Positions 1 to 64,000 of a stretch of DNA of 64,000 nucleotides are shown piece after piece. A program made the position numbers and the translations under genes. Numbering within the stretch: the stretch's first letter is position 1; every line of letters starts with the position of its first letter. Location of the stretch: NCBI RefSeq assembly GCF_000016545.1, contig NC_009437.1:2123394-2187393 (forward strand), written 5' to 3'. The notes beneath the pieces were generated by a model that saw only the letters and a program-made list of their open reading frames with translations, did not search any database and was not told the origin of the DNA. The stretch comes from Caldicellulosiruptor saccharolyticus DSM 8903. GTDB lineage: Bacteria; Bacillota; Thermoanaerobacteria; Caldicellulosiruptorales; Caldicellulosiruptoraceae.

Positions 1-459
1 TCGAATCACTTTAAGTTGTGGCTTGTCTTGCGTTGTAGGTCTTACCTTTGCGTTGAACAGGATATAATCTGCGTATCCCTGCTTAAATACTCCAATTACT
101 ACCTCTTCATAAGGCTGTGATGTAATCCCTAAACCCCCAGTTGATTTAATGTTCATTGGTATAAGCTGTGTCTTTCCATCTTTGCCTGTTGTATATAGCT
201 GCTCTAAGTTAGAAAAAACTACATTTGCCCCTTCAACAGGTGTACCAGTTTTGCTATCTACCACCATTACCTGAAGATAACCTTTAAGAGTGTCTACTTT
301 TGAAACCTCTTGTGTTTGGGTCTGTGTAGTTTTTGGTATTTCGGAAGATGCCATTTTTGTTTTTTCTAAGCTTTTGTTTGAAATTATACCTACTAAAGCA
401 ATAACAAATATAGCTAAAATTGTAACAGCCAGAAATCGATTAGATACTTTGCTTAACAT
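1..459 (-). CDS. Membrane-anchored or secreted protein with carboxypeptidase-regulatory-like domain (partial)
   Basis: The reading frame is open from an ATG at 459 to the left window edge (153 codons), so the C-terminus is missing. Residues about 7-27 form a hydrophobic N-terminal segment with a lysine and arginine before it, which reads as a signal anchor. After a polar Thr/Gln-rich linker, residues from about 60 (GYLQVMVVDSKTGTPVEGAN) look like the beta-sandwich fold of carboxypeptidase-regulatory or PEGA-like domains, which display binding modules outside the cell. The ribosome site GAAGGGAAG sits just upstream. It is divergent from fprA. The function is not recognisable; the domain suggestion rests on motif style only. 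Confidence 0.6.
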   Translation of the reverse strand, partial: MLSKVSNRFLAVTILAIFVIALVGIISNKSLEKTKMASSEIPKTTQTQTQEVSKVDTLKGYLQVMVVDSKTGTPVEGANVVFSNLEQLYTTGKDGKTQLIPMNIKSTGGLGITSQPYEEVVIGVFKQGYADYILFNAKVRPTTQDKPQLKVIR

Positions 460-530
460 TTTTTTCTTCCCTTCTATTAATTGTATTTCTACTAAAATAT
501 ATTACTGAACAAAAATTTATATCACTTAAT

Positions 531-560
531 TTGTTTACAAAAAAAATTGTGGGGTATAAA
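531..560 (+). promoter_or_regulatory. Candidate promoter of fprA operon
   Basis: TTGTTT at 531-536 and TATAAA at 555-560 are separated by 18 bases. The -10 lies in the context GGGGTATAAAT, which resembles the sites upstream of rubredoxin and desulfoferrodoxin in this window. It is about 50 bases before the fprA ATG. The -35 is weak. Confidence 0.4.
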
Positions 561-609
561 TATCTTTGAATACCAATGAGACTTTTTTACAAGGAGAGTG
601 AGAGTTAGA

Positions 610-1824
610 ATGTACACAAAATTAAAAGAAAATATATACTCAGTAGGAGTACAAGATCCAAATCTTCGTATTTTTGACATTGTTATGTACACAAAATATG
701 GAACAACATATAACTCTTATCTCGTAATTGGTTCTGAGAAAGTTGCACTTATTGAAAATGTGAAGTATAAATTTTTTGACCAGTTTTTAGACAATATTAA
801 GGAGATAATTGATCCTGCGAAAATAGATTATCTCATAGTAAATCACACAGAACCGGACCACTCTGGTTCAATTGAAAGACTGCTTGAGATAAATCCGAAG
901 ATAAAAGTATTTGGTAGCAGATCTGCCATGAGGTTTTTGATGAAGATTTCAAACAAGAGTTTTGATTCTCAAGTTGTAAACGATGGTGACCAAATATCCT
1001 TGGGTAACAAGACATTGAAATTTATTTCTGCTCCATTTTTACACTGGCCTGATTCAATTTACACCTATCTTATAGAAGATAGTATACTCTTTACTTGTGA
1101 TTCTTTTGGCTGTCATTATAGTACCGAAAATCTTGACATCAACTGGGTAATGGATAATGACAAAGAAGGATTTATGGATGCATACAAGTACTATTACGAT
1201 GTAATTATGTCGCCATTTAAAAGCTATGTCCTTCAAGCAATTGAAAAGATAAAAAACCTAAGGATTGACATCATAGCAACAGGCCACGGTCCAATCTTGA
1301 CAAATTACAGGGATGAACTTATAGGTTTGTATAAATCATGGTCAGAAGAGCTTCTAAAAGAACCAGAAAAGCCTTATGTGGTTATTGTCTATGTTTCGGC
1401 ATATGGATACACTGAAATGCTTGCCAAAAAGATTTCTGAAGCAATTACTCAAAGTGGTATAGATGTGTTGTTGTACAATGCAATTGAGCACAAAATAGAA
1501 GATATATTGGAAAAGATATATATGGCAAAAGGTGTGCTGTTTGGCTCACCTACCATAAACTCAGATGCTCTTTTACCAATATATGAAATATTGATAAGGC
1601 TAAACCCCATAGTTCATGGAGGGAAAATTGCTGGTGCTTTTGGATCATATGGCTGGAGTGGAGAAGCTGTCTCAAACATTGAAACACGATTAAAACAGTT
1701 AAGGTTCAAAGTAGTTGAACCAGGGCTCAAGGTAAATTTCAAACCCAATGAGGAGGAATTAAAAAAGGCATATGAATTTGGTATACTATTTGCTGAGAAG
1801 GTAAAAGAGAAAAAGCTGGTGTAA
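610..1824 (+). CDS. fprA: A-type flavodiiron protein (FprA, rubredoxin:oxygen/NO reductase)
   Basis: This soluble enzyme reduces O2 (or NO) to water (or N2O) with electrons from rubredoxin, protecting anaerobes. The N-terminal metallo-beta-lactamase-like half has the diiron ligands in NHTEPDHSG (His79, Glu81, Asp83 counted from the ATG), LHWPDS, the Asp of TCDSFG and the His of TGHGP. From about residue 250 a flavodoxin-like domain begins, with VSAYGYTEMLA, FGSPTIN and the FGSYGWSG phosphate/FMN loops. The length, 404 aa, is usual for class A without a fused rubredoxin. A GTG at 598 is in frame but touches the AAGGAG ribosome site (591-596), so the ATG at 610 is preferred. The next gene, a rubredoxin reductase, follows after 4 bases. 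Confidence 0.93.
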   Translation: MYTKLKENIYSVGVQDPNLRIFDIVMYTKYGTTYNSYLVIGSEKVALIENVKYKFFDQFLDNIKEIIDPAKIDYLIVNHTEPDHSGSIERLLEINPKIKVFGSRSAMRFLMKISNKSFDSQVVNDGDQISLGNKTLKFISAPFLHWPDSIYTYLIEDSILFTCDSFGCHYSTENLDINWVMDNDKEGFMDAYKYYYDVIMSPFKSYVLQAIEKIKNLRIDIIATGHGPILTNYRDELIGLYKSWSEELLKEPEKPYVVIVYVSAYGYTEMLAKKISEAITQSGIDVLLYNAIEHKIEDILEKIYMAKGVLFGSPTINSDALLPIYEILIRLNPIVHGGKIAGAFGSYGWSGEAVSNIETRLKQLRFKVVEPGLKVNFKPNEEELKKAYEFGILFAEKVKEKKLV

Positions 1825-1828
1825 AGCA

Positions 1829-3013
1829 ATGGAAAAATTTGATGTAGTGATTATTGGTGGTGGGGTTTCTGCTTTAACAGTTACAGAAGAAATAAGGAAA
1901 AAGGATTTTAATCTTTCAATGTGTATTCTGAGTGATGAGAAAGTATTGCCTTATTATAGATTAAAACTCCCTTATTATATTTACAATCCTATTGATGAGA
2001 AATTCTTTATAAAACCTCAAAACTGGTTTGAAGATAATAACATAAAAATTTATCTAAACTCGCCGGTGATTGAGGTTGATTTTGACAACAAGATTGTGTT
2101 TGGGTCAGACAAGAAAATAGGGTATAAAAAACTTGTAATTGCCTCTGGTGCCAAGCCATATAACGGCGATGATGTGGTTGATATCAGAGCAAGAGATAAA
2201 GTTTTTTCCTTGAGGACCTACGAAGACCTTCTACGATTGAAAGAAATCATTCCCCGAGTCCCTGAAGTTGCCATTATAGGTGCAGGGCTTTTGGGACTAG
2301 AACTTGCTTCAACACTGGAAGGTAAAAGTGTATTTCTAATTGAAATAGCAGAACGACTTTTACCTAAACAATTAGATGAAGTAGGTGCTTTGCTTTTTGA
2401 AGAAGAGATAAAAAGAAAGGGAATAAATATAATTTTTGATAGCAAAGTTGAAAAAATTGAAAAAATAAACAACAAGTTGGTAATCTTTCTTTCAAATAAT
2501 AAAGAGATTTTATCTGACATTGTAATTTTTTCAGCAGGTGTTGTGCCAAATACAGATTTTGTAAATGATAAACGAATACTGAGTTCCAGAAAAGGCATTG
2601 GAGTAAATACCAGAATGCAAACCTCAATAGAAGATGTGTTCGCATGTGGTGATGTAGCCTATCTTGACAATCAAAATCCTGGTACATGGACTTTTGCAGT
2701 TGAAAGTGGCAAAGTAGTTGGCAAAAACATTCTTGGGCAGAATATTGAATATCAAAGAAAACCTATCCCCTATTTTCTAAAGGCATTTGGAATGGAAATA
2801 GTCTCTGCTGGAAACATAATCGATGTAAAAGATTCAAATCTATTTGAGTGTCTTAACAAAGAAAAGATGGTTTATAAAAAATTTGTGGTCAAAAACAAAA
2901 GATTAATCGGGTACTTGCTCATAAATGACACAAAAACGCACAGTCAAATAAACAAACTTGTGGGTCAGGAAGTTGACCCAAAATGGATAGAAAAATATCT
3001 TGAGATAAAATAA
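1829..3013 (+). CDS. NAD(P)H:rubredoxin oxidoreductase-like FAD enzyme
   Basis: A 394-residue pyridine nucleotide-disulfide oxidoreductase family flavoprotein without a redox-active CxxC. The FAD-binding GGGVSA is at residues 10-15, the NAD(P)-binding GAGLLG at 151-156, and the second FAD motif VFACGDVAYL near 270. The family includes clostridial NADH:rubredoxin oxidoreductase (NROR), which reduces rubredoxin for flavodiiron proteins and desulfoferrodoxin. Co-transcription with fprA (4-base gap) supports that role here. Which partner it reduces cannot be proved from sequence, but a rubredoxin gene lies about 10 kb away. The gene ends at a bidirectional terminator shared with uvrA. Confidence 0.85.
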   Translation: MEKFDVVIIGGGVSALTVTEEIRKKDFNLSMCILSDEKVLPYYRLKLPYYIYNPIDEKFFIKPQNWFEDNNIKIYLNSPVIEVDFDNKIVFGSDKKIGYKKLVIASGAKPYNGDDVVDIRARDKVFSLRTYEDLLRLKEIIPRVPEVAIIGAGLLGLELASTLEGKSVFLIEIAERLLPKQLDEVGALLFEEEIKRKGINIIFDSKVEKIEKINNKLVIFLSNNKEILSDIVIFSAGVVPNTDFVNDKRILSSRKGIGVNTRMQTSIEDVFACGDVAYLDNQNPGTWTFAVESGKVVGKNILGQNIEYQRKPIPYFLKAFGMEIVSAGNIIDVKDSNLFECLNKEKMVYKKFVVKNKRLIGYLLINDTKTHSQINKLVGQEVDPKWIEKYLEIK

Positions 3014-3067
3014 AAAAGGGGCTTTACACCCTTCACTAAGCGGTTGTAAATGCCCCTTTATTTTTTT
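3012..3067. terminator. Bidirectional terminator between rubredoxin reductase and uvrA
   Basis: The inverted repeat AAAGGGGCTTTACA (3015-3028) pairs with TGTAAATGCCCCTTT (3045-3059). T runs follow on both strands, so it can end the two convergent transcripts. The right arm overlaps the uvrA stop codon. Confidence 0.85.
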
Positions 3068-5886
3068 GCATATATCCTGTCTTTTAAAATCTCTTTCAAA
3101 AACATGCCTGTGTATGACCTTTCACACATTGCAACCTCTTCCGGTGAACCTGCTATCACAACCTCACCACCTCTGTCTCCACCCTCTGGTCCCAAATCAA
3201 TTATATAGTCAGCAACTTTTATAACATCCAAATTATGTTCAATCACAATAACTGTGTTACCCATATCTACTAGCCGCTGCAATACGTTTATGAGCTTGTT
3301 TACATCATCCATATGAAGTCCAGTTGTGGGTTCATCTAAGATGTACAATGTTCTACCTGTTGCTCTTTTAGAAAGCTCTGTTGCAAGCTTTACCCTTTGT
3401 GCCTCCCCACCAGAAAGTGTTGTAGATGGCTGGCCAAGTTTGATGTAGCCAAGTCCTACATCATAAAGTGTCTGAAGTTTTGCTTTAATTCGTGGAATGT
3501 TTTTGAAAAATTCAAGTGCTTCTTCAACAGTCATCTCTAAAACATCAGCTATTGTTTTGTCTTTGTATTTTACCTCTAATGTTTCTCTATTGTATCTTTT
3601 ACCTTTGCACACCTCACAAGGAACATATACATCTGGCAAAAAGTGCATTTCAATCTTTATAATTCCATCTCCAGCACAAGCCTCGCATCTTCCGCCTTTG
3701 AGATTAAAACTAAACCTTCCCGCTTTGTATCCTCGCATTTTTGCCTCAGGTGTTTGAGCAAATATCTCTCTTATAAAGTCAAAAACACCTGTATAAGTTG
3801 CAGGATTAGAACGTGGAGTTCTTCCAATTGGCGACTGGTCTATGTTGATTACCTTGTCAAAATGCTCAAGACCAATTATTTCTTTGTACTTGCCAGGCTT
3901 TTCCTTAGATTTATTTAGTATTGAACTTGCTGCCTTGTAAAGTATCTCGTTTACCAGCGTGCTTTTACCAGACCCTGAAACTCCTGTCACACACGTAAAA
4001 AGCCCTACAGGAAAACTGACATCAATGTTTTTTAGATTGTTCTCACAAGCTCCTTTTATTGTAAGCCATCTACCATCAGGTTTTCTTCTCTCTTGAGGAA
4101 TCTCTATCTTCTTTTTACCAGAAAGATACTGTCCTGTAATGGACTCTTCACAGGAAATTATATCTTCTAATGTACCAGCTGCAACAATTCTGCCACCATG
4201 CTCCCCTGCTCCAGGTCCTATGTCAACTATATAATCAGCAGCTCTAATTGTATCCTCATCATGCTCAACAACAATCAAGGTATTACCCAAATCCCTAAGT
4301 TTTTGCAATGTTCTTATAAGTCTGTGGTTGTCTCGCTGATGAAGACCAATACTTGGCTCATCAAGGATATACAAAACTCCTACAAGCCCAGAACCTATCT
4401 GTGTTGCAAGTCTTATTCTTTGTGCTTCTCCACCCGAAAGAGTACCGGCTGAACGTGAAAGTGTCAGATAGTCAAGTCCAACATCTATCAAAAAATCCAG
4501 CCTTGCTAAAATCTCTTTCAAAATTGGTACTGCAATAACTTTATCTTTGCCCTGGAGATTTAAGCTTTGTAGAAATCCTTTTGCCTCTAAGATTGTCATA
4601 TCAGCAACATCTGCTATTGACTTTCCTTCAATTAATACTGACAATGCCTCTTTTTTAAGTCTTTTCCCCAAACAATCAGGGCATGTGAATGTACTCATAT
4701 ACTCTTCAATTTCTTGCTTTACATACTCTGACTGGGTCTCTTTATACCTTCTCTCAAGATTATTTACAAGTCCTTCATACTTTGCATAATAAATCCCTCG
4801 TGGAGTGTAAATCTTTATCTTCTCTTCTCCTGTTCCATATAAAAAGATGTCAAGAATCTTTTTATCTAGTTTATTTACAGGAGTGTTTAAGCTAAAATTG
4901 TATTCTTTTGCCAACGACTCTAAAACCATTTTGGCATATGAATTTGTTTCACTAAAATTCCATCCATTTATAGCAACCTGACCGATAGGCATCGACTTGT
5001 CAGGAACTAAAAGGTCAGGGTCAACCTTTTGCAAGTATCCTAACCCCATACAGGTTGGACATGCCCCATAAGGGGTGTTAAAAGAAAAAAGACGTGGAGT
5101 TATTTCTTCAAACGAAACTCCACAGTCTACACATGCAAAGTTTTGTGAAAATACAATTTCTCTGTCGCCAACAATATCAATAGTCACAATTCCGTCTGAG
5201 AGTTCTAACGCTGTTTCAATCGAACCGGTAAGTCTTGACTCTATTCCTTCTTTGATGACGAGCCTGTCAACAATAACATCAATGTTGTGCTTTTTGTTCT
5301 TATCAAGCTTTATCTCCTCTTCAAGCTCATAGATTACACCATCAACTCTTACCCGTGCAAACCCACTTTTTCTAAGCTCTTCAAACTGTTTTTGGTACTC
5401 CCCTTTCCTACCTCTCACAATAGGCGACATGACCTGAATCTTTGTCCCTTTTTGCAGTTTCATTATCTCATCTACCATCTGGTCAACTGTCTGCTGTGAT
5501 ATTGGTTTGCCACAAATATAACAGTGAGGTTTTCCAATTCTCGCAAACAGAAGCCTTAAATAATCATAAATCTCCGTAATTGTACCAACTGTTGAACGAG
5601 GATTTTTTGAGGTTGTCTTTTGGTCAATAGATATAGCCGGTGACAGTCCCTCTATGTGATCTACATCTGGTTTTTCCATCATACCCAAAAACTGTCTTGC
5701 ATATGATGACAATGACTCAATATATCTTCTTTGTCCTTCTGCATAGATAGTGTCAAAAGCCAAAGATGATTTCCCTGAACCTGAAAGACCTGTAAAGACT
5801 ATTAGTTTGTCACGAGGCAGTTTCAAGTCAACATTTTTCAGGTTGTGCTCTTTTGCACCTTTTATTACAATATATTCTTTTGACAT
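3058..5886 (-). CDS. uvrA: UvrABC excinuclease subunit A
   Basis: The damage-sensing ATPase of nucleotide excision repair, acting with UvrB. At 942 aa it is full length. It has two ABC ATPase modules: Walker A GLSGSGKS (33-40) and GVSGSGKS in the second half, two LSGGEAQR signatures, and Walker [11 protein letters not shown] and [10 protein letters not shown]. The zinc modules are visible as CYICG, CVDCG with CPTCMG, and CEACAG with CEVCKG. The start has GGAGGAG eight bases upstream. It lies 24 bases after uvrB and is probably co-transcribed from the LexA-box promoter upstream of uvrB. Confidence 0.98.
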
Positions 5887-5910
5887 TTTGCATTCTCCTC
5901 CGAAAATACA

Positions 5911-7896
5911 TTAAAGCAATTTCTTTAGTTCAAATATTTTATCTCTTATCTTAGCCGCTTTTTCAAATTCAAGTTCTATAGCAAATCTTTTCATCTGCTG
6001 TTCAAGTTCTTTTATATACTCTTCTATTTCTTGTTTGGACATGTTCTGTACAATATCCTTTTCTATGCTCTCATACTTTTCTTCCTCTTCAGCAACCGAG
6101 ATAGTTGCTTCAATAATCTGCCGTATCCCTTTTCTAACAGTTTGAGGCACTATTCCGTGCTTTTGGTTGTACTCTATCTGAATTTTTCTTCGTCTATTTG
6201 TTTCATCAATAGCCTTTTGCATAGCCTTAGTAATCCTGTCAGCATACATAATCACTTTACCATCAACGTTTCGTGCAGCACGTCCAATTGTCTGAATGAG
6301 AGAAGTTTCCGAGCGCAAGAATCCTTCTTTGTCAGCATCTAAAATGGCAACAAGTGATACTTCCGGCAAATCAAGTCCTTCCCGCAGCAAGTTTATTCCT
6401 ACTAAAACGTCAAACTTGCCAAGTCTCAAATCCCTTATTATCTGCATGCGCTCTATTGTATCAATATCCGAGTGCATATATCTCACTCTTATACCAACAT
6501 CTTTTAAATATTCAGTGAGGCTTTCTGCCATCTTCTTTGTAAGTGTTGTAATCAAAACTCTTTGGTTCTTCTCTACTCTTTTTCTTATCTCGCCAATCAA
6601 ATGGTCAATTTGACCTTTAACAGGATGTACTTCAATTTCAGGGTCAACAAGCCCTGTGGGTCTTATAATTTGTTCAACCACTCTTGAGGATTTTTTGAGT
6701 TCATAAGGACCAGGTGTTGCGCTTACAAATATAACCTGGTTGAGCTTCTCTTCAAACTCTTCAAAGGTAAGTGGGCGGTTGTCATATGCAGATGGAAGTC
6801 TAAAACCATATTCTACAAGCGCATCTTTCCTTGCCTTGTCTCCATTATACATAGCCCTTACCTGAGGAATTGTCACATGCGACTCATCAATGAACATTAT
6901 AAAATCTTTTGGAAAATAATCAAGCAAGGTGTAAGGAGGACTTCCAGGTGGTCTTCCTGTTAGATGTCTTGAGTAGTTTTCTATTCCTTTGCAAAATCCC
7001 ATTTCCTGGAGCATCTCTATGTCATATCGCGTCCTTTGTTCAAGCCTTTGCGCTTCAACAAGCTTGCCCATGCTCCTGAGCTCTTGAAGCCTTTGTTCAA
7101 GCTCCTCTTCAATGCTCTTAATTGCTCTTTTTAGCTTTTCTGAGGTTGTGACATAGTGTGATGCAGGAAATATTGCAACATGATTTCTTCTCCCAATTAC
7201 CTCACCAGTCAAAACGTCAAACTCGGTAATTCTCTCTATTTCATCTCCAAAAAACTCTACCCTAATTGCTCTGTCAGTATTTGATGCAGGAAATATCTCA
7301 AGCACATCACCTCGTACCCTGAACCTGCCTCTTCTGAAATCAATGTCATTTCTTTCATACTGCATTCTAATGAGTTCTCTTATTACTTCATCTCTATCTT
7401 TTATCATCCCGGGTCTTAATGATAACGTTAAATTTAAATAGTCTTCTGGACTACCTAAGCTGTAAATACATGAGACACTTGCTACAATTATTACGTCTCT
7501 TCTCTCAAACAAGGCAGATGTTGCAGAGTGTCGAAGTTTATCTATTTCATCATTGATGGACGAATCTTTTTCAATATACGTATCTGTCTCAGGTATATAA
7601 GCTTCTGGCTGGTAATAATCGTAATAGCTTACAAAAAACTCTACAGCGTTTTCAGGAAAGAACTCCCTAAACTCACTGCAAAGCTGAGCAGCCAGTGTTT
7701 TGTTATGAGCTAAAACTAATGTGGGTCTTTGAACATTTTCTATTACTTTGGCCATTGTAAATGTCTTTCCTGAACCAGTAACACCAAGCAGTGTCTGAAA
7801 CTTTTCACCTTTTAAAATTCCTTCGGTAAGCATTTCGATAGCCTTTGGTTGGTCACCTGTTGGCTTAAAGTCTGAAACAACCTTAAACTTTTTCAT
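5911..7896 (-). CDS. uvrB: UvrABC excinuclease subunit B
   Basis: The helicase-like damage verification subunit of nucleotide excision repair. At 661 aa it is full length. Walker A GVTGSGKT is at 38-45, and the beta-hairpin region starts with [20 protein letters not shown]. The DExH box is IDESH, and the helicase C-terminal motifs [13 protein letters not shown] and QTIGRAARN follow. A UVR coiled coil ends the protein (about 620-655) and binds UvrC. It heads the uvrB-uvrA pair; uvrC is not in the window. Confidence 0.98.
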
Positions 7897-7914
7897 ATTC
7901 TATCACCAAGTCTT

Positions 7915-7954
7915 ATTTTACATCATTAAAAGTTGAATTTCAAACATATGTTTG
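7915..7954 (-). promoter_or_regulatory. uvrB promoter with LexA-box-like operator
   Basis: On the minus strand TTGAAA (7938-7943) and TAAAAT (7915-7920) are spaced by exactly 17 bases. The perfect 14-base palindrome CAAACATATGTTTG (7941-7954) overlaps the -35. It differs from the Bacillus-type SOS consensus CGAACATATGTTCG by one base in each half. A repressor bound here would block the promoter, consistent with SOS control of uvrBA. Confidence 0.65.
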
Positions 7955-7977
7955 GGAAAATTTGTGAGCCTCTAAAC

Positions 7978-8541
7978 TCAATAGTTACCATTTTCAAATT
8001 CGTCTTGATATAGTTTTTTGTAAATTTCATAACTTTTAAAGACTCTTCTGACAAAATGGTTTGTCTCTTTAAAAGGAATTTCATCCACCTCAAATGTGCT
8101 TCTATCTTTTTGATAAAGCCATTTATTTACATTTGTCATGCCAGCATTATAAGCCGCAACTGCAAGCCTTGTATCATTTCTGTAGTAATCTATGAGGTAT
8201 TTTATATACCATGTACCAATTAAGATATTGTAGTCTGGGTCATATAACTTCTCTTCACTATAGTCTAATTTGAGCTTATGAGCAACCCATTTAGCAGTAA
8301 GAGGTGATAATTGCATAAGACCCACAGCACCTTTTTTAGAGACTGCAAATTGGTTAAAGTTGCTTTCACTTTTTATTATTGCACAAATTAAATATGGGTC
8401 TACATTTATCTCTTTACTATGCTTCTTAATACTACTTGTAAATCTTAAGGGATACAACTGTTTTAAAATCAAAAAGTAAAATTGTTCAAAAAACAAAAGG
8501 AAAATTAAAAGCAGAGCAATCAAAACAACCTTCTTTTTCAA
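7978..8541 (-). CDS. Lytic transglycosylase with SLT domain, membrane-anchored
   Basis: Cleaves the glycan strands of peptidoglycan. A hydrophobic segment at residues 5-28 anchors it with the rest outside the cell. The goose-type/SLT fold follows, with catalytic Glu59 in IKSESNF, the GLMQLSP loop (about 74-80), and AAYNAGMTNV near 135. The length, 187 aa, fits a minimal SLT enzyme, like the one often found next to coaE in clostridia. It overlaps the coaE stop by 4 bases, so it is the last gene of the polA-coaE operon. Confidence 0.88.
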   Translation of the reverse strand: MKKKVVLIALLLIFLLFFEQFYFLILKQLYPLRFTSSIKKHSKEINVDPYLICAIIKSESNFNQFAVSKKGAVGLMQLSPLTAKWVAHKLKLDYSEEKLYDPDYNILIGTWYIKYLIDYYRNDTRLAVAAYNAGMTNVNKWLYQKDRSTFEVDEIPFKETNHFVRRVFKSYEIYKKLYQDEFENGNY

Positions 8542-9137
8542 ATCAAACCATCCTCTTTGAGATATTTTTCTATGAGAGCCTTCAAATCTTCAATGCTTCC
8601 ATTGTTTATAACTATCCTACTTGCAAAGTCCTTGTATCTTTCAATATTTCTCTGCCTTTCTAAAAACTTTTCAACCTCTTCCACATCATATCCGCTTCTT
8701 CTAATCACTCGTTCAATTAAGATTTCTTTTTCACATTCAACATACCAGACTATCGAACAAAGTTTATTAAGTCCAATCTGAAATAAAAGTGCAGCATCAA
8801 TAACTATATGCTTGTCTTTGTAAACATCTGTGATTAAAAAATTTACTCTTTCAAATATAAATGGATGAGTAATCTTATTGAGAAGCTCCATATTAAAGTC
8901 ACATTTCAAGGCTACCTTTCTAAGTTTAACTCTGTCAATTTTGGCATCTGTTAAAATCTCCTCTCCAAAGGTCTGTGTTAACTTTAATTTCAATTCTAAG
9001 CTATTTTGTAGTAACCAATGGTATTCCTTATCAGCATCTATAACCTCAAATCCATAATGTTCTTTTAATATTTTACTAACAGTACTCTTACCAGAGCCAA
9101 TCTTCCCAGTAATTCCTAATACTTTACTTTGTTTCAT
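8538..9137 (-). CDS. coaE: Dephospho-CoA kinase
   Basis: Catalyses the last step of coenzyme A synthesis, ATP-dependent 3'-phosphorylation of dephospho-CoA, in the cytoplasm. The P-loop GKIGSGKS is at residues 11-18, the substrate-binding motif VIDADK follows, then the THPFIF loop and the lid region with RRSGYD. At 199 aa the length is normal. It overlaps polA by 14 bases and slt by 4 bases; polA-coaE adjacency is common in Firmicutes. Confidence 0.95.
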   Translation of the reverse strand: MKQSKVLGITGKIGSGKSTVSKILKEHYGFEVIDADKEYHWLLQNSLELKLKLTQTFGEEILTDAKIDRVKLRKVALKCDFNMELLNKITHPFIFERVNFLITDVYKDKHIVIDAALLFQIGLNKLCSIVWYVECEKEILIERVIRRSGYDVEEVEKFLERQRNIERYKDFASRIVINNGSIEDLKALIEKYLKEDGLI

Positions 9138-11673
9138 ACCAATTTAAACCTTCTTTCACTTCAACTACCAAAGGAACTTTTAATGAGACAGCATTTTCCA
9201 TCTCAGTTTTCACTATTTCTTTTACTATTTCTTTTTCTTCATATGGTGATTCAATCAAAAGCTCATCGTGAACTTGTAAAATAATTCTTGATTTTAAATT
9301 CTCCTCCTTTAACCTTCTATAAACCCTTATCATTGCTATCTTCATGATGTCTGCTGCACTGCCCTGGATAGGTGAATTCATTGCTATTCTTTCTGCGTAG
9401 TTTCTAAGGTTTTTATTAGTAGATTTTATATCCTTAATATACCTTTTTCTGTTAAATAGTGTTAAAACAAACCCGTTTTCACGTGCAAATTTAACAACAT
9501 TATCTAAATACTCTTTTACCTTTGGATACTTTTCAAAATAGCGATTAATAAACTCGGCTGCTTCTTTTCTTGATATCTTTATATCCTTTGAAAGCCCATA
9601 GTCAGAAATTCCATATATGATTCCAAAGTTAACAGCCTTTGCTTGACTTCGCATAGTTGGGGTAACTTGGCTTACATCTACACCAAAAATCTCTGCTGCT
9701 GTCTGTGAATGAATGTCAAGGTTATTCTTAAAAGCATTTATTAGTCTTTCATCTTCAGAAATATGAGCAAGTATCCTAAGTTCAATCTGAGAATAGTCAG
9801 CATCTATCAGGACGTAGCCTTCCTCTGGAATAAATGCTTTTCTTATTAACCTTCCCTCATCATATTTTACAGGGATATTTTGTAAATTAGACTCTGCACT
9901 TGCAAGTCTTCCAGTTGCTGTACCTGTTTGAATAAAATTAGAATGTACTCTTCCAGTTACAGAATTTATTGCTTGCATAAGGCCTTGACAGTAAGTTGTC
10001 AGTATTTTCGTATACATTCTATAATCCAAGATAAGAGGTACTATCTCATGTTTGTCATATAGCTCTTCTAACACCTCGGCATCTGTTGAATATCCTGTTT
10101 TAGTCTTTTTTACAACTGGAAGTTTTAGTTTTTCGAACAACACATATGAGAGTTGTTTAGGTGAGTTTATGTTAAACCACTCACCTGCTATCTGATAAAT
10201 CTGTGTTTCTAACTTTAAAAGCTTGCTCTCAATCTCTTTTGTATACTCCTGCAAGGTGTTTTTGTTAACTTTAAAACCGATTTTTTCCATCTCATATAAA
10301 ATAGGAACAAGAGGAATTTCTATATTTTCATAGACGTATTGGCATGAGTTCAAATCAATGAGCTTCGAAAGCTCGTCCCAAAGATTTCTTAATAAAATTG
10401 TAGCACCAGCCCATCTATTCTCTTTTATTATAGCTATATCAGTGTTGAGATAAGAAATAAATAATGTTTCTAAGTCGTATGAACTACGTGTACTGTCTAA
10501 AACATATGAAGCTAACATGACATCATTACAATTTTTTAGCTGGTAAGTATCACCAAAATCTACTCTATGGAGTATATTTTTTAAATCATACACAACCTTT
10601 TGAATACCTTGGTCCTTTAGTAGCTTTTCAACAATTCCTTTGTCAGCTGTTGTAAAGACAGCGGAACTGAGTTGATCATAGATGTAAAAAAGTCCTTCAT
10701 CACCTGAGCATAACAAATAAATTTCTTTGCCCTTTATCTCAGAGATATCACATAGTTTTTTCATATTAAATTTTGGAAGCTGAACGGCTTGTTTTATCTC
10801 CTCAATCTCCTCTGAAAAACCAAGTCTTTTTATGAAACTTTTAAACTCAAGCTGAAGTAAAATTTGATACAGTTTTTTCTTATCCCATTCTCTTCTTTTT
10901 AACTCTTCAAGAGTTACTTCAATTGGTAAATCGCATATAATAGTTGCCAACTTTTTTGACAAAAACGCCATATCTTTACCTGCTTCTAACTTTTCTCGTA
11001 GAGAGTCTTTGATGTTTTTTAGATTTTGGTATATATTCTCTAAGGTCTGGTATTCTTCTAAAAGCTTTATAGCCGTTTTGCCCCCAATTCCCTTAACACC
11101 AGGGATGTTGTCTGATGCATCGCCCACTAAAGCTTTGTAGTCAACAACTTGATGCGCAAAGACACCATATTTTTCTTTTACATTTTCAACAGTATACAAA
11201 TCTTCAGTTGTCTTGTCAAACCTCGTTGTGACTATCTTGACAATTACATTTTTATCAAGTAGCTGAAGGGTATCTCTGTCTCCAGTTATTATCACAATCT
11301 CTAAATTCTGGTTTTTGAGTCTATTTACAAGTGTGCCTATAACGTCATCAGCTTCATATCCTTCATATTCCAATATAGGAATGTTAAGAGCGCTAATTAT
11401 TTCTCTCACATAAGGTATCTGTATTTGTAGAGAATCTGGCATTGGCTTTCGATTGGCTTTGTACTCTTCATATTCACTTTTTCGAGCAGCTCTGCCTCTT
11501 TTGTCAAACGCTACTGCTACATAATCTGGCCTTTCTGAATCTAAGTATTTTAAAAGTACATTTAAAAAACCATATATAGCGTTTGTAGGAATATTACTGG
11601 ACGTTGTCAATTCTGGTAAGGCAAAAAAGGCCCTATAAAGAATACTATTCCCATCAAAAATGACCAATTTCAT
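9124..11673 (-). CDS. polA: DNA polymerase I
   Basis: Gap filling and Okazaki primer removal. At 849 aa it has an N-terminal 5'-3' exonuclease domain (about 1-290, with FDGNS, EADDVIGTL, TGDRD and GVKGIGGKTA). The middle domain has the 3'-5' exonuclease position but lacks the DxE motif (the segment reads EIYLLCSGDEG), so proofreading is probably absent. The polymerase domain carries motif A DADYSQIELR, motif B with KAVNFGIIYG, and motif C QVHDELL. It overlaps the upstream unknown gene by 4 bases and coaE by 14 bases, indicating one operon. Confidence 0.97.
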   Translation of the reverse strand: MKLVIFDGNSILYRAFFALPELTTSSNIPTNAIYGFLNVLLKYLDSERPDYVAVAFDKRGRAARKSEYEEYKANRKPMPDSLQIQIPYVREIISALNIPILEYEGYEADDVIGTLVNRLKNQNLEIVIITGDRDTLQLLDKNVIVKIVTTRFDKTTEDLYTVENVKEKYGVFAHQVVDYKALVGDASDNIPGVKGIGGKTAIKLLEEYQTLENIYQNLKNIKDSLREKLEAGKDMAFLSKKLATIICDLPIEVTLEELKRREWDKKKLYQILLQLEFKSFIKRLGFSEEIEEIKQAVQLPKFNMKKLCDISEIKGKEIYLLCSGDEGLFYIYDQLSSAVFTTADKGIVEKLLKDQGIQKVVYDLKNILHRVDFGDTYQLKNCNDVMLASYVLDSTRSSYDLETLFISYLNTDIAIIKENRWAGATILLRNLWDELSKLIDLNSCQYVYENIEIPLVPILYEMEKIGFKVNKNTLQEYTKEIESKLLKLETQIYQIAGEWFNINSPKQLSYVLFEKLKLPVVKKTKTGYSTDAEVLEELYDKHEIVPLILDYRMYTKILTTYCQGLMQAINSVTGRVHSNFIQTGTATGRLASAESNLQNIPVKYDEGRLIRKAFIPEEGYVLIDADYSQIELRILAHISEDERLINAFKNNLDIHSQTAAEIFGVDVSQVTPTMRSQAKAVNFGIIYGISDYGLSKDIKISRKEAAEFINRYFEKYPKVKEYLDNVVKFARENGFVLTLFNRKRYIKDIKSTNKNLRNYAERIAMNSPIQGSAADIMKIAMIRVYRRLKEENLKSRIILQVHDELLIESPYEEKEIVKEIVKTEMENAVSLKVPLVVEVKEGLNWYETK

Positions 11674-12968
11674 TTTTTATCTACCCTTTCAGTTAGTTTA
11701 ATTGTGTCTTCCTTTCTGTATGAATAGTTATTCATATAAAAGTATCCCTCATTAAAATTATAATTCAAAATCAACAGACTTTTTAAATCCTCCGCTATTC
11801 TTTGATAATCCAAACGTTCATAATATTTAAAAAGCGTTTTATAAAGTTCATAACAAATATAAATTGTCATTGTTTCTTGAGGAAAGAGAAGATTGTCAAA
11901 TCGTGTTTCAAAGTTCTCAATATTGATTAAAGTTCTGTCAGAAAAAAATTTATATGGTCTTACGATATTGTATTCAATTTCTTCTATTATTTTTTGTAAA
12001 TGTGTAGCTGGCTCTTCTCCTCCCAAAAGGCAAAGCTGAAAATACAAAAATAAAATATAAGGCAGTTGATAATATGACCTCAATCCAGTTAACATAATAT
12101 TTTTATGGTAAAAGTTATAGTAAACATTTTGGTTTAAAATGAGTTCTTCTATCTGTTTTTTGAGATAAGCTAAGTCCTTAGCTGCTACCTTATAACTTTT
12201 TAAAAGGTTTAAATAATACATACTTGATGTCTGTAGTGTAGATGTATAGACAGAGTAAAAATTAGTTATGTTCTTGGGGAAATATAGAAAAAATAGCTTA
12301 TATATTCTACTCGGTATTATAGCAGACATTTTATACTTTTTAGCAATGTCATTTCCTGAGTATTTGGCGATATCTACTGCTTTAAATAAATTTTTAGATG
12401 GTTTTTGGAGAACTTCATATTTTATATCACAATGCTTTACAATATTATTTGATTTTAAAATACACTCATTTAGTGAATTTCTTTCAAAAATCTCAATGTT
12501 TATATTAATTTTTGAACCTTCTTTAACAGGTACAGATGTCAACAAATTTTGATAGTAAAAGTATGTTATATCATCGTCAATTGCAAATGAGTTGAAAAAT
12601 CCTATATACAAAAAACCATCTTTTACTTTGGTACAAAACCTAAAGTACACATTGTTTATAGTTGAAGACCCAGAGATTTTTAATAGAAAATACCTCTTTC
12701 CCTTTTTCAAAACTACTATCTGGGAATTAGAATGTGAAAAGACCAGACCGTTTTGGCCTTTTTGAAGTTTTGGCATGAACAAGACTTCAAAATCTTTTAT
12801 ATTTACTGCCACTGCTATGTTATTTATTTGGGTAGGTTTGTTGAAATTTATATTTACACTTAAATTGTTTTGATAAAATAAAAACTCATATGAGGTCTTT
12901 TCAAGTTCTTCCCCTAATCTTTTTATTTGTCCATCAATTTCTATATAACTGTGATTTTCAAGTACCAT
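11670..12968 (-). CDS. Protein of unknown function upstream of polA
   Basis: I do not recognise this 432-residue protein. Residues 1 to about 190 alternate in short hydrophobic strands typical of beta-sandwich folds. The rest is mostly helical and very rich in Tyr, Phe, Leu and Asn, with no signal peptide, membrane segment or catalytic motif that I can name. The ATG has AAGGGAAAG just upstream. Its stop overlaps the polA start (ATGA, 4 bases), so the two are translationally coupled. Codon use and base content look like the neighbours. A role with replication or cell-wall genes of the operon is possible from context only. Confidence 0.75.
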   Translation of the reverse strand: MVLENHSYIEIDGQIKRLGEELEKTSYEFLFYQNNLSVNINFNKPTQINNIAVAVNIKDFEVLFMPKLQKGQNGLVFSHSNSQIVVLKKGKRYFLLKISGSSTINNVYFRFCTKVKDGFLYIGFFNSFAIDDDITYFYYQNLLTSVPVKEGSKININIEIFERNSLNECILKSNNIVKHCDIKYEVLQKPSKNLFKAVDIAKYSGNDIAKKYKMSAIIPSRIYKLFFLYFPKNITNFYSVYTSTLQTSSMYYLNLLKSYKVAAKDLAYLKKQIEELILNQNVYYNFYHKNIMLTGLRSYYQLPYILFLYFQLCLLGGEEPATHLQKIIEEIEYNIVRPYKFFSDRTLINIENFETRFDNLLFPQETMTIYICYELYKTLFKYYERLDYQRIAEDLKSLLILNYNFNEGYFYMNNYSYRKEDTIKLTERVDKK

Positions 12969-13011
12969 TCTTTCCCTTGTTCCTCTGTCCGTTTATATTA
13001 ACTATTATACA

Positions 13012-13057
13012 TCATAAAAATGCCCTAAGTCATCAAACTTTAAAACGACTTAGGGCA
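13012..13057 (-). terminator. Terminator after rubredoxin
   Basis: The perfect 11-base inverted repeat TGCCCTAAGTC (13021-13031) and GACTTAGGGCA (13047-13057) is followed on the minus strand by TTTTT. It lies 19 bases after the rubredoxin stop and isolates it from the polA operon. Confidence 0.88.
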
Positions 13058-13075
13058 CAAGTCTTAGAAGCTTTT

Positions 13076-13234
13076 TTATTTTTTCTCGAACATATCCTTA
13101 CCAACGCCACAAATAGGACAAACCCAATCATCAGGTAAGTCTTCAAACTTTGTTCCTGGTTGAATGCCGTTTTCTGGATCACCTTTTTGTGGATCATACT
13201 CATAGCCGCATATAGTACAAACCCAAATATCCAA
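13076..13234 (-). CDS. Rubredoxin
   Basis: A 52-residue FeS4 electron carrier. The two metal knuckles are CTICGY (residues 6-11) and CPICGV near residue 39, with the family motif PDDWVCP. The start is TTG at 13234, preceded by GGAGG at six bases; no ATG is available in this frame, so a search for ATG genes would miss it and an unrelated overlapping frame could be called instead. It probably carries electrons from the NADH:rubredoxin oxidoreductase at 1829 to FprA at 610 and to desulfoferrodoxin at 60732. It appears to be transcribed alone, between its own candidate promoter and a terminator. Confidence 0.95.
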
Positions 13235-13276
13235 TTTAGACCTCCACTCCTTGCTTTAAAATTTTTTGACACATTA

Positions 13277-13306
13277 TTTATACCTCATTTAATCTACCCT
13301 TAAACA
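13277..13306 (-). promoter_or_regulatory. Candidate rubredoxin promoter
   Basis: On the minus strand TGTTTA (13301-13306) and TATAAA (13277-13282) are 18 bases apart, with GAGGTATAAATA around the -10. The arrangement resembles the fprA and desulfoferrodoxin upstream sites. Confidence 0.4.
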
Positions 13307-13312
13307 GGAGGT

Positions 13313-14575
13313 TTAAAAGATTTCTTTGTCACCTATGTCAGTTCTATAAAACATATTTTCAAAGTTAACCTTTTTAATTTCCTCATATACTTTTGCCTTT
13401 GCATCTTTGAGAGTATTGTCAACCCTCACAATGTTTAGTACTCTACCCCCTGCTGTTTTAACCTTACCACTATCTAACTTTGTGTTAGCGTGAAATACAA
13501 TTGTATCACTTACAAGCTTATCTAAACCTTCAATGACAAAGCCAGTCTCGTACTTTTCAGGATAGCCTTCTGAGGCAAGTACAACACAAATTGAAAACTG
13601 GTCCGAAAACCTCGCCTCAACGCCCTTCAAGTTGCCTTCTGTAGCTTTTACCATAATCTCTAAAAGTTCACTTTTCATGAGTGGTAAAATAGCTTGTGCT
13701 TCAGGGTCACCGAATCTGGAGTTGAACTCTAAAACCATTGGTCCTTCTTCTGTCAGAATTAATCCTCCATACAAAATACCCTTAAACGGTCTCCCTTCTT
13801 TCCTCATTCCATATATCGCTTTTAGCATAATATTCTCAATGATGTCTTCAAAAAGCTTTTTATCAACAAGCCTTGATGGAGAAAAGGCTCCCATTCCACC
13901 TGTATTTGGTCCTTTGTCACCGTCAAACGCTTTTTTATGGTCTCGTGCAACTGTCAAAGGCACAATGTCTTTACCGTCTGAGATGACAAAAACTGATATT
14001 TCTTCACCTTTTAAATAGTCTTCAATGACAATCTTTTCCCCTGCTTTACCAAATACCTTTTCTTTCATCATAAGATTGAGGGCATTCAAAGCCTCAAGTT
14101 TGTCTTGAGCAATTATCACTCCTTTGCCCAATGCAAGACCATCTGCCTTAATTACAAGAGGATACTTGTCGTTTTGATTTACAAAAGTTAAAGCCTCTTC
14201 ATAGCTGTAGAACACATTGTATCTTGCTGTCTTTATACCGTACTTTTTCATCAGGTCTTTTGCGAACACCTTACTACTTTCTATCATTGCAGCATCTTTT
14301 GTTGGACCAAATGTCTTTATTCCAAACGATTCAAGATAATCAACAATTCCGTCTGCAAGCGGATTATCCGGACCGACAATTACAAAGTCTATCTCTTTTT
14401 CTATGCAAAAGTCTTTTAGCTTACTAAATTCATTTACCTTTATATCAACACAAGTTGCAATTTCACAAATCCCTGCATTTCCAGGTGCACAGAACAAGTC
14501 TTTGTAACCTTCATTATAAATCTTCCATGCGATGGCATGTTCACGCCCACCATTTCCTACAATCAGGATTCTCAT
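13313..14575 (-). CDS. purD: Phosphoribosylamine-glycine ligase (GAR synthetase)
   Basis: Second step of purine synthesis: joins glycine to phosphoribosylamine using ATP. ATP-grasp enzyme of 420 aa. It starts MRILIVGNGGREHA, and contains GPDNPLADGI, the ATP-grasp segment VIKADGLALGKGV, TGGMGAFSP and metal-binding LEFNSRFGDPEAQ. A GTG at 14587 is in frame, but GAGGTG lies nine bases before the ATG at 14575, which is also the conserved start. Last gene of the purine operon, 32 bases after purH. Confidence 0.96.
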   Translation of the reverse strand: MRILIVGNGGREHAIAWKIYNEGYKDLFCAPGNAGICEIATCVDIKVNEFSKLKDFCIEKEIDFVIVGPDNPLADGIVDYLESFGIKTFGPTKDAAMIESSKVFAKDLMKKYGIKTARYNVFYSYEEALTFVNQNDKYPLVIKADGLALGKGVIIAQDKLEALNALNLMMKEKVFGKAGEKIVIEDYLKGEEISVFVISDGKDIVPLTVARDHKKAFDGDKGPNTGGMGAFSPSRLVDKKLFEDIIENIMLKAIYGMRKEGRPFKGILYGGLILTEEGPMVLEFNSRFGDPEAQAILPLMKSELLEIMVKATEGNLKGVEARFSDQFSICVVLASEGYPEKYETGFVIEGLDKLVSDTIVFHANTKLDSGKVKTAGGRVLNIVRVDNTLKDAKAKVYEEIKKVNFENMFYRTDIGDKEIF

Positions 14576-14607
14576 CTTTTGAAACACCTCTTTTTTAGTG
14601 TCTAAAA

Positions 14608-16149
14608 TTAGTGCCTAAAATGTCTTATACCCGTAAATATCATAGCAATGTTATATTTGTTTGCAGCATCAATTGACTCTTTATCTCTAATAGACCCGCC
14701 AGGCTGAATAATAGCTGTAATTCCCGCTTTGCCTGCTGCTTCAACACTATCAGAAAATGGGAAGAAAGCATCTGACGCAAGTACTGCTCCATTCAAATCA
14801 AATCTTGAACGTGAGATTGCATGTTCAACAGCCCAGATTCTATTTGTCTGTCCCATACCTATCCCCAATGTCATTTTGTCCTTTGCAATAACTATTGCAT
14901 TTGACTTTACATGTTTTACAACCTTCCAGGCAAATATCAAGTCTTCTATTTCCTTTTCTGTTGGCCTTCTTTCTGTTACAACTTGGTAATCTTCATTGAG
15001 CAATTTCCTGTCCTTTTCCTGCACAAGCATTCCACCATTTACTGACTTAACATCATAATATACATCAGTTTTATCCAAAGTTAGAAGTTTCAATATCCGA
15101 AGGTCTTTTTTTGTAGAAAGCAAAGATAGTGCATCTTCATCAAAGTCAGGAGCAATCACTATCTCAAGGAATATCTTTTTTAGCTCCTCAGCTGTTTGTC
15201 TATCTACCTTCCTATTAAATGCTACAATTCCTCCAAATATAGACACTGGGTCGCTATTGTATACTTTCTTATATGCCTCAAAGATATTGTCACCTGATGC
15301 AACACCACAGGGATTATTGTGTTTTATTGCAACACATGTTGGCTCATCAAACTCTTTTAAAAGTTCAATAGCACTATCACTGTCAAGAATATTGTTATAC
15401 GAAAGATCCTTACCATGAAGCTGCTCAGCATTTGCTATATTGGACTTTTCAATAAACGGCAAAGTTATTTTATAAAAACTTGCCTGCTGATGAGGATTCT
15501 CTCCATATCTAAGTTTCTGAACTGTTTCAAGTGGAACTGTAAGATAATCTGGGAAAGATTTATCACCCCTTATATACTTGAAATAGTTAAAAATCATAGA
15601 ATCATAGTATGCAGTATACTCAAATACCTTTGTTGCAAGATAAAACCTTGTCTCAAATGAGACATCTCCATTTTCTTTTATTTCTTTTAGTACAAGTCCA
15701 TAGTCAGCAGGGTCTATTATAACAGTTATATATTTGAAATTCTTGGCTGCAGCACGAAGCATGGTTGGACCACCAATGTCAATATTCTCTATCACATCTT
15801 CAAATGCTACATTTTCCCTGAAAATGGTCTCTTTGAAAGGGTAAAGGTTAACCACCACCATGTCAATTGTTGAGATGTTCAGGTCGTTTAATGTCTTGAC
15901 ATGTTCCTCGTTGTCCTTTATTGCAAGAATTCCTGCATGGATATTTGGATGAAGTGTCTTTACTCTTCCATCTAAAATTTCTGGAAAATTTGTAACGTCA
16001 CTTATATTTATTACATCAATTCGGTTTTCTTTTAAATACTTCATTGTCCCGCCGGTTGAAATAATTTCGTATCCGAGATTTTTTAGTTCTTTAGCGAACT
16101 CCAAAATACCATCTTTGTTATAAACACTTATAATAGCTTTCTTAGTCAT
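14608..16149 (-). CDS. purH: Bifunctional AICAR transformylase / IMP cyclohydrolase
   Basis: Performs the last two steps to IMP. At 513 aa it is full length. The N-terminal MGS-like IMP cyclohydrolase domain (about 1-190) has ISTGGT and DGRVKTLHP. The C-terminal AICAR transformylase domain has the KHNNPCG motif, SDAFFPFSD and IQPGGSIRD. It overlaps purN by 8 bases. AICAR released by HisH/HisF in the histidine operon of this window also enters purine synthesis through this enzyme. Confidence 0.97.
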
Positions 16150-16801
16150 GTCTCAATTCCCACCTTTTTAAGATTTCTTTGTCTTTAATAATAACCTTTC
16201 TTCCAATGACTTCTATTTTATCCTCACAAAGAAGTTTAATCGCTACAGGGTATATCTTCCACTCCACCTCTTCTAAAACCCTTTTTTGCAAACTTTCAGG
16301 GGTGTCATCATCTCTTACATATATGGCCTTTTGCAATATTATAGGTCCGCCATCTGTAGTAGAATCAACAAAATGGACTGTAGCACCCGTCACTTTCACT
16401 CCGTATTCTATCACACTTTTATGGACATTGAGTCCATACATTCCTTTGCCACCAAAGGCAGGAAGAAGGGATGGATGAATATTTACAATGCGATTTTTGA
16501 ACTCTTCTACAAAATATTCTGAGAAAATATACAAAAATCCTGCCAAGATAATATAGTCAATTTCTCTTGATTTTAGAAAATTGACGAGATACTTTTCATA
16601 TTCAATTTCATTTGGAAAATCCTTTTTAGAGATATAATATGCTTCTATTCGGTTTTGTCTTGCCCTCTCAAGTGCATAAGCATCCTTCTTATTTGAGATT
16701 ACACAAGAGATTTGTGCACAAATCTCGCCATTTTTGATAGCATCTATAATTGCCTGTAGATTAGAACCTGAACCTGATACAAACACAGCTAACTTCTTCA
16801 T
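16142..16801 (-). CDS. purN: Phosphoribosylglycinamide formyltransferase
   Basis: Transfers the formyl group of 10-formyl-THF to GAR. At 219 aa it has the expected N-terminal [12 protein letters not shown] and the catalytic set [15 protein letters not shown] and the later [14 protein letters not shown]. It overlaps purM by 4 bases and purH by 8, inside the operon order purM-N-H-D. No formate-dependent PurT is seen. Confidence 0.96.
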
Positions 16802-17823
16802 CTTAGAACAACTCCGCCTTCGCCTTTTTCAATTGTACCTATTACATATGAATTTATACCTTCTTCATTTAAAATCTCCATAGCAGTCTCAACATCATCC
16901 TTAGAAACTATCAAAACCATTCCAATACCCATATTAAATGTTGAAAACATTTCATTATCATCCACTTTGCTATACTTCTGAATTAACCTAAATATAGGCA
17001 AAATATTCCATGTTCCTTTTTCAATTACTGCTACAAACCCTTTTGGAAAAGCCCTTGGAATATTTTCAAAAAAACCTCCACCTGTGATATGTGCAATTCC
17101 TTTTATCTTTATTTTTTCTAACACCTTTAAAACTGGCTTTACATAGATTCTCGTCGGCTTTAAGAGTTCTTCACCAAGGCTTAAATTAAGTTCCTCATAA
17201 ACCTTTGTAAGGACTTTAGGATTCTCATCTATGCCAAAGACCTTTCTCACAAGCGAATAACCGTTACTATGAACACCATTTGAGGCAAGCCCAATTAGAA
17301 TATCTCCTTCCTTTACATCTTGACCACAAATTGCTAAATCTTTTTTCACAAGACCTACTGCAAAACCTGCTAAATCATACTCTTCCTCCCGATAAAAACC
17401 AGGCATTTCAGCAGTCTCTCCACCAACAAGTGAACAGCCTGCAATTTTGCAGCCCTCTGCAACACCTTTTACTATGGTTGCTACCTTTTCACTTTTCAGC
17501 TTACCACAAGCAATGTAATCCAAAAAGAAAAGAGGTTTTGCTCCGTGGCACAAGATATCATTTACACACATTGCAACACAGTCAATCCCAACAGTATCGT
17601 GCTTGTCCATGTAAAAAGCAATCTTTAGCTTTGTCCCAACTCCATCTGTTCCTGAAACCAAGATATAATCTGAATTCTCTATATTTAACAAATACATACT
17701 TCCAAATGAGCCGATATCAGTTATAACATTTGAATCAAATGTCTCTTTTGCTATGTTTTTTATAAGGTTTACTGCTTTATAACCCTCTTCAATATTAACA
17801 CCTGCATCTTTGTAGGTGGTCAT
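16798..17823 (-). CDS. purM: AIR synthetase (phosphoribosylformylglycinamidine cyclo-ligase)
   Basis: Closes the imidazole ring of FGAM to AIR with ATP. The protein is 341 aa. Typical motifs are [11 protein letters not shown] at the N-terminus, [29 protein letters not shown] and [16 protein letters not shown] at 17829 is in frame, but GAGGG is nine bases before the ATG at 17823, so that start is chosen. It then begins two bases after the purF stop. Confidence 0.97.
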
Positions 17824-17825
17824 TT

Positions 17826-19250
17826 TCAAACACCCTCTTCGAAGATATATTTATTAAAATTCTCTGGTATTTCGGTAACATAATTACCACTAAAACAAGC
17901 TGTACAAAAGTTTTGCAGCTTATTTTCAAACACGCTATTTAAGCCATCCAAACTTAGATATTCGAGTGAATCAGCACCTAAGATTTTGGCAATCTCTTGC
18001 GTGGTATAGTTTGCTGCAATTAGCTCATTTCTATCTGGTGTATCAATCCCATAGTAACATGGAAATAGTACAGGTGGAGAGCTTATTCTAAGATGCACCT
18101 CCCGCGCACCTGCGTCTCTTAACATTTTTATTATCTTCCTTGAGGTTGTGCCCCTTACTATTGAGTCATCTATGAGTACAACTCTCTTTCCAGCCACATT
18201 ACTCTTTAGTGGATTTAGTTTTAGCCTGACAGCTATCTCTCTTTGGCTTTGTTGAGGCTTAATAAATGTCCTTCCTATATACCTATTTTTTATAAATCCT
18301 TCTGAAAATGGTATCTTTGCCTCCTCTGCATAGCCAATAGCAGCCGTTGTACCTGAGTCTGGAACTCCAATTACAATATCACACTCAACATAAGATTCTC
18401 TACAAAGCTGTTTACCAAGTTTTTTTCTGATTTCATAAACACTAATACCGTCAAGATACGAATCGGCTCTCGCAAAGTAGATAAATTCAAATACGCACAA
18501 GTGTTTGAAACTTTTCCCATATTTTATACTCTTAATTCCATCCTTAGTTACACTAACTATTTCACCTGGCTCCACATCTCTTATATACTCAGCGCCTACT
18601 GTATCTAAAGCACATGTTTCTGACGCAAAACAAATATTGTTGTTTATTTTGCCCATAACAAGCGGCCGCAGCCCATATGGGTCTCTTACCGCAATCAGTT
18701 TGTTTGGCGTCAATATCAAAAGTGAATACGCGCCTTTTATCTCATCCATTGTTTTGAGTATGGCCTCTTCTATATTCTCCGACTTTATTCTGTTTCGTGA
18801 AATCAAATTGGCAATTACTTCAGAATCAATGGTAGTTTGGAAAATAGCACCTTCTTGTTCAAGTTCCTCTCTGATAATATGTGCATTTACTAAATTTCCA
18901 TTGTGAGCAAGTGCCATATGGCCTTTTCTGTATTTTACAACAAGTGGTTGAGCATTTTCTCTATCACTTTTTCCTGTCGTTGAGTATCGAACATGACCAA
19001 TCGCTGAAGATCCTTTGAGGTGGTTCAAAACCACCTCATTAAATACTTCATTAACCAGTCCGTTGTCTTTGTGATAGATGATATTCCCTGAATCATTTAC
19101 AGCAATACCGCTACTCTCTTGACCCCTATGCTGAAGAGCATATAGTCCAAAATAGGTAATTTTGGCACTATCTTGCTTTTTATCAGTACGGTATATTCCA
19201 AATATACCACAGTGGTCTTTAAAGGATTCTTCTAATTCTTTAAAACACAT
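17826..19250 (-). CDS. purF: Amidophosphoribosyltransferase
   Basis: First committed step of purine synthesis: PRPP plus glutamine to phosphoribosylamine. The 474-residue protein begins with a short propeptide ending before Cys14 (HCGIFGIY), the N-terminal nucleophile after processing. The PRPP loop is [11 protein letters not shown]. The cysteines of [15 protein letters not shown] and FCTAC match the Bacillus-type enzyme with a [4Fe-4S] cluster that reacts with O2. AGGAGG lies seven bases before the ATG. It overlaps purL by 19 bases. Confidence 0.97.
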
Positions 19251-21424
19251 GGTATTGCCTCCTGATATATCCTCTCAACTTCATTCAAATCTAATTTTAG
19301 TTTTTTGTCATTTATTTGCCCAAGTATTTCAAACTTGTCTGTTACTTCACCAACTATTTCTAATTCAATACCGTTTAAAATTTCTCTTATCTTTGGAAGA
19401 TTCTCTTCTTTAAATGTGACTAAGAATCGCCCTGGTGTCTCACTAAACAGGTAGAAATCTTCTCTCAAAGAAGTATTTACTTTAATCGCTGCACCTTTTT
19501 TACCTCTAAAAGCACTCTCTAAAAGAGCAATTATAAACCCACCATCTGAAATGTCATGAACAGATTTAAATAAACCTTGATTGATACATTCTAAGACCTT
19601 GTCACATGTTTCTCTGTGTCTTTTTAAATCAAGCTTTGGTACTCTTCCAGACACAACTCCATGGTAAAAACTTAAATACTCTGACGCACCTATATCATCT
19701 AAAGTCTTGCCTATTATCGCAATGACATCTCCCTCTTCCTTGAAGGATATGTCTACAGCCTTCCCAACATCTTCAATAACTCCTACCATTCCAATTACTG
19801 GTGTTGGATAAATCGCACCTTCTTCAGATTGGTTGTAAAAAGACACATTTCCACCTGTTACTGGTGTTCCGAAATATTCACATGCAACTTTTAAACCTTC
19901 AATTGTCTTTACAAATTGGTAGTAAATTTCTGGATAGAGTGGATTACCAAAATTTAGTCCATCTGTGATAGCAAGAGGCTTTGCACCTACCGCTACTATA
20001 TTCCTATAGCTTTCTGCCAAAACAAGCTGAACTCCTTCATAAGGATTTAAATAGCAATACCGTCCGTTGCTATCAATTGTAACAGCAATACCTTTCTTAG
20101 TACCTTTGACTCTCAACAAACTTGCATCATGCCCTAGTCTTATGACTGTATCAGTTCTTACCATGTAATCGTACTGCCTATAAATATATTCCTTGCTTGC
20201 AAGGTTTGGATTAGAAATCATCTTCAATATGGCCTCATTTAAATCTTGAGGCTGAGGAAGGGAATAAATGTCAAACTGTTGGGATATTTTTACAATCTCT
20301 GGTTCTTTTGTCTTTCTTACATAAGCTGGTGCATGGGCAAGTGCTTTTGCAGGAACCTCTGCAACAACATTTCCATTGTCAAGGATTCTTAACATCCCGT
20401 CATCTGTTACTCTTCCTATCTTGACAGCATGAAGTCCCCATTTTTCAAATATCTTATAAACTTCTTCTTCCTTTTCTTTTTTTACAATAACAAGCATTCT
20501 CTCTTGCGACTCAGAAAGCATAACCTCAATTGGGTTCATACCCTCTTCTCTTTTTGGAACAAGCGCTACATCTATTTCAATTCCTGTTCCTGCTCTTGCA
20601 GCTGTCTCACATGTAGATGAGGTCAAACCGGCTGCACCCATGTCCTGAATTCCAACAACAGCATCTGTTTGGAAAAGCTCTAAGCATGCCTCAAGCAGTA
20701 GCTTTTCCATAAACGGGTCGCCAACTTGCACAGCAGACCTTTTTTCTTCTGACTCCTGTGTAAGGTCAGCTGATGCGAATGTAGCACCGCCCATACCATC
20801 CCTTCCTGTTGTATGCCCGACGTAAAAGACAGAATTTCCAACGCCTTGTGCAACACCTTTAAAGATTTTGTCCTTTTTCATAATTCCAACGCACATAACA
20901 TTTATAAGGATGTTGTTTTTATAGATGGGGTCAAAAGTTGTCTCTCCACCAACTGTTGGAATACCAACACAATTACCATAACCTGCAATTCCTGAAACAA
21001 CTCCTTCAAATAAGTACTTAGTTCTACTATCTTCAAGTTTACCAAACTTTAGTGAGTCCAAAAGCGCAATTGGCCTTGCACCCATCGTGAATATATCACG
21101 AATTATACCCCCAACACCAGTGGCTGCTCCTTCGTATGGCTCAACAGCTGATGGATGATTGTGGCTCTCAACCTTAAAACATACTGCATATCCATCACCA
21201 ATGTCAACAATGCCAGCGTTTTCTCCTGGTCCTTGTAAAATATGTTCCCCTTTTGTTGGAAGTTGTTTTAAAAGTGCTTTTGAATTTTTGTATCCACAGT
21301 GTTCAGACCACATAACGCCAAATAGATTAAGTTCTAACTCATTCGGTTCTCTTCCTAAAATATCTATAATCATTTTGTATTCTTCATATGTCAACCCAAC
21401 CTCTTCATATAGGTGTTTTTTCAA
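19232..21424 (-). CDS. purL: FGAM synthase large subunit (small-type PurL)
   Basis: ATP-dependent amidation of FGAR. The 730-residue form lacks the fused glutaminase and needs PurS and PurQ, both encoded just upstream. Motifs seen include MWSEHCGYKNSK, ESHNHPSAVEPYEGAATGVG, GMGGATFAS and DGGFIIALLESA. The start is TTG at 21424 with GAGGTGA upstream. Its end overlaps purF by 19 bases. Confidence 0.97.
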   Translation of the reverse strand: MKKHLYEEVGLTYEEYKMIIDILGREPNELELNLFGVMWSEHCGYKNSKALLKQLPTKGEHILQGPGENAGIVDIGDGYAVCFKVESHNHPSAVEPYEGAATGVGGIIRDIFTMGARPIALLDSLKFGKLEDSRTKYLFEGVVSGIAGYGNCVGIPTVGGETTFDPIYKNNILINVMCVGIMKKDKIFKGVAQGVGNSVFYVGHTTGRDGMGGATFASADLTQESEEKRSAVQVGDPFMEKLLLEACLELFQTDAVVGIQDMGAAGLTSSTCETAARAGTGIEIDVALVPKREEGMNPIEVMLSESQERMLVIVKKEKEEEVYKIFEKWGLHAVKIGRVTDDGMLRILDNGNVVAEVPAKALAHAPAYVRKTKEPEIVKISQQFDIYSLPQPQDLNEAILKMISNPNLASKEYIYRQYDYMVRTDTVIRLGHDASLLRVKGTKKGIAVTIDSNGRYCYLNPYEGVQLVLAESYRNIVAVGAKPLAITDGLNFGNPLYPEIYYQFVKTIEGLKVACEYFGTPVTGGNVSFYNQSEEGAIYPTPVIGMVGVIEDVGKAVDISFKEEGDVIAIIGKTLDDIGASEYLSFYHGVVSGRVPKLDLKRHRETCDKVLECINQGLFKSVHDISDGGFIIALLESAFRGKKGAAIKVNTSLREDFYLFSETPGRFLVTFKEENLPKIREILNGIELEIVGEVTDKFEILGQINDKKLKLDLNEVERIYQEAIPCVLKN

Positions 21425-21430
21425 AATATC

Positions 21431-22126
21431 TCACCTCGACCTCAGATAGTTAATAATGCTCAAAAATACTCTTTTTCCATCCTCACAACCCAAAAGTTTT
21501 TCACTACTTCTCTCTGGATGGGGCATGAGTCCAAATACATTCTTTTCCTTGTTGCATATCCCCGCAATGTTCAAAACTGAACCATTCGGGTTTGTATCAT
21601 CATTTATATTACCATTTTTGTCACAGTACTGCAGCACTATTTGTTCATTCTTTATCATCTCTTGTAAAGTAGTTTCATCCACTACATAATTTCCTTCACC
21701 ATGAGCAATTGGCAAGTTTATTACCTCATTCTCATTATAAAGGTTAGTAAATGGAGTCTTGTTGTTAACAACCTTAACATACTGGTCAGAACATATAAAT
21801 TTTAAGTTTTTGTTTCTGATTAGAGCTCCTGGTAGAAGATGACTTTCTGTCAAAATCTGAAATCCATTGCAGATTCCTATAACAAGACCTCCATTTTGAG
21901 CAAATTCTTCTATTCTCGACATAACTTTTGAAAACCGTGCTATTGCTCCTGCTCTTAAATAATCTCCATATGAAAAACCACCGGGCAGAATTATGCAGTC
22001 AAAATCCAATTTTTCATTATAATCATGCCATATATATTCAACATGTTCATTTATTACATCTTTGATAACATGATAGCAGTCACTGTCACAATTTGAGCCT
22101 GGGAAGACTACAACACCAAACTTCAT
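21431..22126 (-). CDS. purQ: FGAM synthase glutaminase subunit
   Basis: Class I glutamine amidotransferase that supplies ammonia to PurL. At 231 aa it is of normal length. The nucleophile Cys is in [10 protein letters not shown], the catalytic His in MPHPERSSE, and the N-terminus [10 protein letters not shown] and [12 protein letters not shown] are typical. It sits 3 bases after purS and 6 bases before purL. Confidence 0.96.
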
Positions 22127-22129
22127 TGT

Positions 22130-22378
22130 CTACTCCTCCGAAATATTAAACTTATACTCTTCCATCACTGGATTACACAAAAGCTTTTCGCACATGAGTT
22201 TTACCTCTTCTTTTGCCTTTTCAATGTCATCTTCATTTAAATACACAACAATATATTTGCCCATTCTTACTTTCTCAACACTCTCAAATCCCAAACTCTT
22301 TAAAGAGTTCAAAACAGCAATGCCTGGGGGATCTGAAATAGATTTCTTTAAATATACAAAAATCTCTGCTTTAAGCAC
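22130..22378 (-). CDS. purS: FGAM synthase subunit PurS
   Basis: An 82-residue structural subunit that bridges PurL and PurQ. The family pattern is seen in PPGIAVLNSLKSLGFESVE followed by RMGKYI and the C-terminal CEKLLCNPVMEEY. The start is GTG at 22378 with GGAG unusually far upstream, so the exact start is less certain. It lies between purC and purQ as usual in Firmicutes. Confidence 0.93.
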   Translation of the reverse strand: MLKAEIFVYLKKSISDPPGIAVLNSLKSLGFESVEKVRMGKYIVVYLNEDDIEKAKEEVKLMCEKLLCNPVMEEYKFNISEE

Positions 22379-22416
22379 CTTTTTATTGCATCTCCTTTCT
22401 TTAAAAAACTTGTATT

Positions 22417-23127
22417 TTACAGCCCAAGTCTTTTCAAAACCTCTTTGTAAGCCTCTTCAACGTTTCCAAGGTCTCTTCTGAATCTATCCTTGTCTAATTT
22501 CTCTTTTGTGTTCATATCCCAAAATCTACATGTATCTGGTGAGATTTCATCGGCTAATATTATACTGCTTTTGTATCTTCCAAATTCCAGCTTAAAATCA
22601 ACCAAATCAATATTTACCTCTTTCAAATACTCCCTCAGAATCTGATTGATTTTAAACGAATATTCTTTAACCTTGTTAATTTCCTCTTCTGTTGCAAGCT
22701 CTAAAGCCAAGATGTGATACTCATTTATTTGAGGGTCATGAAGTGCATCATTTTTATAGCAAAACTCTAAAACTGGCCTTTTTAAGGCTGTTCCTTCTTC
22801 AAGACCAAGCCTTTTGCAAAGTGAACCTGCTGCAATGTTTCTCACAATGACCTCTACAGGAATTATTTCCACTTTCTTTACAGCTGTCCTTCTTTCGTCT
22901 ATCTGCTCAATAAAATGTGTAGGAATCCCTTTAGATTCTAAAAGTTTGAAAAAATGGTTTGAAATTTTGTTGTTTACTATACCTTTTTCATTAATTATAC
23001 CTCTTTTTGTACCATCAAAAGCAGTTGCATCATCCTTATATTCAATTATAACAATGTCATCAACGTCTGTCTCATAAATCTTTTTTGCCTTTCCCTCATA
23101 TAACAATCCTTTCATTTGATAACTCAT
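22417..23127 (-). CDS. purC: SAICAR synthetase
   Basis: Condenses CAIR and aspartate using ATP. The protein is 236 aa from the ATG at 23127 (GGGAGG ten bases upstream). Motifs include [46 protein letters not shown] and [18 protein letters not shown] at 23145 in the same frame would swallow the ribosome site and is rejected. It is the first gene of purCSQLFMNHD; purE, purK and purB are absent from this cluster. Confidence 0.97.
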
Positions 23128-23159
23128 AATTATAAAACCTCCCAAAGTTCTGTTGACAA

Positions 23160-23188
23160 ATATTAGACTCTGATTATTGATATTTCAA
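23160..23188 (-). promoter_or_regulatory. Purine operon promoter
   Basis: On the minus strand TTGAAA (23183-23188) and TAATAT (23160-23165) are separated by exactly 17 bases. The expected start of RNA leaves a leader of only about 25-30 bases before purC, too short for a purine riboswitch. Confidence 0.7.
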
Positions 23189-23218
23189 AATGTATAATTA
23201 TTCAAAATTCTAAGTTTT

Positions 23219-23252
23219 AAAAGGGGAGCATTATCTTTGCTCCCCTTTTTTT
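23219..23252. terminator. Terminator after the purine permease gene
   Basis: The inverted repeat AAAAGGGGAGC (23219-23229) and GCTCCCCTTTT (23239-23249) directly follows the permease stop and precedes the purC promoter. The T run is stronger on the plus strand. Confidence 0.8.
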
Positions 23253-24641
23253 CTAATGGGCGATGACCATAAATCTTAAAATGAACAGAATAGCAAGCAC
23301 ATAAGTAATTGGGTGAACCTCTTTTGCTTTCCCTCTTAAAAGTTTAACCAAAACGTAAAATATAATACCAGCTGAAATACCATTTGCAATGCTGTAGGTA
23401 AATGGCATTATCACTATTGTCAGAAATGCTGGTAGAGCTTCTTCAAAGTCGTTAAAATCAATCTTCTTTATTGAACTTATCATCATAACACCAACAGCAA
23501 TAAGAGCTGGAGCTGTAGCCTGGGATGGAACAAGCCCGATAAACGGAGCAATAATCAGTGCAAGGATAAACAGAAGTCCTGTCACAAGAGAAGTAAGACC
23601 AGTTCTTCCACCTTCTTCTATACCTGCAGCACTTTCGATATAAGTTGTTACTGTAGAGGTACCAAATATAGCTCCAACAATTGTAGCTATCGCATCTGAC
23701 ATAAGTGCTCTGTCCATATTAGGAATATCACCTTTTTCGTCAAGCATACCTGCTTTGTCAGCAAGTCCAACAAAGGTACCAATACTATCAAACATGTCAA
23801 TGAGTGTAAATGTCAAAATTATTGCAAACAAGCTCAAAAGTACAGCTCCAATTCCTCCACCTTGGTTATGCGCAGAAAACAGTCCTGCAAAATCAAAGTT
23901 GAAAGCAGAAACCTTGAATGCTTCTACACCAAATTTAAACTTTGAAAGGTCAACAATCTTCAGTGGAAAGCTGATTATTGTGGTAATTATAATCCCAATT
24001 ATTATTGCACCTTTTACTCTTCTTGCAATCAAAATTCCAATTATCAAAAGTCCAATTACAGCAACAAGTGCACCACGTGAAGCTATTATACTCTTGTTTA
24101 TATCAGGATTATTTGTAAAAGAATTGAACGCTGCAGTGAAATCACCAAACTTTGGCAGTTTTGAACCCGGGTCAATAACCACTATTCCACTGTTAATAAA
24201 CCCTATAAAAGCAATAAACAGTCCTATACCTGCAGTCATTGCATGTTTTAAAGATTGTGGAATTGACTTTACTATTGCTTGTCGCAAACCTACAGCAGTT
24301 ATTAGAACAAATATTATACCTGATATAAACACTGCAGCAAGGGCTTGTTGAGGAGTGTATTTCATCTGAAGGACCACCGTATATGTGAAAAATGCGTTAA
24401 GCCCCATTCCCGGTGCCAAAGCAAATGGAAGATTTGCATAGAGTGCCATTATAAGTGTACCGACAGCAGCCCCAATGCATGTTGCAAAAAACACTGCCTG
24501 CTTGTCAAGACCGGTTGTACTGAGGATTGTGGGGTTGACAAATATTATGTAAGCCATTGTTATAAACGTTGTAAAACCTGCTATTACTTCTGTTCTTACA
24601 TCAGTTTTTCTTTCTTTCAGCTTAAATAAGTTTTCTAACAC
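23253..24641 (-). CDS. NCS2/AzgA-family purine permease (guanine/hypoxanthine type)
   Basis: Membrane proton symporter for purine bases. At 462 aa it has about 12-14 hydrophobic segments. Family features are EVIAGFTTFITMAYIIFVNP near the N-terminus, LPFALAPGMGLNAFF, IDMFDSIGTFVGL and TSTVTTYIESAAGIEEGGRT, as in PbuG/AzgA permeases. The start is GTG with AAAGGTGG eight bases before. It lies just upstream of the purine synthesis operon but is separated from it by a terminator and promoter. The exact substrate is inferred from family. Confidence 0.9.
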   Translation of the reverse strand: MLENLFKLKERKTDVRTEVIAGFTTFITMAYIIFVNPTILSTTGLDKQAVFFATCIGAAVGTLIMALYANLPFALAPGMGLNAFFTYTVVLQMKYTPQQALAAVFISGIIFVLITAVGLRQAIVKSIPQSLKHAMTAGIGLFIAFIGFINSGIVVIDPGSKLPKFGDFTAAFNSFTNNPDINKSIIASRGALVAVIGLLIIGILIARRVKGAIIIGIIITTIISFPLKIVDLSKFKFGVEAFKVSAFNFDFAGLFSAHNQGGGIGAVLLSLFAIILTFTLIDMFDSIGTFVGLADKAGMLDEKGDIPNMDRALMSDAIATIVGAIFGTSTVTTYIESAAGIEEGGRTGLTSLVTGLLFILALIIAPFIGLVPSQATAPALIAVGVMMISSIKKIDFNDFEEALPAFLTIVIMPFTYSIANGISAGIIFYVLVKLLRGKAKEVHPITYVLAILFILRFMVIAH

Positions 24642-24708
24642 AAATCATACCACCTTTCTTCGAACATTTTTATAATTGTAAATCCGAATGTTTGGACATT
24701 ACAAATAC

Positions 24709-24738
24709 ATATTATCAAAGCAATTACCGTAGTGTCAA
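24709..24738 (-). promoter_or_regulatory. Promoter of purine permease gene
   Basis: A perfect -35 TTGACA (24733-24738 on the minus strand) and TAATAT (24709-24714) are spaced by 18 bases (17 if ATAATA is used). The leader to the GTG is about 60 bases, with no purine-riboswitch core sequence. Confidence 0.7.
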
Positions 24739-24797
24739 TAATTAATTGTGAACAAATTTAAAAAAGTTATTTATAATATTCGGAATGATTATTTACA

Positions 24798-24842
24798 AAA
24801 AAAGAGACCATCATCTTTCCTCTGGTGATGGCCTCTTTTTTG
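24798..24842 (-). terminator. Terminator after htrA
   Basis: The arms AAGAGACCATCA and TGATGGCCTCTT form a hairpin with one mismatch, followed on the minus strand by a long T run. It ends the htrA transcript. Confidence 0.88.
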
Positions 24843-24864
24843 GCAATTTATTATACACTTATTG

Positions 24865-26088
24865 CTAATCGTTTGTATTTATTGGTGCACCAAGCGTTAC
24901 TTTAAAATCCTTAGTTTGTCCATCACGCAATACCCTTATAGTAATCACATCTCCAATCTTATGAGTAGAAAGTATTGATTGAATATCTGAAAATGTAGTT
25001 ACCTTTTTACCATCTATCTGGAGAATCAAATCTCCCTCTTTCAGTCCTGCCTTTGCTGCGCCTGTGCCTGAATATACTTTTGAGATATATAAACCTACTA
25101 TATTTCCAGCTCTGTCGTAGTACTCCATAACAGATATACCTATTGTTGGCCTTAAAACCTTTTTGTATTTAATCAAGTCATTTACAATTGGCTTTACATA
25201 GTTGATTGGTATAGCAAACCCCATTCCTTCAACGCCTGTTTGAGATATTTTAGCAGTGTTTATACCTATTACTTGTCCACTGCTATTTACAAGTGCTCCA
25301 CCACTGTTTCCTGGGTTTATTGCCGCATCTGTTTGTATCAAGGGTATCTGTACACCATTTCCCACGTCAAGTTTTCTATTGACAGCACTTACAACACCAA
25401 ATGTAACAGTACCAGCAAACTCCTGACCTAACGGATTCCCTATTGCAACAACAAACTCACCCACCTTAACCTTTGAAGAGTCTCCAAGTGGTGCAACAGA
25501 TGTTACATATTTTTGATCAATCTTTATAACTGCAATGTCACTGAGTGCATCTGTTCCAACAATTGTTGCTGGAACTTCCTTTTCACCCGATAGAATTACT
25601 GAAATGCTGCGTGCACCCGATACAACATGGTTGTTTGTAACAATATAACCGTCCTTGCTTATAATAACACCTGAGCCCTCACCAATTGTAACTTCTTGCG
25701 TCTCATCAGTCCACCAGTTGTAGGCTGTGCTTTTGTTCTTGATTCCAACAACTGCCGGACCAACTTTTTTTGCAACATCTGTGACAAATGAATCGTTACC
25801 AGAATTCAAAACAACTGTCCTTGTGACAGGTTCTAAATTATTTGAACTTTCCAAGTTAAGACCGCTTATAGCTGAGTTTACATCGTTTTTGAAGTTAGCA
25901 AAGTTAACACCAAAATATCCCATAAATATTATTGAAACCAATAGTGCACCAATCAAACCGCCAATGAAGCCTGCAAACAAGTACCCTTTTAAAGATTTCT
26001 TTTTCTTTATAGTTCTTGGAATCTCAAAGTTAATAGGACTGTAAGAAGGTTGATAATTTGGTGTTTCGAAATCAAATTTATCAGACAT
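24865..26088 (-). CDS. HtrA/DegP-type membrane-anchored serine protease
   Basis: Degrades or refolds damaged exported proteins at the outer face of the membrane. At 407 aa, it has a polar N-terminus, one membrane segment (about 36-60), and a trypsin-like domain with the triad His154 (TNNHVV), Asp184 (LSDIAVI) and Ser262 (PGNSGGAL). A PDZ domain (about 305-395) contains GLKEGDLILQIDGK. It sits directly after a response regulator and sensor kinase, an order that recalls the CssRS-htrA secretion-stress system of Bacillus; that parallel is inference. Confidence 0.94.
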   Translation of the reverse strand: MSDKFDFETPNYQPSYSPINFEIPRTIKKKKSLKGYLFAGFIGGLIGALLVSIIFMGYFGVNFANFKNDVNSAISGLNLESSNNLEPVTRTVVLNSGNDSFVTDVAKKVGPAVVGIKNKSTAYNWWTDETQEVTIGEGSGVIISKDGYIVTNNHVVSGARSISVILSGEKEVPATIVGTDALSDIAVIKIDQKYVTSVAPLGDSSKVKVGEFVVAIGNPLGQEFAGTVTFGVVSAVNRKLDVGNGVQIPLIQTDAAINPGNSGGALVNSSGQVIGINTAKISQTGVEGMGFAIPINYVKPIVNDLIKYKKVLRPTIGISVMEYYDRAGNIVGLYISKVYSGTGAAKAGLKEGDLILQIDGKKVTTFSDIQSILSTHKIGDVITIRVLRDGQTKDFKVTLGAPINTND

Positions 26089-26183
26089 CTTATCCTCACC
26101 TCTTATACTTTATTTTTTTCACTTATAATTTTACCTCTTGTTTTTGAAAAAATTTTTAACGAACTGTTAACAAATAATAAAAA

Positions 26184-27587
26184 TTATTTTAAATCAAGCG
26201 TAAATGTAAACTTTGTACCCACACCCTCTTCACTTTCAACCCAGATATTCTGCTTATGGAGCTTTATAATCTCCTTTACTATAGAAAGTCCCAAACCTAC
26301 GCCCTTTTCAAGGCTACGCGACTCATCAACCTTGTAAAATCTTTCCCATATGAGTTTTTGAAGCTTTTCAGGTATGCCAATGCCCGTGTCTTGAATTGTG
26401 ATATATGCTTTGCCATTTTCGACTTCGGAATATATATATATCTTACCCCCGACTTTATTGTACTTTATTGCATTATCCAAAAGGTTGTGAACCACCCTGC
26501 TGATTAAATCTCTATCTGCTTTAACCATAAGATTTTCATTTACTTCTAAAAATACTTCTATCTTCTTCTCTTCAATTCGCTTTTCAAACTTAATCAGTTC
26601 TTCTGCTATAACAGAATAAATCTTAAATGTACTCAAATTTAAATTTATCTTTCCCCACTCAAGTCTTGACAATTCTAATAGTTGATTTATCAAATTGTTA
26701 AGTTTTATAACTTCTTCTCTCACCAAGTTTAAGTAAAAATCTCTTTTCTCATCAGGGATTGTCCTATCAAGTATACCTTCAATGAACCCTCTTATAGATG
26801 TAAGCGGAGATCTGAGTTCATGAGAAACATTTGATATAAAACTTTTTCTCATCATCTCCAAGTTTTCTAACTTCTCTGTCATGTAATTAAAAGAAGCTAT
26901 AAGTTCTCCAATCTCATCATTGCTGTTAAGTGGCATAGGAATTTTTTCTGAAAAATCTCCTTCGGCAATTTTTCTTGACACACTTGCAAGCTTCTTTATT
27001 GGATTGATAATTTTCTGTGTAAGCGCATAGGTTATAATCAATACAAGAATTACCTCAAACAATGTAATAAGCCATATTATTCTGTTGTACATCCTAAGGG
27101 TTTGCCGAATATCGTCTGTTGATGTGATAAGCAAAAGTCCAGAAACTACTTGATTATTTATTACAACAGGATACCCAATTATAAGATATTCCTTCTTTAC
27201 GATAGTCCCTATCAGTGTCTTCTCAACAGCGATATTACCACTGAATACCTTGTCCCTAATCCTTTGAAGAATTGAATCATTTATAAAAACTTGTTCATCT
27301 GAATTTAATACAACATTTGCATTTCTGTTTATCATTAATATTGAGGCATTCAAATAGTCACGTAAAAAATTTATCTCAAATCTTAGCCTATCCCTTTCTA
27401 AAAAGCCTGTGATATACCAAAGAGCAAGACCTGTTGCAATCTTTTCAGCTTCACGGACAAGCTGGGTCTGTTTTTGTGATATAAAGTAATTTTCAGTAAG
27501 ATTGTTAAGTATTGTTCCAAATATTAAAAAACCCATGACAATTATAATCGTGTAGATAGTAACAAACTTAAAGTATATAGATTTCAA
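26184..27587 (-). CDS. Sensor histidine kinase with HAMP domain
   Basis: Membrane sensor of a two-component system. Membrane segments at about 8-28 and 168-190 enclose an extracellular domain of about 140 residues. A HAMP linker (about 190-242), the phosphoacceptor His256 in ISNVSHELRSPL, the N-box NLLDNAIKYN and the ATP-binding G boxes DTGIGIP and GVGLGLSIVKE follow. The protein is 467 aa with a TTG start. Its regulator is encoded 25 bases upstream and HtrA downstream; extracytoplasmic stress is a reasonable signal guess. Confidence 0.93.
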   Translation of the reverse strand: MKSIYFKFVTIYTIIIVMGFLIFGTILNNLTENYFISQKQTQLVREAEKIATGLALWYITGFLERDRLRFEINFLRDYLNASILMINRNANVVLNSDEQVFINDSILQRIRDKVFSGNIAVEKTLIGTIVKKEYLIIGYPVVINNQVVSGLLLITSTDDIRQTLRMYNRIIWLITLFEVILVLIITYALTQKIINPIKKLASVSRKIAEGDFSEKIPMPLNSNDEIGELIASFNYMTEKLENLEMMRKSFISNVSHELRSPLTSIRGFIEGILDRTIPDEKRDFYLNLVREEVIKLNNLINQLLELSRLEWGKINLNLSTFKIYSVIAEELIKFEKRIEEKKIEVFLEVNENLMVKADRDLISRVVHNLLDNAIKYNKVGGKIYIYSEVENGKAYITIQDTGIGIPEKLQKLIWERFYKVDESRSLEKGVGLGLSIVKEIIKLHKQNIWVESEEGVGTKFTFTLDLK

Positions 27588-27612
27588 TTTAATTCACACC
27601 CTTAAGGCAAAT

Positions 27613-28284
27613 TCAAATCTCAAATTTATAACCAACACCCCAAACAGTTTTGATACGCCAAGGGTATTTATCCTTTTCTATTTTTTCCCTAATCCTTTTA
27701 ATATGAACATCAACAGTTCTGGTATCGCCCACAAAGTTGTAACCCCATATGTGGTCAAGAAGCTGTTCACGTGTAAATACCTTGTTAGGATGAGAAGCCA
27801 AAAAATATAAAAGCTCTATCTCTTTTGGTGGCATCTCTATAATCTTGTCCTCAAGCTTTACCTCGTATGTAGTCAAATTGATGGTAAGATTAGGATAAAC
27901 AACCACCTTCTCGTCATTCACTTCACCTTGAGTTCTTCTTAACACAGCCTTTATTCTTGCAATGAGTTCTTTTGGATCAAAGGGCTTGACAATATAATCA
28001 TCTGCTCCAAGCTCTAAACCCAATACCTTATCAAATGTTTCACCTTTAGCAGTGAGCATTATAATTGGAATATTACTAATTTTTCTGATTTCTCTACATA
28101 CTTCATACCCATCTTTCTTAGGGAGCATAATATCAAGTATGACCAAATCCGGCATCTCGTGTTTGAACATGGTTATACCGTCGCTACCGTTGTGAGCAAT
28201 TATAACTTCAAAACCTTCTTTTTCTAAATACAGTTTAATAACCTCACAAATCTTAACATCATCATCAATGACCAATATTTTCAT
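27613..28284 (-). CDS. OmpR/PhoB-family response regulator
   Basis: DNA-binding regulator paired with the kinase at 26184. At 223 aa it has a receiver domain with acidic pocket DDD (7-9), phosphoacceptor Asp51 (VILDIMLP), the T of MLTAKGE and the K of YIVKPFD. The C-terminal winged helix ends in RTVDVHIKRIREK and GVGYKFEI. In-frame starts further upstream would overlap the preceding gene; the ATG at 28284 begins the conserved MKILVIDDD, so it is preferred. Confidence 0.95.
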   Translation of the reverse strand: MKILVIDDDVKICEVIKLYLEKEGFEVIIAHNGSDGITMFKHEMPDLVILDIMLPKKDGYEVCREIRKISNIPIIMLTAKGETFDKVLGLELGADDYIVKPFDPKELIARIKAVLRRTQGEVNDEKVVVYPNLTINLTTYEVKLEDKIIEMPPKEIELLYFLASHPNKVFTREQLLDHIWGYNFVGDTRTVDVHIKRIREKIEKDKYPWRIKTVWGVGYKFEI

Positions 28285-28300
28285 TCCATTCCTACCCCTT

Positions 28301-29278
28301 CTACACCACTTTATAGATTTCATCAATTGGTAATTCATCTATAAGTGTAATCTCTCCGCTTGAATTTATAAACTCTATTTTTGGTTCTTCAATAATCTCT
28401 CCAACAACGTAGCAATCAATTCCCTTCTCTTTGAGCTCACAGATAAGCTCATTTTCTTTATCAGTAGTAATTAGCATACTTCCACTTGAGATAAGCTTAT
28501 ACGGATTTAAATTATAAAAAGAAGAGATTTTCTTAACACTGCTGCTCAACACAATTTTTTCCTCATAAATTCTTGCGCCCTTTCCTGAAGCCTTGCAAAC
28601 CTCATAAATTGCTCCAAAAAGACCACCTTCGGTGATGTCATGCATTGAACTTGCATATTTTCTCGCAACCAAACCTTCTTCAACCACACTCAACTTGTTG
28701 ATATAATTCTCTATTTCCGAAACTTCCTCTGGAGTTAAAAATGTTTTCAGCTTTTCTTTTTTTTCATTGTAGAGTATAAATGTGCCTTCTATTCCCAATG
28801 TCTTTGTAATGATAATCTTATCACCTACTTTTGCTTTACTGGTAGAGATGAGCATGTCCCTTTCTACCTTCCCAAAACCTGTTGATACAATTAAAGGCTT
28901 TGTAACAATAGGTGATACTTCACTGTGACCACCTAAAAGTTGTATATTAAACCTTTTGCAAGCCTCTTTTATATCCCGCAAAATTTGAATAAACTCTTCT
29001 TGGCTACTTTCTGGTGGCATAAGGATGGTACATAGCACTCCTATTGGCTCAGCACCTGCTGCAGCCAAATCATTACAAACTACAACAACTGAGAGATATC
29101 CACTCATGCTGCCAGCTGCTGTTATTGGATCCATTGTGATAACAGCAATATCACTTTTAACATCAACTGCTGCCGAGTCTTCTCCAATACCTGGTGCAAG
29201 AAGGATATCACTTCTTTCAATTTTTTGGTCAAACACATGCTCCTTTAATATTTCAATAGGAATTTTTCCTATTTTCAA
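28301..29278 (-). CDS. AIR synthase-related protein (HypE/ThiL/SelD-like fold)
   Basis: A 325-residue member of the PurM-like ATP-binding superfamily. The N-terminal part has GIGEDSAAVD and ITMDPITAAG, the dimer-strand motif CNDLAAAGAEPIGV, and GGHSEVSP. The C-terminal domain has MHDITEGGLFGAIYEVC. These features are closest to the HypE-like stand-alone group, whose reaction is unknown; it is not PurM, which is present at 16798. The start is TTG with AAAGGGGG upstream. It lies 16 bases before the response regulator and may be in its operon. Confidence 0.85.
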   Translation of the reverse strand: MKIGKIPIEILKEHVFDQKIERSDILLAPGIGEDSAAVDVKSDIAVITMDPITAAGSMSGYLSVVVVCNDLAAAGAEPIGVLCTILMPPESSQEEFIQILRDIKEACKRFNIQLLGGHSEVSPIVTKPLIVSTGFGKVERDMLISTSKAKVGDKIIITKTLGIEGTFILYNEKKEKLKTFLTPEEVSEIENYINKLSVVEEGLVARKYASSMHDITEGGLFGAIYEVCKASGKGARIYEEKIVLSSSVKKISSFYNLNPYKLISSGSMLITTDKENELICELKEKGIDCYVVGEIIEEPKIEFINSSGEITLIDELPIDEIYKVV

Positions 29279-29303
29279 ATAAAAGACCCCCTTTTGTTAA
29301 AGA

Positions 29304-29663
29304 TCAAAATACTCTGTCAGGTAGAAATATATCAAACATTCCAACTACAAATGAGGTTATCAAATTTGCGACAAAAGGTACCTTTATTCCGGGGACTGAC
29401 ATATTGGCAAAATATAGAATAGCAAAAGTTACTAAAAAAGCAATAATCCCTCTTCCTATTGGTGTTCTGTACAACGTAGTAATCCTTTCAATTATATATG
29501 TTACCACAGATATTGCCACAATTAAAGCTATTCCAATCATCCAATTGCTAAAAACAAAATTTGGATAAAGTATTTGCATTAAGAGCGCCATAAAAGAAGC
29601 AACAACAAACCTCACTATGATACCAAGCCAGCTTGCATATCCTCTCTCTCTTTTTTCACTCAT
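29304..29663 (-). CDS. Small four-helix membrane protein (phage holin-4/YvlD-like)
   Basis: 119 residues with a basic N-terminus (MSEKRERGYASW) and four hydrophobic segments at about 11-31, 37-56, 70-88 and 95-113. The layout resembles the small membrane proteins of the holin-family-4/YvlD type; the function is unknown and nothing suggests a prophage here. The ribosome site AAGGAGGTGC is seven bases upstream and can pair with the end of pgsA (see 29671-29726). Confidence 0.75.
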   Translation of the reverse strand: MSEKRERGYASWLGIIVRFVVASFMALLMQILYPNFVFSNWMIGIALIVAISVVTYIIERITTLYRTPIGRGIIAFLVTFAILYFANMSVPGIKVPFVANLITSFVVGMFDIFLPDRVF

Positions 29664-29670
29664 AACAAAA

Positions 29671-29726
29671 GCACCTCCTTATTTGTAGCTTTTCACGTTT
29701 GTTAATTTCTTATTCATTGGAGGTGC
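29671..29726 (-). other. Hairpin joining pgsA 3' end to the next gene's ribosome site
   Basis: In the minus-strand RNA GCACCTCC (29719-29726, inside the last pgsA codons) can pair over eight bases with GGAGGTGC (29671-29678), the ribosome site of the next gene. A TTTT follows the second arm, so it might also act as a weak terminator. Confidence 0.6.
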
Positions 29727-30246
29727 TCTTGAGCTTTTTATATTCACTTAGATATTTCACTGTGTATACTATAAGCGCAAATATTGCAAATACCACTGCT
29801 ATCACTAAAATGTAGAGTGATATTTTCATATTCAACAGAAGAGATATTATAGCAATGTAAAACAAAACAGTAGCAATCTTTCCATATATATTGGCCGAAA
29901 CCACAATCTTTATTTTTCCATATAAAATGACTGAGCCTACAATCATAAAGAGCTCTTTAAACAGTACAATGTAAAAAATAATAGAAGGAATGTAACCTTT
30001 GTAAGCCAAGCACCATAAAACGGTAAGTATCATAAGCTTATCAGCCAGTGGGTCAAACAACTTTCCAAATTCTGTCACCATATTGCAGCGACGAGCAATA
30101 AACCCGTCTAAGACGTCAGTCAGGCCTGAAAGTAAGAATACACCTATTGCTATCAAATAGTTGTATCTAAGACTTGAGAAAAAGGCTAAAACAAAAAGAG
30201 GAATTAAAAAAAACCTTAAAATAGTAAGCACATTGGGAAGGTTCAA
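29710..30246 (-). CDS. pgsA: CDP-diacylglycerol-glycerol-3-phosphate 3-phosphatidyltransferase
   Basis: Makes phosphatidylglycerophosphate, the precursor of phosphatidylglycerol, in the membrane. The CDP-alcohol phosphotransferase signature DG-x2-AR-x8-G-x3-D-x3-D is present as VLDGFIARRC followed by FGKLFDPLADK. Several membrane helices follow. I choose the TTG at 30246 (GAGGTG six bases upstream; the protein then starts with NLPNVLTILR as in the family, 178 aa). A GTG at 30276 in frame lacks a good ribosome site. Confidence 0.92.
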   Translation of the reverse strand: MNLPNVLTILRFFLIPLFVLAFFSSLRYNYLIAIGVFLLSGLTDVLDGFIARRCNMVTEFGKLFDPLADKLMILTVLWCLAYKGYIPSIIFYIVLFKELFMIVGSVILYGKIKIVVSANIYGKIATVLFYIAIISLLLNMKISLYILVIAVVFAIFALIVYTVKYLSEYKKLKSTSNE

Positions 30247-30339
30247 TAAATACACCTCTTTATTTTCTTTTGTCACTTTTTAAGATTTTATCACATTTTT
30301 ATGAGAATATCCATATCAAAAAAGACCTTTTTAAAATAC

Positions 30340-30984
30340 TTAGCTTTTCTGCTGCTCATTTTCTATCTTTTCGAGCTTGAATATAGAGACTTCATAAGCA
30401 GTTCTTGTCTCAACCTCACCAGTTTCTAATCTTTTTTGATAATCTCTACTCTGGACCCTTCCCCATATTTTTATATTATCACCTATTTGGAAAGTACTTG
30501 CATATCTTGCATTTCTGCCCCACGCAATACAGGGAATATAGTCTGACTTTCCGTAAAGCCTGTTCACAGCCAATAATATGTCGGTTATTTCTCTGCCCAA
30601 TGGAGTTGTTCTATATTGAGGTTTTTTACACACATACCCATTTAGGAATATCTCATTTATATTTCTGGTAGGGTCAATGGTCTCTACATTTTTTATATCT
30701 CTTGCAAAAATAGTGAGAATAAGCCTATTACCAACATTTGAAGGATTATTATAAGACCTAAACTGGCCAATTACTTCTATAAGGCTTCCTTCATCAAGGT
30801 TGACATTAATCAAAAGCCTATCTGAAACTGTAACAAGCAATATATCCTTTTGCTGAGAAAGCCTTGGTACTTCAATCTTAAATGTGAAAAATTTCTCACC
30901 AAAACTCTCATGGCTAAAATTAAGTGGAGTTGCTACCTTGCCACATAGGTAAACTCTATTATTATCTAAAGGATTTTGAGGCAT
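30340..30984 (-). CDS. SSB-like protein with two tandem OB folds
   Basis: The 214-residue protein has two repeats of the single-strand-binding OB fold. The first (about 10-100) starts NNRVYLCGKVATPL. The second (about 108-200) starts NEIFLNGYVCKKPQYR, and contains TDILLAVNR, YIPCIAWGRNA and IKIWGRVQSRDY, the usual SSB pattern. There is no long acidic tail ending in DDDLPF; the C-terminus is KIENEQQKS. Ordinary SSB has one OB fold, so this looks like an accessory SSB. Starts at 30996 or 31035 are also possible in frame. Confidence 0.75.
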   Translation of the reverse strand: MPQNPLDNNRVYLCGKVATPLNFSHESFGEKFFTFKIEVPRLSQQKDILLVTVSDRLLINVNLDEGSLIEVIGQFRSYNNPSNVGNRLILTIFARDIKNVETIDPTRNINEIFLNGYVCKKPQYRTTPLGREITDILLAVNRLYGKSDYIPCIAWGRNARYASTFQIGDNIKIWGRVQSRDYQKRLETGEVETRTAYEVSIFKLEKIENEQQKS

Positions 30985-31055
30985 AATTAATCTCATCCCT
31001 TCGTACTTTTTTCGGCTTATTTTTATCCTATTCAAAAAGTTGCGTTTTTAGACTT

Positions 31056-31643
31056 TCAAATTAATTGAAATAAAACCTTCAATGTAGCAATAAGAGGATA
31101 AACATACAAAAGCTCGTAATCTATTAAGGTATATATACAATCTTCTATTATTTCTCTCTCAATAACAAAATTTCCTTCAATATCTTCAACAGTTCTTTGG
31201 AAAAATAGATTAAAAGTTACTTTATTGTCATTGCCGTAATCTAAGTGGGTAATGTTTACAGTGTTTTGTGGCGAAAACCCTATATCTATAACCTTTGAAC
31301 TGATACCATTGAGATTTCTATTTACTGTATCATCTGAAAAAAGCAAAACCACTTGTTGTTTATTTAACACACTTGATAATCCTTCTAAAAGCTCATTTTG
31401 TAAAGTAATTATTATATCACAAACCTTTGCAGTCTGCTCTGGACAATCTGAGTACAAAATGATATAATCAAAAAGCAATTTGATTTGTGATAATAATAAT
31501 ACGAGATTTTCTTTTTTATTGCGGTTCTTTGCTAAATCTATCTCTAATATTTTTTTACCCTTTTTTCTGATAACATCAACAAAGTTATTTTTAAATAACT
31601 CTTTTAACTGTACACTGTTTGACAGTACATACACTCTTGTCAT
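31056..31643 (-). CDS. Protein of unknown function
   Basis: I do not recognise this 195-residue cytoplasmic-looking protein. Strand-helix alternation at the N-terminus (MTRVYVLSN, KKILEIDLAK, YIILYSDCPEQ, VVLLFSDD) suggests a Rossmann-like alpha/beta fold, and the C-terminal part (IDIGFSPQNTVNITHLDYG) vaguely recalls Mur-ligase C-terminal domains. No catalytic motif can be named. It sits between a polysaccharide deacetylase gene (57 bases) and the SSB-like gene (71 bases), all in the same direction. Confidence 0.65.
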   Translation of the reverse strand: MTRVYVLSNSVQLKELFKNNFVDVIRKKGKKILEIDLAKNRNKKENLVLLLSQIKLLFDYIILYSDCPEQTAKVCDIIITLQNELLEGLSSVLNKQQVVLLFSDDTVNRNLNGISSKVIDIGFSPQNTVNITHLDYGNDNKVTFNLFFQRTVEDIEGNFVIEREIIEDCIYTLIDYELLYVYPLIATLKVLFQLI

Positions 31644-31700
31644 ACCATTTCCTCGTCTAAAATGGAGTGTATATATTAGTGTGACCCGTGCGGTTTTAAT

Positions 31701-32477
31701 TTATTTAACTGTATTTTCTAATTTTTTTTGTACACCTTGGTGATCAATATAATAGTTATTTTTGTAGATTAATTCAGAAACTGTTACAAACTGGTATCCT
31801 CTTTTTGAAAGCTCATCTAATATCTTTGGAAGTGCACACTTTGTATTTTTTGCGTTATTGTGAAATAAAACTACTGAACCACTCTTTACTCTCCTTAATA
31901 CTCTTTGAGCTATCTCATCTGCAGGCAAGTCTTTCCAATCAAGTGAATCAACATCCCATTGGATTACGTAATATCCTAAGGAAGTGAGGGTTTCGATTAG
32001 AGTATTGTTATAATCGCCATAAGGAGCTCTGAATACAACTGGTCTTTTGCCAATTAGTTTTGAAATCTTTTCTTCACAACTTTTTATGTCTTCTATAATG
32101 GCTGTTTTTGATAGTTTAGACATGTGTAAATGTTTGTCAGAGTGACTTCCAATCTCATGTCCCTCTCTATAAATCTCAAGTACATCCTTAGGGTATCTTT
32201 CTACCCAAAAACCTACCAAGAAAAATGTAGCTTTTGCTTTATATTGTTTTAAAATCTTGAGGAGTTCTTTTGTATCATCATTACCCCAAGCAGCATCAAA
32301 TGTGATTGCAATTTTATTATCATTTCTTGCAACACAATAGATGGGAAGAAGTTTTTTCTGGTTTATAACTTCTATTGCAACTTCCGAATAGATGTAAATA
32401 CAACTTACAAGAAGTACTATAAGGATAAAATAAAACGACAATCTTACAATTTTTGAGATATTAAAAACCTTTATCAT
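31701..32477 (-). CDS. Polysaccharide deacetylase (PdaB/NodB-like), membrane-anchored
   Basis: Removes acetyl groups from cell-wall or spore-cortex sugars outside the cell. An N-terminal membrane segment (about 12-33) is followed by the NodB domain. Motif 1 is TFDAAWGND (a TFDD variant as in sporulation PdaB-type proteins), the metal-binding His pair is SHSDKH, motif 3 is FRAPYGDYN, then WDVDSLDW and VLFHNN. At 258 aa it is of normal length. The exact substrate cannot be told. Confidence 0.9.
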   Translation of the reverse strand: MIKVFNISKIVRLSFYFILIVLLVSCIYIYSEVAIEVINQKKLLPIYCVARNDNKIAITFDAAWGNDDTKELLKILKQYKAKATFFLVGFWVERYPKDVLEIYREGHEIGSHSDKHLHMSKLSKTAIIEDIKSCEEKISKLIGKRPVVFRAPYGDYNNTLIETLTSLGYYVIQWDVDSLDWKDLPADEIAQRVLRRVKSGSVVLFHNNAKNTKCALPKILDELSKRGYQFVTVSELIYKNNYYIDHQGVQKKLENTVK

Positions 32478-32532
32478 CTTTCACTTTAAAATAATTTTTC
32501 TACAGTAAGTCTATGAAAAATAGGAAAACAAT

Positions 32533-32579
32533 ATGCAAAAGAGGAGAGCTCCAAATATCTCAATTTGAACTCTCCTCTT
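32533..32579 (-). terminator. Terminator overlapping the end of the DivIVA-like gene
   Basis: The arms AAGAGGAGAG (32539-32548) and CTCTCCTCTT (32570-32579) form a perfect 10-base stem, followed on the minus strand by TTTT. The first transcribed arm encodes the last Glu-Glu-Glu-Ser residues, and the stop codon lies in the loop. Confidence 0.75.
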
Positions 32580-32997
32580 CTTTATTTCCGGTTTCATTTT
32601 CAAACTTGCTTATCACAGACTGAAGATCGCTCTTTATCCTTTTTATCTCTTCTTTTAAACCTTGCAATGTTTTTTCATGCTCTTCAATCTCCTCAAGCAA
32701 CGCTTTCTTTTTATTTTCTCCCTCTTCTATAGCCTTTGAAACAATACTTTCTGCCTTTTCCTGGGCGATAATCAGAAGCTCTGCAATTTTAATCTTTTGT
32801 TCATTTAACTTTGAAAACTCCTCTTCAAGCTTGCTAAGCTTCTTTTTCAATTCCTCATTTTCTCTTTGAAGTTCGGCAATTGTCTCTTGCTTTTCTTTTA
32901 TTTCCTTTTCGTATGTCCTCTCAAGGTTATTGAGATATTCAATTACAGAGCTTGGTTTAAATCCTCTAAACGCCCTTGAAAATTTGTAGGTATTCAT
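32560..32997 (-). CDS. DivIVA-like coiled-coil protein
   Basis: 145 residues. The N-terminus (FSRAFRGFKPSSVIEYLNNL) matches the DivIVA/GpsB membrane-binding pattern, in which a short N-terminal domain recognises curved membrane and recruits division or wall proteins. From about residue 25 to 135 the sequence is almost pure Glu/Lys/Leu coiled coil. GGAGGG precedes the ATG at 32997 by 11 bases. Which partner it recruits is not visible. It is the last gene before a terminator, downstream of tcdA by 78 bases. Confidence 0.75.
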   Translation of the reverse strand: MNTYKFSRAFRGFKPSSVIEYLNNLERTYEKEIKEKQETIAELQRENEELKKKLSKLEEEFSKLNEQKIKIAELLIIAQEKAESIVSKAIEEGENKKKALLEEIEEHEKTLQGLKEEIKRIKSDLQSVISKFENETGNKEEESSN

Positions 32998-33075
32998 TTT
33001 CTTATGTACCCTCCATCTTATGTTCCTTTTTTGATATTTTAACACAAAGAACAGCTTTTTGTACAACAAATTCGC

Positions 33076-33798
33076 TTACCACCCAAGTAAATCCTTCACA
33101 ACCTCATAAGCCATTAAAAATCCAGCAACAGGTGGAACAAATGAAATACTGCCTGGCACATGAGCCTTTTGCGTCTTTTCTTTTAAAAACTTGTAATCAG
33201 GCTTGAGAGGTTTTTCTTCAGAGTAGACCACTTTTAGTTTTTTTATCCCTTCCTTTCTGAGTATACTTCTTATCTTTTTAGCAAGTGGACAGTTTTTTGT
33301 AGAGTAGATATCAGAAATTCTCAGTAAAGATGGATTTAACCTATTTCCCATGCCCATGCTACTGATAATTTTTATCCCTCTTGAAATTGCAAACTTAATC
33401 AATGCAATCTTTGCAGAAACATCATCAATTGCATCAACTATATAATCTATCTTTGTATTGCCAAGTAACTCTTCAACATTTTCTGGATTAATTTCTTTCT
33501 GAACCTTCACCACATTGACAAAAGGATTTATATCTAAAGCTCTTTCATATGCAATATCAACCTTTGATTTTCCTATGTTTGATACAGTAGCTATTAATTG
33601 TCTATTTAAATTTGAAACTGAAACCCTATCCTTATCGAGTATTACAAAATTTTGTATTCCGCATCTTACAAGTGCTTCAAAAGCAAAGCTTCCAACTCCA
33701 CCAAGACCACATACAGCAATGTTTACATTTGACAATTTCTTAAGTCCATCCTCTCCTATTAGCATCATTGTCCTTTGAAATATATCTGCTGTATCCAC
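33076..33798 (-). CDS. tcdA: tRNA threonylcarbamoyladenosine dehydratase (HesA/MoeB/ThiF family)
   Basis: Cyclises t6A37 of ANN-decoding tRNAs to ct6A using ATP. At 240 aa, it begins with DIFQRTMMLIGEDGLKKL and the ATP-binding GLGGVGSFAFEALVR. RDRV-type contacts are seen as LDKDRVSVSNLNRQ, and DAIDDVSAKIAL and the C-terminal HVPGSISFVPPVAG are typical of YgdL/TcdA. The start is GTG at 33798 with AAAGGAG just upstream; an ATG further out at 33963 would extend into the RNA gene and is rejected. Confidence 0.9.
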   Translation of the reverse strand: MDTADIFQRTMMLIGEDGLKKLSNVNIAVCGLGGVGSFAFEALVRCGIQNFVILDKDRVSVSNLNRQLIATVSNIGKSKVDIAYERALDINPFVNVVKVQKEINPENVEELLGNTKIDYIVDAIDDVSAKIALIKFAISRGIKIISSMGMGNRLNPSLLRISDIYSTKNCPLAKKIRSILRKEGIKKLKVVYSEEKPLKPDYKFLKEKTQKAHVPGSISFVPPVAGFLMAYEVVKDLLGW

Positions 33799-33837
33799 TT
33801 TAACTCTCCTTTCAAATTCAAAAGTGAGAATTAAGAT

Positions 33838-33872
33838 AAAAATAAAAGACCCATTTAAATTTATGGGCCTTT
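33838..33872 (-). terminator. Hairpin after the 6S-like RNA
   Basis: The arms GACCCAT (33848-33854) and ATGGGCC (33863-33869) form a stem with one G-U pair, followed on the minus strand by TTTTATTTTT. It lies between the RNA gene and tcdA and could end the RNA precursor. Confidence 0.6.
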
Positions 33873-33886
33873 GTGCACTTTTTTTC

Positions 33887-34126
33887 TTTTTGTTCAGGAA
33901 CTCCACCATGCCGTCCTCAGGGAGTTTCCCAGACCCTGCCTCAGCAGGTGGGTATCCTGCCAATAGCTTTGCATTACTTCCTGTTTGTCACCCAAGCAAA
34001 ATCTTGGGTGGGAAGCCTATGCGCCACTATTGGACTCCGGATTCCCTTTTATGATGGTGTTGGCCTGGAACTTCACCATCTTGTAACGCACACGGCAGAG
34101 TTCCTTTTTGGACTACTTTCTTTTCT
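33887..34126 (-). ncRNA. ssrS: Probable 6S RNA
   Basis: This stretch has no convincing reading frame, is clearly richer in G+C than its surroundings, and has its own promoter. The minus-strand RNA folds into a long rod. The closing stem is GGAACTC (34098-34104) with GAGTTCC (33897-33903), plus TGCCGT (34092-34097) with ACGGCA (33909-33914). A large internal region contains small hairpins. The distal arm is CCAATAG (34027-34033) with CTATTGG (33960-33966), capped by CACCCAAG and CTTGGGTG (33989-34010). This is the 6S plan, an RNA that binds RNA polymerase. In Bacillus the 6S-1 gene also lies next to the tcdA orthologue yrvM. Ends are estimates; the identity is inferred from fold and neighbours. 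Confidence 0.68.
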
Positions 34127-34132
34127 AATTTT

Positions 34133-34161
34133 AATATATCACAGATTTTTTGACTTTTCAA
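34133..34161 (-). promoter_or_regulatory. Promoter of the 6S-like RNA
   Basis: On the minus strand TTGAAA (34156-34161) and TATATT (34133-34138) are spaced by exactly 17 bases. Transcription should begin near 34126, just before the closing stem. The promoter overlaps the last codons of the upstream activase gene. Confidence 0.75.
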
Positions 34162-35134
34162 CATGGTGATTTTTGCAATTTGAATATTTCTGGCACCTGT
34201 CACCCCACGTAGCAACCAACTTATTGTTGTTGTAAAATTCTACTACTTCACAGTTATTAGAACACTCTTTACATTCAAATCCCCTTGCCTCAAACTTGCT
34301 ATTGTTGATACAATTAAACCCTTTAAAACTGCTGACAAGCCCTCTGGTCTTCTCCCTTGCCAAAAGTGCTATCCCTATGGCACCCATCACATTGAAATAT
34401 TTTGGGACAATAACTTCTTTTTGTAATACCTGTTCAAATGCCTTTTTCATTGCAATGTTTGCAGCAACTCCACCTTGAAATATAATAGGTTCTTCAATTG
34501 TTTTACCTTTTGCAACATTTGAGACATAATTTCTTGCAAGTGCTAAACAAAGTCCAAAAAGGATGTCTTCGGGAAGATGCCCAAGCTGCTGTTTGTGGAT
34601 CATATCAGACTCTGCAAACACAGCACATCTTCCTGCAATTCTCACAGGATTTTTAGATCTTATAGCTATCTCTCCCATCTTTTCAATTGGAATGTTTAAC
34701 CTTTCTGCTTGCCTGTCCAAAAATGAACCTGTCCCTGCAGCACAGATAGTGTTCATTGCAAAGTCAACTACAATTCCGTTTTTTATTAAAATTATTTTTG
34801 AGTCCTGTCCACCTATCTCAATCACTGTTCTCACATTTGGAATAAAGTGAATTGCTGCCTTTGCATGTGCTGTAATCTCATTTTTTACAGTATCTGCTCC
34901 AACCATTATTGCAGCAAGATTACGACCAGACCCTGTTGTCCCAACCCCTGAGATTTTTAACCTCGCACCAAACTTTTGATAAAGCTGTACAAGCACTTTT
35001 TGCAAAACCTCGATTGGTCTACCTTCTGTTCTTACATATATACTTTCTACAATGTTGTTATTTTCATCAAGCAATACCACATTTGTACTAACAGAGCCTA
35101 TATCAATTCCAAGAAAGCAGTTTAGTTTGTCCAC
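34139..35134 (-). CDS. 2-hydroxyacyl-CoA dehydratase activase-like ATPase (BadF/BcrA family)
   Basis: A 331-residue ASKHA-fold ATPase of the family that injects an electron into 2-hydroxyacyl-CoA dehydratases or benzoyl-CoA reductases. LGIDIGSVSTN (about 7-17) is the phosphate loop, IEIGGQDSK and NTICAAGTGSFLDRQ carry the cluster-binding motifs, and FQGGVAANIAM is present. An extra C-terminal tail has five cysteines in CKECSNNC, GDRC and YSNC, unlike the basic activase. The start is GTG at 35134 (AAGGAG at eight bases). It overlaps the upstream gene by 32 bases. The substrate is unknown. Confidence 0.88.
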   Translation of the reverse strand: MDKLNCFLGIDIGSVSTNVVLLDENNNIVESIYVRTEGRPIEVLQKVLVQLYQKFGARLKISGVGTTGSGRNLAAIMVGADTVKNEITAHAKAAIHFIPNVRTVIEIGGQDSKIILIKNGIVVDFAMNTICAAGTGSFLDRQAERLNIPIEKMGEIAIRSKNPVRIAGRCAVFAESDMIHKQQLGHLPEDILFGLCLALARNYVSNVAKGKTIEEPIIFQGGVAANIAMKKAFEQVLQKEVIVPKYFNVMGAIGIALLAREKTRGLVSSFKGFNCINNSKFEARGFECKECSNNCEVVEFYNNNKLVATWGDRCQKYSNCKNHHVEKSKNL

Positions 35135-36197
35135 TTTTATCACTCCTTGACTCGATTAAATCTAAAAAGGCCTCTAAACGCGTTTTTAGCCCCACATCAC
35201 CTTCCATTTCATCTACCACAATGTGCAATAGAGGCACTCTAAGTTCATTTCTGAGATTAGCCAATACAGACTTTGCTATTATCTCTGGCATACACGTGAG
35301 AGGAAAGACATGAACCACACCTGCAAAATGTTTACTTTCAAACCATTTCGTGTAGGCAATTGTCTCTCTTGCGTGACCACCAATTAGATTTTCCATTATG
35401 TCTTTTGAATATCTTTTTACAACTGGGTCTTTTTTTCTCAGCAATGGATATATCAAATGATTGTCGATCCAGTATGAAATATATAGATTTCTCTCCACCT
35501 CATATCCCATGTCTCCTATTATCTTTTCAATATTGAGATTTGCAAAGTCATCTATAATGGTATATATCTCACCTACAATTCCAATCTTTTTTACATTTTC
35601 ATCCACTACATACACATTATCTAAAAGTACATTAGTTGTTTCTATTAACTTTTTCATTTGCTCAATGCCCTTTGTTTTCAAAGCTTCAATTCTAAATCGA
35701 TTATATATCTTATCAACATTTCCTTTTACCATTTCCCTGGGTCTTAGAAAATGCACTCTTTTTTCAATCCTGTCAATCATCTTTGCCAAACTATAGATTT
35801 TAGGCAAAATACCAATTAAGTTTTTCTTGGCAAAGACCTTCCCTGCTTCAGATAAAAAATTTTTAACTCCATAATGAAGTGGTTCAATTACAATCATCTG
35901 AACGTCAAATCCAGCGTCTTTTAAGATCTCTTTTTGAAGTGCACCATAGTATCCAAACCTGCACGGTCCACATCCACCAAACATCACAATTGTATCAGCC
36001 CCCATTTCAATTGCCTGAACAAAGTTTCCTACGTTGAGCTTAAACGGCATACATATAAACTCAGGTGAGTAGTTTTTACCAATCTCCAAAGTCTTTCTGT
36101 TATTCGGTGGTGGGACAATGACTTCAAATCCAAGTTCTTCAAAAAGTGGTTTTGCAACCATGTAGAGATTACCCATGTGCGGAAATGTAATTTTCAT
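35103..36197 (-). CDS. 2-hydroxyacyl-CoA dehydratase-like subunit (DUF2229/HgdB-type), activase partner
   Basis: 364 residues, starting MKITFPHMGNLYM. Conserved cysteines appear in FICMPFKLNVG and in GGCGPCRFGYYG, as in the cluster-binding subunits of the dehydratase/CoA-reductase superfamily. The C-terminal VFPLTCMPEIIAK and VDEMEGDVGLKTRLEAFLD repeat the arrangement of the next gene. The ATG at 36197 has GGAGGG six bases upstream. In many Firmicutes these parts are fused with the activase into one protein of more than 1000 residues; here they are separate genes with 29- and 32-base overlaps. Confidence 0.82.
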   Translation of the reverse strand: MKITFPHMGNLYMVAKPLFEELGFEVIVPPPNNRKTLEIGKNYSPEFICMPFKLNVGNFVQAIEMGADTIVMFGGCGPCRFGYYGALQKEILKDAGFDVQMIVIEPLHYGVKNFLSEAGKVFAKKNLIGILPKIYSLAKMIDRIEKRVHFLRPREMVKGNVDKIYNRFRIEALKTKGIEQMKKLIETTNVLLDNVYVVDENVKKIGIVGEIYTIIDDFANLNIEKIIGDMGYEVERNLYISYWIDNHLIYPLLRKKDPVVKRYSKDIMENLIGGHARETIAYTKWFESKHFAGVVHVFPLTCMPEIIAKSVLANLRNELRVPLLHIVVDEMEGDVGLKTRLEAFLDLIESRSDKSGQTKLLSWN

Positions 36198-37101
36198 TTT
36201 CTTCCCTCCATCCAATCATATCAATAAAAGCTTCTATTCTTGTCTGAATTCCGAGGTTGGCAGAATGTTCATCTAAAGTAATACAAAGATAAGGCAAATT
36301 TAATATCTTGCATCTTCTTCTAATTAGTTCTTCTAAAATGGAATCTATTCCACAACCAAACGTCATTAGATATACAATTCCGTCAAGTTTTAAATTTTTC
36401 TGAGTCCAGTAAAAATATTCATAAATGTTTTGAGCAGTTGACCAAAAGAAAGGTTTTTGTAACTCAACTGTAATCTCTTTGTCTGAAATGTGATGGTATA
36501 AAGGATAGATTGGATTATAGCCACTATCCTTTATAATTTGCAGAATTCCTTTATTGAGATTATTGTCAAAGATGACATAACTGTGCCCCAAGACTAAAAT
36601 ATTCTTTTTGTCTTTTGCAATTGGCGGCAAATATTCAAAAAACTTGCTATTAGCAAAGCCTTCTACAATCTTTTTCAATCGTCTTTTATCATTTGTGAAA
36701 TGTTTGCCAAATTCGACTAAAAAATCATTTACATAAGACGTCCCATTTCTTAAGTTCAGCTCTGGTGAAATTATCCTCATGTGAGCATAATGTGTTTTTA
36801 CTAAGTCAGGAATTCCAATAATTTTAGGACATGAATAAGTTCTATACCGAAGTGAGGTCAGCCTTGGCAGTAAAATAGCATCAACTTTTTTGTATTTTAC
36901 TAAGTATTCAATGTGACCCATGAATACCTTTGCGGGCATACAAATCTCTTCTATGCTATTTTGTACTCCAAACTCTACCATCTCGTTTGTTGTAGGTCCA
37001 GAGAAGATTACTTCTGACTCATCTGATATTTCTGAGAGGAAATTAGCCAAAAATTTTTCCATTCCTATATAACAAAAGCTATTTGGAATTCCTACTTTCA
37101 T
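36169..37101 (-). CDS. 2-hydroxyacyl-CoA dehydratase-like protein (DUF2229 type)
   Basis: 310 residues, starting MKVGIPNSFCYIGMEKF. Conserved elements are EEICMPAKVFMGH, RYRTYSCPKIIGIPDL, MTFGCGIDSILEEL and LDEHSANLGIQTRIEAFID. They match the DUF2229 part of large activase fusions; the Cys residues probably bind an iron-sulfur cluster. AGGAGG lies nine bases before the ATG. It is the first gene of the three-gene operon, overlapping the second by 29 bases. The reaction is not known for this family. Confidence 0.82.
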   Translation of the reverse strand: MKVGIPNSFCYIGMEKFLANFLSEISDESEVIFSGPTTNEMVEFGVQNSIEEICMPAKVFMGHIEYLVKYKKVDAILLPRLTSLRYRTYSCPKIIGIPDLVKTHYAHMRIISPELNLRNGTSYVNDFLVEFGKHFTNDKRRLKKIVEGFANSKFFEYLPPIAKDKKNILVLGHSYVIFDNNLNKGILQIIKDSGYNPIYPLYHHISDKEITVELQKPFFWSTAQNIYEYFYWTQKNLKLDGIVYLMTFGCGIDSILEELIRRRCKILNLPYLCITLDEHSANLGIQTRIEAFIDMIGWREENENYISAHG

Positions 37102-37181
37102 GTTTTTCTTCCTCCTTTCTAACTTCCTATTTCTAATTGACCATTTACATATTATCCCCATATTCACCTTAAAAAATACAA

Positions 37182-37223
37182 AAAAACAAGGGACTGCCCC
37201 ACAAGATGAACTGACAGCCCCTT
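37182..37223 (-). terminator. Terminator after nth
   Basis: AAGGGGCTG and CAGTCCCTT on the minus strand form a stem with one mismatch around a loop, followed by a run of seven Ts. Confidence 0.75.
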
Positions 37224-37268
37224 ATCTTCAGAGGTTTATTCACTTTTTCTGCATTATTTATTATGGTT

Positions 37269-37925
37269 TCAAACATTTAGAATTATGTCATTAGACAACC
37301 TCTTGTAAAAGTCGCATACATTGTTTATAATGCATTCACTACACTTAGGTTTTCTTGCTTTACATGTAGCCCTTCCATGATAAACCATGAGATTGCTAAA
37401 TGTAGTGTACATGTCAAAAGGAACTATTTTTCTCAGTTCAAACTCTATCTTGTCAGGGTCTTTGCTTTTCACAAAACCAATTCTGTTTGAAAGTCTCATA
37501 CAATGTGTGTCAACTATTATGGAAGGTACTCCAAAGATGTTTGCCATTATGACATTTGCTGTTTTTCTACCCACACCTTTCAGCTTTGTTAACGCTTCAA
37601 TGCTATCTGGCAAAGCACCATTGTACTTATCAATGAGAATCTTTGCTGTTTCTTTTATGCTCTTTGCTTTGTTTTTATAAAATCCAACAGGTTTTATGTC
37701 TCTTTCCAACTCTTCCAAATTAGCATTTGCAAAGTGCTCAAGAGTAGGATACTTTTTGAAAAGCTTAGTTGTTATCTTATTTACACGTTCATCAGTACTC
37801 TGTGCTGCTAAAATTGTTGCTATTAAAAGCTCATATGGTTTATTATAATCTAAGGTACACTTTGGCTCTGGGTAGATCTCTAAAAGTTTTTCTATTACGT
37901 ATATTGCCTTTTGTGTTTTTGTAAT
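37269..37925 (-). CDS. nth: Endonuclease III, with apparent ATT start codon
   Basis: DNA glycosylase/AP lyase for oxidised pyrimidines. The helix-hairpin-helix has LKGVGRKTANV with the catalytic Lys, and the catalytic Asp is in IIVDTHC. The [4Fe-4S] loop Cys-x6-Cys-x2-Cys-x5-Cys starts at CKARKPKC. Conserved family sequence continues upstream of the first ATG (37718) through ELLIATILAAQSTDERV to ITKTQKAIYV. No ATG, GTG or TTG exists in frame before that; a TGA lies three codons upstream. GGGAG is nine bases before an ATT at 37925, giving 218 aa, a normal Nth length. A sequencing frameshift near 37930 is the alternative. Confidence 0.85.
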   Translation of the reverse strand: MTKTQKAIYVIEKLLEIYPEPKCTLDYNKPYELLIATILAAQSTDERVNKITTKLFKKYPTLEHFANANLEELERDIKPVGFYKNKAKSIKETAKILIDKYNGALPDSIEALTKLKGVGRKTANVIMANIFGVPSIIVDTHCMRLSNRIGFVKSKDPDKIEFELRKIVPFDMYTTFSNLMVYHGRATCKARKPKCSECIINNVCDFYKRLSNDIILNV

Positions 37926-37992
37926 TTTTGGTCACTCCCTATTTGTTTTTTAGATATTTTTAAAAATGACCAAAAAAGGAGGAGGTTTAAAG

Positions 37993-38481
37993 ATGATTAT
38001 TAGGAAGGCCACAATCTCTGACATACCACAAATTTTATCAATTTATAACTACGAAGTTTTAAACTCATCCTCAACATTTGATACCCGACCAAAGTCTACC
38101 GAGGATTTTTTAAAGTTATTTGATATGCACAGTTATAAATACCCAATTTACGTAGTTGAAGATGGTACGAACTCAATAATTGGCTATGGTTATCTTTCGC
38201 CTTTTTCTGATAAAGAAGGATACTCTATTACTGTGGAAGATTCTATATATATTCATCACCTTCACAGAGGCAAAGGTATTGGCAAAATGCTTTTAAAATT
38301 TTTGATCCAAAAGGCCAGAGAAAAAGGATTTAAAAATATAATTGCTAAAATTTGTGCTGAAAATCAACCAAGCCTTAACTTGCACAAATCCTTAGGATTT
38401 GTTGAGGTTGGGAAACTATATAGTGTAGGTTATAAATTTAACAGATATTTAGATGTTATCATTTTGCAACTAAATCTCTGA
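37993..38481 (+). CDS. GNAT acetyltransferase, phosphinothricin acetyltransferase-like
   Basis: 162-residue N-acetyltransferase. It starts MIIRKATISDIPQI, and carries the acetyl-CoA loop HRGKGIGKMLL (about 92-102) and NQPSLNLHKSLGFVEVGK, which is the Pat/MddA-type pattern of amino-acid or amino-acid-analogue acetylation. AGGAGG precedes the ATG at 37993. The plus-strand gene stands alone in a minus-strand region, and its 3' end overlaps murJ by 23 bases. The true substrate is unknown. Confidence 0.85.
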   Translation: MIIRKATISDIPQILSIYNYEVLNSSSTFDTRPKSTEDFLKLFDMHSYKYPIYVVEDGTNSIIGYGYLSPFSDKEGYSITVEDSIYIHHLHRGKGIGKMLLKFLIQKAREKGFKNIIAKICAENQPSLNLHKSLGFVEVGKLYSVGYKFNRYLDVIILQLNL

Positions 38482-40030
38482 ATTTGCTTAACACAAGTTT
38501 TGAGTTTTCAAAGAGCCACTTGATCTCATTGACCTTTAAAGAATAAATTACAATTGAGTATGAAACCACTCCAACAAATATCTGGATTGCTAAATTTATT
38601 GTGCGTGTTAAAAACAAATAAGGTGTTGTTATATATACAAATTTCTTTGTGAGAATAATTGCTATTAACATACACACTGATGCAAAAATTGCTTTTAAAA
38701 GGACAACTAACGAATTTTTTAAATCTATTTTCCCTATTTTCTCAATTAAGCTTCTCAAAAGTAAAAATACTGATACATATGCCACAATACTTGTCCCAAG
38801 AGCCAAACCTCTGTGCTGCAAAAACCTCACAAGAATTACATTTAAAATAATGTTAACAGCAACAGCAAATATCCCGTTTTTCATAGGTGTCAATGTATCT
38901 TGGATTGAATAAAATGTCCTGCTGAGTATATCTCTTACTGCATAGCCTAAATACCCTAAGGAGAAAAACATAAGTGCGCCACTTGTAAGGTATGTGGACT
39001 TTCTATTAAACGCTCCTCTTTCGTAAACAACTTGGACTATTTCATTGCTAAGAATAAAAACTCCAAATGTAATTGGAATCATTATCAAAATTAGAGAGTT
39101 AATTGAAAGTATCAAATACTTTTTAAACTCTTCTTGTTGGCTACTTGAAAAAAACCGTGAGAGATAAGGGTAAATAACTGCTGAAATTGAAGCACTAAAG
39201 ATACCATAAACTAAGCCGTTGAGTTTATCAGCATAGTTTAATGCTGAAATACTTCCTTCTTGTAAATATGAAGCTAAATACCTATCCACAAAAGAGTTTA
39301 ATGACATCACAGATGAACCAATAAAAACTGGCAAGACAAGCTTAAACATTTTTCGTAGATATTCATCGTTTATATTAAAATCAAGTTCCCATTTAAAGCT
39401 TTTTTTCTTAGCAAATGGTATTTGAAATATCACCATTGAAAAATACCCTAAAACAAAGGCAATTGCAACAGCGTATATATCGAACAAATCTTTGAGGAAA
39501 GCAGAAAGAATGATTATTGCGTTAAAAGGGAGTCCTACCAATACTGGAATAACAAAATTTTCATTTGATTGTAGAAAACCTTGGAATATATAATTAGCCC
39601 CTAAAAAGATTATATAAAAGAAAGTAATCCTCATAAGCTGTGAAGTAAGCTGCTTTTTTTGCAAATCAAAGCCTTTAAATATTATGTCAACTATAAAAGG
39701 TGAAAAAATCCAACCAATGATTGCAATCAAAAGAGCAGAAGTCACAATTAAAAAAAGAGCTTTGTTTACAAACCTATTTGCTCTTTGTCTTCCTTCTTTT
39801 ACCACTATTTCATTGTAAATTGGTATAAATGTTGTTGAAAATGAAGCCAATATGCTTGCAAAAAAAACGCCCGGCAACAGCTGGGCAGCAATTAGTGAAT
39901 CTAATTTATAGCTTGTCCCATAAAATGCACCTAACACAACCTCGCGAAAAAATCCAAATATCTTTGACAATATTGTTGCCACTACCACCAAAAAGGTAGC
40001 TTTTGTAATCCTTTTTGCATTCTCAGACAT
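38459..40030 (-). CDS. murJ: Lipid II flippase MurJ/MviN family
   Basis: Multidrug/oligosaccharidyl-lipid/polysaccharide exporter superfamily protein of 523 aa with about 14 membrane helices. The N-terminus has ILSKIFGFFREVVLGAFYG and SLIAAQLLPGVFFA, and the second half YLASYLQEGSISALNYADKL, both typical of MurJ. It would flip the peptidoglycan precursor lipid II outward. It is 20 bases downstream of manC, which could point to a role in a surface polysaccharide instead; both activities occur in the family. Confidence 0.85.
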   Translation of the reverse strand: MSENAKRITKATFLVVVATILSKIFGFFREVVLGAFYGTSYKLDSLIAAQLLPGVFFASILASFSTTFIPIYNEIVVKEGRQRANRFVNKALFLIVTSALLIAIIGWIFSPFIVDIIFKGFDLQKKQLTSQLMRITFFYIIFLGANYIFQGFLQSNENFVIPVLVGLPFNAIIILSAFLKDLFDIYAVAIAFVLGYFSMVIFQIPFAKKKSFKWELDFNINDEYLRKMFKLVLPVFIGSSVMSLNSFVDRYLASYLQEGSISALNYADKLNGLVYGIFSASISAVIYPYLSRFFSSSQQEEFKKYLILSINSLILIMIPITFGVFILSNEIVQVVYERGAFNRKSTYLTSGALMFFSLGYLGYAVRDILSRTFYSIQDTLTPMKNGIFAVAVNIILNVILVRFLQHRGLALGTSIVAYVSVFLLLRSLIEKIGKIDLKNSLVVLLKAIFASVCMLIAIILTKKFVYITTPYLFLTRTINLAIQIFVGVVSYSIVIYSLKVNEIKWLFENSKLVLSKFRDLVAK

Positions 40031-40050
40031 GCAAGACCGCCTTTCCTACT

Positions 40051-41130
40051 TTATATGAACTTGTCCAGTTTCTTTTCTTTGAGCATCTCAACAATCTTTT
40101 TGACATCTTGAGCTCTGTTTTTTGCACAAACCAAAACAGCATCTTCTGTCTCTGCAATAATAACATCTGAAACATTGATAGTAGCAATAAGTCTATTGTT
40201 CCCATAAATTATACAGTCTCGCGTATCTATACCAACATGCAACGCCTTGATAATGTTTCCGTCCTCATCTGGTGGGAAGATTGCGCCTAAGGAGTCCCAT
40301 GAACCTACATCATTCCAGCCAAAATCACCCGGTACAACAACAACCTCATCAGCTCTTTCCATTATACCATAGTCAATTGAGATATCCTGCAAACTTGGAT
40401 ATATCTCACTTACATATTTGAATTCATCTTCTGTCCATAGGTATTCATAGATAGAGTAAAATTTATTGTATATTCTTGGCAAAAATCTGTTAAAATTCTG
40501 AATAATTGTGTCAAGTTTCCATACAAACATACCACTGTTCCACAGATAGTTACCACTTTTTATATAAGACTTTGCCTTGTCAAATGACGGTTTTTCAACA
40601 AATTCCAAAACCTCATATGCTTTTTTGTCATACTTGTCCTGCGAGTCTTTATCAAATTTGATATATCCATATCCAGTTGATGGGAATGTTGGATTAATTC
40701 CAATTGTTATTAGTTTATCAGTCTTTTCTGCGATTTCAATACAGGTATTTAACACCTCAGCAAAGCCCTCATTGTCCTTTATATAGTGGTCAGAAGGAAA
40801 TACACACATGATCCCATCTTCATGTAGTTTTTTAATCTTTAGTGCTGCATATAAAATACATGCAGCTGTATTTCTGCCTATTGGCTCATAGATGATATTA
40901 TTTCTATCAACCTCGCTATCCAAAACCTTTTCTATCATCTCTTTTTGGTTTATATTTGTCACAATAAATATATTCTTCTTTGGAATTACCTTTGATATCC
41001 TATCAATAGTCTCATTGATTAATATGTCATTTCCAGAGAGGTTTAAAAACTGCTTAGGTGATGAACTCCTTGATAAAGGCCAGAACCTTGTGCCGCCACC
41101 ACCTGCCATAACTACTGCAAATTTCTGCAT
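40051..41130 (-). CDS. manC: Mannose-1-phosphate guanylyltransferase
   Basis: Makes GDP-mannose from mannose-1-phosphate and GTP. At 359 aa it has the nucleotidyl-transfer signature VVMAGGGGTRFWPLSR with SPKQFL, then FPSDHYI, GYGYIKF, FVEKPSFDKA, NSGMFVWK and GDFGWNDVGSWDSL. The C-terminal isomerase domain of longer bifunctional enzymes is absent. Its place with murJ suggests supply of mannose for surface glycans. Confidence 0.92.
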   Translation of the reverse strand: MQKFAVVMAGGGGTRFWPLSRSSSPKQFLNLSGNDILINETIDRISKVIPKKNIFIVTNINQKEMIEKVLDSEVDRNNIIYEPIGRNTAACILYAALKIKKLHEDGIMCVFPSDHYIKDNEGFAEVLNTCIEIAEKTDKLITIGINPTFPSTGYGYIKFDKDSQDKYDKKAYEVLEFVEKPSFDKAKSYIKSGNYLWNSGMFVWKLDTIIQNFNRFLPRIYNKFYSIYEYLWTEDEFKYVSEIYPSLQDISIDYGIMERADEVVVVPGDFGWNDVGSWDSLGAIFPPDEDGNIIKALHVGIDTRDCIIYGNNRLIATINVSDVIIAETEDAVLVCAKNRAQDVKKIVEMLKEKKLDKFI

Positions 41131-41177
41131 TTTTAAACCCCTCCTTCAAGCAAAACAAAATAAACTTTAACATTTAT

Positions 41178-41206
41178 ATTATACAATATTTTTCAGGTTT
41201 TAAAAC
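41178..41206 (-). promoter_or_regulatory. Candidate promoter of manC-murJ
   Basis: A perfect TATAAT (41178-41183 on the minus strand) is 17 bases downstream of the weak -35 GTTTTA (41201-41206). Confidence 0.4.
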
Positions 41207-41236
41207 AGAAAAGATCCAAAGTTTTAAAAAATTTAA

Positions 41237-41854
41237 CTATTTCCTTCTCTGTTCTAAACTCTTGAAAATATCAGTCCAACTCATATCAAAATATGAAAGT
41301 AGCACACTCAAATGATATATGAGATCTGAAACTTCATATATAACCTCTTCCTTTGAGCCATTCTTAGCAGCTATTACTACCTCTGTCGCTTCTTCACCAA
41401 CTTTTTTGAGTATTTTGTCAAGTCCTTTTTCAAACAAATAACAGGTGTATGAACCTTCAATTTTGTTCTTCTTTCTGTCATTTATTGTTTCAATCAGTTT
41501 AAAAAGAATATCAACTTCACTTTTTTTGTCTTCTCCAAAAATGTTTGTAAAAAAGCAAGTCTTATTTCCGGTATGACATGCAACACCTGTTTGTTCAACA
41601 ACTGCTAATAAGGCATCACCATCACAATCAAGGTACAATGCTTTTACTTTTTGAAAATTTCCAGATGTCTCACCTTTTTTCCATATTTTATCTCTACTTC
41701 TGCTAAAATAGTGCATGTATCCTGTCTCGATTGTAAGGTCTATACTCTCTTTGTTCATATATGCCAACATCAAAATCTCATTTGTACTAAAATCTTGAAC
41801 AATTACAGGAATGAGTCCGTTTTGGTCAAATTTAAGTGCAGACAAATCCAACAT
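41237..41854 (-). CDS. hisIE: Bifunctional phosphoribosyl-AMP cyclohydrolase / phosphoribosyl-ATP pyrophosphatase
   Basis: Second and third steps of histidine synthesis in one chain of 205 aa. The HisI domain (about 1-105) has [20 protein letters not shown] and the metal site LDCDGDALL with [12 protein letters not shown]. The HisE domain (about 115-205) has [20 protein letters not shown] and EVSDLIYHL. It is the last gene of the histidine operon, one base after hisF. Confidence 0.96.
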
Positions 41855-41855
41855 C

Positions 41856-42608
41856 TTATGTCCTCACCTCAATATTATGATTTTTCAAAAATTGCTTTAA
41901 ATCACTAATCAAAATCTCACCAAAATGAAAAATTGACGCAGCCAGTGCTGCATCAGCACCCACTTTGAAAACTTCTAAAAAGTCCTGAGGTTTACCAGCT
42001 CCTCCTGAAGCAACAACAGGAATATTAACAGCCGAGCACACAGCTTCTGTTAACTCTAAATCATAGCCAGATTTTGTTCCATCTCTATCCATTGAAGTCA
42101 AAAGAATTTCACCAGCACCCCTTTTCTCTACTTCTTTTGCCCATTTTATAGCATCAAGACCTGTATCAATCCTACCCCCATTTATATACACATGGAAACC
42201 ATCTTTGTGCCTTTTTGCATCTATTGCAACAACAATACACTGAGAGCCAAAGATTCTTGCAGATTCACTTATCAAATCAGGATTTTTCACAGCTGCTGAG
42301 TTTATTGACACTTTATCAGCTCCAGCTAACAATAAGTTTCGGATATCTTCTATATTCCTTATACCTCCACCTACTGTAAAGGGAATGAAGACTTTTTCTG
42401 CAACCTTTTTCACAACGTCAATCATAATATTCCTTTCTTCATGTGAGGCTGTGATGTCTAAAAAGACAAGCTCATCTGCACCAAACTGGTTATATTTTTG
42501 GGCACATTCAACAGGGTCTCCTGCATCAACAAGGTTTATAAAATTTATCCCTTTCACAACTCTTCCTCTATCAACATCAAGACAAGGAATAATTCTCTTT
42601 GCAACCAT
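41856..42608 (-). CDS. hisF: Imidazole glycerol phosphate synthase cyclase subunit
   Basis: TIM barrel of 250 aa that forms IGP and AICAR from PRFAR with ammonia delivered by HisH. Catalytic Asp residues lie in [16 protein letters not shown] and in [25 protein letters not shown] and ASGGAG are the phosphate loops. An in-frame start at 42638 would precede an AAGGAG ribosome site; the ATG at 42608 is ten bases after it and begins the conserved MVAKRIIP. Confidence 0.97.
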
Positions 42609-42634
42609 CAGCCATCTTCTCCTTTTTTTAACTT

Positions 42635-43348
42635 TCAAACTAAATTAATTATCTCATTTAGCTTCACGTGCCCTGTATAAAGAGCCTTGCCTATAATTAC
42701 ACCATCAACACCTATATCTTTCAATTTTAAAACATCATTCATGGAAGAAATCCCACCTGAAGAGATTAAAAATCCATCAAATAGACTTCGAATATATTTT
42801 GCAGCTTCAAAGTTGTGACCTTTTAGCATTCCGTCTGTTTTTATGTCAGTATATATAAGTTTCTGAAAACCCAGCTTTTTAATATGCAAAATTCCTTCCT
42901 CTACTGAAATTCGAGTTGCTTCTTGCCAACCAGAAAGCTTTACATATCCTTCTTCAAAATCAAGTGACGCTATAAACCTTTCATTTCCAAACCTCTTTAA
43001 TACATCCTCTACAAACTCAGGATTTTTAAAGATAACAGAACCCAAAATGATATAGTCAATTCCTGCCAAAAGGTAATCATTTATTGTCTTTTTATCTCTT
43101 ATGCCTCCACCACATTCCACACTCAAACTTGTACTTTCTTTTATTCTTTTTATCACTTCAAAATTAACTGGACTTCCTTTCTTTGCACCATCTAAATCAA
43201 CTACATGAAGGTATCGCGCACCCTCTTTTTCAAAGTACTTTGCCTGCTGGACAGGGTCTAAATTGTACTCTTGTACTCTACTATAATCTCCTTGAGTAAG
43301 TCTTACACACTTACCATCAATTATGTCTATAGCAGGTATTACAATCAT
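42635..43348 (-). CDS. hisA: ProFAR isomerase (phosphoribosylformimino-AICAR ribotide isomerase)
   Basis: TIM-barrel isomerase of 237 aa. It starts [20 protein letters not shown] with the catalytic Asp, and has [20 protein letters not shown] with the second Asp, and ISSGGISSM. It overlaps hisH by 4 bases. The product PRFAR goes to HisHF. Confidence 0.97.
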
Positions 43349-43956
43349 ATTAATCCCCCAAAATTTCTTAAGATTTCGAGTCCAACTTCACCACTTTTTT
43401 CTGGATGAAATTGGGTTGCAAAGATATTGCCTTTTTCAATAGAAGAGTCAAACTCTATCCCATGTTCACATGTAGATGAAACTATTTCTTTGTCTTTGTT
43501 GTCAACATAGTATGAGTGAACAAAATAAACATACTGTCCATCTAACCCTTTTAAAAGTTTTGAGTTATTTTTTACCTTTATCTTATTCCATCCCATATGA
43601 GGAATCTTAATAGTATCCTTTTTAGGAAATCTTTTTACACTGCCTTTTAAAACCTTTAGTCCTTCACAATTTCCTTCTTCACTGAATTCATAAAGAAGTT
43701 GATATCCCAAGCATATCCCAAGGAAAATTGCGTCATTTAACTTTCTTTTCAGAACCTCAAGCAAGTTAAGTTTCTCAAGGTTCTTATAAGCTACATCAAA
43801 CGCACCTACTCCCGGCAATACAATTGCTTCACACATTTCCACTTCATCTTTGTTTGAAGTGACAATAGGATTAAATCCCAAGTATTCAAAAGCCTTTTGT
43901 ACACTTCTCAGGTTACCCATTCCATAGTCTACAATACAAATCCTTTTCAAATTCAC
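43345..43956 (-). CDS. hisH: Imidazole glycerol phosphate synthase glutaminase subunit
   Basis: Class I glutamine amidotransferase of 203 aa. The nucleophile Cys is in FLGICLGYQLL, and the His and Glu in ATQFHPEKSGE. DYGMGNLRSVQKAFE and LPGVGAFD are typical. The start is GTG at 43956, overlapping the hisB stop by 4 bases, and it overlaps hisA by 4 bases. Confidence 0.97.
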   Translation of the reverse strand: MNLKRICIVDYGMGNLRSVQKAFEYLGFNPIVTSNKDEVEMCEAIVLPGVGAFDVAYKNLEKLNLLEVLKRKLNDAIFLGICLGYQLLYEFSEEGNCEGLKVLKGSVKRFPKKDTIKIPHMGWNKIKVKNNSKLLKGLDGQYVYFVHSYYVDNKDKEIVSSTCEHGIEFDSSIEKGNIFATQFHPEKSGEVGLEILRNFGGLI

Positions 43957-44537
43957 AGCACTCCCTTTGACGATGGTATTTTGTCATCAACAATTGTACA
44001 AGCGTCTTTTAAAACTCTGCCAAACGCTTTGAAAATTGCCTCACAAACGTGATGGTCATTTTCACCTGAAATCTTTTTCACATGAAGGGTTACTTTGGCA
44101 GAAGAAACAAACGCCCTGAAAAATTCAACCACCATTTGAGAGTTCATTTCACCAAGCTTTGGTAATCTAAAATCTACATCAAAAGCCAAATAAGGTCTTC
44201 CAGAGATATCAATAGCAACCATTATAAGTGCTTCATCCATTGGCAAGATTATATGAGAGTATCTTTTTATACCCCTTTTGTCCGAAATGGCTTTTAAAAA
44301 TGCCTGCCCTAACACTATACCTACATCTTCAATCGTGTGATGGTCATCAATGTGAAGGTCACCTTTTGCCTCAACCTGGATGTTAAATTTGCCGTGATGG
44401 CAAAAAAGCTGCAGCATGTGGTCAAAAAAACCTATACCTGTTGAGATTTTATACTCTCCATCCCCGTCAATGTTCAAAACCATTTTGATTTCTGTCTCCT
44501 TGGTTTTTCTTTGGACCTCAGCAATGCGCGCATTCAT
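43953..44537 (-). CDS. hisB: Imidazoleglycerol-phosphate dehydratase
   Basis: Monofunctional dehydratase of 194 aa without the phosphatase domain. The two His-rich metal-binding motifs are seen as GFFDHMLQLFCHHG with DDHHTIEDVG, and SGENDHHVCEAIFKAFGRVL. It is 2 bases from hisC and overlaps hisH. Histidinol-phosphate phosphatase must be encoded elsewhere. Confidence 0.97.
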   Translation of the reverse strand: MNARIAEVQRKTKETEIKMVLNIDGDGEYKISTGIGFFDHMLQLFCHHGKFNIQVEAKGDLHIDDHHTIEDVGIVLGQAFLKAISDKRGIKRYSHIILPMDEALIMVAIDISGRPYLAFDVDFRLPKLGEMNSQMVVEFFRAFVSSAKVTLHVKKISGENDHHVCEAIFKAFGRVLKDACTIVDDKIPSSKGVL

Positions 44538-44539
44538 GT

Positions 44540-45589
44540 TTATTTACCTCTCTTATAATTAATAAGGTTTTCTAATATTATATCATTGTCATTTGGCTTG
44601 CCCAATGTAATTCTAAGAAGCTTTTTGTCCCCCATATTAAACTTCTTGACAAGAATCTTTTTTTCCTTTAAATAGTCAAAAATAGAGTCAGCTTCCTCAT
44701 CTACTATTGATATAAAGTTTGCTTGAGATGGCAAAATGAAGTAAAATTCTTGTAAGCTTCTTGTCATCCTTAGTCTTTCACTTTTTATAATGTTAATGTT
44801 GTCTTTTAGCTTATTAAAATTTTTTAATACTGTTATTGCAATTTGTTGCGTCAATGCATTTACATTATAGGGTGGCTTTACCTTATGTAAATTTCCAATA
44901 ATTTTCTCATTTGCAATTGCATACCCACACCTTATCCCTGCAAATCCTATCTTAGAAAATGTCTTTAATAGTAGTACATTTTTATTTTTGAGGGCTAAAT
45001 CCAAATAATCAATATCACAGTATTCGCCATATGCGTTGTCAATTACAATTAATCTTTCTGGAAAAGATTCTGCAATCAGCTTGATCTTTTCATATTCCAA
45101 TGCTATACCCGTTGGATTGTTTGGTGTATCAATGAAAACCACTTTAATTTTGTCATTTTGACTTATCTTTTTAATAACCTCTTGGATATCGATTTCCCAA
45201 CTTTGTGTAATGTCTAAGAAAGTGTGGTTCACATCAAATAGCTCAGCTGTAATTTTATACATCGTAAAGGACGGATATAGTGTGAAGATAAAATCATCTT
45301 TTTCACAAGCGGCTTGGATAATGAGTTGAATAAGCTGGTCTGAGCCATTTCCTATTATAAAGTTTTCTTTTTCAAGTCCATAGAACTTTGCAAGCTCTTC
45401 TTTTAAAGGCTGTGCATTTATCTCAGGATAGAAGCATAAGTTTTTTATACTTTTCTTTAAAACATCCATTATGAGAGTTTCCAAATCCTTGGGATAGTCT
45501 AAAAGATTTTCATTACTATCTGCTTTCACAATACAGTCAAAAACAGGTGTTGAATAATTTGAAAATGAAGCCAATTTTGCTCTAAACAT
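44540..45589 (-). CDS. hisC: Histidinol-phosphate aminotransferase
   Basis: PLP-dependent class I/II aminotransferase of 349 aa. DSNENLLDYP is the N-terminal signature, NGSDQLIQL contacts the cofactor, DTPNNPTG and VIDNAYGEY position it, and LLKTFSKIGFAGIRCGY carries the Schiff-base Lys. It overlaps hisD by 8 bases. Confidence 0.96.
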   Translation of the reverse strand: MFRAKLASFSNYSTPVFDCIVKADSNENLLDYPKDLETLIMDVLKKSIKNLCFYPEINAQPLKEELAKFYGLEKENFIIGNGSDQLIQLIIQAACEKDDFIFTLYPSFTMYKITAELFDVNHTFLDITQSWEIDIQEVIKKISQNDKIKVVFIDTPNNPTGIALEYEKIKLIAESFPERLIVIDNAYGEYCDIDYLDLALKNKNVLLLKTFSKIGFAGIRCGYAIANEKIIGNLHKVKPPYNVNALTQQIAITVLKNFNKLKDNINIIKSERLRMTRSLQEFYFILPSQANFISIVDEEADSIFDYLKEKKILVKKFNMGDKKLLRITLGKPNDNDIILENLINYKRGK

Positions 45590-46877
45590 CTTCTAACCTC
45601 ACTTTCAAAGAGTTTGCGTGGAATAAAAACCCTTCCTTTTGTGCAATCTCAATTGCAAATGGTGCATCCTTTAAAAATTGTTCTTTCGAATATTTTATCA
45701 AACTAATTCTCTTGACAAAATCATAAACGCCAAGAGGCGAGAAAAATCGGGCAGTACCAGATGTAGGCAACACATGATTTGGTCCTGCAATATAGTCGCC
45801 AATTGGCTCTGGTGAAAATTCTCCAACAAAGATTGCCCCTGCATTCTTTATTTTAAAGATTAAATCTTCTGAATTTTTGCAACAAAGCTCAAGGTGTTCA
45901 GGGCAAATCCTATTTGCAATCTCAACAGCATCATCTAAATCCTCAACTATTATTATTACACCATTTCTTTCAATAGACTGAGCAGCTATTTGGTTTGGAT
46001 TTGCTTTTAACATTTCATCTACTTTTTTATTTACCTCAAGGGCAAGGTCTTGAGAAGTTGTTATTAAAATACATCTTGCCATTGCGTCATGTTCTGCCTG
46101 AGATAGTAAATCAGCTGCCACATATTTGGGGTTTGCAAAGCTGTCTGCAATAATCAAAACCTCACTCGGACCTGCAATGGAGTCAATGTCCACATTTCCA
46201 AACAAGATTTTTTTAGCAATAGCAACATAAATGTTTCCTGGCCCAACAATCTTTTCGACTTTTGGAATCAGCTCTGTCCCAAATGCAAGCGCAGCAATTG
46301 CTTGTGCTCCTCCAACTTTAAAAATTTTGTTTACTCCACATATCTTGGCAGCTGCCAAGGTATATTTATTTATCTTCTTTTCTTTGTCTGGAGGAGTTAC
46401 CATAATTATTTCCTTTACACCTGCTACCTTTGCAGGAATAGAATTCATCAAAACGGTTGAAGGGTATGAACCATTACCACCTGGTACATAAATTCCAACT
46501 CTTTCTAACGGCCGCACTATCTGACCCAAGATTGTATCACCTTTGGTAAAAAGCCAAGTCTCTTCTTTTTGTTTCAAGTGATATTGATAAATATTTTCAT
46601 AAGCCAATTCTAAAGCTTGCACAAATTTATTATCCTCTTTTTGGCATTCAAAAAAAGCCCTATCAATTTCTTCTTCTTTTACAATCAAATCCTCAAGATC
46701 AAATTCTTTGCAGTCAAAAAGTCTTGTATAATTCAAAATAGCTTCATCTTTTTTTAACTTTACATCAGCAATTATTCTTTTGACTTTATCTTCTATTTCT
46801 TCAACAGTCTGATAACCAATAGAATCTAAATTGCTTAAAAATTGCTCCAATTCTCTTTTGCCTTTTAGTATCTTCAC
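45582..46877 (-). CDS. hisD: Histidinol dehydrogenase
   Basis: NAD- and Zn-dependent four-electron oxidation of histidinol to histidine. At 431 aa it has VGGAQAIAALAFGTE, VGPGNIYVA, GPSEVLIIAD, LLSQAEHDAMARCILIT and ICPEHLELCC, with the metal-binding His and Glu residues in these. The GTG at 46877 overlaps the hisG stop (GTGA) with AAAGGA ten bases before it, matching the overlaps of the operon. A TTG at 46901 is the alternative. Confidence 0.95.
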   Translation of the reverse strand: MKILKGKRELEQFLSNLDSIGYQTVEEIEDKVKRIIADVKLKKDEAILNYTRLFDCKEFDLEDLIVKEEEIDRAFFECQKEDNKFVQALELAYENIYQYHLKQKEETWLFTKGDTILGQIVRPLERVGIYVPGGNGSYPSTVLMNSIPAKVAGVKEIIMVTPPDKEKKINKYTLAAAKICGVNKIFKVGGAQAIAALAFGTELIPKVEKIVGPGNIYVAIAKKILFGNVDIDSIAGPSEVLIIADSFANPKYVAADLLSQAEHDAMARCILITTSQDLALEVNKKVDEMLKANPNQIAAQSIERNGVIIIVEDLDDAVEIANRICPEHLELCCKNSEDLIFKIKNAGAIFVGEFSPEPIGDYIAGPNHVLPTSGTARFFSPLGVYDFVKRISLIKYSKEQFLKDAPFAIEIAQKEGFLFHANSLKVRLEDV

Positions 46878-47503
46878 TGCAATATCATCCTTTCCAAACA
46901 ATTTACAATTCCTTCTATTTCTCTCTTTAATTTAAGACTTGCTCTGTTTATAATCAAGCGCGCACTTATATCATAGAGCTTTTCATACACCTCAAGCCCA
47001 TTTTCTCTAAGAGTTCTCCCACTTTCAACAATGTCCACTATCATATCAGAAAGCCCCAAGATAGGAGCAAGCTCCACAGAACCATTGAGCTTTATTATCT
47101 GAACATCTTCTCCAAGGACATTTTCAAAGTATTCTTTTGTTATATTAGGAAATTTTGTTGCTATTATTTTCTCCGGCTTTTTTAAAAGCTCTTCTCTCAA
47201 GCCTTTTGGACCTGCCAAAGCAATAAAGCACTTTCCAATTTTCAGGTCTAAGAGCTCATACACCTTTTTATTTACCTCAAGTAAAACATCTTTCCCTACA
47301 ATTCCCATGTCAGCAATCCCATACTCTACATATGTGGGAACATCAAAGGGCTTTACCATCAAAAATCGAAGATTACCACGTGGGTCCTCAAGTACAAGTT
47401 TCCTTGTCTCTTGAGAAATATCAATGGAAATAAGAGAAGATCTTTGAAAAAGCTCAGTTGCCTCTTCTGTCAATCTTCCCTTTGGCAATGCTATTGTTAC
47501 CAT
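46874..47503 (-). CDS. hisG: ATP phosphoribosyltransferase, short form
   Basis: First step of histidine synthesis: ATP plus PRPP to phosphoribosyl-ATP. The 209-residue short form lacks the regulatory C-terminal domain and needs HisZ, which is encoded 2 bases upstream. Motifs are ALPKGRLTEEATELF, VEYGIADMGIVGKD, ATKFPN and the PRPP loop IVDIVESGRTLRENG. Confidence 0.96.
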   Translation of the reverse strand: MVTIALPKGRLTEEATELFQRSSLISIDISQETRKLVLEDPRGNLRFLMVKPFDVPTYVEYGIADMGIVGKDVLLEVNKKVYELLDLKIGKCFIALAGPKGLREELLKKPEKIIATKFPNITKEYFENVLGEDVQIIKLNGSVELAPILGLSDMIVDIVESGRTLRENGLEVYEKLYDISARLIINRASLKLKREIEGIVNCLERMILQ

Positions 47504-47505
47504 TT

Positions 47506-48672
47506 TTAATCCTCCACATCATATCTTTTTATTCCCTCTTCATCAATATAGTAAAATTCACCTATCTTGAGTTTTTTGCTTACAGTAATAGCTTGTTGAA
47601 TATCAGTTGGATTGCTGTAAAAATAAACTTCTTTTTCAAACCTCAAAAGCTTTTCAATTGCCACCTCAAAAAATCCTTCTTTATAAAATAAAGCAGCTTT
47701 GTAGAGGTTAGATTTTGCTTCATCCTTTTTCATCATCCAATTTAAAATTCTGTCGACTCCCAGGGCAAATCCAATAGCATACAATCTCTTACCAAACGTC
47801 TCACATAAGTTATCATACCTTCCTCCATTCAAAACTGGATACCCTAATTTAGGAAGATAGCCAGAAAATATTATTCCTGTGTAATAGTTTAAATGTTTTA
47901 CCATCCCAAAGTCAATTGAGATGTACTTTTCATATCCCAGTTTACTTAGTTTATCGAATATCTCTTTTAACCTCTCTATTGCAGATTTTGAAATTTCATT
48001 CTTAGCAAACTTATAAGCATCGTCTATTTTATCCTTTTTACCATAAAGTCGAGTAAGATTTCTAAATACATCTATCACTTTCTCTGAAATTCCTTTTTTT
48101 ATTAAAAAATTCTCAATCCCAATATAATCCTTTTTGTCTACTAACTTACATAAAATTTCTGCTGAAGCGTCGTCTATTCCATAATCAGCTGCTATTCCTT
48201 TGAAGAAGTTGACCTCTCCAATATCAATTGTGAAATTGTCAACTCCAAGCTGCAAAAGACTTTCAATTGCCAAAATCAAAATTTCTAAATCTATGTAATA
48301 ACTATCCGATGTATGAAAGTTTTCAACCCCAGCTTGGTAAAACTCTCTTAAGTCTCCAGCCTCCTGTTGTAGAAATTGAAAGGCTCTTCCAAAGTAGCAG
48401 TATTTAATTGGATAAGCTTCTCCTCCATTTTTAGCTCCGATTTCTGCTACTTTTGGTGTAAACTCATTTCTCAGAGATATAATTGTTCCATCACTGTCCA
48501 TAAATTTTATTGAATTTTGACCATTTAAACTTTTTAATTTCTCATAATCTTCAAATGTAGATGGTTCTATTAGCAAGTAACCAAATTTTTTAAAAAGAGA
48601 TAATGTCTTCCGTCGTATTTCTTCTAAGAGTCTACTTGTCAGAGGATAGTAATCTACAAATTTTCTGCTCAT
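47506..48672 (-). CDS. hisZ: ATP phosphoribosyltransferase regulatory subunit
   Basis: Histidyl-tRNA synthetase paralogue of 388 aa that forms a complex with short HisG and senses histidine. The class II synthetase core is visible as LIEPSTFEDYE, LRNEFTP, YPIKYCYFGRAFQF and GGRYDNLCETFG. The C-terminal anticodon-binding domain of a true HisS is replaced by a shorter domain. It is the first gene of the operon. Confidence 0.93.
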   Translation of the reverse strand: MSRKFVDYYPLTSRLLEEIRRKTLSLFKKFGYLLIEPSTFEDYEKLKSLNGQNSIKFMDSDGTIISLRNEFTPKVAEIGAKNGGEAYPIKYCYFGRAFQFLQQEAGDLREFYQAGVENFHTSDSYYIDLEILILAIESLLQLGVDNFTIDIGEVNFFKGIAADYGIDDASAEILCKLVDKKDYIGIENFLIKKGISEKVIDVFRNLTRLYGKKDKIDDAYKFAKNEISKSAIERLKEIFDKLSKLGYEKYISIDFGMVKHLNYYTGIIFSGYLPKLGYPVLNGGRYDNLCETFGKRLYAIGFALGVDRILNWMMKKDEAKSNLYKAALFYKEGFFEVAIEKLLRFEKEVYFYSNPTDIQQAITVSKKLKIGEFYYIDEEGIKRYDVED

Positions 48673-48729
48673 TTCCCTCTTCCCTTCTTTGCTTTATCAT
48701 GATGAAGTGATGAATAGATATCATGGTAT

Positions 48730-48758
48730 ATTATATTATATAAGCTGAAAAAATGCAA
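48730..48758 (-). promoter_or_regulatory. Histidine operon promoter
   Basis: On the minus strand TTGCAT (48753-48758) and a perfect TATAAT (48730-48735) are spaced by 17 bases. The leader of about 50 bases is too short for a T-box. Confidence 0.65.
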
Positions 48759-48760
48759 CA

Positions 48761-48793
48761 AAAAAGTGGAGCTAAAAAACCCGCCCCACTTTA
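48761..48793 (-). terminator. Terminator after queT
   Basis: AAAGTGGGGC and GCTCCACTTT pair with one mismatch on the minus strand and are followed by TTTTTT. Confidence 0.82.
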
Positions 48794-48797
48794 ATGC

Positions 48798-49331
48798 TCA
48801 GATTAGTTTTTTGCCTCTGAGCTGTTTTTCTATAGCTATGAACAAGGGTAGTCCTAAAATATACGTTGCAATTGCCTCACCGGTTCCGATGGAAAGTACA
48901 GTAAATAGATATCTTAAAATAGGATTCAAGTTTTTCAACCACTCTATTTTTAAGCTGTTTATAAAGTAGTACCAAATATAGCTCGAAACCACTATAGCAT
49001 TCACAATTATCGTCGGCAATGGCAAAAATGCTCTTTTCTTAATTTTAGTTGTTATTATAGCAGCTATCAAAGTGGCCAAAGACCCAAATATAACATCATA
49101 TATTCCAGTTATGCTTATCACCATTCCATAAAGATTTGCTAAAAAGCATCCAATAAAAAGTCCAAGTGTTGCGGAAATTGGCATCAGAGCAGGAAGAAGA
49201 GTCAAAGCCTCAGAAATTCTTACTTGTATAGGTCCGTAAGATATCGCGGGTAAAAATGAGGTCAAAACAAAATAAAGTGCAGCAATCAAGGCTGCCCTTG
49301 CAATAACCTGAATATTAATTTTTTTTATCAA
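48798..49331 (-). CDS. queT: QueT-family transporter (predicted queuosine-precursor ECF S component)
   Basis: 177-residue membrane protein with about five or six hydrophobic helices. ARAALIAALYFVLTSF, YGPIQVRISEALTLLPAL and IGTGEAIATYILGLPLF fit the QueT family, S components that bind a queuosine precursor and use a shared ECF module. The TTG at 49331 has AGGAGG seven bases upstream and begins IKKINIQ; a longer ATG form from 49397 would overlap phoU. It follows phoU by 11 bases, so no preQ1 riboswitch precedes it. Confidence 0.8.
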   Translation of the reverse strand: MIKKINIQVIARAALIAALYFVLTSFLPAISYGPIQVRISEALTLLPALMPISATLGLFIGCFLANLYGMVISITGIYDVIFGSLATLIAAIITTKIKKRAFLPLPTIIVNAIVVSSYIWYYFINSLKIEWLKNLNPILRYLFTVLSIGTGEAIATYILGLPLFIAIEKQLRGKKLI

Positions 49332-49342
49332 TTTGGCTCCTC

Positions 49343-50005
49343 CTACCTTCTTTCCCAATCGTGCTTGTGCATTCCTGTTATCTTGTAAACCACCCACTCA
49401 GCTATATTTGTCGAGTGGTCTGCTATTCTCTCCAAATATTTTATAACAAGCAGAAATTGTATACACTGTGAAATAGCACTTGAATTTGTTTTCATTATCT
49501 GTTCTAATTCATCTATTAAACTCTGGTACATCTGATCTACTATGTCATCTCTTTTCACAACAGATTTTGCAAGATCTATATCAGAATTTACATAAGAGTC
49601 AAGTGCATCTTTTAACATAGAACGAGTGATATCTGCCATTTTTGGAATATCAATAAGAGGCTTTATATATGATTCTTTTGCTAATTTAATTGTTATCTGA
49701 GAAATATCTTCTGCATGGTCTGCAATTCTCTCAATGTCTGTGGCAATCCTCATAGCAGTGATTATAAGCCTCAGGTCACTTGCAAGAGGCTGCTGAGTTG
49801 CAATTACAATTGCACACTTTTTCTCTATCTCTTCAGTAAGAGTATCAATCTTGTCATCATTTTCAATAATCTTTTGAGCAAGATCAATATCTTTAGTCTT
49901 TAAGGCATGTATTGCTTTGTCAATCGCCTCCTCAGCCATTGCTCCCATCTTTAGGATATCTAAGTGTAACTCTTTTAGTTCATTTTCAAACGTTGGTCTT
50001 GTCAT
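49343..50005 (-). CDS. phoU: Phosphate uptake regulator PhoU
   Basis: 220-residue all-helical protein with two PhoU repeats; acidic metal-binding motifs such as EEAIDKAIHAL and ATDIERIADHAEDI in the first, and KYLERIADHSTNIAEW in the second. PhoU couples the Pst transporter to the PhoR kinase and keeps the Pho system off in high phosphate. It lies 27 bases after pstB. Confidence 0.95.
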   Translation of the reverse strand: MTRPTFENELKELHLDILKMGAMAEEAIDKAIHALKTKDIDLAQKIIENDDKIDTLTEEIEKKCAIVIATQQPLASDLRLIITAMRIATDIERIADHAEDISQITIKLAKESYIKPLIDIPKMADITRSMLKDALDSYVNSDIDLAKSVVKRDDIVDQMYQSLIDELEQIMKTNSSAISQCIQFLLVIKYLERIADHSTNIAEWVVYKITGMHKHDWERR

Positions 50006-50032
50006 CTTTTAAAAATCACCTCACATCTATTA

Positions 50033-50782
50033 TTATCCGAATCTACCTGTTATATAATCCTCAGTTCTCTTATCCTTTGGTGTGTTAAAAATAGTAATTG
50101 TCCTATCATATTCGATAAGTTCACCGTTAAGGAAAAATCCTGTCCAGTCAGATATTCTTGCCGCTTGTTGCATATTGTGAGTTACTATCACAATTGTATA
50201 ATTTTTCTTGAGTTCCTCTAACAGCTCTTCTATTTTTAAAGTAGAAATTGGGTCAAGTGCAGAAGTTGGTTCATCAAGTAAAATGACCTCAGGTTCCACT
50301 GCCAAAACTCTTGCAATACACAGTCTTTGTTGCTGACCTCCAGACAATGAGAATGCACTTTTTTTTAGCCTATCTTTTACCTCTTCCCAAAGGTATGCCT
50401 TTCTTAAACTGGTCTCTACAATCTCATCAAGTATCTCCTTTTTCTTAATCCCATGTATTCTTGGACCGTATGCTACATTGTCATATATACTCATTGGGAA
50501 AGGATTTGGCTTTTGAAATACCATTCCAATTTTCTTTCTGAGGCTTATAACATCAATGTCCTTATAAATATCCTTGTTTTCAAAATAGACCTTGCCTTCT
50601 ATTCTTACATTTTCAATAAGGTCATTCATGCGGTTAAGAGTTCTCAAAAAGGTAGACTTCCCACAACCAGATGGACCAATTAAAGCTGTAATGGATTTTG
50701 CATTTATCTTTATGTTTACATTTTTAAGAGCATGATTGTCACCATAATATAAATTTAAATCTTTTGTTTCTATAATAACCAT
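50033..50782 (-). CDS. pstB: Phosphate ABC transporter ATP-binding protein
   Basis: ATPase subunit of the high-affinity phosphate importer, 249 aa. Walker [10 protein letters not shown] (36-44), [20 protein letters not shown], signature [15 protein letters not shown], Walker [13 protein letters not shown] and the switch His in VIVTHNM are all present. Usually pstS, pstC and pstA precede it; here it is first in its operon, divergent from the Pit genes, so the rest of Pst must be elsewhere. Confidence 0.96.
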
Positions 50783-50827
50783 GTTAAAACAACCTCTCCC
50801 TACCCATTTTGATACTACAACTAATAG

Positions 50828-50881
50828 ATTATATACTCGTAATTTTAAATTTTTATTTAATGTATGTTAAAACTGTGTTAA
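50828..50881 (-). promoter_or_regulatory. Pho-box-like repeats and -10 upstream of pstB
   Basis: On the minus strand TTAACA-5 bases-TTAACA (50876-50881 and 50865-50870), with a weaker third unit TAAATA at 50854-50859, keeps an 11-base period as in the Bacillus PhoP box TT(A/C/T)A(C/T)A. A perfect TATAAT (50828-50833) follows without a recognisable -35, as expected for an activated promoter. Confidence 0.6.
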
Positions 50882-51004
50882 ATATTATATAATATTCTCT
50901 GTGCAATGTAAAAACTTTTTATAAGATTCTTTCCATTGAAGTATAGACGCCTTTTTTATTAAAATGGACTTTGTGACAAAACTTTAAAAAGGGGTTGTGG
51001 AACA

Positions 51005-51631
51005 ATGTGGAGTATTATTCCAAAAGAAAATCAATTTTTTGTTCTCCTAAACAATGCAATTGAAAATGCTTATCAATCGGCAGTAATGTTAAATCAACTC
51101 ATTAATAACCTTTCAAATATGAGTAAATACATTACAGAACTTGAAAAAGCCGAGAATAGAGGTGATGATATTACTCATCAGGTAATTGAACTTCTCAACA
51201 GAACTTTCATTACCCCTCTTGACAGAGAGGATTTGTTTGCAATCATAAAAGAAATTGACAACATTGTCGATGCACTTGAGACAGTGGCACACAGATTCGA
51301 AATTTACAATGTTAACCAAATAAAGCCTGAAGCTAAAATTCTTTCTGAGATGATAATTAATTGTACAAAAGAGTTAAAAAGTGTTGTGGAAAACCTAAAA
51401 GATCTGAAAAACACAAAATTAATTAAAGAAAAGATAATCGAAGTTAATAGGATTGAGGATGAGGGTGATATTGTTTACAGAAATGCAATAAAGAAATTAT
51501 TTTCAGAAAACAGGGACAAGCCAATTGAAGTCATCATTTGGAAAGAAATATTTGGCTTTTTAGAAGATACCTTAGATGCCTGTGAAGATGTTGCAAATGT
51601 AATAGAAGGAGTCGTGACAAAAAATGCATAG
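51005..51631 (+). CDS. DUF47/PhoU-like accessory protein of Pit transporter
   Basis: 208-residue all-helical protein of the PhoU-like DUF47 family. Acidic repeats such as ELEKAENRGDDITHQVIELL and FAIIKEIDNIVDALE, and RIEDEGD in the second half, resemble the metal sites of PhoU. These proteins are nearly always encoded with a Pit transporter, and here its end overlaps the pit gene by 8 bases. It presumably regulates Pit. Confidence 0.9.
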   Translation: MWSIIPKENQFFVLLNNAIENAYQSAVMLNQLINNLSNMSKYITELEKAENRGDDITHQVIELLNRTFITPLDREDLFAIIKEIDNIVDALETVAHRFEIYNVNQIKPEAKILSEMIINCTKELKSVVENLKDLKNTKLIKEKIIEVNRIEDEGDIVYRNAIKKLFSENRDKPIEVIIWKEIFGFLEDTLDACEDVANVIEGVVTKNA

Positions 51632-52622
51632 CATTCCATTAAATCTTCTTCTGATAATTATCCTGGCTTTGACGTTTGATTTTATAAATGGGTTTCATGA
51701 TACGGCAAACGCTATTGCAACATCTGTCTCAACACGTGTTTTGACACCGAGAGCTGCAATATTTATGTCAGCAGTTTTTAACTTCTTTGGCGCAATGATT
51801 AACACAGAGGTTGCAAAAACTATAGGCCATGGGATAGTGGACCCAAAGTTTGTGACAGAGTACCTTGTTCTTGCGGCTGTTATTGCAGCAATTTTGTGGG
51901 ATTTGATTACCTGGTGGTGGGGAATACCTTCCTCTTCCTCACATGCGATAATAGGCGGTCTAATTGGTGCTGCAATTGTTACTACAAAGTCACTTTCTGA
52001 TATAAACTGGATAGGATTTGTCAAAAAAATAGTACTGCCACTCATTATCTCGCCTGTGTTGGGTTTTGTTTTTGGATACTTGTTCATGATGATTCTTTAC
52101 ATAGTATTTGCTAAGGTTCATCCTAATATTGTAAATAAATATTTTTCAAAATTACAAATACTGTCTGCAATGTGGATGGCATATAGTCACGGTTCAAATG
52201 ACGCTCAAAAGTCAATGGGAATAATTACAATGGCCCTTGTGAGCGCAGGGATTTTAAATAACTTTGTTGTACCTGATTGGGTAAAATTTGCTTGCGCACT
52301 TGCAATGGCACTTGGTACTTCTTTTGGTGGCTGGAGAATAATAAAGACGATGGGTATTAAGATAATAAAGTTAGCACCCATCAATGGTTTTGCTGCAGAG
52401 ACAGGAGCAGCACTTACAATTCAGTTTGCAACACATATTGGTGCACCTGTCTCAACAACACATGTAATTTCATCTTCAATTATGGGAGTTGGGGCGTGTA
52501 AAAAATTCTCAGCAGTAAGATGGGGAATTGCAAAAAATATTGTGATTGCTTGGATTTTGACAATTCCCATGTGTAGTTTAATTGGCGGAGTAATTGCTTG
52601 GGTTATTAATCTAATTGTTTAA
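51624..52622 (+). CDS. pit: Inorganic phosphate transporter, Pit family
   Basis: Low-affinity phosphate or metal-phosphate symporter of 332 aa with about ten helices in two repeats. The duplicated signature is DFINGFHDTANAIAT in the N half and MAYSHGSNDAQKSMGI in the C half; SSSHAIIGGLIGA and ETGAALTI with PVSTTHV are also typical. It overlaps the regulator gene by 8 bases. Confidence 0.95.
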   Translation: MHSIPLNLLLIIILALTFDFINGFHDTANAIATSVSTRVLTPRAAIFMSAVFNFFGAMINTEVAKTIGHGIVDPKFVTEYLVLAAVIAAILWDLITWWWGIPSSSSHAIIGGLIGAAIVTTKSLSDINWIGFVKKIVLPLIISPVLGFVFGYLFMMILYIVFAKVHPNIVNKYFSKLQILSAMWMAYSHGSNDAQKSMGIITMALVSAGILNNFVVPDWVKFACALAMALGTSFGGWRIIKTMGIKIIKLAPINGFAAETGAALTIQFATHIGAPVSTTHVISSSIMGVGACKKFSAVRWGIAKNIVIAWILTIPMCSLIGGVIAWVINLIV

Positions 52623-52631
52623 CACATAAAC

Positions 52632-52675
52632 AAAAGGGCAACATCATAAAAAAGAATGGCAATGTTGCCCTTTTT
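52632..52675. terminator. Bidirectional terminator between pit and phoR-like gene
   Basis: The perfect 13-base inverted repeat AAAAGGGCAACAT (52632-52644) and ATGTTGCCCTTTT (52662-52674) has T runs on both strands. It touches the stop codon of the kinase gene. Confidence 0.9.
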
Positions 52676-54371
52676 ATATTACAATAGTAAATTCACTTCC
52701 TTTGCCAACCTCACTTTGCACGTAAATTTTACCATTGTAAAGTTCAACAATGTGTTTGACTATTGAAAGTCCCAAACCTGTACCTCCAAGTTTTCGCGAA
52801 CGCCCTTTATCTACTCTATAAAATCTTTCGAATATTCTTTCTATCTCATTTTGTGGAATACCAATACCTGTATCTTTCACTCTTATTGCTATTTTCTCAT
52901 CTAATCTTTCTACCTCTATAATAACCTCACCATTTTCCCTGTTGTAAACGATGGCGTTGTCTATGAGGTTTATAAAAATCTGTTTTAACCAGTCTTTATG
53001 AATCTTCATCTTAAGTTTATCATCAAGCCTAAGTTGCATTTTGATATTTTTGCTTTCAGCTTTAAATCTTAAAAGCTCAATACATTCTTCTAATACTTCT
53101 TTCACATTGACATCATCTTCGGTAACCTGGATCTTTGCATTTTCTATCTCAGACAAATACAGCAAATCATTTATCAGTCTAACAAGTCTTTCGACTTCTA
53201 CTTCAATAATGTTAAGAAATTTTCCAGCAATTTCTTTATCTTCAATTGCGCCATCCTTCAGTGTCTCCACAAACCCTTTTATAGAAGTTAAAGGGGTTTT
53301 TAGCTCATGAGAAACATTTGCAACAAAATCAGACCTGATTTTTTCGAGTTTTTTAATAAAGGTAATGTCACTTACAACAAGCAGCATTCCTTCTTTATCT
53401 TCATCATATTTCACTCTTTTTTTGGTAACTTTAAGTATTTTATTTTGACCATTAATTGTTATCTCAAATTCTTTTTCAAAGACATTTTCATCATACAGGA
53501 ATTCAAAAAGTTCATATATTCGAATGCACTCAAGTAAACTTGTGCCATTTTTAAGCTTTGTCGCAAATATCTCTTCAGCCTGTTGATTGAACATAAGTAT
53601 CCTCTTCTTGTTGTCAAAAAAAATTATTCCAAGTTCGATAGAGTTCAGCAGAGCACTAAGCCTATAGTTAAGAATATTTACCTCGTTAATCTTCTCTTCT
53701 AAAAGGTGATATAATTTCGTAAAACTAAGACTCAGCCACTTCAAATCCTCTTCTTCTTTGAGTGCAACTATATCAAATTTTTTTAGTCCATCTGTAATGA
53801 GTGAAATTAACCCCTTGAGAGGCTGATACAAAAGCGAAGATATGCCAATTGCAAGAACCATCCCAAAAACTATGCATATTAGCCCAAACTTCAATGTCTG
53901 AATCAAAGCCTTTTTCAGAATCACATCAATTTTATCAAGTAAGACAGAGACTCGAATAAATAAAGGCTTGTTGCCAATTTCTACTTTTTTTGCTGCATAG
54001 AGAAAAAAATTATTAAGCGTCTTGCTTTTTCGCATCGAGAAGCAAATCTTTCCCGGATATTTATTTGCCTCTACAATTTCTGGTCTTTTTAAATGATTTT
54101 CCATTTTATTCTTATCAGCTTCAGAATCATAAAGTACAACCCCTTTATTGTCAACAATTGTAACTCTAAAATAACTTTTTTTGTATACTTTATAAAGCAA
54201 TTTAATATCAAAGTTATTTATATATCTTTCAACTTCACTTACCATTACTTCAAGTTGCTTCCTATTTTCTTCAAGATAAATATTTTTATACACCTCATAT
54301 GAAAAAATTCCCTGTAAAAAGCTTATAATAATTATAACTAAAATAGTGTAACCAAATATCTTTGTTCTCAT
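52674..54371 (-). CDS. PhoR-like sensor histidine kinase with PAS domain
   Basis: 565 residues. Membrane segments at about 6-24 and 160-182 flank an extracellular domain, then a HAMP-like linker and a PAS domain (about 235-340, GIIFFDNKKRILMFNQQAEE). His355 is the phosphoacceptor (ANVSHELKTPLTS); the ATPase has NLIDNAIVYN, DTGIGIP and GTGLGLSIVKH. The domain order is that of PhoR/WalK-type kinases. Neighbouring pit, phoU and pstB support phosphate sensing; this is inference. It begins 3 bases after its regulator. Confidence 0.92.
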   Translation of the reverse strand: MRTKIFGYTILVIIIISFLQGIFSYEVYKNIYLEENRKQLEVMVSEVERYINNFDIKLLYKVYKKSYFRVTIVDNKGVVLYDSEADKNKMENHLKRPEIVEANKYPGKICFSMRKSKTLNNFFLYAAKKVEIGNKPLFIRVSVLLDKIDVILKKALIQTLKFGLICIVFGMVLAIGISSLLYQPLKGLISLITDGLKKFDIVALKEEEDLKWLSLSFTKLYHLLEEKINEVNILNYRLSALLNSIELGIIFFDNKKRILMFNQQAEEIFATKLKNGTSLLECIRIYELFEFLYDENVFEKEFEITINGQNKILKVTKKRVKYDEDKEGMLLVVSDITFIKKLEKIRSDFVANVSHELKTPLTSIKGFVETLKDGAIEDKEIAGKFLNIIEVEVERLVRLINDLLYLSEIENAKIQVTEDDVNVKEVLEECIELLRFKAESKNIKMQLRLDDKLKMKIHKDWLKQIFINLIDNAIVYNRENGEVIIEVERLDEKIAIRVKDTGIGIPQNEIERIFERFYRVDKGRSRKLGGTGLGLSIVKHIVELYNGKIYVQSEVGKGSEFTIVI

Positions 54372-54374
54372 TTC

Positions 54375-55073
54375 TTAGTCAGACCCTTCTCTAAATCTGT
54401 AGCCAACTCCTCTTACTGTCTCAATATACTTAGGATTCTTTTCGTCATCTTCAAGTTTTCTCCTTAAAAATCTTATATGCACATCAACTGTTCGAGAATC
54501 ACCATCAAACTCATATCCCCATACTCTTTGCAAAATGAAATCTCTGTCCAAAACTCTTCCTCTGTTTTCTATCAGCAGCTTTAAAAGCTCAAATTCCTTA
54601 AAAGAAAGACTAATTTCTTGATTTCTCTTCTTCACACTTCTTTTTGTAAAATCTACCTCAATATCACCAAATCTAATCTTTTCTTCAACCTCAGGTTTTA
54701 AATTTTCAATTCTCCTAAAAAGGGCCTTTACCCTTGCTACAAGTTCTTTTACACTAAATGGCTTTGTTATGTAGTCATCTGCTCCAAGTTCGAGACCTAA
54801 TATTCTGTCAATTTCTTCTGACTTTGCAGAAAGTAATATAACCGGAAGGTTTCTTGTTCCTTTGTTAAACCTAATCTCTTTTAAAACCTCATATCCGTCC
54901 TTATCACTCATCATTATATCAAGTATCACTAGGTCAATCTTGTTATTTTTGATAATATCCAAAGCTGTGTTGCCATTTTCAGCTTCAAAAGTATTATAGC
55001 CTTCTTTTTGAAGATTGAATTTAATTAATTCAACGATATGGGGTTCATCATCCACAATCAAAATATTTTTCAT
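54375..55073 (-). CDS. PhoB/PhoP-like response regulator
   Basis: OmpR-family regulator of 232 aa. DDE (8-10) and Asp52 (VILDIMMS) form the phosphorylation site; YITKPFSVKELVARV follows. The winged-helix domain ends SRTVDVHIRFLRRKL and GVGYRFRE. It overlaps pgeF by one base (TAATG) and precedes the kinase by 3 bases. It could be the activator of the Pho-box-like site at 50854-50881. Confidence 0.95.
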   Translation of the reverse strand: MKNILIVDDEPHIVELIKFNLQKEGYNTFEAENGNTALDIIKNNKIDLVILDIMMSDKDGYEVLKEIRFNKGTRNLPVILLSAKSEEIDRILGLELGADDYITKPFSVKELVARVKALFRRIENLKPEVEEKIRFGDIEVDFTKRSVKKRNQEISLSFKEFELLKLLIENRGRVLDRDFILQRVWGYEFDGDSRTVDVHIRFLRRKLEDDEKNPKYIETVRGVGYRFREGSD

Positions 55074-55864
55074 TATCTCACCATCCTCATGAGGGCAACC
55101 ATACTACCTAATTTCTCTGGAGTTTTAAAGTCTCTCCTGTATGAAAAAAATAAATCCTCTTTTTCATAAGTACACATATCTGACACTATAATCTGTTCTT
55201 TCTTTAATCCAGCTTCTAACAAATCCTTCTCAATAGCCTTTTTTAAATCCACATAAAATTTCACTTCATGGTGTATACAAATATCACTTCCAAACTCTTG
55301 TAAAAACGCATCATACACCTCTTTGCCTACTTCAAAATGCTCTTTACATATACTAGGACCAATTGCCACAATTAAGTTTGAAACATTGGATTTAAATTGT
55401 AAAATCAATATGTCTATAGCCCTTTTTGATATATGTTGCAAACTTCCTCTCCAACCAGAGTGAATTAAAGAAATTATTCTCTTTTCTTTATCAAAGATAT
55501 AAACCGGAATGCAGTCTGCGTGAAATGTCATAAGTGTAATTCCACTTTTTTGAGTTATAAGCCCGTCAGCTTCATTTTCTTGTTTATATTCAAAAAAATT
55601 AAATCCTTTTTCAACAACTATTATATCATTTTTATGCACCTGTTTTGCATAGTAAATATTTCTATAATCAATACTCAAATTTTTAAAAAGAATAAAGTAA
55701 TTTTTATCAATTTCTTCTTTTGAATTTGCCCATTTGTAGCTGAGGTTAAAATTATTTGAATCAATATATCTTCTTGTTGTAAAAAAAGCATTCACACCAT
55801 ATTTTTCAAATTCAGAAATCCTAAGTATTCCAAGCCCATCTATACATATCTTTTCAAACGCCAT
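55073..55864 (-). CDS. pgeF: PgeF/YfiH-LACC1 family protein (purine nucleoside phosphorylase or peptidoglycan editing factor)
   Basis: 263-residue cytoplasmic protein of the former laccase-domain (multicopper polyphenol oxidase) family. The metal-site residues are in MTFHADCIPVY and LIHSGWRGSLQ, and AIGPSICKEHFEVG is conserved. Members cleave purine nucleosides or remove wrongly built peptidoglycan precursors; the role here is not determined. It is co-transcribed with the two-component genes. Confidence 0.9.
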   Translation of the reverse strand: MAFEKICIDGLGILRISEFEKYGVNAFFTTRRYIDSNNFNLSYKWANSKEEIDKNYFILFKNLSIDYRNIYYAKQVHKNDIIVVEKGFNFFEYKQENEADGLITQKSGITLMTFHADCIPVYIFDKEKRIISLIHSGWRGSLQHISKRAIDILILQFKSNVSNLIVAIGPSICKEHFEVGKEVYDAFLQEFGSDICIHHEVKFYVDLKKAIEKDLLEAGLKKEQIIVSDMCTYEKEDLFFSYRRDFKTPEKLGSMVALMRMVR

Positions 55865-55884
55865 TTTCAGCCTCCAATATTAAA

Positions 55885-55920
55885 AACTAAAAAAATAGCA
55901 ACCTACAAAGAGGTTGCCTT
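55885..55920 (-). terminator. Terminator after the F6P aldolase-like gene
   Basis: GCAACCT (55898-55904) and AGGTTGC (55911-55917) form the core stem, flanked by A-rich and T-rich arms. A run of seven Ts follows on the minus strand. It begins right at the stop codon. Confidence 0.85.
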
Positions 55921-56573
55921 TAGTTTTTCTTGGGTACCTTTTCCCAATCTTTTAAGAATCTTTCTATCCCAATATCAGTCAATGCATGTTTTGTCATCTG
56001 TTCAAGTACCTTAAATGGAACTGTTGCAATATCTGCTCCTGCTTTTGCAGCTTCAATTACATGAATAGGATGCCTTATGCTTGCTGCGATTATCTCTGTT
56101 TTTATATCTGGATAATTTCTGAATATCTGAACAATCTCTTTGATAAGCTCAATTCCATTTTGGCCTATGTCGTCAAGCCTTCCTACAAATGGAGAGACAT
56201 AGGTTGCTCCAGCCTTAGCTGCTAAAAGTGCTTGTGCTGCAGAGAATATGAGCGTGACATTTGTCTTTATACCCTCTTTTGACAAAACTGATACAGCTTT
56301 GAGACCCTCTGTTGTCATTGGAATTTTGATTACAACATTTTTATGGATTTTAGCTAAGTCTCTTGCCTCTTCAATCATCCCTTCAGCCTTGAGTGAAATG
56401 ACTTCGGCTGAGATTGGACCGTCTACAATTGAACAAATCTCATTTACAACCTCTTTGAAATCTCTACCTTCTTTTGCAATTAGAGATGGATTTGTTGTAA
56501 CACCACAAATTATTCCCCAAGAATAAGCTTCCTTAATCTCATTTATATTAGCAGTGTCAATAAAAAGTTTCAT
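55920..56573 (-). CDS. Fructose-6-phosphate aldolase / small transaldolase
   Basis: TIM-barrel class I aldolase of 217 aa, of the TalC/FSA subfamily. [29 protein letters not shown], the Schiff-base Lys83 in [14 protein letters not shown], and [12 protein letters not shown] are family marks. At this length it is either transaldolase (pentose phosphate pathway) or fructose-6-phosphate aldolase; sequence alone does not decide. It has its own promoter and terminator. Confidence 0.92.
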
Positions 56574-56618
56574 GTTGATCTAACACCTCTCCTAAAGTTA
56601 AAATTTTTTTCGACTATT

Positions 56619-56647
56619 ATTTTATACCAATTGCTGTATGATTACAA
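56619..56647 (-). promoter_or_regulatory. Promoter of the F6P aldolase-like gene
   Basis: On the minus strand TTGTAA (56642-56647) and TAAAAT (56619-56624) are spaced by 17 bases, just after the folC stop. Confidence 0.6.
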
Positions 56648-56650
56648 TAA

Positions 56651-57946
56651 CTAAAAAATGCTTTTAATATATGTTCTTGCAGCTCCCACTAAGTACAATG
56701 ACCCACAAATTAAAATGGCTGTATCTTTTTCTGCTTTTTTTAAGCTCACATCAATTGCCTCTTTATAATCTTTTATAAATTCAAATCCAAATTTTAAAGC
56801 AGCTTCTTTGGCTTCAGCAGGTGAAAAAGCCCTTTTTTGATACGGTACTAACGTGAATATCACATCTGATGTTACTTCCTTTATCATGGAAAGCATTTTT
56901 TTGTATTCTTTGTCTTTGAGTATCCCTACAACTGCACTAATTTTTTTGTCTTTTAGATACTGCTTACAGCTGTCAACAAGTACCCTCATGCCGTCTATGT
57001 TGTGAGCACCGTCTAAAATCACAAGAGGTTCTTTTGAGATAATTTCAAATCTGCCATTCCATTTGGCATTTAAAAGTCCTTTTACAAGAGCAATAGTACT
57101 TATATTATATTTATCACTCAAGTATTCAAATGCGTATATGCAGTTGAGAGCATTTTCAACTTGATGTACTCCTAAAAGATTAATCTCAAGGTTTTTATAT
57201 ATACCTTTTGGAGTAGTACAATCAAATACAATTCCGTCAAGAGTATTTTTTATAATTTTGTAATCACTTTTCACCTCAATTAAATTAGCATTCTTTTGCT
57301 TACACACTTTTGAGATAACATCAATTGCCTCTTTATAACGTTGCAGCCCTAAGATTACAGTAGAGCTTTCTTTGATAATACCAGCCTTTTCATATGCTAT
57401 TTGCTCAATTGTTTGTCCTAAGATATCCATATGGTCATAACCAATAGAGGTTATAATACAAAGCTCTGGAGTTTCCACTACATTTGTTGCATCAAATCTT
57501 CCACCAAGGCCAACTTCTAATACAACAAAATCCACATTTGTCCTCTTAAAATACTCAAAAGCTATTGCAGTGACTATCTCAAATTCGGTTGGATGATTAA
57601 ATCCTTGACTTATCATTAAATCAACCTTATCTTTTACAAACTCTGTGATTGTTGCAAGTTCGTCATTGGAAATAGGGATGTTATTTATTTTTATTCTTTC
57701 ATTAAAAAATTCTAAATAAGGTGAGGTGTAAAGCCCCACCTTATACCCAGCTTCAATCAACATTTGATTTATAAAAGCACATGTTGATCCTTTGCCATTT
57801 GTTCCTGCAACATGAACAATTCGCAAATCTTTTTGAGGGTTTCCCATAAGTTCAAGCAATTTTTTTATATTTTCAAGACCAAGTTTTACTCCAAACTTAT
57901 ATGTTCCATGGATATATTCAAGTGCCTCTTCATAAGTCATTGACAT
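56651..57946 (-). CDS. folC: Folylpolyglutamate synthase / dihydrofolate synthase
   Basis: Adds glutamate to folates (and possibly to dihydropteroate). Mur-ligase fold, 431 aa: P-loop VAGTNGKGSTCAF, YTSPYLEFFNERI, LEVGLGGRFDATN, SIGYDHMDILGQTIEQIA and LDGAHNIDGMRVL. AAGGTGA lies seven bases before the ATG at 57946. It follows valS by 7 bases, a common pair in Firmicutes. Confidence 0.95.
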   Translation of the reverse strand: MSMTYEEALEYIHGTYKFGVKLGLENIKKLLELMGNPQKDLRIVHVAGTNGKGSTCAFINQMLIEAGYKVGLYTSPYLEFFNERIKINNIPISNDELATITEFVKDKVDLMISQGFNHPTEFEIVTAIAFEYFKRTNVDFVVLEVGLGGRFDATNVVETPELCIITSIGYDHMDILGQTIEQIAYEKAGIIKESSTVILGLQRYKEAIDVISKVCKQKNANLIEVKSDYKIIKNTLDGIVFDCTTPKGIYKNLEINLLGVHQVENALNCIYAFEYLSDKYNISTIALVKGLLNAKWNGRFEIISKEPLVILDGAHNIDGMRVLVDSCKQYLKDKKISAVVGILKDKEYKKMLSMIKEVTSDVIFTLVPYQKRAFSPAEAKEAALKFGFEFIKDYKEAIDVSLKKAEKDTAILICGSLYLVGAARTYIKSIF

Positions 57947-57953
57947 AACACTA

Positions 57954-60578
57954 TCACCTTAAACTTTTAATTCTCTCAAGCTGATCTTCAACAGACTTTA
58001 GCATCTGTTTGTATCTTTCATATTTTTCTTTTTCCTCATTTACAACCTTTTGAGGTGCCTTTTGTAAAAAGTTCTGATTTCCAAGCAGTTTTTCAGATCG
58101 TTCAACCTCTCTGAGAAGTCTTTCTCTTTCCTCTGTAAGTCTTTTGAGCTCTGCATCAATATCAATTATTTCTTTTAATTTGATATACGCTACACCCCAC
58201 GAGAGAACAAGCGAAACACTGTCTTGTGGAACATCTTGAGCTACTACAACTTCTTCTATATTTGCAAGTCGCTTCACATAAATCTCCCAAACTTGCCTTT
58301 GCTGCAGCATACACTCATCATCACTTTTTACATAAACCTTTGGCTTTATGTTAGCTGGTATATTTCTCTCAACTCTTAAATTCCTGATACTTCTAATAAG
58401 CTCAATCAACTTTTCAACCATTGAAATATCTTGAGCATAGTTATACCCCATTGGCTCAGGCCACTTTGCTATAACAAGGCTTTCTTCACTATGTGGAAGA
58501 TTTAAATAAATCTCTTCTGTTACAAATGGCATAAATGGATGCAAAAGTTTTAAAATATTAGTAAGCACTGTTAAAAGGACATACTGTACTTCTTTGTTAT
58601 TTTCTGCCTCTTTGTTGTAAAGGATTGGTTTTGACATTTCAATATACCAGTCACAAAACTCATCCCAGATAAAGTCATAAAGCTTTTGAGCCGCGATACC
58701 AATTTCAAACTTCTCAAGATTTTCAGTGACCTCTTTAATGAGAGTATCTAACCTTGACAGAATCCATCTTTCTGTAAATGTAAATTTACTCTCATCAGGC
58801 TTGTAATTTGTATCAATGTCAAGGTTCATTATTACAAACCTTGCCGCATTCCAAATCTTGTTTGCAAAGTTTCTGTTTGCCTCAACCTTTTCCATATGAA
58901 ATCTGGTATCATTGCCAGGTGAAATTCCTGTGACAAGTGTAAATCTAAGTGCATCTGCACCGTATTTTTCTATTATTTCAAGCGGATCTATTCCATTGCC
59001 AAGTGATTTACTCATCTTTCTGCCTTGAGCATCTCTTACAATCCCGTGAATTAGAACATACTTGAACGGTTCTTTTCCCATGTGCTCAACTGCTGAGAAA
59101 ATCATTCTTGCAACCCAGAAGAAAATGATATCATATGCGGTTACCAAAACATCTGTTGGGTAAAAATACTTTAAATCTTCTGTCTCTTCTGGCCAACCCA
59201 ATGTTGAAAATGGCCATAGTGCTGAGGAAAACCATGTATCAAGAGTGTCTTCATCTTGATATACATTTGTAGAACCACACTTTGAGCACACCTTTACTTC
59301 TTGTCGGCTTACCATCATATTGTCACAGTCTTTGCAATAATATGCAGGAATTCTGTGACCCCACCAAAGCTGTCTTGAAATACACCAATCTTTTATATTT
59401 TCCATCCAATTAAAGTATATTTTTTCAAATCTTTCCAGAATAAATTTTATCTTACCTTCCTTTACAACTCTTATTGCAGGCTCTGCCAATGGTTTCATCT
59501 TGACAAACCATTGCTTTGACACAAGTGGTTCAATTACTGTTGAGCACCTATAGCAATGTCCTACATTGTGAGTATAGTCTTCTTCTTTGACAAGAAGGCC
59601 AAGGTCTTTTAGGTCATTTACAATATTCTTTCTTGCCTCGAACCTGTCCTGTCCTACGTACTTGCCAGCATTTTCATTCATATACCCTTTTGTATCAATT
59701 ACTTGTATCATTGGAAGGTTGTGTCTTTGCCCTATCTCAAAGTCATTTGGGTCATGAGCAGGTGTTATTTTTACAACACCTGTTCCAAATTCCATATCTA
59801 CATACTCATCTGCAATTATGGGTATTTCTCTATTCACAATTGGCAACACAACTGTTTTCCCAATCAAATGCTTGTATCTTTCATCATTAGGATTTACTGC
59901 AACAGCAGTGTCGCCAAGCATTGTCTCAGGTCTTGTTGTTGCAACAACCACGTAGAAAGAATTGTCCTTTGCAGGATACTTAATGTACCACAGCTTGCCT
60001 TTTTTTTCTTCGTACTCCACTTCAGCATCCGAAATTGTTGTTTTGCAAGTTGGGCACCAGTTAATCATTCTCTCGCCTTTATAGATTAAACCTTTTTCAT
60101 AAAGTCTTACAAAAACTTCTTTTACAGCATTAGAAAGTCCTTCATCCATTGTAAATCGTTCTCTATCCCAGTCGCAAGAAGCTCCAAGTTTTTTAAGCTG
60201 CTCAATTATCCTCCCGCCATAGACCCTTTTCCACTCCCAAGCACGCTCTAAAAACTTTTCTCTTCCTATCATCTCTTTTGTGAGGCCTTCTTCTTTCATC
60301 TTCTCAACAATCTTTGCCTCTGTTGCAATACTTGCGTGGTCAGTGCCAGGAACCCAAAGTGCGCAGTATCCTTGCATCCTCTTAAATCTTATCAGAATAT
60401 CCTGAATGGTGTTGTTTAGAGCATGTCCCATATGTAGTTGCCCTGTAATATTTGGAGGTGGGATTACGATTGTAAAAGGCTTTTTGGAATAGTCTATTTT
60501 TGCATGAAAGTATTTTTTTTCAAGCCACATTTTATATAGCCTGTCTTCAACCTCTTGAGGATTGTAAACTTTATGCAC
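57954..60578 (-). CDS. valS: Valyl-tRNA synthetase
   Basis: Class I synthetase of 874 aa. The HIGH motif is HMGH (49-52), [12 protein letters not shown] is the second signature, and the editing domain has [17 protein letters not shown] and [19 protein letters not shown] and CKDC-CSKCG zinc knuckles are present, and the C-terminal coiled coil (about 805-870) ends the protein. The start is GTG with AGGAGG ten bases upstream. No T-box leader is seen in the 150 bases before it. Confidence 0.97.
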
Positions 60579-60653
60579 CTTCTTTCATCCTCCTTTCAAA
60601 GTTTTGATTTCACTTTTTATATTATTTCAAAATTATTTTTATATCAAACTTTA

Positions 60654-60683
60654 TGTTTTTGAATCTAAATTTGTGGGTATAAA
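60654..60683 (+). promoter_or_regulatory. Candidate promoter of desulfoferrodoxin gene
   Basis: TGTTTT (60654-60659) and TATAAA (60678-60683) are 18 bases apart, with TTGTGGGTATAAAG around the -10, similar to the fprA site TTGTGGGGTATAAAT. The start codon is about 48 bases downstream. Confidence 0.4.
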
Positions 60684-60731
60684 GTAATTGTAATTGAAAA
60701 ATTTAAATTTTACAAGGGAGGTTACTTCAAG

Positions 60732-61109
60732 ATGGTTAAAAGAGGAAATGTTTATAAATGTGAAATTTGCGGGAATATTGTAGAGGTCTTATCTGCAGGA
60801 GGCGGTCAATTGGTATGTTGTGGTCAGCCGATGACCTTGCTTGAGGCGAACACAGTTGATGCAAGCTTAGAGAAACATGTACCAGTCATTGAAAAAACAG
60901 AAGAAGGTATTTTAGTGAAAGTTGGAGAAGTTCCACATCCAATGGAAGAAAAACACTACATTATGTGGATTGAACTTGTAGCAGATGATGTTGTCTACAG
61001 AAAATATTTAAAGCCTGGTGATGAGCCAAAAGCACTCTTTAATGTATCTGCTGATAAGCTTGTTGCATACGAATATTGCAATCTCCACGGGCTTTGGAAA
61101 AAGGAATAA
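60732..61109 (+). CDS. dfx: Desulfoferrodoxin (superoxide reductase)
   Basis: Reduces superoxide to H2O2 with electrons from rubredoxin. At 125 aa it has both iron centres. Centre I, desulforedoxin-like, uses Cys10, Cys13 (CEIC) and Cys29-Cys30; centre II uses His49, His69, His75, Cys116 and His119, the exact positions of the well-studied Desulfovibrio protein. GGGAGG precedes the ATG. It stands alone between valS and a terminator shared with ackA, and completes the oxygen-defence set with fprA, its reductase and rubredoxin. Confidence 0.97.
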
Positions 61110-61112
61110 AAA

Positions 61113-61150
61113 AGACAGGGCTGCTTTAATTTAAACAGAGCAGCCCTTCT
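61113..61150. terminator. Terminator between dfx and ackA
   Basis: AGGGCTGCT (61117-61125) and AGCAGCCCT (61139-61147) are a perfect 9-base inverted repeat. The minus strand follows with CTTTTTT (strong, for ackA), the plus strand only with TTCTTC. Confidence 0.82.
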
Positions 61151-61156
61151 TCAATG

Positions 61157-62356
61157 TTATTTTTCTAATAATCTCTTTGTCTCTCTTGCAATCATTAGCT
61201 CTTCGTTTGTTGGGACTATCAAAACCTTTACCTTGCTCTCTGGTTTATTAATTTCAAATACCTTGCCTTTCTCTGCGTTAAAGTTTTTCTGTTTATCATA
61301 CAAAACACCCATGTATTCTAAATCAGTTACACACTTTTCTCGAACAATTGGATTGTTCTCACCAATTCCTGCTGTGAATATTATTGCATCAACACCGCCT
61401 AAAACTGCAGCATATTCTCCAATATATTTCTTTACCCTATAGCAGAACATATCAATTGCAAGCTGAGCACGTTCATTTCCTTCATTTGCAGCTTTCTCTA
61501 AATCTCTAAAATCGCTGCTAACACCAGAAATCCCTAAAACTCCTGATTTTTTGTTCAGCAAATCATTCATCTGCTTTACATCCATATTTTCTTTTTCCAT
61601 AAGATACAAAATAACAGCAGGGTCAATTGTTCCGCTTCTTGTCCCCATTGCAAGTCCAGCTAAGGGTGTAAAGCCCATACTTGTATCCACCGATTTACCA
61701 TACTTTATTGCACAAACACTTGAACCATTCCCAAGGTGGCATGTTATAAGTTTTAGCTCCTTTAAAGGTCTCTTTAAGTACTCAGCAGCCTTTATTGCGA
61801 CATATTTGTGTGATGTACCATGAAATCCGTATTTTCTAATCTTGTACTTTTCATACACCTCATATGGAAGTGAATACATGTAAGCATACTTTGGCATTGT
61901 CTGGTGAAAAGCTGTGTCAAATACTGCAACGTTTGGCTTTCCTGGAATTTCTTTTTCACATGCTTCAATTCCCATAAGGTTTGCAGGATTGTGAAGCGGG
62001 GCAAATTCAATACACTCTCTTATTGCTTTTTTTACCTCTTCATTGACAATCACAGCATCACTAAAATACTCCCCACCATGGACAACTCTGTGGCCAATTG
62101 CGTCAATCTCATCCATTGATTTTATTATCCCCATCTGAGGATGCGTTAACATTTCCAAAACAAGCTTTATTGCCACATTGTGGTCTTTTACCTCTTGCTC
62201 TTTTATAATCTCCTGTCCATTTTTCTGGTGTCTTATAAAAGCTCCCGGTAAACCAATTCTGTCAACAACACCCTTACATAGAGCAACCTCTGTTTCAGTA
62301 TCAATAAACTGATATTTTAATGATGAGCTTCCTGAATTTAATACTAATACTTTCAT
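61157..62356 (-). CDS. ackA: Acetate kinase
   Basis: Makes ATP and acetate from acetyl phosphate. ASKHA fold, 399 aa: [14 protein letters not shown] at the N-terminus, [43 protein letters not shown] and [16 protein letters not shown]. It lies 23 bases after pta; the pair gives fermentative acetate and substrate-level ATP. Confidence 0.97.
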
Positions 62357-62379
62357 TTTTATCTTACCCCTTTTAATTT

Positions 62380-63378
62380 TTATTTCATCATTGCCTGAAC
62401 AGCAGTGATAGCAACAACACCAACAATGTCTTCTGCCTTGCAGCCTCTTGACAAATCATTTACAGGTTTTGCTATTCCCTGGGTAATAGGTCCATACGCC
62501 TCAGCTTTTGCAAGTCTCTCTGTCAGCTTATACGCAATATTTCCTGCATTAAGGTCAGGGAAAATTAGCACATTTGCCTGCCCTGCAACAGGGCTGCCTG
62601 GTGCTTTTAACTTTGCAACAGAAGGTACAAGTGCTGCATCTGCCTGAAGTTCACCATCTATCAAAAGGTCTGGTGCTTTCTCTTTTGCAATCCTTGTTGC
62701 CTCAACAACCTTGTCAACCATCTCTGACTTTGCAGACCCCTTTGTTGAATATGAAAGCATAGCAATCTTTGGAGTCTTTCCAACCAAAGCTTCAAAGCTC
62801 TTCGCAGAGGTTATGGCAATATCAGCAAGTTCTTCAGCTGTTGGATTTGGATTCAAACCTGCATCGGCGTACAAAAATACACCATTTTCGCCATATTCAC
62901 AGTTTGGAACAACCATTATAAAGAAACTTGAAACAAGCTTTACACCTGGTGCTGTTTTTAAGATTTGAAGTGCTGGGCGCAGTGTATCCGCAGTTGAGTG
63001 AATTGCACCAGATACCATACCATCTGCTAAACCCTTGTACACCAGCATAACGCCAAAGTACATTGGGTCTTTCATAATTTTTTTTGCATCTTCAAGTGTT
63101 ACACCTTTATTTTTTCTCAGTTCATAAAAATCATTTACAAATTCATCAAACCTCTCAAAGTTGTCAGGGTCAATAAAGATTGCCTCATCTACATTTGCAC
63201 CAAACTTTGCTGCTTCTTTTTTAATCTCATCTTCTTTACCAATTAAAACAATCTTTGCAATCTTCTCTTTAAGTACAACACTTGCAGCTTTTAAATTTCT
63301 CTCTTCATAGCTTTCAGGAAGCACAATTGTTTTTATATTTGACTTTGCCTTTTCTATTATTGTATCAATAAATGCCAT
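62380..63378 (-). CDS. pta: Phosphate acetyltransferase
   Basis: Converts acetyl-CoA and phosphate to acetyl phosphate. At 332 aa it is the short form without regulatory N-terminal domains. [58 protein letters not shown] and [13 protein letters not shown] are family motifs. AAGGGG is nine bases before the ATG at 63378; an upstream in-frame ATG at 63417 has no ribosome site. Confidence 0.96.
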
Positions 63379-63426
63379 CTTTAAAAGCCCCTTTCGTTTA
63401 TTATTTAACATTATCACACCTTATAT

Positions 63427-63457
63427 ATTATAAACCAAATTGTATCTTGTATACAAG
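63427..63457 (-). promoter_or_regulatory. Candidate pta-ackA promoter with palindrome
   Basis: On the minus strand TTGTAT (63451-63456) and TATAAT (63427-63432) are spaced by 18 bases. The perfect 12-base palindrome CTTGTATACAAG (63446-63457) covers the -35 and may be an operator. Confidence 0.5.
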
Positions 63458-63513
63458 AAGTATTTTAAGAAGAATTTAAAAGTCCTTAGCAAAGAAAAAT
63501 GCTAAACAACTGT

Positions 63514-63542
63514 TTGAAGAATATATGTTTTTGTGTTATAAT
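63514..63542 (+). promoter_or_regulatory. lexA promoter with LexA-box-like site
   Basis: TTGAAG (63514-63519) and a perfect TATAAT (63537-63542) are spaced by 17 bases. AGAATATATGTTTT (63518-63531), overlapping the -35 and spacer, matches the uvrB palindrome at 10 of 14 positions, consistent with weak autoregulation. Confidence 0.6.
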
Positions 63543-63580
63543 CTATTTAAACAAAATAAAATTGAAAAGGGGATACTTAA

Positions 63581-64000
63581 ATGAAGAAACAGCTTACAAA
63601 AAAGCAAGAAGAGATATTAGAGTTTATAAAAAAGAGAATTAAAGAAAAAGGCTATCCACCTGCTGTGAGAGAGATATGTGAAGCAACAGGCTTAAAATCA
63701 ACCTCAACTGTACACGGGCACTTAACTCGCTTAGAGAAAAAAGGCTATATAAGGCGCGACCCTTCAAAACCAAGAGCAATTGAAATTGTAGACGATGATT
63801 TTTATGTTCACAGAAATGTCATTCGGCTCCCACTTGTTGGTAAAGTCACTGCAGGTGAGCCTATCTTAGCTGTTGAAAACATCGAAGATACCATAACTCT
63901 TCCCTATGACTTGGTTGGAACAGAAGATGCGTTTTTGCTAAGGGTTAAAGGAGATAGTATGATCGATGCGGGAATTTTCGACAATGATATTATAATTGTA
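63581..64000 (+). CDS. lexA: LexA repressor (partial, C-terminus beyond window)
   Basis: SOS repressor and self-cleaving protease. 140 codons are inside the window. The winged helix has [29 protein letters not shown] and [16 protein letters not shown]. The cleavage site Ala-Gly is in GKVTAGEP, and the catalytic Ser in [10 protein letters not shown]; the catalytic Lys would be just beyond the edge. AAAAGGGG is eight bases before the ATG. It probably controls itself and uvrBA through the palindromes described. Confidence 0.96.

Follow-up and report, generated by a model that had tools for sequence, protein, structure and literature searches.

The nth gene of Caldicellulosiruptor saccharolyticus DSM 8903 very probably starts at an ATT codon, as a sequence-only reading of this DNA had proposed. 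The assignment is supported by ATT at this position in all genomes of the genus, a Shine-Dalgarno (SD) site at the correct spacing, an upstream in-frame stop codon, purifying selection on the residues that follow and the lack of any conserved alternative start. As an explanation of the data as a whole, translation of an otherwise ordinary endonuclease III from an AUU codon is highly likely the best one.

The nth gene and its start region

The chromosome bearing nth is complete (2.97 Mb), and the gene lies on the minus strand of the window (the whole stretch of 64,000 nucleotides that was analyzed). The frame runs from 37931 to 37269 and is closed by a TGA at 37271 to 37269; counted from the ATT, the gene occupies 37925 to 37269 and codes for 218 amino acids. 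The protein matched the profile TIGR01083 with 255.5 bits, which is above the curated cut-off of 211.7 and makes it a member of the endonuclease III family. Since profile position 2 falls on residue 7 of the 220-residue frame, the length of the frame suits the family, in keeping with the earlier statement that a start at ATT gives the usual family length. In an alignment of eight sequences from genus members, K121 (in LKGVGRKTAN) and D139 (in VDTH), which from family knowledge we take to be the catalytic Lys and Asp of the HhH-GPD motif, were invariant, and so were C188, C195, C198 and C204 of the iron-sulfur loop, whose spacing (C-x6-C-x2-C-x5-C) is that of a 4Fe-4S site. By these features, nth is an ordinary endonuclease III gene apart from its start codon.

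Upstream of nth lies a GNAT acetyltransferase gene on the plus strand (37993 to 38481), the ATG of which is 67 bp from the ATT of nth; in most of the other species, too, a similar divergent gene with a MNIRKATIS-like start was read on the 5' side of nth. Because this neighbor is divergent, nth is the first gene of its own transcript, which leaves no preceding gene to which its translation could be coupled. A promoter scan gave no significant site (4 found versus 3.9 expected). On the 3' side of nth, three genes on the minus strand (34139 to 37100 of the window) resemble, judged from their translations, an activator and subunits of the 2-hydroxyacyl-CoA dehydratase type.

The minus-strand letters from 37940 read AGGGAG-TGA-CCA-AAA-ATT-ACA-AAA, with the ATT at 37923 to 37925. 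The SD site GGGAG (37939 to 37935) is separated from it by 9 nt, exactly as had been read before, and belongs to a conserved block, GGGAGTGA, at 37932 to 37939. The in-frame TGA (37934 to 37932) follows directly, and only CCA AAA stands between this stop and the ATT. No ATG, GTG or TTG was found in the nth frame from the TGA to codon 70. The first canonical codon is codon 70 (37718 to 37716); it is a TTG and not the ATG that had been described at 37718, but the prediction that its use would remove 69 residues was right. With the common 16S tail assumed, predicted SD duplex energies are -9 to -11 kcal/mol for the genus and -16.5 kcal/mol for the sister genus. The SD site of nth, GGAG plus TGA with a bulge in the duplex predicted with that tail, is thus moderate and unlike the extended SD sites reported for other non-canonical starts. 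No consistent or stable RNA structure was seen at the start of nth; folding energies were -0.3 to -6.3 kcal/mol for 70 nt, and the folds differed among species.

Conservation of the start codon and alternative starts

The sequence-only reading had suggested comparing the codon in related strains, where an ATG or GTG at this place would speak against ATT. The genus set comprised 12 separately assembled genomes, this one and 11 other species, and nth was present in all of them with a protein identity of 75 to 100% (75 to 97% in the others). In a gap-free alignment the codon at the start position was ATT in 12/12 genomes, and none had ATG, GTG or TTG there. GGAG preceded the ATT by 9 to 10 nt in every genome, which is a normal SD distance, as part of GGAGTGA followed by a spacer of 6 to 7 bases; GGGAGTGA was found in 11 of the 12 genomes (with A in place of the first G in one of them), and in the twelfth the block was AGGAGTGA, displaced by one base. 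Moreover, an in-frame stop codon (TGA; TAA in one species) is separated from the ATT by only 1 or 2 codons in all 12 genomes, and therefore, no in-frame start further upstream is possible. Each of the 12 genomes contained exactly one match to the pattern GGAG-N7..11-ATTACNAAR..., and GGAG-N7..11-ATTAC... matched neither the reversed control nor any of 25 other genomes from the class, a distribution that exceeds chance.

These data also bear on a sequencing or assembly error that deleted a canonical start, for instance, an indel that had kept the GTG at about 37935 out of frame, which the sequence-only reading had named as a possible refutation. Nothing in favor of such an error was found, and it is not credible since 12 separate assemblies, with proteins that are 75 to 97% identical, agree in the arrangement, and one species (L005/L029) has a spacer that is naturally one base longer; its probability is vanishingly small. 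Readthrough of the TGA was rejected as well: the stop codon stands directly behind the SD site, and one species has a TAA at a different codon.

How much the invariance of the ATT itself tells can be judged from the 10 columns of nth that always hold Ile; in 4 of these, all 12 species use the same codon. Invariance alone is therefore weak evidence, and the case rests on its combination with the SD site, the stop codon and the missing alternatives. Among these alternatives are other near-cognate codons beside the ATT. ACG at -6 and AAG at -3 are at a feasible distance from the SD site in many species, but ACG is present in only 7/12 genomes and AAG in about two thirds, and ATA at codon 8 is present in 4/12. 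None of them is conserved throughout the genus, AAG is a very poor initiator codon, and a start at any of the three has only a slim chance. ATT is the only near-cognate codon conserved between the stop codon and codon 10, and its spacing from the one SD site that is conserved is correct.

A start at the GTG inside GGGAGTGA (37935) with a programmed frameshift into the nth frame would make use of a GTGA that is conserved in 12/12 genomes, and here the frame of the GTG runs for about 30 codons before it closes. However, this GTG overlaps the SD site and lacks an SD site of its own, and in 7/12 species its frame closes at a TAA after five codons (e.g., GTG AAC GAA GAT TAC TAA). In L005/L029, the longer spacer would call for a different shift, and the GTG frame stops at a TAG, its 14th codon. 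Because of this one species, a conserved frameshift from the GTG is ruled out, and we consider a start of this kind extremely improbable.

Gene callers restricted to ATG, GTG and TTG would pick a downstream codon and thus a shorter Nth, starting at the TTG at 37718 here or at GTG codon 10 in some species; they should annotate nth 9 to 69 or more residues too short, depending on the species. Downstream canonical codons are, however, not shared: only 5 species have GTG at codon 10, some have TTG at codon 34 or 39, and two close relatives (L027 and L028) have no canonical codon within the first 70. Upstream of codon 70, no canonical codon is common to the genus. Furthermore, codons 2 to 69 are conserved as protein and include an invariant block, KPYELLIATILAAQSTDERVNK, which bears out the earlier statement that the 69 residues lost would include conserved ones. 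The fractions of variable sites at the three codon positions were 0.29, 0.09 and 0.71 in codons 2 to 69 and 0.31, 0.24 and 0.76 in codons 70 to 209, so that both parts show the same kind of constraint, with variable third positions and, from codon 2 onwards, second positions that hardly change. In codons 2 to 69, dN was 0.02 to 0.12 versus a dS of 0.19 to 1.2, with synonymous changes predominating from the first codons on. The low dN and the variation at third positions argue that the stretch from the ATT to the first canonical codon is translated and that its residues are under purifying selection. A truncated Nth is accordingly given very little probability.

Taken at the level of the genus, the comparison indicates that the AUU start of nth is fixed throughout. 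Since nth has no usable canonical start and a near-cognate codon that is conserved across species, it is on these sequence grounds a member of the class of conserved non-canonical starts, together with infC, pcnB and sigR.

Other non-canonical starts and possible consequences for nth

As a positive control we used infC. In 13/13 genomes of the family an ATA was found at its start (at about 1915040 of the chromosome in this genome), preceded at a distance of 9 nt by AGGAGGTG or a close variant of it, and ATA is most likely the start codon of infC in all 13. An alternative TTG five codons on (in the genus) was rejected since it is too far from the AGGAGGTG site. This result was expected because infC starts at AUA in Staphylococcus aureus (PMC13009471), at ATT in Escherichia coli and at ATC in Streptomyces (PMC5472188). 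nth and infC are alike in having a non-canonical start that differs from AUG at the third base, a normal SD spacing and conservation across species. They differ in that the product of infC is IF3, which regulates its own synthesis, whereas the product of nth is a repair enzyme, so that nth could be acted on by IF3 only passively.

In the mechanism that we propose, the GGGAG would position the 30S subunit at the AUU of nth, and fMet-tRNA would pair with this codon despite the mismatch at its third base. Both placement of the ribosome by an SD site and decoding of AUU by the initiator tRNA are established for other genes. Since IF3 rejects complexes on codons other than AUG, GUG and UUG, translation of nth would reach only a small part of the rate seen with AUG, and a shortage of IF3 would increase its output. 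infC of these genomes also has a non-canonical start (ATA), and therefore, IF3 would be expected to shift the output of nth and infC the same way. This would likely serve to hold a glycosylase/AP-lyase that would cause strand breaks in excess at a low dosage; harm from excess Nth is a general expectation for AP lyases.

Published cases allow a comparison. E. coli pcnB, with a single-gene AUU start like that of nth, is reportedly limited in its translation by this codon (Binns and Masters 2002); pcnB is another gene in another lineage, and the effect was measured there. In S. aureus reporters, cvfC1 (AUU) and ccpN (AUA) reach about 10% of the expression from AUG in poor medium, and like nth they are Bacillota genes with a non-canonical start that is conserved and recognized in an SD context (PMC13009471). 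However, their SD sites are strong and extended and their starts were proven by ribosome profiling, whereas the SD site of nth is moderate and predicted from sequence. Streptomyces sigR starts at GTC and is repressed by IF3 (PMC5472188). It resembles nth as a gene with a rare start, in this case a gene of the oxidative-stress response, but the codon is GTC and not ATT, and sigR is a regulator, whereas nth codes for a repair enzyme. A search of the available literature for an AUU start codon together with endonuclease III found no paper.

In view of these cases, the ATT start probably reduces the expression of nth. The earlier notion that it implies tight control is plausible because infC starts at ATA here and published AUU, AUA and GTC starts give low or IF3-sensitive expression. 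That IF3 control of nth is physiologically meaningful is rather doubtful. Still more speculative, and in our opinion unlikely, is that nth is coupled to the level of IF3 via its AUU in parallel to infC, so that a base-excision-repair enzyme tracks the state of the translation machinery, and that this arrangement was fixed in the family ancestor and retained to control dosage at high temperature. To our knowledge, conserved AUU starts outside infC are limited to a handful of bacterial genes; a genus-wide AUU in a DNA repair gene would offer a clean natural test between low dosage and IF3-responsive control.

nth outside the genus and candidate starts in other genes

The sister genus (G012, L038) likewise has ATT at the homologous position, behind GAGGTGATC, which matches the common 16S tail over 9 bases; in L038, GAGGTGATC is followed by two ATT codons in tandem, and a GTG in the same frame is present but lies within the SD site. 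This suggests, but does not settle, that the ATT start is used family-wide. Elsewhere in the class, nth started with TTG at 13 of the 17 loci read and ATG was rare; weak starts therefore seem to be habitual for nth in the class. The codon aligned with the ATT is commonly an Ile codon (ATA) there, two codons after the TTG start. This is a point against our assignment, since the Ile is internal in these other families and thus has an ancestry there that does not require initiation. The simplest history, as we infer it, would be the loss of a weak TTG start, the role of which then passed to the neighboring Ile codon. A contig scan of named genomes matched only distant relatives, mostly with ATG starts. 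A second, distant HhH-GPD paralogue (25 to 29% identical) started with ATG in the 12 genomes in which it was seen, and a non-canonical start is therefore not a habit of the whole superfamily.

As a negative control we used a MiaB-like gene that has an ATT behind a strong SD site (GGAGGTGA in the relative G011) in 7 species. The ATT stands six bases before a TTG, at a better SD spacing than the TTG itself, but it failed as a candidate: the codon conserved in the genus is the TTG, and the position of the ATT is occupied by TAT ACR in four other species and by GTC in one. A scan for further non-canonical starts covered 2.4 Mb of one relative (G011). It recovered infC and gave the MiaB-like gene as a candidate, which was then rejected by conservation; nth could not be flagged because of the filters and the GTG at codon 10 in this genome. 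On the reverse strand of G011, at about 1930083, the frame of a small membrane protein (LKWYKFLLLGIGIGWVLG...) may start at a CTG behind GGGAGGGAG.
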